DNA from: Pseudomonadota bacterium
GTDB lineage: Bacteria > Pseudomonadota > Gammaproteobacteria > Acidiferrobacterales > Acidiferrobacteraceae
Assembly (NCBI GenBank): GCA_021777535.1
Contig: JAJYDN010000025.1
Location: forward strand, 1 to 32,822
Length of the DNA: 32,822 nucleotides
Reading direction: 5' to 3'
A program made the translations under genes and the position numbers. Shown piece after piece: positions 1 through 32,822 of this stretch. Under the pieces are notes generated by a model. That model was not told the DNA's origin and ran no database searches. It saw only the letters and a program-made list of their open reading frames with translations. How positions within the stretch are numbered: the stretch's first letter is position 1; every line of letters starts with the position of its first letter.

Positions 1-10
1 TTCGTTTTTC

Positions 11-30
11 GTCCGGTCAGGTCTCCGGAC
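11..30 (+). other. Hairpin upstream of rpoB
   Basis: The arms GTCCGG (11-16) and CCGGAC (25-30) form a perfect 6-bp stem with an 8-nt loop, 18 nt before the rpoB start. A short T-run (5-9) comes before it, so it is not a canonical terminator of upstream transcription on this strand. In E. coli the rplL-rpoB gap holds an attenuator and an RNase III processing site. A similar role here is inference, since only the end of the gap is visible. Confidence 0.4.
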
Positions 31-48
31 AACAGAGCTGAGGAACCT

Positions 49-3000
49 ATGAGCTATTCATTCACCGAGAGAAAGCGCATCCGCAAGAGCTTCGCCAAGC
101 GGCCGAGTCTTTTGCGCGTTCCGTATCTGCTCGCCACGCAGAAGGAGTCCTACCAGAGCTTCCTGCAGGCCGATGTGGCGCCCGAACAGCGGGTGGATCA
201 GGGTCTGCAGGCGGCCTTCAAGTCGGTGTTTCCGATCGAATCCTACAACGGCGCGGCGGCTCTGGAGTTCGTCAGCTACCGCCTGGGTACGCCGCCGTTC
301 GACGTCAAGGAATGCCAGCAGCGCGGACTGATCTATGCCGCGCCGCTGCGCGTGCTGCTGCGGCTCGTGGTGTTTTCGAAGGACGAGGCGACGGGCGTCA
401 AATCGGTCCGCGACATCAAGGAACAGGAAGTCTATCTGGGCGAGATTCCGCTCATGACGGACAACAGCACGTTCATCATCAACGGCACGGAGCGGGTGAT
501 CGTGTCGCAGCTTCATCGGTCGCCGGGGGTCTTTTTCGATCATGACTACGGCAAGACGCACTCATCCGGCAAGCTGCTCTTTTCGGCGCGCATCATCCCC
601 TATCGCGGTTCGTGGCTCGATTTCGAGTTCGACCCCAAGGATTTCCTCTATGTGCGCATCGACCGGCGCCGCAAGCTGCCGGCAACGACGCTGTTGCGCG
701 CGCTGGGCATGACGGCGCAGGAGATTCTCCAGACATTCTTCGAGATGGATACCTTCCTTCTCACGGACGGCAAAGTCCAGCTGAAACTCATCCCGCAGCG
801 GCTGCGCGGCGAGCAGGCCGAGTTCGACATCGCGGCCCCGTCAGGCGATGTGATCGTCAAGAAAGACCAGCGCATTACGGCCCGCCACATCCGGGAGCTG
901 GAGAAGGCCAAACTCGAATATCTGCCGATTCCGGCCGACAATGTCGTGGGTTTCGTGTCGGGCCGCGCGCTGGGCGAGGACGTGATCGACACGGCGACCG
1001 GGGAGATCCTTGCACAGGCCAATGACGTGGTCACCGCCGATCTTATCCAGAAGTTTGTCAAGGCGGGCATCAAGGAAATCCGTACGCTCTATACCAATGA
1101 ACTCGATCGCGGCTCCTACATCTCGGACACCTTGCGTATTGATGCAACGCGTGATGCGACCGAGGCGCAGATCGAAATCTACCGCATGATGCGTCCGGGC
1201 GAACCGCCGACGCGCGAAGCGGCGCAGAATCTGTTCTCGAGCCTCTTTTTCAGCCTCGACCGGTACGACCTCTCGGCCGTCGGCCGCATGAAGTTCAATC
1301 GCCGTCTGGGCCGCTCGAGCGACGAGGGTCCAGGCATCCTGAGCCGTGACGACATCCTCGACGTCATGAAGATCCTGATCGGCCTGAAGAACGGTCAGGG
1401 CGAAATCGACGACATCGACCATCTCGGCAACCGGCGGGTGCGGTCTGTGGGCGAGCTCGCCGAAAACCAGTTCCGTATCGGTCTGGTGCGTGTGGAGCGT
1501 GCGGTCAAGGAGCGGCTCTCCGTGGCGGAATCGGAAAGCCTCATGCCGCAGGAGCTCATCAACGCCAAGCCGGTGTCGGCGGTCGTGAAGGAGTTCTTTG
1601 GCTCGAGCCAGCTGTCGCAGTTCATGGACCAGACGAACCCGTTGTCGGAAGTCACCCACAAGCGCCGCGTCTCGGCCCTTGGCCCCGGCGGCCTTACGCG
1701 TGAACGCGCGGGCTTCGAAGTCCGCGACGTGCATCCGACGCACTACGGCCGGGTCTGCCCGATCGAGACGCCGGAAGGTCCGAACATCGGTCTTATCAAT
1801 TCGCTTGCCGTCTACGCGCGCACGAACGAATACGGCTTCCTGGAAACGCCGTACCGCAAGGTGATCGACGGGCGCGTCACCGATCAGATCGACTATCTGT
1901 CGGCGATCGAGGAAGGCAAGTTCATCATCGCGCAGGCCAACGCCTCCATCGACGCCGAAGGCCAGCTGACGGACGAAATGGTATCCTGCCGTCACCGCAA
2001 CGAGTTCACGCTGTCGTCGACCGAAAAGGTCGACTACATCGACGTGGCTCCGGCCCAGATCGTGTCGGTGGCCGCATCGCTCATCCCGTTTCTCGAGCAC
2101 GATGACGCCAACCGCGCGCTGATGGGCTCGAACATGCAGCGCCAGGCCGTGCCGACGCTAAAGACCGAGAAACCGCTGGTCGGGACCGGCATGGAACGTA
2201 CCGTGGCGGTGGATTCGGGCGTGGCCGTCGCGGCGGTGCGCGGCGGCGTGGTCGACTCGGTCGACGCGAGCCGCATTGTTGTGCGCGTGAACGACGAAGA
2301 GACCGACACCGAACACTCTGGTGTCGACATCTACAATCTCATCAAGTACACGCGCTCGAACCAGAACACCAATATCAACCAGAAGCCGCTCGTGCGGGTG
2401 GGCGACATCATCGCCAAGGGCGACGTGCTGGCCGATGGACCCTCCACGGACATGGGTGAGCTCGCGCTTGGGCGCAACATCCTGATCGCCTTCATGCCCT
2501 GGAACGGCTACAACTTCGAAGACTCGATCCTTATTTCGGAGCGGGTGGTGGAGGAAGACGCCTTCACGACCATCCATATCGAGGAGCTTTCGACGGTATC
2601 CCGCGATACGAAGCTCGGCCCCGAGGAGATCACGCGCGACATCCCGAACGTGGGCGAGTCGGCATTGGCCAAGCTTGACGAGTCGGGCATCATCTATATC
2701 GGTGCCGAAGTCAATCCGGGCGACATTCTCGTTGGCAAGGTCACGCCCAAGGGCGAAACCCAGCTGACGCCGGAGGAAAAGCTGCTGCGGGCGATCTTCG
2801 GCGAGAAGGCGTCGGATGTGAAGGACAGCTCGCTACGCCTGCCGTCCGGCATGTCGGGTACGGTGATCGACGTGCAGGTGTTCACGCGCGACGGTGTCGA
2901 GAAGGATGCGCGCGCGCGCCAGAACGAAGAGCAGACGCTGGCCGGCATCCGCAAGGACCTGAGCGACCAGTACCGCATCGTGGAGAACGACGCCTTCGGC

Positions 3001-4140
3001 CGTATCGAGAAATTGCTGGTCGGCAAGGCCGTCGAGGGCGGACCGAAGGGCCTGAAGCCCGGCGACAAGGTCACCAAGACTTACCTCGATGCGCTGGCGC
3101 ACACCCAATGGTTCGAGATCCGGGTGCGCCAGGATGACGTCAATGACACCATCGAGGCAATCCGGGATCAGCTGGCGCAGCAGAAGGCGCAGTTTGACGA
3201 GCGGCTCGAGGAAAAGCGCCAGAAGCTCACGTCGGGGGATGATCTCGCGCCGGGCGTGCTGAAGATGGTGAAGGTGTATGTGGCAGTGAAGCGCCGTCTG
3301 CAGCCCGGCGACAAGATGGCCGGGCGGCATGGCAACAAGGGTGTCATTTCGCGCATCGTGCCGGTCGAGGACATGCCGTATATGGCCAACGGAACGCCGA
3401 TCGACATCGTCTTGAATCCCCTGGGCGTGCCGTCGCGCATGAACGTCGGACAGGTGCTCGAGACCCATCTCGGCTGGGTGGCGCGCGGTCTGGGCCACCG
3501 GATCGACGAGATGCTGCAGCGCCAGGCCGCCATCAAGGAAATGCGCGGATTCCTGGACAAGGTCTACAATTCGAGCGGCCAGAAGGAACACCTGGAGACG
3601 CTGACGGACGAGCAGGTCATCGAGCTTGCACGCAATCTGGTGAAGGGTGTGCCGATGGCCACCCCCGTGTTCGACGGTGCCACCGAAGAAGAGATCATGG
3701 ATCTCCTCGAGCTCGCGGGGCTTCCGCGGACTGGCCAGACGACGCTGTATGATGGACGCACGGGTGAGGTATTCGACCGGCCCATTACGGTCGGATACAT
3801 GTACATACTGAAGCTGAACCATCTCGTCGACGACAAGATGCATGCGCGCTCGACCGGCCCCTATAGCCTGGTCACCCAGCAGCCCCTTGGCGGCAAGGCG
3901 CAGTCGGGAGGGCAGCGCTTCGGCGAAATGGAGGTATGGGCGCTCGAGGCCTATGGCGCGGCCTACACCCTGCAGGAAATGTTGACGGTCAAGTCCGACG
4001 ACGTGGCGGGCCGCACGAAGATGTTCGAGAACATCGTCAAGGGCGAGCACAAGATGGAGGCGGGCATGCCGGAATCGTTCAATGTTCTGATTAAGGAGAT
4101 ACGATCGCTCGGTATCGATATCGAGCTCGACCAGGGCTAA
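49..4140 (+). CDS. rpoB: DNA-directed RNA polymerase beta subunit
   Basis: RpoB (1363 aa, E. coli 1342) forms one half of the RNA polymerase cleft and, with beta', the active centre. The sequence matches E. coli along its whole length, starting with the [16 protein letters not shown]-terminus. Rifampicin cluster I lies near residues 518-545, and the positions equal to E. coli D516, H526 and S531 (here 527, 537, 542) are wild type. The conserved [13 protein letters not shown] segment and the C-terminal [19 protein letters not shown] segment that contacts beta' are both present. The ATG at 49 has an AGGA Shine-Dalgarno at 41-44. It is followed after 68 nt by rpoC; rplJ-rplL, the usual upstream neighbours, would lie outside the window. 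Confidence 0.99.
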
Positions 4141-4143
4141 ATC

Positions 4144-4165
4144 GAAGACATCGGGAAGACATCGG
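4144..4165. repeat. 11-bp tandem duplication in the rpoB-rpoC gap
   Basis: The 11-mer GAAGACATCGG occurs twice with no spacer (4144-4154 and 4155-4165), just after the rpoB stop codon. A partial further copy, ATCGG, follows at 4166-4170. It is probably a replication-slippage duplication in untranslated spacer; no function is evident. Confidence 0.85.
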
Positions 4166-4175
4166 ATCGGAACTG

Positions 4176-4195
4176 GCGGCGAGGCGGCTCGCTGC
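4176..4195 (+). other. Hairpin next to the rpoC ribosome binding site
   Basis: GCGGCGAG (4176-4183) can pair with CTCGCTGC (4188-4195), including one G-U pair, around a 4-nt loop. The stem ends 2 nt before the AGGAG (4198-4202) that serves the TTG start of rpoC. It could tune rpoC translation or mark a processing site. This is a structural prediction only. Confidence 0.4.
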
Positions 4196-4208
4196 TGAGG
4201 AGCGTGAC

Positions 4209-8414
<4,206 letters not shown>

Positions 8415-8420
8415 CACGGG

Positions 8421-8449
8421 GGCCGTCCCTTGTATTGACAGGGACGGCC
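8421..8449 (+). terminator. Perfect 10-bp inverted repeat after rpoC
   Basis: GGCCGTCCCT (8421-8430) and AGGGACGGCC (8440-8449) pair perfectly around a 9-nt loop, beginning 6 nt after the rpoC stop. No T-run follows on either strand, so it is not a textbook intrinsic terminator. It may be a weak terminator, a 3'-end stabilising stem or a processing site for the rpoBC mRNA. The loop and the first base of the right arm contain the -35 box of the next promoter. Confidence 0.5.
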
Positions 8450-8463
8450 ACAATGCCTAAAAT
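8435..8463 (+). promoter_or_regulatory. Sigma-70 promoter of the str cluster (rpsL)
   Basis: A perfect -35 TTGACA (8435-8440), a 17-bp spacer and a -10 TAAAAT (8458-8463, 5 of 6 consensus bases) predict transcription starting near 8470. That leaves a leader of about 63 nt before rpsL. It is the best promoter-like sequence in the window and sits where enteric bacteria have the str promoter. Confidence 0.85.
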
Positions 8464-8478
8464 CGCGCACCTTTGAAG

Positions 8479-8505
8479 CCCGGTCCGTGAATCACCGGTA
8501 CCGGG
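8479..8505 (+). promoter_or_regulatory. Alternative pairings in the rpsL leader
   Basis: CCCGGT (8479-8484) can pair with ACCGGG (8500-8505), or its CCGGT part with the nearer ACCGG (8494-8498). The two hairpins are mutually exclusive. They lie between the predicted transcription start and the GGAG (8522-8525) of rpsL. The stems are only 5-6 bp, so a regulatory role is speculative. Confidence 0.25.
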
Positions 8506-8532
8506 TCTATGTCTGTATTTCGGAGCCTTTGA

Positions 8533-8907
8533 ATGCCCACGATCAACCAGTTGGTACGTAAGCCGCGTGTACGGCCGCAAAAGAAGACCACCGTGCCGGC
8601 TCTGAACGCCTGTCCGCAGAAGCGCGGCGTTTGTACGCGTGTGTACACGACGACTCCGAAGAAGCCGAACTCGGCGTTGCGCAAGGTCGCCCGCGTCCGG
8701 CTTACCAACGGTTACGAGGTCACGAGCTATATCGGCGGCGAAGGCCATAACCTGCAGGAGCACTCGGTGGTGCTGATCCGCGGCGGGCGCGTCAAGGACT
8801 TGCCGGGCGTACGCTACCATACGGTACGCGGATCGCTGGATACGGCCGGCGTGGCCGATCGCCGTCAGGGCCGTTCGAAGTACGGCGCCAAGCGCCCGAA
8901 GTCGTAA
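8533..8907 (+). CDS. rpsL: 30S ribosomal protein S12
   Basis: S12 (124 aa) lies at the decoding centre of the small subunit and takes part in codon-anticodon checking. The family signature [13 protein letters not shown] and the loop [13 protein letters not shown] are present. Lysines equal to E. coli K42 and K87 (here 43 and 88) are wild type, so no streptomycin-resistance allele is seen. Asp89 is the residue methylthiolated by RimO in E. coli. GGAG (8522-8525) precedes the ATG at 8533. It is the first gene after the strong promoter at 8435-8463. Confidence 0.99.
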
Positions 8908-8925
8908 GTCGCATGAATTTTGGGT

Positions 8926-8947
8926 ACGCCGCACTTAGGTGCGGCGT
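8926..8947 (+). terminator. Terminator-like hairpin between rpsL and rpsG
   Basis: ACGCCGCAC (8926-8934) and GTGCGGCGT (8939-8947) form a perfect 9-bp stem with a TTAG loop. The following bases are T-rich but interrupted (TTCGTCGTTT), which would make a partial intrinsic terminator or attenuator inside the operon. In E. coli the same gap is the S7 target for translational feedback. Which role applies here cannot be decided by reading alone. Confidence 0.55.
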
Positions 8948-8984
8948 TTCGTCGTTTAATGGTGTGAAAGGCAGGCCTTAACGT

Positions 8985-9455
8985 ATGCCGAGAAGAAGAG
9001 AAGTCCCGAAGCGGCCGACGCGTCCGGATCCGAAATTCGGAAGCGAAACGCTCACGAAATTCATGAGCGTGGTCATGCAAAGCGGCAAAAAGTCGGTGGC
9101 CGAGAAGATCATCTACGGCGCGCTCGACCAGATCGCCAAGCGCGGCAAGGCGGATCCGCTGGCGGTCTTCCAGCAGGCGATCGACAACGCCCGCCCGCTC
9201 GTCGAGGTGAAGAGCCGCCGCGTCGGTGGCGCCACCTACCAGGTGCCCGTCGAGGTCCGGCCCGGCCGGCAGACGGCCCTGGCGATGCGCTGGATGGTCG
9301 AGGCCGCCCGCAGCCGCGGCGAGAAGTCGATGGGCGCGCGGCTGGCCGGGGAACTCCTGGATGCGGCTGAGCGGCGCGGCAACGCCGTCAAGAAACGCGA
9401 AGAAGTTCATCGCATGGCGGAAGCCAACAAGGCGTTTTCGCATTATCGTTGGTAA
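8985..9455 (+). CDS. rpsG: 30S ribosomal protein S7
   Basis: S7 (156 aa) nucleates assembly of the 30S head and contacts tRNA in the E site. The sequence from [20 protein letters not shown] to the C-terminal [13 protein letters not shown] matches the short 156-residue form; it lacks the C-terminal extension of E. coli K-12 S7. The conserved segments [21 protein letters not shown] and [15 protein letters not shown] are intact. The ATG at 8985 follows an AGGCAGG purine stretch. The 77-nt gap to rpsL is unusually long for this cluster and holds the hairpin at 8926-8947. In E. coli S7 is the str-operon autoregulator. Confidence 0.98.
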
Positions 9456-9484
9456 ACACACAGTAACTTGCGGAAGGAAAAGTC

Positions 9485-11584
9485 GTGGCGCGTACTACCC
9501 CAATTGACCGTTACCGGAACATCGGCATCATGGCCCACATCGATGCCGGTAAGACCACGACGACCGAGCGCATCCTCTTTTACACCGGTGTGTCGCACAA
9601 GATCGGCGAGGTGCATGAGGGCGCTGCCGTCATGGACTGGATGGAGCAGGAACAGGAGCGCGGCATCACGATCACGTCCGCGGCCACGACCTGCTTCTGG
9701 AAGGGCATGGCGCAGAACTATCCGGAGCACCGGATCAATATCATCGATACGCCGGGACACGTCGATTTCACGATCGAAGTCGAGCGGTCGCTGCGGGTTC
9801 TGGACGGCGCCTGCGCGCTGTTCTGCGCGGTGGGCGGTGTCGAGCCGCAGTCCGAGACCGTATGGCGGCAGGCCAACAAGTACGGCGTGCCGCGCGTGGC
9901 GTTCATCAACAAGATGGACCGGGCCGGGGCCAACTTCCTGCGCGTAGTCGAGCAGATCCGGACGCGTCTGGGCGCGACGCCCGTGCCCATCCAGCTCCCG
10001 ATCGGTGCCGAAGACCGTTTCCAGGGCGTGGTCGATCTGCTGAAGATGCGGGCAATCTACTGGGACGACACCACCCAGGGCATGAAGTTTGAAGAGCGCG
10101 ACGTTCCGGCCGAGATGATGGCGGAATGCAAGGCGTGGCGGGAGAGGATGATCGAGGCCGCTGCAGAAGCCAATGAAGCGCTCATGGACAAGTATCTGGG
10201 CGGCGAAGAGCTGACGGTCGAAGAGATCAAGCGCGGACTGCGTGCGCGCAGTCTGGCGTCCGAGATCGTTGTCACCATGTGCGGCTCTGCCTTCAAGAAC
10301 AAGGGCGTTCAGTCGATGCTGGACGGCGTGATCGAGTTTCTGCCGTCGCCGGTCGACCGGCCGGCCATCAAGGGCCATCTTGACGACAAGGAAGGGACGC
10401 TCGCCGAGCGCCCTGCCGACGACAGCGCGCCGTTTGGGGCGCTTGCGTTCAAGATCGCGACGGATCCCTTCGTGGGCCAGCTCGTGTACTTCCGGGTTTA
10501 TTCCGGTGTACTGAACAGCGGTGACTCGGTGTACAACCCGGTCAAGAGCAAGAAAGAGCGCATCGGCCGCTTGCTGCAGATGCACGCGAACCATCGCGAC
10601 GAAATCAAGGAAGTGCGCGCGGGCGACATCGCGGCTGCGGTGGGCCTGAAGAACGTGACGACCGGCGATACGCTGTGCGATCCGGACAAGATCATCACGC
10701 TCGAGCGCATGGAGTTCCCGGAGCCCGTTATTTCGCAGGCCGTGGAGCCGAAGACCAAGGCTGACCAGGAGAAAATGGGCATCGCCCTTGGGCGCCTGGC
10801 GCAGGAGGACCCGTCGTTCCGCGTGCGGTCGGACGAGGAGTCGGGTCAGACCATCATTTCGGGCATGGGCGAGCTGCATCTGGAAATCATCGTCGACCGC
10901 ATGAAGCGCGAATTCGGCGTGGAGGCAAGCGTCGGCAAGCCGCAGGTGGCGTACCGCGAGACGATCCGCAGGAAAGTCGAGCAGGAGCACAAGTTCGCGA
11001 AGCAGAGCGGCGGCCGGGGCCAGTATGGTCACGTGTTTCTGCGGATCGAGCCGCAGGAGCCGGGCAAGGGCTTTGAATTCGTCGACGAAATCAAGGGCGG
11101 CGTGGTGCCACGGGAGTATATTCCGGCGGTCGAGAAGGGTGTGCGTGAAGCATTGGATCGGGGCATCCAGGCGGGATTTCCCGTTGTGGACGTCAAGGTA
11201 AGCCTGTTCTACGGGTCCTATCACGAAGTGGACTCGTCGGAAAACGCGTTCAAGATGGCCGCCAGCATGGCGTTCCGCGAGGGCTGTCTGAAGGCCGATC
11301 CGGTGCTGCTCGAGCCGATCATGGCGGTCGAAGTGGTGACGCCTGAAGACTACATGGGCAGCGTGAACGGCGACTTGAGTTCGCGGCGCGGAGTCATTCA
11401 GGCGATGGAAGAGGTACCGGCGGGCAAGGTGGTGCGCGCCGAGGTCCCGCTCGCCGAAATGTTCGGCTACGCGACATCGCTGCGGTCGGCGACCCAGGGC
11501 CGCGCCACGTACTCGATGGAATTCAAGCGGTACGCGATCGCGCCCAGCAATATCGCTGACGCCGTAATCAAGAAAGCAAGCTAA
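9485..11584 (+). CDS. fusA: Elongation factor G
   Basis: EF-G (699 aa) is the GTPase that drives ribosomal translocation and, with ribosome recycling factor, splits ribosomes. The P-loop AHIDAGKTT lies at residues 17-25, followed by switch [11 protein letters not shown] and the NKMD guanine-specificity motif. Domains II to V follow, with the family segments [10 protein letters not shown] and GGRGQYGHV. The start is GTG at 9485 with GGAAGGA just upstream. It lies 29 nt after rpsG and 29 nt before tuf in the normal str order. The sequence offers no sign that it is the mitochondrial-type or spdA-type paralogue. Confidence 0.98.
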
Positions 11585-11613
11585 AGAACGATACAGTCTA
11601 CGAGGGTACCACG

Positions 11614-12804
<1,191 letters not shown>

Positions 12805-12807
12805 ACC

Positions 12808-13119
12808 ATGGCCAATCAAAAGATCAGAATTCGACTGAAGGCGTTCGACCATCGGCTTATCGATCGGTCGGCGAGCGAGATTGTCGATACCGCGAAGCGG
12901 ACCGGTGCCATCGTAAAGGGGCCGATACCGCTGCCGACAAAGATCGAGCGGTATACCCTGCTGCGGTCGCCTCATGTCGACAAGAGTTCCCGGGACCAGT
13001 TCGAGATTCGGACTCACAAGCGCATCATGGACATTATCGAGCCGACTGAGAAGACGGTGGATGCGCTGTTGAAGCTTAATCTCGCCGCCGGCGTTGACGT
13101 CGAGATCAAGGTGAGCTAG
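12808..13119 (+). CDS. rpsJ: 30S ribosomal protein S10
   Basis: S10 (103 aa) is a 30S head protein and, as NusE, part of transcription antitermination complexes. The family segments [27 protein letters not shown] and [20 protein letters not shown] are complete. It starts 3 nt after the tuf stop and has no clear Shine-Dalgarno, so translation is probably coupled to tuf. There is no room for the long L4-responsive leader that precedes rpsJ in E. coli. Confidence 0.98.
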
Positions 13120-13127
13120 GAGCGGTC

Positions 13128-13793
13128 ATGGCACTCGGAATCGTTGGAAAGAAGATCGGCATGAGCCGGGTATTCGAGGCAAACGGCAATGTCGAGCCCG
13201 TCACCGTGGTCATGGTCGAACGCAACCACGTAGCGCAGATGAAGGACGTTGCCAGCGACGGTTACCGGGCGGTTCAGATCGCCTCGGGAAGCCGGCGGCC
13301 GGCGCGGCTCAGCAAGGCGGTGGCGGGACACCTGGCCAAGGCCAAGGTCGAACCCGCGGCGCGGCTCTTCGAGTTCCGGCTCGGCCCGGATGAGGGACAG
13401 GATCTGGCGGTCGGGAAAGAGATCCGTGTCGACATCTTTACGGAGGGCGAGCTGGTCGACGTGCAGGGCACGACGATCGGTAAAGGATTTGCGGGCGTCA
13501 TCAAGCGCCATCATTTCGGCGGCGGCCGGGCCAGTCACGGTAACTCGCTTTCGCATCGCGCGCCGGGATCCATCGGTCAGCGGCAGACGCCGGGCCGTGT
13601 GTTCCCGGGCAAGAAGATGGCAGGTCATCTGGGTGCGCGGACGCGCACGCAGCAGAATCTGAAAGTGGTGCGCGTCGACGCCGAGCGGAACATGCTGTTG
13701 ATTCGCGGGGCGGTGCCGGGGGCCAAAGGGGCTGATGTCATCGTGCGGCCGTCAGTGAAGAGACGCCGGCCAGCGGAGGCGAGGAAGTCATGA
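13128..13793 (+). CDS. rplC: 50S ribosomal protein L3
   Basis: L3 (221 aa, E. coli 209) is an early assembly protein whose central loop reaches toward the peptidyl transferase centre. The loop [27 protein letters not shown] is present (segments at about 138-164). Gln151 is the equivalent of E. coli Gln150, the PrmB methylation site. The protein is about 12 residues longer than in E. coli, mainly from a charged C-terminus ending in [10 protein letters not shown]. It begins 8 nt after rpsJ with GGAGCGG ahead of the ATG, and its stop overlaps the rplD start. Confidence 0.98.
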
Positions 13794-14413
13794 AGGTAAC
13801 GGTCGTCAAGGCGGCGGGTGGTACGGATCAGATCGAGATCGCCGATGCCACGTTCGCTGTGCCCTACAAGGAGCACCTGATCCACCAGATCGTCGTCGCC
13901 TATCAGGCGGGCGGGCGTTTGGGGACGCGGGCACAGAAGAACCGGTCAGCGGTGAGCGGCAGCACGAAGAAGCCGTGGTCGCAGAAGGGATCCGGCCGGG
14001 CGCGGGCCGGTCAGATCCGCAGCCCGCTGTGGCGCGGAGGCGGCAAGACGTTTGCGGCGACGACGCAGGATTTCAGCCAGAAGGTGAACAAAAAGCAGCG
14101 GCGCGTCGCCTTGCGGTCGATCGTGTCGGAGCTCATCCGCCAAGACCGGCTGATCACGGTCGATGAGTTTCAGACGGGCCCGAAGACCCGTGACCTGCTG
14201 GCTCGGCTCGCGCAGCTCGGCGTGAAGGAGCGGTCGCCAAACGTATTGATCGTCGCGGACAGGATCGACGAACCGATGGCGCTTGCGGCACGCAATCTCT
14301 ATCGGGTCGATATGCGCTCGAGTGAGTGGGTGGACCCCGTGGCCTTGATCGGCCATGAAAAAGTGATTATGACGGTCGGCGCGGTGCGTCGGTTGGAGGA
14401 GCTGCTGGCATGA
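13790..14413 (+). CDS. rplD: 50S ribosomal protein L4
   Basis: L4 (207 aa) lines the polypeptide exit tunnel through its extended loop, seen here as the basic stretch [24 protein letters not shown] (in parts, residues 62-85). The C-terminal globular fold resembles E. coli L4. In enterics L4 also represses the S10 operon through the rpsJ leader; that leader is missing here, so this second role may be absent. The ATG overlaps the rplC stop as ATGA, with GAGGAAG upstream. Confidence 0.97.
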
Positions 14414-14700
14414 TGACCTCCGTGTATGACGTGTTGTTGGCACCGCACATTTCCGAAAAGGGTACGCGTCTTGCGGAAAAGCACCGGCAGTTCGTGTTTC
14501 AGGTGCGCACAGATGCGACCAAGGCCTCGGTGAAGGAAGCGGTCGAGAAGCTTTTCAAGGTGGAAGTGGCGGACGTGCGCATTGCGCGCATCAAGGGCAA
14601 GGCCAAGGGTGGACGGACCCCCGGCCGCCGGTCGGATATGAAGAAGGCCTACGTGGCGTTGAAGCCCGGGTTTGATATCCAGTTCGCGACCGGGCAGTAG
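14410..14700 (+). CDS. rplW: 50S ribosomal protein L23
   Basis: L23 (96 aa) sits at the tunnel exit and is the docking site for trigger factor and the signal recognition particle. The segments [36 protein letters not shown] and the basic loop [21 protein letters not shown] are typical. Two adjacent ATG codons (14410 and 14413) are possible starts, differing by one methionine. The first overlaps the rplD stop as ATGA. Confidence 0.97.
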
Positions 14701-14708
14701 GAGGACAG

Positions 14709-15536
14709 ATGCCAATCGTAAAAGTGAGGCCGACTTCGGCGGGGCGCCGCGGGCTCGTGAAGGTGACGAACCCCGAGTTGCACAAAGGGCGCCCGTATGC
14801 GGCACTCGTCGAAAAGAAGGCGAAGATAGACGGCCGCAACAACCAGGGCCGCGTATCGGTGCGCCACCGCGGCGGTGCGCACAAGCGGCATTATCGGGTC
14901 ATCGATTTCCGGCGGGACAAGGACGGGATCGGCGGCCGCGTGGAGCGCCTCGAGTACGATCCGAACCGCAGCGCGCACATCGCGCTCGTACTGTATGCCG
15001 ATGGCGAACGGCGCTACATGATCGCCGCCAAAGGGGTTGGAGTCGGTCAGGAAGTGATGTCGGGGGCGCAGGCTCCCATTCGGGCGGGGAACAATCTACC
15101 GCTCAGGAACATCCCGGTTGGTACCATGCTGCACTGCGTGGAATTGAAGGTCGGCGGCGGCGCGCAATTGGGCCGGTCGGCTGGCGCGTCCATCCAGTAT
15201 GTCGCGCGCGAAGGCGACTATGCGCAGCTGCGGTTGCGCTCGGGCGAGGTGCGGCGCGTTCACGTTGAGTGCCGGGCCACCGTGGGTGAAGTGGGCAACA
15301 ACGAACACTCGCTGCGCAAGCTCGGCAAGGCCGGTGCGAAGCGCTGGCGCGGTATCCGGCCGACGGTGCGCGGTGTGGCGATGAACCCGGTCGATCACCC
15401 GCATGGCGGCGGTGAGGGGCGCACCTCGGGCGGCCGGCATCCGGTGAGCCCGTGGGGTACGCCGACCAAGGGCTATCGCACCCGAATGAACAAGCGGACC
15501 GACGGCATGATCGTGCGGCGTCGGTATCAGAAGTAA
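14709..15536 (+). CDS. rplB: 50S ribosomal protein L2
   Basis: L2 (275 aa, E. coli 273) is one of the largest 50S proteins and is needed for subunit joining and peptidyl transferase activity. The conserved C-terminal motif [18 protein letters not shown] contains the histidine equal to E. coli His229. The SH3-like and OB-like cores are complete. A strong AGGAGGA (14699-14705) overlaps the rplW stop and precedes the ATG at 14709. Confidence 0.98.
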
Positions 15537-15561
15537 GATAGACGAGTAGCGAGGGCGGACA

Positions 15562-15840
15562 GTGCCACGTTCGATTAAAAAAGGTCCTTTTGTCGATGCG
15601 CACCTGGCCAAGAAGGTCAGTGACGCGCAGCGGGTGGGAAACAAGAAGCCGATCAAGACATGGTCGCGTCGTTCGACGATCATGCCGGATTTCATCGGGC
15701 TTACTATCGCCGTGCACAACGGGCGGCAGCATGTTCCCGTGCTCGTGAGCGACAATATGGTGGGTCATAAGCTCGGCGAGTTTGCGGCAACGCGGACCTT
15801 CAAGGGGCACACCGCGGACAAGAAGGCGTCCGGAGGCTGA
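15562..15840 (+). CDS. rpsS: 30S ribosomal protein S19
   Basis: S19 (92 aa) is a 30S head protein that forms a complex with S13 and contacts A-site tRNA. It matches E. coli from [14 protein letters not shown] through [20 protein letters not shown] to [15 protein letters not shown]. The start is GTG at 15562, with GAGGG at 15551-15555. The 25-nt gap to rplB shows no other signal. Confidence 0.98.
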
Positions 15841-15842
15841 TG

Positions 15843-16184
15843 ATGGAAACCAAGGCCGTATTGAAGAATGTCCATGTGTCGGCCCAGAAGGGTCGCCTGG
15901 TGGCCGATCTGGTGCGTGGAATGCCCGTCGGGCGCGCGCTCGAGGTGCTCGAGTTCAGCCCAAAGAAGGCGGCGCGGGTGCTGAAGAAGGTGCTCGAATC
16001 GGCCATCGCGAATGCGGAGCACAACGCGGGCGCGGATGTGGATGAGCTGAAGGTGGCGGAAATCCAGGTCAATGGCGCATCCACCATGAAGCGGTTCCAG
16101 GCGCGGGCGAAAGGTCGCGGCGCGCGCATCCTGAAGCGGACGAGCCATATCACCGTGACGGTTGCGTCGCAGAGGGGCAGGTAA
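15843..16184 (+). CDS. rplV: 50S ribosomal protein L22
   Basis: L22 (113 aa from this start) has a beta-hairpin lining the exit tunnel where macrolides bind. The segments [32 protein letters not shown] and [16 protein letters not shown] are typical. Two in-frame ATGs exist, at 15840 and 15843. The second is preferred because it lies 6 nt from GGAGG (15832-15836) and gives METKAV, like the METIAK start of E. coli. Its stop overlaps the rpsC start as TAATG. Confidence 0.96.
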
Positions 16185-16861
16185 TGGGACAGAAGGTCAA
16201 TCCGATCGGGATCCGGCTCGGCATCGTCCGTGACTGGACCGCCAAGTGGTACGCGCATCGTGGCGCCTACGCGGACAACCTGCGGGCCGATGTTGAATTG
16301 CGCCGCTGGCTGAAGGAAAAGCTGGCTCACGCGGCAGTGAGCGCAGTGGTGATCCAGCGGCCGGCGGGCAGCGTCAATATCACCATCAAGACGGCGCGTC
16401 CCGGTATCGTGATCGGCAAGAAGGGTGAGGATATCGAGCGGATGCGTCACGAGCTCGCCTCCCTCGCTGGTGTGCCGGTGCAGTTGAATGTCGAGGAGAT
16501 CCGCAAGCCCGAGCTCGACGCGGCGCTGGTTGCAGAAAACATCGCCCAGCAGCTGGAGAAGCGCATCATGTTCCGCCGCGCCATGAAGCGGTCGGTGACG
16601 AACGCGATGCGGCTGGGTGCTCTGGGCGTGAAGATCATGTGCGCAGGCCGCCTGAACGGCGCCGAAATCGCGCGTACGGAATGGTATCGCGAAGGGCGGG
16701 TACCGCTGCACACCCTGCGCGCCGACATCGATTACGGTTTTGCGGAAGCCCGTACGACGTATGGGATCATTGGCATCAAGGTCTGGATCTTCAAGGGCGA
16801 AGTATTCGGACAGATGAACGCCGCAGAGACAGAAACGGAGGGGAAGAAGGCCACCGCCTGA
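16184..16861 (+). CDS. rpsC: 30S ribosomal protein S3
   Basis: S3 (225 aa, E. coli 233) sits at the mRNA entry site and has helicase-related and binding roles there. The N-terminal [14 protein letters not shown] segment, the KH domain with its GxxG loop as GKKG (in [15 protein letters not shown]), and the C-terminal domain with GCR-like basic strands are recognisable. The C-terminus is shorter than in E. coli. The ATG at 16184 shares one base with the rplV stop. Confidence 0.98.
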
Positions 16862-16872
16862 TTCCATGACAG

Positions 16873-17286
16873 ATGCTCCAGCCGAAAAGAACGAAATTTC
16901 GTAAGCAACATAAGGGCCGCAACCGCGGACTGGCGTCACGCGGCAACAAGGTGAGCTTTGGCGAGTTTGGCCTGAAAGCCGTCGGTCGTGGCCGTCTGAC
17001 GGCGCGCCAGATCGAGGCAGCGCGGCGGGCGCTGACGCGCTCCATCAAGCGCGGCGGACGGGTCTGGATCCGGGTATTCCCGGACAAGCCGATCTCAAAG
17101 AAGCCTTTGGAGGTCCGCATGGGCAAGGGTAAGGGCAATCCGGAATACTGGGTTGCGCTGATTCAGCCCGGCAAGGTCCTCTATGAAATGGAAGGCGTGA
17201 GCGAGGCGGTGGCGCGCGACGCCTTCCGGCTGGCGGCGGCCAAGTTACCGATGCAGACCGCGTTTGTGGCGCGGCAGGTCGTATAA
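16873..17286 (+). CDS. rplP: 50S ribosomal protein L16
   Basis: L16 (137 aa, E. coli 136) organises the A-site region of the 50S subunit. It begins [20 protein letters not shown] and carries RMGKGKG, with Arg82 equal to the arginine (R81) hydroxylated by the YcfD/RoxA oxygenase in E. coli. No good Shine-Dalgarno lies within 15 nt of the ATG at 16873, so coupling to rpsC (11 nt upstream) is likely. Confidence 0.97.
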
Positions 17287-17295
17287 GGAGCGGTC

Positions 17296-17490
17296 ATGGA
17301 GCTCAGTGAAATGCGGGCGGCATCGGCCGCGGAGCGCAAGGCGGAACTCGAGAGCCTGCGGGAACGGCAGTTTACGCTGCGCATGCAGAAGGCCACCGGC
17401 CAGTTGGGGAAGCCCAGCGAGATCTGCAAGGTGCGGCGCCAGATCGCGCAGCTTTTGACGGTGATGCATGAGGCGGAGAAGCGGCAATGA
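17296..17490 (+). CDS. rpmC: 50S ribosomal protein L29
   Basis: L29 (64 aa) is a small two-helix protein beside L23 at the tunnel exit. The helices [19 protein letters not shown] and [18 protein letters not shown]-type segments fit the family, as does the [13 protein letters not shown]-terminus. GGAGCGG precedes the ATG at 17296. The stop overlaps the rpsQ start as ATGA. Confidence 0.95.
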
Positions 17491-17756
17491 ATGATGCGGT
17501 CGAGAAGGCCCCGCGCACCGTGGAAGGGCGCGTATCCAGCAGCAAGATGAACAAGACCATCACGGTGGTGGTGGAGCGGCAGACGCGGCATCCGGTATAC
17601 GGAAAGTTCATCCGGCGGAGCACCAAGCTGCACGCGCACGACGAAAACAATGAGGGACGCGAGGGCGACCTGGTGCTGATTGAACAGTGCCGGCCGTTGT
17701 CGCGTACGAAGACCTGGCGGCTTGTGAAGGTGCTGGACAAGGCATCTACGGTCTGA
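17487..17756 (+). CDS. rpsQ: 30S ribosomal protein S17
   Basis: S17 (89 aa, E. coli 84) is an OB-fold protein that binds 16S rRNA early in assembly. Conserved segments are [34 protein letters not shown] and [14 protein letters not shown]-type residues, here [14 protein letters not shown]. It is the last gene of the S10 cluster; a 72-nt gap with a promoter-like sequence separates it from rplN. Confidence 0.97.
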
Positions 17757-17761
17757 GCCTT

Positions 17762-17790
17762 TTGGGGTCGGCGTAGAGAGATGCTATGAT
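17762..17790 (+). promoter_or_regulatory. Extended -10 promoter before rplN (spc promoter candidate)
   Basis: The -10 TATGAT (17785-17790, 5 of 6 consensus bases) is preceded by TGC, giving an extended -10 element. A weak -35 TTGGGG (17762-17767) lies 17 bp upstream. Predicted transcription would start near 17797, about 32 nt before rplN. The location equals the E. coli spc promoter and is one of the larger gaps in the ribosomal array. Confidence 0.6.
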
Positions 17791-17828
17791 GGCGGGCTTT
17801 GGGCCGCGCGGTTAACGGAAGGAACACC

Positions 17829-18197
17829 ATGATTCAGATGCAAAGCGTATTGTCCGTGGCGGACAACAGTGGCGCGAAAAAGGTCCAGTGCATCAAGGTG
17901 CTGGGTGGCTCCAAGCGCCGTTATGCCGGCATTGGGGACATCATCAAGATCAGCATCAAGGAAGCCGTGCCGCGGGGCCGCGTGAAGAAAGGTGACGTGT
18001 ACGACGCCGTCATCGTGCGGACCAAGGTCGGCGTACGGCGTGCGGACGGGTCGGTGATCCGGTTCGACAGCAATGCGGCAGTGCTTTTGAACCCCCAGCA
18101 TCAGCCGGTTGGTACGCGTATTTTTGGTCCGGTGACGCGCGAGCTCAGGACCGAGAAGTTCATGAAGATCATCTCGCTCGCACCCGAAGTGATATAG
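17829..18197 (+). CDS. rplN: 50S ribosomal protein L14
   Basis: L14 (122 aa, E. coli 123) lies at the subunit interface and is the binding site of the silencing factor RsfS. The sequence [19 protein letters not shown] through [19 protein letters not shown] (in parts) is near-identical to the family. The reading frame is open upstream to a TTG at 17799, but the ATG at 17829 is chosen because it has GGAAGGA just upstream and gives the family N-terminus. Confidence 0.97.
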
Positions 18198-18205
18198 GTG
18201 GGGAT

Positions 18206-18523
18206 ATGAACAAGATCCGTAAGGGCGATGAGGTCGTGGTCCGGGTTGGCCGTGACAAGGGCAAGCGGGGCCGGGTGTTGCGGGTGCTCGATAACGGGCG
18301 TGTCGTGGTCGAGAACGTCAACATGGTGAAGCACCATGTGCGGCCGAACCCCGCCAAGAATGTGAATGGCGGCATTGTCGAGCGCGAGGCGTCCATTGCG
18401 ATCTCGAACGTGGCACTGTTCAATGCGGCGGCTGGCCGCGGCGAGCGTGTCGGTTTCAAGACGCTCGAGGATGGCCGCAAGGTCCGTGTGTTCAGGCGGT
18501 CAGGCGAAGCTGTCGAGGCCTAG
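18206..18523 (+). CDS. rplX: 50S ribosomal protein L24
   Basis: L24 (105 aa) is an assembly-initiating protein with a KOW motif. The motif region [21 protein letters not shown] lies at residues 3-23, and the basic [19 protein letters not shown] segment follows. GGTGGGGA precedes the ATG at 18206, 8 nt after the rplN stop. Confidence 0.97.
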
Positions 18524-18531
18524 GGGATAGC

Positions 18532-19071
18532 ATGAATCGGTTGCAGGAACAGTACGAGAAGACCATCCGGCCGGAACTGATGAAGCAGTTCGCGTATGGC
18601 AACGTGATGCAGGTACCGCGGCTGCTCAAGGTGACCCTGAACATGGGTGTCGGCGAGGCGCTGGCGGACAAGAAGATCATCGAGAACGCCGTGGGCGACA
18701 TGCAGCGCATCAGCGGGCAGCGGCCGATCGTCACGCGCGCACGCAAGTCGGTGGCGGCATTCAAGGTGCGCGAGGATTGGCCGATCGGCTGCAAGGTCAC
18801 GCTGCGCCGGACGCGGATGTATGAGTTTCTGGATCGGCTCATAAGCGTCGCCATACCGCGGGTGCGTGACTTCCGCGGCCTGCCGAGCCGGGCCTTCGAT
18901 GGCATGGGGAACTACTCCATGGGCGTCAAGGAGCAGATCATTTTCCCGGAAATCGATTATGACAAGATCGACGCGGTGCGTGGCATGGACATCACCATCA
19001 CCACCAGCGCCAAGACCGATGAAGAGGCGCGAGCCCTTTTGTTGGCATTCAAGTTTCCGATTCGGAGTTAA
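18532..19071 (+). CDS. rplE: 50S ribosomal protein L5
   Basis: L5 (179 aa) binds 5S rRNA and contacts P-site tRNA and S13. The segments [37 protein letters not shown] and [19 protein letters not shown] are characteristic (each within residues 20-160). AGGGGA (18522-18527) overlaps the rplX stop codon and sits just before the ATG at 18532. Confidence 0.98.
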
Positions 19072-19077
19072 GGACGC

Positions 19078-19383
19078 ATGGCCAAAAAGTCGATGGTTTT
19101 ACGGAATCAGCAGCGCGCCGCCACGGTTGCCAAATATGCAGAGCGGCGGGCGGAATTGAAGGCTGCCGCCGTCAACATGCGTCTTACCGAGGAAGAACGG
19201 CAGCAGGCCATGGCGAGCCTGGCGCGGTTGCCGCGCAATGCGTCGCCCGTGCGTGTGCGCAACCGGTGCTACATGACCGGGCGGTCGCGCGGTTATTACC
19301 GGAAGTTTGGCTTGGGACGGAACAAGCTGCGTGAAATGATGATGCGCGGTGAGGTTCCCGGTGTAGTGAAGGCGAGCTGGTAG
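19078..19383 (+). CDS. rpsN: 30S ribosomal protein S14, zinc-free form
   Basis: S14 (101 aa) is a late-binding 30S head protein. This is the long zinc-independent form: it has 101 residues and a single cysteine, not the CxxC pairs of the short 61-residue form. The C-terminal [20 protein letters not shown] and the [18 protein letters not shown] ending are typical. AAGGA overlaps the rplE stop ahead of the ATG. Confidence 0.97.
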
Positions 19384-19396
19384 GCGGGTAACGAAT

Positions 19397-19786
19397 ATGA
19401 TGACCGATCCGATCGCGGACATGTTGACGCGGATTCGCAATGCTCAGAAGGCGGAGAAGGTGAGCGTGCGCATGCCCTCTTCGAAGGTGAAGGTGGCGGT
19501 GGCCGAAATCCTGCGCCAGGAAGGGTATGTGGGTGTCTGCCGTGTGCACGAGGGTGCCAAGCCCGAGCTCGAGATCGAGCTCAAGTACTACGCGGGGCGT
19601 CCCGTCATTGAGCGGCTCGAGCGCGTAAGCCGCAGCGGGCGGCGCCTGTACAGGGGCCGGGACGAGTTGCCGACCGTCGAAGGGGGCCTTGGGGTGGCGA
19701 TCGTGTCGACCGCCAAGGGCATCATGACCGATCGCGCGGCGCGCCAGGCAGGCGTAGGCGGCGAGATTCTCTGCGTCGTGGTCTGA
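19397..19786 (+). CDS. rpsH: 30S ribosomal protein S8
   Basis: S8 (129 aa, E. coli 130) binds 16S rRNA helix 21 and in E. coli represses the spc operon by binding near the rplE start. The family N-terminus [14 protein letters not shown] and the C-terminal [20 protein letters not shown] segment are present. Two adjacent ATGs (19397 and 19400) are possible starts. No S8-site-like structure was established in the rplX-rplE gap, which is only 8 nt. Confidence 0.97.
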
Positions 19787-19797
19787 GAGGTTCGAAT

Positions 19798-20331
19798 ATG
19801 TCACGCATTGCAAAAAGACCAGTTGCCTTGCCGGCCGGCGTCGAGTGCGCCCGCAACGGGGTGGAGCTTTTGATCAAGGGCCCGAAAGGGCAGCTTCGGC
19901 ATGGTGTGCACCCGCTCGTCGCGCTGGAGCAGGCGGCCAATGAGTTGCGTTTTGGTCCCGTAGACAGCAGTGCGCAGGCCGACGCCCTCGCGGGAACGAC
20001 ACGCGCCCTCGTGCAGAACATGGTGACAGGTGTGAGCCGGGGTTTCGAGCGGCGGCTGACCATCGTCGGCGTCGGATACCGTGCCGCGGTTCAGGGACGG
20101 TCGCTCAACCTGACGCTCGGGTTTTCGCATCCGGTCGTCTATGCAGTGCCGGAAGGGATCACGGTGGAGACGCCGAGCCAAACCGAAATCGTGGTCAAAG
20201 GGGCCGACAAGCAACGTGTCGGACAGGTGGCCGCCGAAATCCGCGCCTACCGGCCACCCGAGCCCTACAAGGGCAAGGGTGTGCGGTACAGCGACGAGAC
20301 GGTGGTGAAGAAAGAAGCGAAGAAGAAGTAA
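19798..20331 (+). CDS. rplF: 50S ribosomal protein L6
   Basis: L6 (177 aa, same length as E. coli) lies near the GTPase-associated centre. It has the two-repeat fold, with the N-terminal [16 protein letters not shown] and the C-terminal signature [26 protein letters not shown] lies upstream of the ATG at 19798. Resistance changes known in E. coli L6 cannot be assessed here without alignment. Confidence 0.97.
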
Positions 20332-20340
20332 GGCGACCCT

Positions 20341-20694
20341 ATGAAAGATAAAGCGGCATCGCGCAAGCGGCGGGCTGGTCGGATTCGGCGGCGCATCCAG
20401 GGATTGGGTGTCGAGAGACTGTGTATCCATCGCACGCCGCGGCATACCTATGCGCAGGTCATCGGGCCCGACAGCCGGGTGATTGCGAGTGCGTCCACGG
20501 TCGAGCCGGAAGTCCGGGCGGAACTGAAGAGCGGCGGCAACGTGAACGCCGCGCAGCTGGTGGGTCGGCGCATCGCGCAGAAAGCGAAGGCGGCCGGGGT
20601 GGTCAAGGTGGCGTTCGATAGATCGGGATTCCTCTATCATGGGCGTGTCAAGGCGCTGGCGGAAGCCGCGCGTGAAGCCGGGCTAGAGTTTTAA
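20341..20694 (+). CDS. rplR: 50S ribosomal protein L18
   Basis: L18 (117 aa, same length as E. coli) binds 5S rRNA together with L5. The basic N-terminus [18 protein letters not shown] and the core segments [16 protein letters not shown] and [25 protein letters not shown] (in parts) are characteristic. It starts 9 nt after rplF and ends 9 nt before rpsE. Confidence 0.97.
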
Positions 20695-20703
20695 GGAGGC
20701 GCT

Positions 20704-21216
20704 GTGGCGGCCATTTCGGATTCAGAAGGGTACAACGACAACCTTCAGGAAAAGCTCATCAGCATCAATCGCGTCGCGAAGGTGGTGAAGGGCGGCAGGC
20801 AGTTCGGGTTTGCTGCGCTGACGGTGGTGGGCGACGGTGACGGTCGCATTGGTATCGGGCAGGGCAAGGCGCGTGAAGTGCCGGTGGCCGTGCAGAAGGC
20901 GATGGACGACGCGCGACGGAACATGGTCCGGGTGTCGCTGAAGAGCGGCACGCTCCATTACGGCGTGAGCGCCAACCATGGCGCATCGCGCGTGGTCATG
21001 CGGCCGGCCTCGGAGGGAACGGGCATCATCGCAGGTGGCGCCATGCGGGCAGTCTTCGAGGTCGTGGGCGTGCGCAATGTGCTGGCGAAGTGCCTGGGAT
21101 CGACCAATCCCATCAATGTGGTGCGGGCGACCCTGAAGGCTTTGCAGGGCATCAACAGTCCGGCGGAGATGGCGGCCAAACGCGGCAAGTCGGTCGAAGA
21201 GATCACGGGCGGTTAG
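20704..21216 (+). CDS. rpsE: 30S ribosomal protein S5
   Basis: S5 (170 aa, E. coli 167) takes part in decoding fidelity and mRNA unwinding at the entry channel. The double-stranded-RNA-binding-like N-terminal domain includes [20 protein letters not shown], and the C-terminal domain includes [16 protein letters not shown] and [15 protein letters not shown]. The start is GTG at 20704 after AAGGAGG that overlaps the rplR stop. The spectinomycin-loop residues around VVKGGR look wild type. Confidence 0.97.
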
Positions 21217-21224
21217 GGGCGGTT

Positions 21225-21422
21225 ATGACGAGCAAAAATACCAAGCGGCTGCGGGTGACGCTGGTGCGCAGCCCGTTCGGGACGGGTGTCCGGCACCAGG
21301 CTTGTGTGCGCGGGCTCGGCCTCCGGCGGTTGCATCACAGCGTAGAGGTGGAAGACACCCCGGCGACCCGTGGCATGGTGAGGACGGTTTCGTACATGGT
21401 CAAGTGTGAGGAGGTGGGCTAA
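21225..21422 (+). CDS. rpmD: 50S ribosomal protein L30
   Basis: L30 (65 aa, E. coli 59) is a small 50S protein. The segments [20 protein letters not shown] and [19 protein letters not shown] are typical of the family. The ATG at 21225 is preferred over codons further upstream, because those would extend the protein into rpsE; GGGGCGG lies just upstream. The stop overlaps the rplO start as TAATG. Confidence 0.95.
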
Positions 21423-21850
21423 TGCGACTGAATGGCATGAAACCCGCCCCTGGGCGGACCGCGCCACGGCGCGTTGGCCGCGGTGGCGGCTCGGGCCTTG
21501 GCAAGACCTGTGGCCGCGGCCACAAGGGTCAGCACGCCCGCGCGGGCGGTTTCCACAAGGTCGGTTTTGAAGGCGGCCAGATGCCGCTGCAACGGCGGCT
21601 GCCCAAGTTTGGCTTCACCTCGCCGCTCGCGGCGGTAACCGCGGGTGTGCGGTTGTCCGAACTGAACGGCCTTGAAGGCCGGGTGGACCTCGCGGCCCTG
21701 AAGGCGGCGGGCGTCGTTCCGGCAGCGGCGATCCGGGCACGAGTGTTTGCGTCGGGCACGCTGTCCCGCGCGGTGACGCTGGTCGGTATCGCGGTGACGA
21801 AAGGCGCGCGGCAGGCGGTCGAGGCCGCTGGCGGGTCGGTCGAGGCGTAA
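21422..21850 (+). CDS. rplO: 50S ribosomal protein L15
   Basis: L15 (142 aa, E. coli 144) is an assembly protein with a long glycine- and arginine-rich N-terminus. That part is seen here as [21 protein letters not shown], with the family segment [18 protein letters not shown] after it. It shares one base with rpmD upstream and one with secY downstream, so the three are tightly coupled. Confidence 0.97.
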
Positions 21851-23214
21851 TGGCAGCGGCACGGGGAGCCAAGGCGCCGCCGACGCTCACGCCCGGCATG
21901 CTGGGGCGCCTGGGCGATCTGAAGGCCCGCGCGCTGTTCTTGCTGGGGGCGCTGATCGTTTTCCGGGTTGGCACGCATATCCCGGTGCCCGGTATCAACG
22001 CGGGCGCGCTGGCGGCGCTCTTCGCGCAGGCGAAGGGCTCGATCATCGGGCTCTTCAACATGTTTTCGGGTGGAGCGCTGCAGCGCTTGTCGGTGTTTGC
22101 GCTCGGGATCATGCCCTACATCTCGGCGTCGATCGTGATCCAGATCATGACGCCCGTCGTGCCGAAGCTCGACGAGCTCCGGAAGGATGGCGGCGAAGCG
22201 GGCCGCCGGAAGCTGACGCAGTACACGCGTTATGGCACCGTGATCCTGGCGGCGTTCCAGGGTCTCGGCATCTCGATTGCGCTGGAGCACCAGACGGCAG
22301 GCGGTATACCCGTGGTGACGAATCCGGGTATCGGGTTTGAGCTCTTTACGACCCTGACGCTGGTGGCGGGTACGGTATTCCTGATGTGGCTGGGTGAGCA
22401 GATCACCGAGCGGGGCATCGGTAACGGTATCTCGATGATCATCTTTGCCGGTATCGTGGCTGGACTGCCGCAGGCAATCGGCAGCACGCTGGAGCTCGCG
22501 AGCAACGGATCATTCCAGCCGCTGTTCGTTCTGGTCCTGTTCGTGGTGGCGCTGGCGGTGACCGGCTTCGTGGTCTTTGTCGAGCGGGGTCAACGGCGCG
22601 TTACGGTCACCTATGCCAAGCGTCAGCAGGGGCGCAAGGTTTATGGGGGGCAGACCAGCCATCTGCCGCTCAAGGTGAATACCGCAGGGGTGATTCCGCC
22701 GATCTTTGCATCGAGTATCATCCTGTTTCCGACCATGGCGGCAAACTGGTTCGGGCAGGCCAAGGGCATGGGTTGGCTGCAGAGCGTATCGGCGGCACTC
22801 GCGCCCGGGCAACCTGTATACCTCATCGTCTTTTCGGTGGCGGTGATGTTCTTTTCGTTCTTTTATACCGCCATGGTGATGGATCCGAAGGATACTGCGG
22901 ACAACCTGAAGAAGTCGGGTGCGTTTATTCCGGGTATCCGGCCGGGCGAGCAGACGCGGCGGTATATTGACGACGTGGTGTCGCGGCTTACCTTGTCGGG
23001 GGGCGTGTACATTACCCTGGTATCGCTGCTGCCTACGTTTTTGATCATCAAGTGGAACGTGCCCTTTTATTTCGGCGGCACGTCGCTGCTCATCATCGTG
23101 GTGGTGGCGATGGATTTCATGGCGCAGGTGCAGGCGCTCCTGATGTCCCACCAGTACGAGAGCCTGTTGAGAAAGGCGAATCTGACCGGCGGCATTCCCG
23201 GTCTACCCAAGTAG
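21850..23214 (+). CDS. secY: Protein translocase channel subunit SecY
   Basis: SecY (454 aa, E. coli 443) is the inner-membrane channel through which SecA or the ribosome pushes unfolded proteins. About ten hydrophobic segments are visible, beginning near residue 26. The plug region [21 protein letters not shown], the TM5-6 hydrophobics and the long cytoplasmic loop [21 protein letters not shown] are intact. The ATG at 21850 overlaps the rplO stop. Its partners SecE and SecG are not in the window. It is followed after 8 nt by rpmJ, the gammaproteobacterial order. Confidence 0.98.
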
Positions 23215-23222
23215 AGGTCGAT

Positions 23223-23336
23223 ATGAAAGTCAGGGCATCGGTGAAGAAACTGTGTCGCAACTGCAAGATCGTGCGGCGCAAAGGCGTGGTGCGGGTCGTA
23301 TGCAGCGATGCCCGCCACAAGCAGCGGCAGGGTTAG
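23223..23336 (+). CDS. rpmJ: 50S ribosomal protein L36, zinc-binding form
   Basis: L36 (37 aa) is the smallest 50S protein and stabilises 23S rRNA near the GTPase centre. The zinc ligands C11, C14, C27 and H32 are all present, so this is the zinc-ribbon (C+) form. The ATG at 23223 lies 8 nt after the secY stop, with AGAGGTCG between them. Confidence 0.96.
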
Positions 23337-23337
23337 C

Positions 23338-23386
23338 TTGATCTGCCGGAGATTCTAGGCTAGGCTTTCGCGCTTTTCCGTACGGA
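23338..23386 (+). promoter_or_regulatory. Weak alpha-cluster promoter candidate and palindrome before rpsM
   Basis: The 75-nt rpmJ-rpsM gap holds TTGATC (23338-23343, 4 of 6) and, 17 bp later, TAGGCT (23361-23366, 3 of 6). A perfect palindrome TCCGTACGGA follows at 23377-23386. The position equals the E. coli alpha promoter and S4-regulated leader. The -10 match is poor and no S4 pseudoknot was recognised, so confidence is low. Confidence 0.3.
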
Positions 23387-23411
23387 CGAGGCGCTCAGGA
23401 GAGAAGGTACG

Positions 23412-23768
23412 ATGGCCCGTATTGCAGGCATCAACATTCCGAATCAGAAGCACGTAGAGATCGGGCTTACGTCCATCTACGGGGTCGGCCGCGAACGCTC
23501 GCGGCTCATCTGTGCGGCGGCTGGCGTGCCGACGACGACCAAGGTGAAGGACCTCACGGACGCGGAAGTGGAGAAGATCCGTCTCGAAGTCGGCAAGTAT
23601 GTGGTCGAGGGCGACCTCCGGCGGACAGTTTCGATGAATATCAAACGCCTGATGGACATCGGCAGCTACCGCGGCATGCGCCATCGCCGCGGGCTGCCGG
23701 TCCGTGGGCAGCGCACAAAAACCAACGCCCGGACCCGGAAGGGGCCGCGCAAGGGGATACGCAAGTGA
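23412..23768 (+). CDS. rpsM: 30S ribosomal protein S13
   Basis: S13 (118 aa, same length as E. coli) is a 30S head protein that bridges to the 50S subunit and touches P-site tRNA. It begins [20 protein letters not shown] and ends with the basic tail [27 protein letters not shown] and GAAGG lie ahead of the ATG at 23412. It opens the alpha cluster. Confidence 0.98.
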
Positions 23769-23783
23769 TGAATGAGGGGATCT

Positions 23784-24179
23784 ATGGCAACCGGTAACGC
23801 CGCAGCGAAGGTCAAAAAGCGCGTCAAAAAGAACGTCGCTGAGGGCGTGGCGCACATTCAGGCCTCCTTTAACAACACCGTGATCACGATCACGGACCGT
23901 CAGGGCAACGTGTTGTCCTGGGCCACGGCGGGTGGCGCGGGCTTCCGCGGTTCGCGCAAGAGTACGCCGTTCGCGGCGCAGGTGGCGTCGGACAAGGCTG
24001 GCCGGGCGGCACAGGAGTACGGCGTCAAGGCGCTGGAGATCCGCGTCAAGGGCCCGGGTCCGGGACGCGATTCCGCGGTGCGGGCGCTGCACGCGGCCGG
24101 TTTCGAAATCAGCAACATCATTGATGTGACCCCCATTCCCCACAATGGTTGCCGCCCTGCCAAGCGGCGCCGTGTCTAG
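23784..24179 (+). CDS. rpsK: 30S ribosomal protein S11
   Basis: S11 (131 aa, E. coli 129) lies on the 30S platform by the E site. The core [20 protein letters not shown], the [15 protein letters not shown] segment and the C-terminal [18 protein letters not shown] are typical. An in-frame ATG exists at 23772, but the ATG at 23784 is preferred because GAGGGG (23774-23779) precedes it and the shorter protein matches the family length. Confidence 0.96.
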
Positions 24180-24191
24180 TCGGAGAGAAAG

Positions 24192-24818
24192 ATGGCCCGG
24201 GATACCGATGCAAAGTGCCGGCAGTGCCGGCGTGAGGGCGGGAAGCTCTTTCTCAAAGGGGAAAAGTGCTTTACCGACAAGTGCCCTGTATCGAAGCGGA
24301 CTTATCCGCCGGGACAGCACGGGCAGCGGCGCGCGCGTCTGTCGGACTACGGCGGACAGCTGCGTGAGAAGCAAAAGCTCCGCCGGATCTATGGCGTACT
24401 GGAAGTGCAGTTCGCGAATTATTATGCCGAAGCGGATCGCCGCCGCGGTTCGACGGGCGAAAATCTGCTGAAGCTCCTGGAGTCGCGGCTCGACAACGTC
24501 TGTCACCGCATGGGTTTTGGCGCTTCGCGCGCCGAGGCGCGCCAGTTGGTGCGGCACAACGGCATCATGGTGAACGGCAAGCGGGTCAACATCCCGGCCT
24601 ATCAGTTGCGGGCGGGCGACCAGATTGAAGTGGCAGGCACGGCGCGTGAGCAGCTGCGCATCAAGGCGGCCCTCGAGGCGGCGGAGCAGCGCGGGTACCC
24701 GGAATGGGTCGAAGTGGATACGAAGGCGATGAAGGGAACCTTCAAGACCTTGCCGGAGCGCCGGGAGCTGCCGAGCGAAATCAACGAGCAGCTGGTTATC
24801 GCGCTCTATTCGAAATAA
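24192..24818 (+). CDS. rpsD: 30S ribosomal protein S4, four-cysteine (zinc) form
   Basis: S4 (208 aa) starts 30S body assembly and, in E. coli, represses the alpha operon. The N-terminus carries C9, C12, C26 and C31, a CxxC-x13-CxxxxC zinc site like that of Thermus S4; E. coli S4 lacks this set. The S4 RNA-binding domain is seen at [20 protein letters not shown] and [20 protein letters not shown] (about 98-140). The ATG at 24192 follows GGAGAAAG. The rest of the protein, including the ending [13 protein letters not shown], fits the gammaproteobacterial family. Confidence 0.97.
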
Positions 24819-24836
24819 CGGCGGGGGCGGGACGAT

Positions 24837-25841
24837 ATGCAATCTTCGGCAGCAGAGTTTCTCAAGCCACGGAATGTCGGCGTGCAGACGCTGAGCCAGA
24901 CGCGCGCGCGCATTACGCTGGAGCCCCTCGAGCGGGGATTCGGGCATACCCTGGGCAACGCCTTGCGACGCATCCTGCTGTCTTCGATGCCCGGTTGCGC
25001 GGTCACCGAGGCGCGTATCGAGGGCGTCCTGCATGAGTATTCGACGATCGAGGGCGTGCAGGAAGACGTCATCGACATCCTGCTGAACCTGAAGGGTTTG
25101 GCGATGCGCATGGAAGGGCGCGGTGAGTCGCGGCTGATGCTGGAAAAGAAGGGTCCGGGCGTGGTGACTGCGGCCGACATCCAGTCAGACCAGAGCGTGG
25201 AAGTGGTCAACGGAGACCATGTCATCGCGACGCTGACGCGCGCGGTGACGCTCAAGATGGAACTTACGGTGGCGGCGGGGCGCGGATATGAACCCGTTCC
25301 GGTGCGGGCGGTAGACGAAGAGCGGCCGATCGGCAGCATGCAGATCGACGCCTCTTTCAGTCCGATCCGGCGTGTGTCCTACACGGTGGAGAATGCCCGT
25401 GTCGAGCAGCGCACCGATCTGGACAAGCTCGTTCTCGACATCGAGACCAATGGGGCCATTGACCCGGAGGCGGCCGTGCGCCGCGCAGCGAACATTCTGC
25501 GCGACCAGATGGCGGTGTTCGTGGACCTCGAGAGCAAGGGTACCGAGTTGCGGGAGGAGGTCGAGCCCGACATCAATCCGATTCTGCTGCGGCCGGTGGA
25601 CGATCTGGAACTGACCGTGCGTTCGGCGAACTGTCTCAAGGCCGAAAACATATTCTTCATCGGCGATCTCGTACAGAAAAGCGAGATGGAGTTGCTGAAG
25701 ACGCCGAACCTGGGCAAGAAGTCGCTTACGGAAATCAAGGACGTGCTCGCCTCGCACGAGCTCTCCTTGGATATGAAACTGGAAAACTGGCCGCCGCCGT
25801 CGCTTCGCAACCGGATTCCGGGCGACAACGTGGACCGCTGA
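24837..25841 (+). CDS. rpoA: DNA-directed RNA polymerase alpha subunit
   Basis: RpoA (334 aa, E. coli 329) dimerises to scaffold RNA polymerase assembly. Its C-terminal domain binds UP elements and activators. The N-terminal domain begins with the assembly segment [20 protein letters not shown] (about 28-47). The C-terminal domain holds [20 protein letters not shown], including the DNA-binding arginine equal to E. coli R265, and the [17 protein letters not shown] helix. The ATG at 24837 lies 18 nt after rpsD, with GGGGCGGGAC before it. Confidence 0.98.
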
Positions 25842-25861
25842 GAGAAAGAGAGGAAACGTCC

Positions 25862-26260
25862 ATGCGGCATCGCAATAGTGGTCGGAAATTCGGGATGACG
25901 AGCAGTCACCGCCAGGCCATGTTCAAGAATATGGCGGTATCCCTGTTCCGGCATGAACAGATCGTCACGACCGTGCAGCGCGCCAAGGAGTTGCGGCGGG
26001 TGGCGGAACCGCTGATTACGCTGGCCAAGGAAGCCAATGTCGCCAATCGGCGCATTGCGTTTGCGCGGCTGCGGGATCGCGAGGTGGTGACCAAGTTGTT
26101 TGATGAGCTTGGCGTGCGCTACAGGAATCGTCCGGGTGGATATCTGCGCATCCTGAAGATGGGGCTGCGTGCCGGCGACACCGCGACGATGGCGGTGGTG
26201 CAGCTTATGGATCGGCCCGAGGCAGGCGCCGAAGCGGCCGAGGGTAAACCGGAAGCCTAG
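25862..26260 (+). CDS. rplQ: 50S ribosomal protein L17
   Basis: L17 (132 aa, E. coli 127) lies near the tunnel exit on the 50S surface. It begins [24 protein letters not shown] (in parts), with the [25 protein letters not shown] core. The C-terminal tail [14 protein letters not shown] is acidic and variable. GAGAGGAAACG precedes the ATG at 25862. It is the last gene of the ribosomal array and is followed by a strong terminator. Confidence 0.98.
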
Positions 26261-26281
26261 GCAAGAAACGTTCAGCATCCT

Positions 26282-26320
26282 GGGCGGATGGGCACTATGC
26301 GGCCATCCGCCCCTTTTTTT
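26282..26320 (+). terminator. Strong intrinsic terminator after rplQ
   Basis: GGGCGGATGG (26282-26291) and CCATCCGCCC (26303-26312) form a perfect 10-bp GC-rich stem around an 11-nt loop. One C and then seven T residues (26314-26320) follow. It is a textbook Rho-independent terminator 21 nt after the rplQ stop and closes the whole ribosomal cluster. The remaining 127 nt up to the next gene show only a short CCGCC/GGCGG hairpin with a GTAA loop (26372-26385) and no clear promoter. Confidence 0.95.
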
Positions 26321-26447
26321 GTCTCCCTCTTCCTGCATCCCGGTCCCTTTTTGATGGCAGTTGTGACGGCCCCGCCGTAAGGCGGATTGGCCGGGCCCGC
26401 TTGCGCGCGCCAAATGGCAGGGTGCGTTTGGGCGACGAGGCGGCACG

Positions 26448-27566
26448 ATGGTGGCGTTGGCAAGGGATGCCCGGGTGCTGGTCGTGCGGTTGGGCGGCAT
26501 CCGGGACGTAATCATGGTTGGGCCTGCCGTGCGGGCACTGAGAAACCGGTGTCCGGCGGCGTGGATTGGTCTGTGGGTGTCGGCGGCCGGGCAGGCGGTG
26601 GCGCGGTGCCTGCCGGGGGTCGACGAGATTCTGGTGGGAACCGAGTCGCGCATAGAGGGTGCGGACGGGGCTGCGGCCGCCGAGGACGCGCAGGCAGCCT
26701 TGGCGGCGCGCGAGTTTGCGGCGGCCTTCATTTGCACCAACGCGGGAGAGACGCCGTATGGGTCCGCGTTCGCGGCCTATGCTGCGGGTATTCCAGTGCG
26801 CGTGGGGCAGTCAGGGGAGTTCGGCGGCGCCCTGCTGACCGAATGGGTCAGGCCCTTTCCGGATGAGGGCCATCCGGTGGACCGGAATCTGCACCTTTTC
26901 GCGCAAGCCGGTATACCGTCCGGATCGCGTGAGGTGCGGCTCACGGTAGCGGCTGCCGCCCATTGGCGGATCCGGGCCCTCTTGTGCAACAGCGGTGTGC
27001 AGGGTCCGTTCGTGGCGGTCGCGCCTGGCGGCACATGCGAGGCGCGCCGCTATCGGGTGGAGAGCTATGTGCGGGTCTTGCGGCTGCTAAGGGCGCAAGG
27101 TCTGGCGGCCGTTGTGGTGGGGGGCGCAGGCGACAGCGCGCTCGGGACCTTCCTTGCCGCCGCGGTACCCGGCACGGTTTCCTTGTGCGGGCGGCTTGCG
27201 TTCCCCGAGATCGTGGCCCTTCTCGGGCGTGCCGGCGCCTTTCTCGGCCAGAACACGGGCCTCATGTATGTTGCTTACGCGTTGTCGCGGCCGATGGTGG
27301 TTCTCTATGCCGGAACCGAATGTCCGCCGCAATGGCTCTGCCGCGCAAGCCAGGTGACGCTTCTGGCGAGAGCGGTTCCCTGCGTGCCCTGCTATGGGCT
27401 CACCTGTGCGCGCGGGCAGGCCTGTCTTGCCATCGATGCCGTGGAAGTGGCCGCTGCCGTGATGGCGCGGACCGAAGGCCTCCGCCGGCCGGTGCGGACT
27501 CACCTGCGCCGCGTGCCGGCCAGCGGGGGCGTGTTTTGCGCTTCGCGCCACCGCCTAGGCGAATGA
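26448..27566 (+). CDS. Glycosyltransferase family 9 (heptosyltransferase-like) protein
   Basis: The protein (372 aa) has the two-Rossmann-fold layout of GT9 enzymes, such as the ADP-heptose:LPS transferases WaaC and WaaF that act in the cytoplasm on inner-core lipopolysaccharide. The N-terminal motif VVRLGGIRDVI (12-22) has the catalytic-type Asp at 20, but Arg stands where Gly is usual before it. The C-terminal half has APGGTCEARRYRVESY (192-207) and GAFLGQNTGLMYVAYALSRP (263-282), with QNTG where GNDSG is usual. A cysteine cluster (C312, C315, C320, C326) is typical of some family members. GAGG (26437-26440) lies 7 nt before the ATG. The donor sugar and acceptor cannot be told. The last 12 bp overlap the pirin gene tail to tail. 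Confidence 0.8.
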   Translation: MVALARDARVLVVRLGGIRDVIMVGPAVRALRNRCPAAWIGLWVSAAGQAVARCLPGVDEILVGTESRIEGADGAAAAEDAQAALAAREFAAAFICTNAGETPYGSAFAAYAAGIPVRVGQSGEFGGALLTEWVRPFPDEGHPVDRNLHLFAQAGIPSGSREVRLTVAAAAHWRIRALLCNSGVQGPFVAVAPGGTCEARRYRVESYVRVLRLLRAQGLAAVVVGGAGDSALGTFLAAAVPGTVSLCGRLAFPEIVALLGRAGAFLGQNTGLMYVAYALSRPMVVLYAGTECPPQWLCRASQVTLLARAVPCVPCYGLTCARGQACLAIDAVEVAAAVMARTEGLRRPVRTHLRRVPASGGVFCASRHRLGE

Positions 27567-28424
27567 TCCTTCGCGGAAGTCCTGGATCGCCTGGTAGATC
27601 TCCTGTTCGTTGTTCATGACGAAGGGTCCATACTGGGCAATCGGTTCGTTCAGCGGCTGCCCGGCTATGAGTAGTGCCCGGGCATCCGTGGCGGCCGTCA
27701 GTGTGACGCCATCGGCCTGCGGATCATTGCGCAGAATGGCCATGTGCTGGGCCGCCACCGTGTCCTTCCCGATCTGCACGCTGCCGCGATAGACGTAGAC
27801 GAACGCGTTGTGGCCGGCCGCGAGGGTCTGCGCGAACTGTGTCCCCGCCCGCATGTGCACGTCCAGATACAAGGGCGCGGTGGTCTTGCGGTTCACCGCT
27901 CCGCCGACCCCGTGGCTTTCACCCGCGATGACGGTGACGGCGACACCGTCCTCCGTTTCGAAGCGGGGGAGGTCCTCCTGTGCAAAATCCTGGTACCAGG
28001 GGGTGGCCATCTTGTCGCGCGCCGGCAGATTCAGCCACAGCTGGAAGCCCTCCATGACACCCTCCTTTTGCTGAGGGATTTCGGAATGGATGACACCGCG
28101 CCCGGCGGTCATCCATTGCACGCCGCCGCTTTCAAGAAGGCCCTCGTGACCCGCACTGTCGCGGTGACGCATGCGGCCGGCGATCATGTAGGTCACGGTT
28201 TCGAAGCCCCGGTGGGGATGATCCGGAAAACCGGCGATGTAGTCGTCGGGGTCATCGCTGCCGAAGGCATCGAGCATCAGAAATGGATCGAGGCGGCGCT
28301 GGAGTGACTGGCTGAGTACGCGCGTCAATAGGACGCCGGCGCCATCAGAGGTCACTTTGCCCATGACAAGCTGTTCGACCCGCCGGCTGTTGCCAACATG
28401 CTCCTGTTTGCGGATGTCGCTCAT
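27555..28424 (-). CDS. Pirin family protein
   Basis: The protein (289 aa) is a bicupin of the pirin family; members bind Fe(II), and E. coli YhhW and human pirin act as quercetin 2,3-dioxygenases in vitro. The metal ligands are visible as H69, H71, H113 and E115, in FPDHPHRGFETVTYM and GRGVIHSE. The C-terminal cupin and the ending QYGPFVMNNEQEIYQAI are typical. The ATG at 28424 has a strong GAGGAGG just upstream. The gene lies 41 bp downstream of azoR on the same strand, so the two are probably one transcript. The physiological substrate is unknown. Confidence 0.9.
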   Translation of the reverse strand: MSDIRKQEHVGNSRRVEQLVMGKVTSDGAGVLLTRVLSQSLQRRLDPFLMLDAFGSDDPDDYIAGFPDHPHRGFETVTYMIAGRMRHRDSAGHEGLLESGGVQWMTAGRGVIHSEIPQQKEGVMEGFQLWLNLPARDKMATPWYQDFAQEDLPRFETEDGVAVTVIAGESHGVGGAVNRKTTAPLYLDVHMRAGTQFAQTLAAGHNAFVYVYRGSVQIGKDTVAAQHMAILRNDPQADGVTLTAATDARALLIAGQPLNEPIAQYGPFVMNNEQEIYQAIQDFREGSFA

Positions 28425-28465
28425 TTTTGCCTCCTCACGATCGAGGTCTCTATGTTCCGGCTCCG

Positions 28466-29065
28466 TCAGCCGAGTGCTGCGGCGATGTCCGCGTGCGCCT
28501 CGGCAAATCCCTGCTCCGCCGCTTCCGGTCCCATGTTCAGGCCTTCCGCGTAGATGAAGTGGACGGCCGTCATGCCGAGGAAACCGAGCACGGTCTTCAG
28601 GTAGGGCACCTGGCTGTCGGTCTCGGTATTGCGATACCGTCCGCCCCGCGCAAGCCCCGCGTAGACTGTCTTGCCGGTCAGAAGACCCTCTGGACCCTTG
28701 TCTGTGTAGCGGAAGGTCACCCCGTTGCGCGCGATGGCGTCGATCCAGTTCTTAAGCTGCGCCGATACGCCAAAATTGTACATCGGGACCCCGAGGACGA
28801 TGACATCGGCGGCCTGTGCCTCCGCGATCAGCGCATCATCCTGGGCCACCCGCGCGGCCTGCGCCGCGTTGCGCTGTTCGGCGGGCGTCCACAGGGCGCT
28901 CAAAGCCGCTTCGTCGAGGGGTGGATGGGGGTGGGTCGCCAGATTGCGCAGCGTGACATGGGCAGCCGGGTGCGCGGCGCGCAGCCGCGCCACGATGCTG
29001 TCGGCGACACGCGTGGAATTGGCGCCTTCGCGGCGGGCGCTGGCGTTGATCTGCAATATGTGCAT
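28466..29065 (-). CDS. azoR: FMN-dependent NADH:quinone oxidoreductase / azoreductase
   Basis: AzoR enzymes are cytoplasmic flavodoxin-fold homodimers that reduce quinones and azo bonds by two electrons with NAD(P)H. This protein (199 aa, E. coli 201) shows the FMN-binding PMYNF (94-98), the conserved [19 protein letters not shown] (114-132) and the RGG loop (140-142). The frame is open upstream to 29164, but the ATG at 29065 is chosen: AGGAG lies 7 nt upstream and [11 protein letters not shown] matches the family start. Longer forms would run into the divergent promoter region. Its likely operon partner is pirin and its likely regulator the divergent LysR-type gene. Confidence 0.93.
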
Positions 29066-29092
29066 GGCAAGCTCCTGGATGCATTGAGTGGG

Positions 29093-29126
29093 CTTTAGCC
29101 TACTATGTGCCATTGCTGGACTAAAG
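29093..29126. promoter_or_regulatory. CTTTAG / CTAAAG dyad in the azoR-lysR region
   Basis: CTTTAG (29093-29098) and CTAAAG (29121-29126) are perfect inverted halves separated by 22 nt, and adjoining CC and GG add further symmetry with a 1-nt bulge. It sits just upstream of azoR. LysR-type proteins often bind two sites in a divergent region, one for recall and one for activation. Assignment as such a site is inference. Confidence 0.35.
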
Positions 29127-29145
29127 ACACAATAATGGGTATTAT
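29117..29145 (+). promoter_or_regulatory. Candidate lysR promoter
   Basis: TGGACT (29117-29122, 4 of 6) and TATTAT (29140-29145, 5 of 6) are separated by 17 bp. Transcription would start near 29152, only about 4 nt before the lysR ATG at 29156. No convincing promoter was seen for azoR on the opposite strand; the best is CATAGT with a poor -35. Confidence 0.45.
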
Positions 29146-29148
29146 TGT
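29129..29148. promoter_or_regulatory. Perfect 8-bp dyad over the lysR -10 box (operator candidate)
   Basis: ACAATAAT (29129-29136) and ATTATTGT (29141-29148) are perfect inverted repeats around GGGT. The right arm covers most of the predicted -10 box (29140-29145). Such a site would suit autorepression by the LysR-type product together with control of azoR. The centre does not fit the classical T-N11-A spacing (it is T-N10-A), so the binding protein needs testing. Confidence 0.5.
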
Positions 29149-29155
29149 TCCTTGA

Positions 29156-30088
29156 ATGGAACAATATAGCCCCAACGACCTTTTAATCTTCGCGCATGTG
29201 GCGCAAGCCGGCAGTTTCAGCCGCGCCGCCGAGCGGATCGGTCTGCCGAAATCCACCGTATCCCGGCGCATTGCCGTGCTGGAGGATGCCTTGGGCGAGC
29301 GCCTGATCCTGAGGACGACCCGGCGGTTGCGGCTCACGGAATTCGGCCAGGAGATGCTCGAGTATGCCCGCCAGGTCGTTGCCGGCGTCGACGCCGTCAA
29401 GGCACTGAGCGAGCATCGGCAGGTGCGCCCGAGCGGCGCGTTGCGGGTGTCGATGCCAAGCGACTTTGCCCAAATCCTGCTCACCGAAATGCTGGCCGCC
29501 TTTGCGGCCCTGCACCCGGCCATCTCTCTGGAACTCGATCTCTCGCCGCGCCACGTCGATCTGCTCGGCGAGAATTTCGATCTGGCGGTGCGGACCGGCG
29601 CGTTGCCCGATGATTCGCTGCTGGCCGCCCGGCGCCTTGCGCAATTGCCGTGGGGGCTTTACGCAGGACCGGCCTACCTCGCGGATCGCGGGGAGCCGCA
29701 GACCCCGGAGGCGCTCACCAGACACGAATGTCTCACCTTGCTTGGGCGGGACAGGGAACCGATCCCCTGGGTCTTGTGGCGCGGCAAGGAGCGCTACGAA
29801 AGGGCGCCCGGCCGCCTTGCCGGCAACTCGCCCGAACTCATTATGAGTCTCGCTTCCGCCGGTGCGGGTATCGCGGCGGTCCCGGTGTGCTTTGCGGCAC
29901 CCCATGTCCGTGCCGGCCGTCTGCGGCGGGTATTGTCCGCCTGGGCGCCGCCCCCATCGACGGCATGGGCGGTGTTTCCCGGGCGCCGGCTCATGCCCGC
30001 GAAAACGCGGGCCTTCATCGACATGCTGGAGGCGGTGTTTTCGCGGATGGACGCCGATGCGGCCGGGGTGTCTGTCGGTGTGCCCTGA
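29156..30088 (+). CDS. LysR-type transcriptional regulator
   Basis: The protein (310 aa) has an N-terminal winged helix-turn-helix (about 6-63, with [21 protein letters not shown] as recognition region) and a LysR substrate-binding domain (about 90-295). It most resembles the CrgA/PecT-like subfamily in layout. It is divergent from azoR-pirin, the usual arrangement for a regulator and its target. The start is fixed: the in-frame codon just before the ATG (29153-29155) is a TGA stop, and the helix-turn-helix begins at once. No Shine-Dalgarno precedes it, and the candidate promoter would give a leader of only a few nt. The co-inducer is unknown; a quinone or phenolic is a guess from the neighbours. 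Confidence 0.93.
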
Positions 30089-30126
30089 CGGGCAGGCCCT
30101 GGCCGCCTGTGCCGGTGTCCGTCAGG
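30084..30126. other. Long-loop inverted repeat after lysR
   Basis: CCTGACGG (30084-30091) and CCGTCAGG (30119-30126) are perfect inverted repeats with a 27-nt loop; the left arm includes the lysR stop codon. No T-run follows. The rest of the 175-bp convergent gap holds only GC-rich short repeats, including GCGCGC-TTT-GCGCGC next to the stop of the following gene. No clear intrinsic terminator is visible for either gene. Confidence 0.3.
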
Positions 30127-30263
30127 CATCCAGCGGCGGCCCGGCACCGGAAAGCGCGATTCCCCTGTCTTGAGTATCCGGAAAACGCCGTTTCGCGGTC
30201 AGGCACCGCCCCGCGCGGCGCCTGCCTCTGGGGCCTCGCACGGCGCGCTTTGCGCGCGAGCCT

Positions 30264-32822
30264 CTAGGCCATCACGGCGTCGCGTTCTACCAGACGGCGG
30301 ATCTGCTCCTGGTCTACGGGCTTGCTGAAGAGGAAGCCCTGCGCTTCGTCACAACCCTGGGCTTCGAGGAAGTCCAGTTGCGCGCGGGTCTCGACGCCCT
30401 CGGCGACGACTCTGAGATCCATGGTGTGGCCAAGTGAGATGATCGCTGCCGCGATTGCCCGGTCGCCCGGGTTCTCGGGGACATCCTGCATCAGGGACCG
30501 GTCTATTTTCAGGGTATCCACGGGCAGCCTTTTTAACTGGCTCAACGAGGAGTAACCAGTACCGAAGTCGTCGATGGCGATATGTACCCCCAGAGCCCGG
30601 AGTTGCCGCAGGGTTTCGACGCTGCGTTCGGTCGTGTAGAGCGTGCGTTCGGTTATCTCGATCTCCAGGCGGAGCTCGCCCGGACACAAGCCAAGCTCCT
30701 TCATCGTCGCCTGTACGGTGCCGGCCAGATCGCCATCCAGAATCTGGCGTCCCGACAGGTTGATGGCGACCCTGAGGTGCGGCTGGCCCGCGCGCCAGGC
30801 CGCCGCCTGCGCACAGGCTTCGTGCAGAACCCAGTCGCCAATGGGATCGATGAGCCCCGTCTCCTCGGCCACTGACAGGAACATATCCGGATTGACCAGG
30901 CCTCTTTCCGGGTGCTGCCAGCGCAAAAGCGCCTCTACGCCTGCGATCTTCCCGGTTTTGATGTCCAGAAAGGGCTGATAATGGAGAACAAACTGTTTTT
31001 TTGCGAGGGCCTGGCGCAGCGCGTTTTCGAGGGCCAGATGCTCGAGCGCCCTGCTCGTGAGTTCCTTGGTGTAGAACTCGTAGGTATGCCGTCCCCGGTC
31101 CTTTGCCTGGTACATGGCGGCGTCTGCGGTCTTGGCCAGATCATCGGCCGTGCCTGCGTCATCCGGAAAGATGCTGATGCCGATACTGGGAGATGTCACC
31201 ACCTCACGGTCATCGATCGTGATCGGCTTGCGAAACGCCTCGAGAATCTTGTTGGCGAGAATGGCGGCATCCTCCGGGTGCGCAATGTCATCGAGGATGA
31301 TGGTGAATTCGTCACCGCCGAGCCTTGCCACGCTGTCTTCCGCCCGCACGCATCTTTTGAGGCGCGCCCCCACCACCTGCAACAGTTTGTCTCCTGCAAT
31401 ATGGCCCAGCGTATCGTTGATGCGCTTGAAGTGATCGAGATCGAGGAAAAGAAGTGCCACTTTGTGTGTATGCCGCTTGGCGCGCTGGAGCGCCTGTTCG
31501 AGAGTGGCGGCGAATGCGAGCCGGTTGGGCAAGCCCGTCAGGGCATCGTGATGAGCGAGCTGCCGCAGCTGTTCCTCGGCCTTTTTGATGAGGCTTATAT
31601 CGGACAAAACCGCGACATAGTTCGTGATATGGCCCTGGTCGTCCTTTACGACGCTGATGTTCTCCCAGGCCGGGAACATTTCCCCGTTCTTCCGGCGGTT
31701 CCAGATTTCCCCCTGCCATTGGCCGTCCCGCTCGAGCGTCTCCCAGAGAGACTGGTAAAACGCCGCATCGTGCTGTCCGGATTTCTGCAGGCGCGGATTT
31801 TTGCCCACCACTTCTTCTGCCGTGAACCCGGTAATGGTCGTGTAGGCCCGGTTCACGGCAACAATGTTCCGGTTGGCGTCCGTAATCAGGATCGCCTCTA
31901 TGGTGCCATCGAAGACCGTGGCGGCCTGCCGCAGTTGCCGTTCGGTTCGTTTGCGCTCACTGATATCGACAAAGGTTGTGACCGATCCGACCACCGTTCC
32001 GTTGCGCCGTATGGGATGGGAGCGGTATTCCACATCGAACGACGAGTTGTCACGGCGCCATAGGCGATCGTTATCCGAGTAAAAGTCCTTGTCTTCGAGG
32101 AACGCCTGAACCATGGGGCAGTGGTCTTCGCGGCAGGTGGTGCCATCGGGCATGGCATGATGGATGAGGGCGTGGATGGGTTTGCCGATCAGCTCACCGG
32201 CGGTGTCGTAACCGAGCAGGTGCAGCCCCGCCGGGTTGATGAATATGCAGTTGCCGCGCTTGTCGACACCAAATACCCCTTCAGCGACGGACTCGATGAG
32301 GAGGCGGAACCGTTCTTCGCTTTGCCGAAGCGCCTCTTCAATGGCCCGGCGCTCCGTGATGTCGGTAAATGTCACGACTGCTCCGGCGATCTTCCGGTTC
32401 TTCAGGATCGGGCGGGAGTGGTACGAAACCGCGAAGCTCGTGCCATCCCCGCGCCAAAAGACCTCGTCGTCGACGACATAATCGCGGCCCTCGCGGAAGG
32501 CCCGCTGTATGCGGCATTCCCCGTCGGGCAAGGGTGTCCCGTCTGCGTGGCTGTGGTGCAAGATGGCGTGCAGATTCTTTCCGAGAAGGTCATGCGCATC
32601 GGTGTAGCGCAGCAGGCGCAGGGCCTCCGGATTCAGGAAGGTGCAGTTTCCATCCACGTCCATGCCATAGACACCCTCCCCGACCGAGTCGAGGATCATA
32701 CGCACCCGAGCCCGCGCCTCGCGCAAGGCGGTGATGTCACGGGATACGACGATCACGGCCTCGACATGGCCTTGCGCATCGAACTCAGGGACGAGCCGTG
32801 CCTGAAAAAAGCGTTCCTTGCC
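30264..32822 (-). CDS. Multi-PAS GGDEF-EAL cyclic-di-GMP enzyme (5' end outside window)
   Basis: The visible 852 residues are the C-terminal part of a larger protein; the frame stays open to the window edge. Domains in order: the tail of a PAS domain (1-33), PAS (about 40-158), PAS (168-290), PAS (298-412), GGDEF (about 418-580) and EAL (about 595-845). The diguanylate cyclase motif GGDEF (502-506) and the inhibitory RxxD site, RAED (493-496), are intact. The phosphodiesterase motifs EALLRW (630-635), DDFGTGYSS and VVAEGVET are also intact, so both activities are possible. The second and third PAS domains are similar and share an HH-x12-C motif at the same spacing. No transmembrane segment is visible in this part. 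It is convergent with lysR. Confidence 0.95.
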   Translation of the reverse strand, partial: GKERFFQARLVPEFDAQGHVEAVIVVSRDITALREARARVRMILDSVGEGVYGMDVDGNCTFLNPEALRLLRYTDAHDLLGKNLHAILHHSHADGTPLPDGECRIQRAFREGRDYVVDDEVFWRGDGTSFAVSYHSRPILKNRKIAGAVVTFTDITERRAIEEALRQSEERFRLLIESVAEGVFGVDKRGNCIFINPAGLHLLGYDTAGELIGKPIHALIHHAMPDGTTCREDHCPMVQAFLEDKDFYSDNDRLWRRDNSSFDVEYRSHPIRRNGTVVGSVTTFVDISERKRTERQLRQAATVFDGTIEAILITDANRNIVAVNRAYTTITGFTAEEVVGKNPRLQKSGQHDAAFYQSLWETLERDGQWQGEIWNRRKNGEMFPAWENISVVKDDQGHITNYVAVLSDISLIKKAEEQLRQLAHHDALTGLPNRLAFAATLEQALQRAKRHTHKVALLFLDLDHFKRINDTLGHIAGDKLLQVVGARLKRCVRAEDSVARLGGDEFTIILDDIAHPEDAAILANKILEAFRKPITIDDREVVTSPSIGISIFPDDAGTADDLAKTADAAMYQAKDRGRHTYEFYTKELTSRALEHLALENALRQALAKKQFVLHYQPFLDIKTGKIAGVEALLRWQHPERGLVNPDMFLSVAEETGLIDPIGDWVLHEACAQAAAWRAGQPHLRVAINLSGRQILDGDLAGTVQATMKELGLCPGELRLEIEITERTLYTTERSVETLRQLRALGVHIAIDDFGTGYSSLSQLKRLPVDTLKIDRSLMQDVPENPGDRAIAAAIISLGHTMDLRVVAEGVETRAQLDFLEAQGCDEAQGFLFSKPVDQEQIRRLVERDAVMA

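Follow-up and report, generated by a model that had tools for sequence, protein, structure and literature searches.

A perfect 22-bp dyad centred on the start codon of a LysR-type regulator gene (lysR) is very likely the operator of this regulator, as its conservation in related loci indicates. From the sequence we further infer that the regulator, bound at 29144-29165, would activate the divergent azoR-pirin genes and block lysR itself, a reading we hold to be likely, with a near-leaderless lysR mRNA as a probable part of it. Coordinates refer to the window, i.e. the whole analysed stretch of 32,822 nucleotides (Table 1).

The azoR-lysR locus and its relatives

The lysR product carries an N-terminal HTH_1 domain (PF00126, residues 7-65, E 3.9e-21) and a C-terminal LysR_substrate domain (PF03466, residues 91-295, E 1.4e-38), both above the gathering score, and is a LysR-type regulator by this composition. 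The ATG at 29156 is not in doubt as the true start, since an in-frame stop directly precedes it and the HTH domain extends from residue 7 onwards. This stop, TGA at 29153-29155, had already been pointed out in the initial annotation; a stop at the same place was noticed in only three other loci (L076, L090 and L074), and its adjacency is incidental. By direct reading, 90 nt separate the ATG of azoR (ending at 29065, minus strand) from that of lysR (plus strand). azoR is divergent from lysR in 77 of 84 loci, as a proposed target sharing a short intergenic region with the regulator gene, and the pirin gene lies behind azoR in 62 of the 64 loci with room for it.

azoR and lysR (27555-30088) appear to be horizontally acquired. 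For azoR, 40 relatives gave no match at E 1e-40. For lysR, a cut-off of E 1e-50 left matches in just 3 of 59 relatives, with 34-40% identity. The closest proteins are about 71-74% identical and mostly from Rhodocyclales. At 30264-32756 lies a converging gene, whose GGDEF-EAL product carries three PAS domains.

Searching GTDB genomes at the protein level yielded 80 relatives, and two genome searches added L114-L117 and L119. Rows L002-L010 (paralogues), L080 and L085 (N-terminus unaligned) and L110-L113, L118 and L120 (duplicates of earlier loci) were dropped, and a relatives search around the Oceanisphaera locus yielded no loci beyond this set. For promoter-box counts, the 83 relatives were reduced to 66 at <85% identity, 56 of which are canonical. 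The LysR of one MAG labelled Pseudolabrys (L058) and that of Thauera aminoaromatica are identical in the tree, which probably reflects a binning error.

Table 1. Features of the azoR-lysR region (window coordinates)
Feature	Position	Strand	Remark
pirin-family gene	27555-28424	-	behind azoR; probably co-transcribed with azoR
azoR	28466-29065	-	FMN-dependent azo/quinone reductase of the Flavodoxin_2 family; proposed target of activation
azoR Shine-Dalgarno, AGGAG	29072-29076	-	by sequence
Second noted dyad, 6-bp arms	29093-29126		real; as a dyad not conserved
Predicted azoR -10	29097-29102	-	conserved place; TAGGCT in window, TAnnnT in 55/56 relatives
Alternative azoR -10, CATAGT	29102-29107	-	in window
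Weak lysR -35-like, TGGACT	29117-29122	+	4/6 match; not conserved
AAG.C block (AAGCC in relatives)	29124-29128		position of azoR -35 / activation-binding site
First noted dyad	29129-29148		real, private to window genome; right arm overlaps conserved half-site
Predicted lysR -10, TATTAT	29140-29145	+	predicted TSS ~29152, 4-nt leader
Putative operator, ATTGTTCC-N6-GGAACAAT	29144-29165		perfect dyad, 22 bp, centred on lysR start codon, into codons 2-4
lysR	29156-30088	+	LysR-type regulator, 310 aa; ATG start within the conserved putative operator

The dyad at the lysR start codon

Column statistics over 61 non-redundant relatives place the information in four blocks, namely the azoR -10, AAGCC, GGATAAC and the dyad. 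At least 12 of the 16 consensus positions of the dyad are present in 78 of 79 loci (window included), with 25 loci, the window among them, matching all 16, and its place relative to lysR is the same in 73 of the 79. In L088, the one locus outside the 78, the dyad is farther upstream than this search reached. The arms in the window extend to a perfect 9 bp (TATTGTTCC, 29143-29151; GGAACAATA, 29158-29166); when the gap and 12 further nt were shuffled 5000 times, 19 of the shuffles contained some perfect 9-bp dyad with a loop of 3-10 nt. T-N11-A is read directly within the dyad at 29148-29160 and 29149-29161. The AAGCC block consists of A 98%, A 95%, G 61%, C 69% and C 80% over the 61 relatives, and the window has an A at 29127.

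A different operator had been proposed in the initial annotation, i.e. the perfect 8-bp dyad ACAATAAT-GGGT-ATTATTGT at 29129-29148, whose right arm covers 29141-29145 of TATTAT, with a second site nearer azoR at 29093-29126. Both dyads exist, the second as a perfect 6-bp pair CTTTAG/CTAAAG (29093-29098/29121-29126). Of 5000 dinucleotide shuffles of the 90-nt gap, 34 contained some perfect 8-bp dyad with a loop of 3-10 nt, making the first dyad uncommon yet not compelling. At aligned positions over 83 relatives, however, these two dyads keep means of only 2.1/8 and 1.6/6 pairs, against 6.7/8 for 29144-29165, and the left arm ACAATAAT is private to the window genome, absent from the conserved blocks and matched at best in 6/8 positions, once. 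It is therefore very improbable that these two dyads form the operator. What stands of that proposal is that the putative operator overlaps the lysR -10/+1 region, which makes autorepression of lysR likely, albeit through the start-codon dyad; this conserved dyad, and the placement of the site primarily relative to azoR, had been overlooked.

The dyad might be a by-product of a protein that needs MEQ at its N-terminus, and MEQ is indeed conserved in most orthologues. The synonymous choice, though, is nearly fixed as well: all 66 Glu codons at position 2 are GAA, where each gene's own codon usage predicts 28.1, and 63 of the 70 Gln codons at position 3 are CAA, where it predicts 13.3. These cases are non-independent through relatedness, so that p-values are not literal. 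The bias is much weaker near the starts of other open frames of the same loci (GAA 22/37, CAA 21/61). Furthermore, the non-coding left arm is likewise conserved, the HTH domain only starts at residue 7, and the dyad is kept outside the MEQ frame or the gene in L081, L082, L088, L114, L115 and L116. In L081, L082 and L088, the likely lysR start is downstream of the right arm, and in L114 and L116 the bases of this arm are read in another frame. A protein need for MEQ, which loci with a moved start already contradict, was rejected and has next to no probability left. An RNA hairpin as the selected element was also rejected: compensatory changes on both sides of the stem were found in none of 84 loci for seven of the eight pairs and in one case for the remaining pair, with individual pairs being non-Watson-Crick in 5 to 25 of these loci.

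The spacing of the dyad is set from the azoR side. From dyad to azoR -10 anchor, 47 bp are found in 69 and 48 bp in 5 of 77 loci (74/77), the exceptions being the window (42 by anchor score), L075 (46) and L078 (52); despite this score, the TAnnnT hexamer TAGGCT of the window is located at 47 by direct reading. With respect to the lysR reading frame, the dyad ranges from -12 to -299; the lysR start has shifted by up to ~300 bp with the azoR spacing kept, which suggests that the site is placed for azoR. With the predicted azoR start taken 7 nt beyond the -10, the dyad lies at -54 to -75 and has its T-N11-A near -65 of the predicted target start, as for a LysR site.

Compared to 76 relatives, the azoR -10 of the window (29097-29107) is degenerate or shifted by 5 bp, and is poor at the conserved place, while its lysR -10 resembles the consensus more closely than does TAACAT, the common form. 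After transfer, the two promoters may have drifted in strength.

In the proposed mechanism, the regulator would occupy the 22-bp dyad, at about -54 to -75 from the predicted azoR start. A LysR tetramer at this standard place would reach the AAG.C block near -35 and, upon binding an inducer, activate azoR-pirin; the inducer is perhaps a quinone-like electrophile, a guess from the enzymes. The same site covers the edge of the lysR -10, the predicted transcription start, the start codon and codons 2-4, and its occupancy would repress lysR.

A wide regulon was rejected. In 20 genomes, 14 of the 18 places with at most two mismatches are at the lysR-azoR locus, and the other four do not exceed the seven hits of a reversed-pattern control; in the source genome, 29144-29165 is the sole perfect site, the next best having two mismatches. 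An azoR match beside lysR is lacking in seven of the 84 loci, each of which still retains at least 12/16 dyad positions. In two loci (L048 and L049), the start-codon dyad is perfect and azoR is absent; upstream, the other strand holds open frames (458 aa and 252 aa) whose N-termini are similar and signal-like, and the regulator may here have taken on a new target.

Transcript start of lysR

RNA polymerase probably begins lysR about 4 nt before the ATG, and a near-leaderless mRNA with a predicted 4-nt leader is, on the evidence below, the somewhat favoured reading. TATTAT ends exactly 10 nt before the ATG, as previously indicated. TAnnnT is found at its position in 42 of the 56 non-redundant canonical relatives, compared to 13 for the next-best position in lysR direction, and no other conserved lysR-direction -10 was detected at any position in these 56. 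The leaderless transcript suggested in the initial annotation keeps the sole conserved -10-like box in this direction, but would be near-leaderless at best. A conserved lysR -35 was not found (mean match 2.93/6 vs 2.46 in shuffled sequences). At the predicted start, 4 nt before the ATG, 73% have a purine and the window a T; this signal is ambiguous, since an A at -4 also extends the dyad.

As expected for leaderless genes, no Shine-Dalgarno (<= -4.4 kcal/mol) precedes any of 72 canonical lysR starts, in contrast to 72 of 77 azoR starts. The window follows this pattern (-3.7 kcal/mol for lysR vs -6.6 for azoR), so its missing Shine-Dalgarno had been correctly described. It is no independent sign of leaderlessness, however, and its loss alone no proof, because the operator would fill the Shine-Dalgarno position. 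Relatives with a start 21 nt upstream have one in 6/6 cases (one clade, about one event). Among the downstream-start loci, L081 has one (-7.4) and L082, L088, L114, L115 and L116 do not. These start-moved classes are few independent events: the tree requires three changes, of which a single one accounts for the upstream-start clade and the other two for the downstream-start group. The -10-like box is kept in four of five non-redundant gamma upstream-start relatives, there inside the coding region, and as TAnnnT in one of five downstream-start relatives. Since it persists where the start lies upstream, part of its conservation may be due to the operator and not the promoter. In one locus (L040), lysR starts with TTG, which is awkward for leaderless translation.

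In an RNA with a longer leader, a hairpin would form over the AUG (median -8.4 vs -2.8 kcal/mol; window -11.2 kcal/mol), which, together with the lack of another conserved -10, bears in favour of a near-leaderless lysR. The same hairpin could be turned around: with the same operator, lysR might be transcribed from farther upstream, giving an SD-less leader whose start codon sits in the loop of a AUUGUUCC/GGAACAAU hairpin and whose poor translation keeps lysR low. The strength of this fold in the window agrees with such a course, as do the box kept where the start lies upstream and a near-leaderless promoter without a conserved -35. Nevertheless, the stem shows essentially no compensatory changes and has non-Watson-Crick pairs in part of the loci, and an upstream promoter would have no conserved -10 of its own; we regard an upstream transcript as rather unlikely.

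Returning to the near-leaderless mRNA, a more far-reaching version can be drawn up, in which one 22-bp site would act at three levels, namely activation of azoR, a block of lysR transcription and the coding of residues 1-4. Only the near-leaderless transcript would be translatable, because a longer read-through RNA would fold a copy of the operator over the AUG, and the SD-less start would be an operator-imposed stable state left by start relocation in at least some lineages. Taken as a whole, this version is unlikely.

Significance and comparison with known systems

The codon choice and the lack of a Shine-Dalgarno would both arise because a binding site occupies the start region. The locus would thereby offer a clean case of an operator fixing a start region, with the relocated-start relatives as a natural experiment. 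For a large regulator group, mostly from Rhodocyclales and relatives, it also provides a specific prediction of the operator and of azoR-pirin as the target set. A literature search of open PMC papers returned no paper on the azoR-pirin-lysR group, on leaderless LysR genes or start codons covered by a LysR operator, or on Azoarcus transcription starts. Divergent LysR pairs with autorepression are textbook knowledge.

Divergent LysR pairs with autorepression are also stated in PMC5648196, and the azoreductase regulator of PMC3223726 is of AsnC type and unrelated. Leaderless, self-regulated regulators with operators at the 5' end are already published. According to PMC3017554, AcuR of Rhodobacter sphaeroides has a TATTAT -10 just before the regulator ATG, no Shine-Dalgarno and an 8-bp inverted-repeat operator with n6 over the promoter, to which the predicted -10 box, the missing Shine-Dalgarno and the putative operator of the window correspond; lambda cI and Tn1721 tetR are cited there as further leaderless examples. 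AcuR is, however, a TetR-family protein repressing its own operon, with a zero leader proven by 5' RACE, whereas the regulator of the window is LysR-type and divergent, its 4-nt leader being a prediction from sequence. The AnsR operon of Corynebacterium glutamicum (PMC9145765) likewise has a leaderless regulator mRNA and an inverted-repeat operator at its 5' end, but AnsR is described there as a repressor of its own operon and not as a divergent LysR activator.

Among LysR-type systems, LysG-lysE of Mycobacterium tuberculosis (PMC5648196) has an inverted repeat in overlapping promoters within a 108-bp divergent region, with binding proven by gel shift; the leaderless transcript reported there is that of lysE and not of the regulator. 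PltR-pltL (PMC3382589) is likewise a divergent pair with a 22-bp palindromic lys box and T-N11-A, located at -74 to -53, compared to the predicted -75 to -54 for the azoR dyad. The putative azoR site differs from it by its 8-bp arms (9 in the window), its 6-bp spacer and its position over the regulator's start codon. The system is of an ordinary kind, but the putative operator and the start codon overlap unusually tightly.
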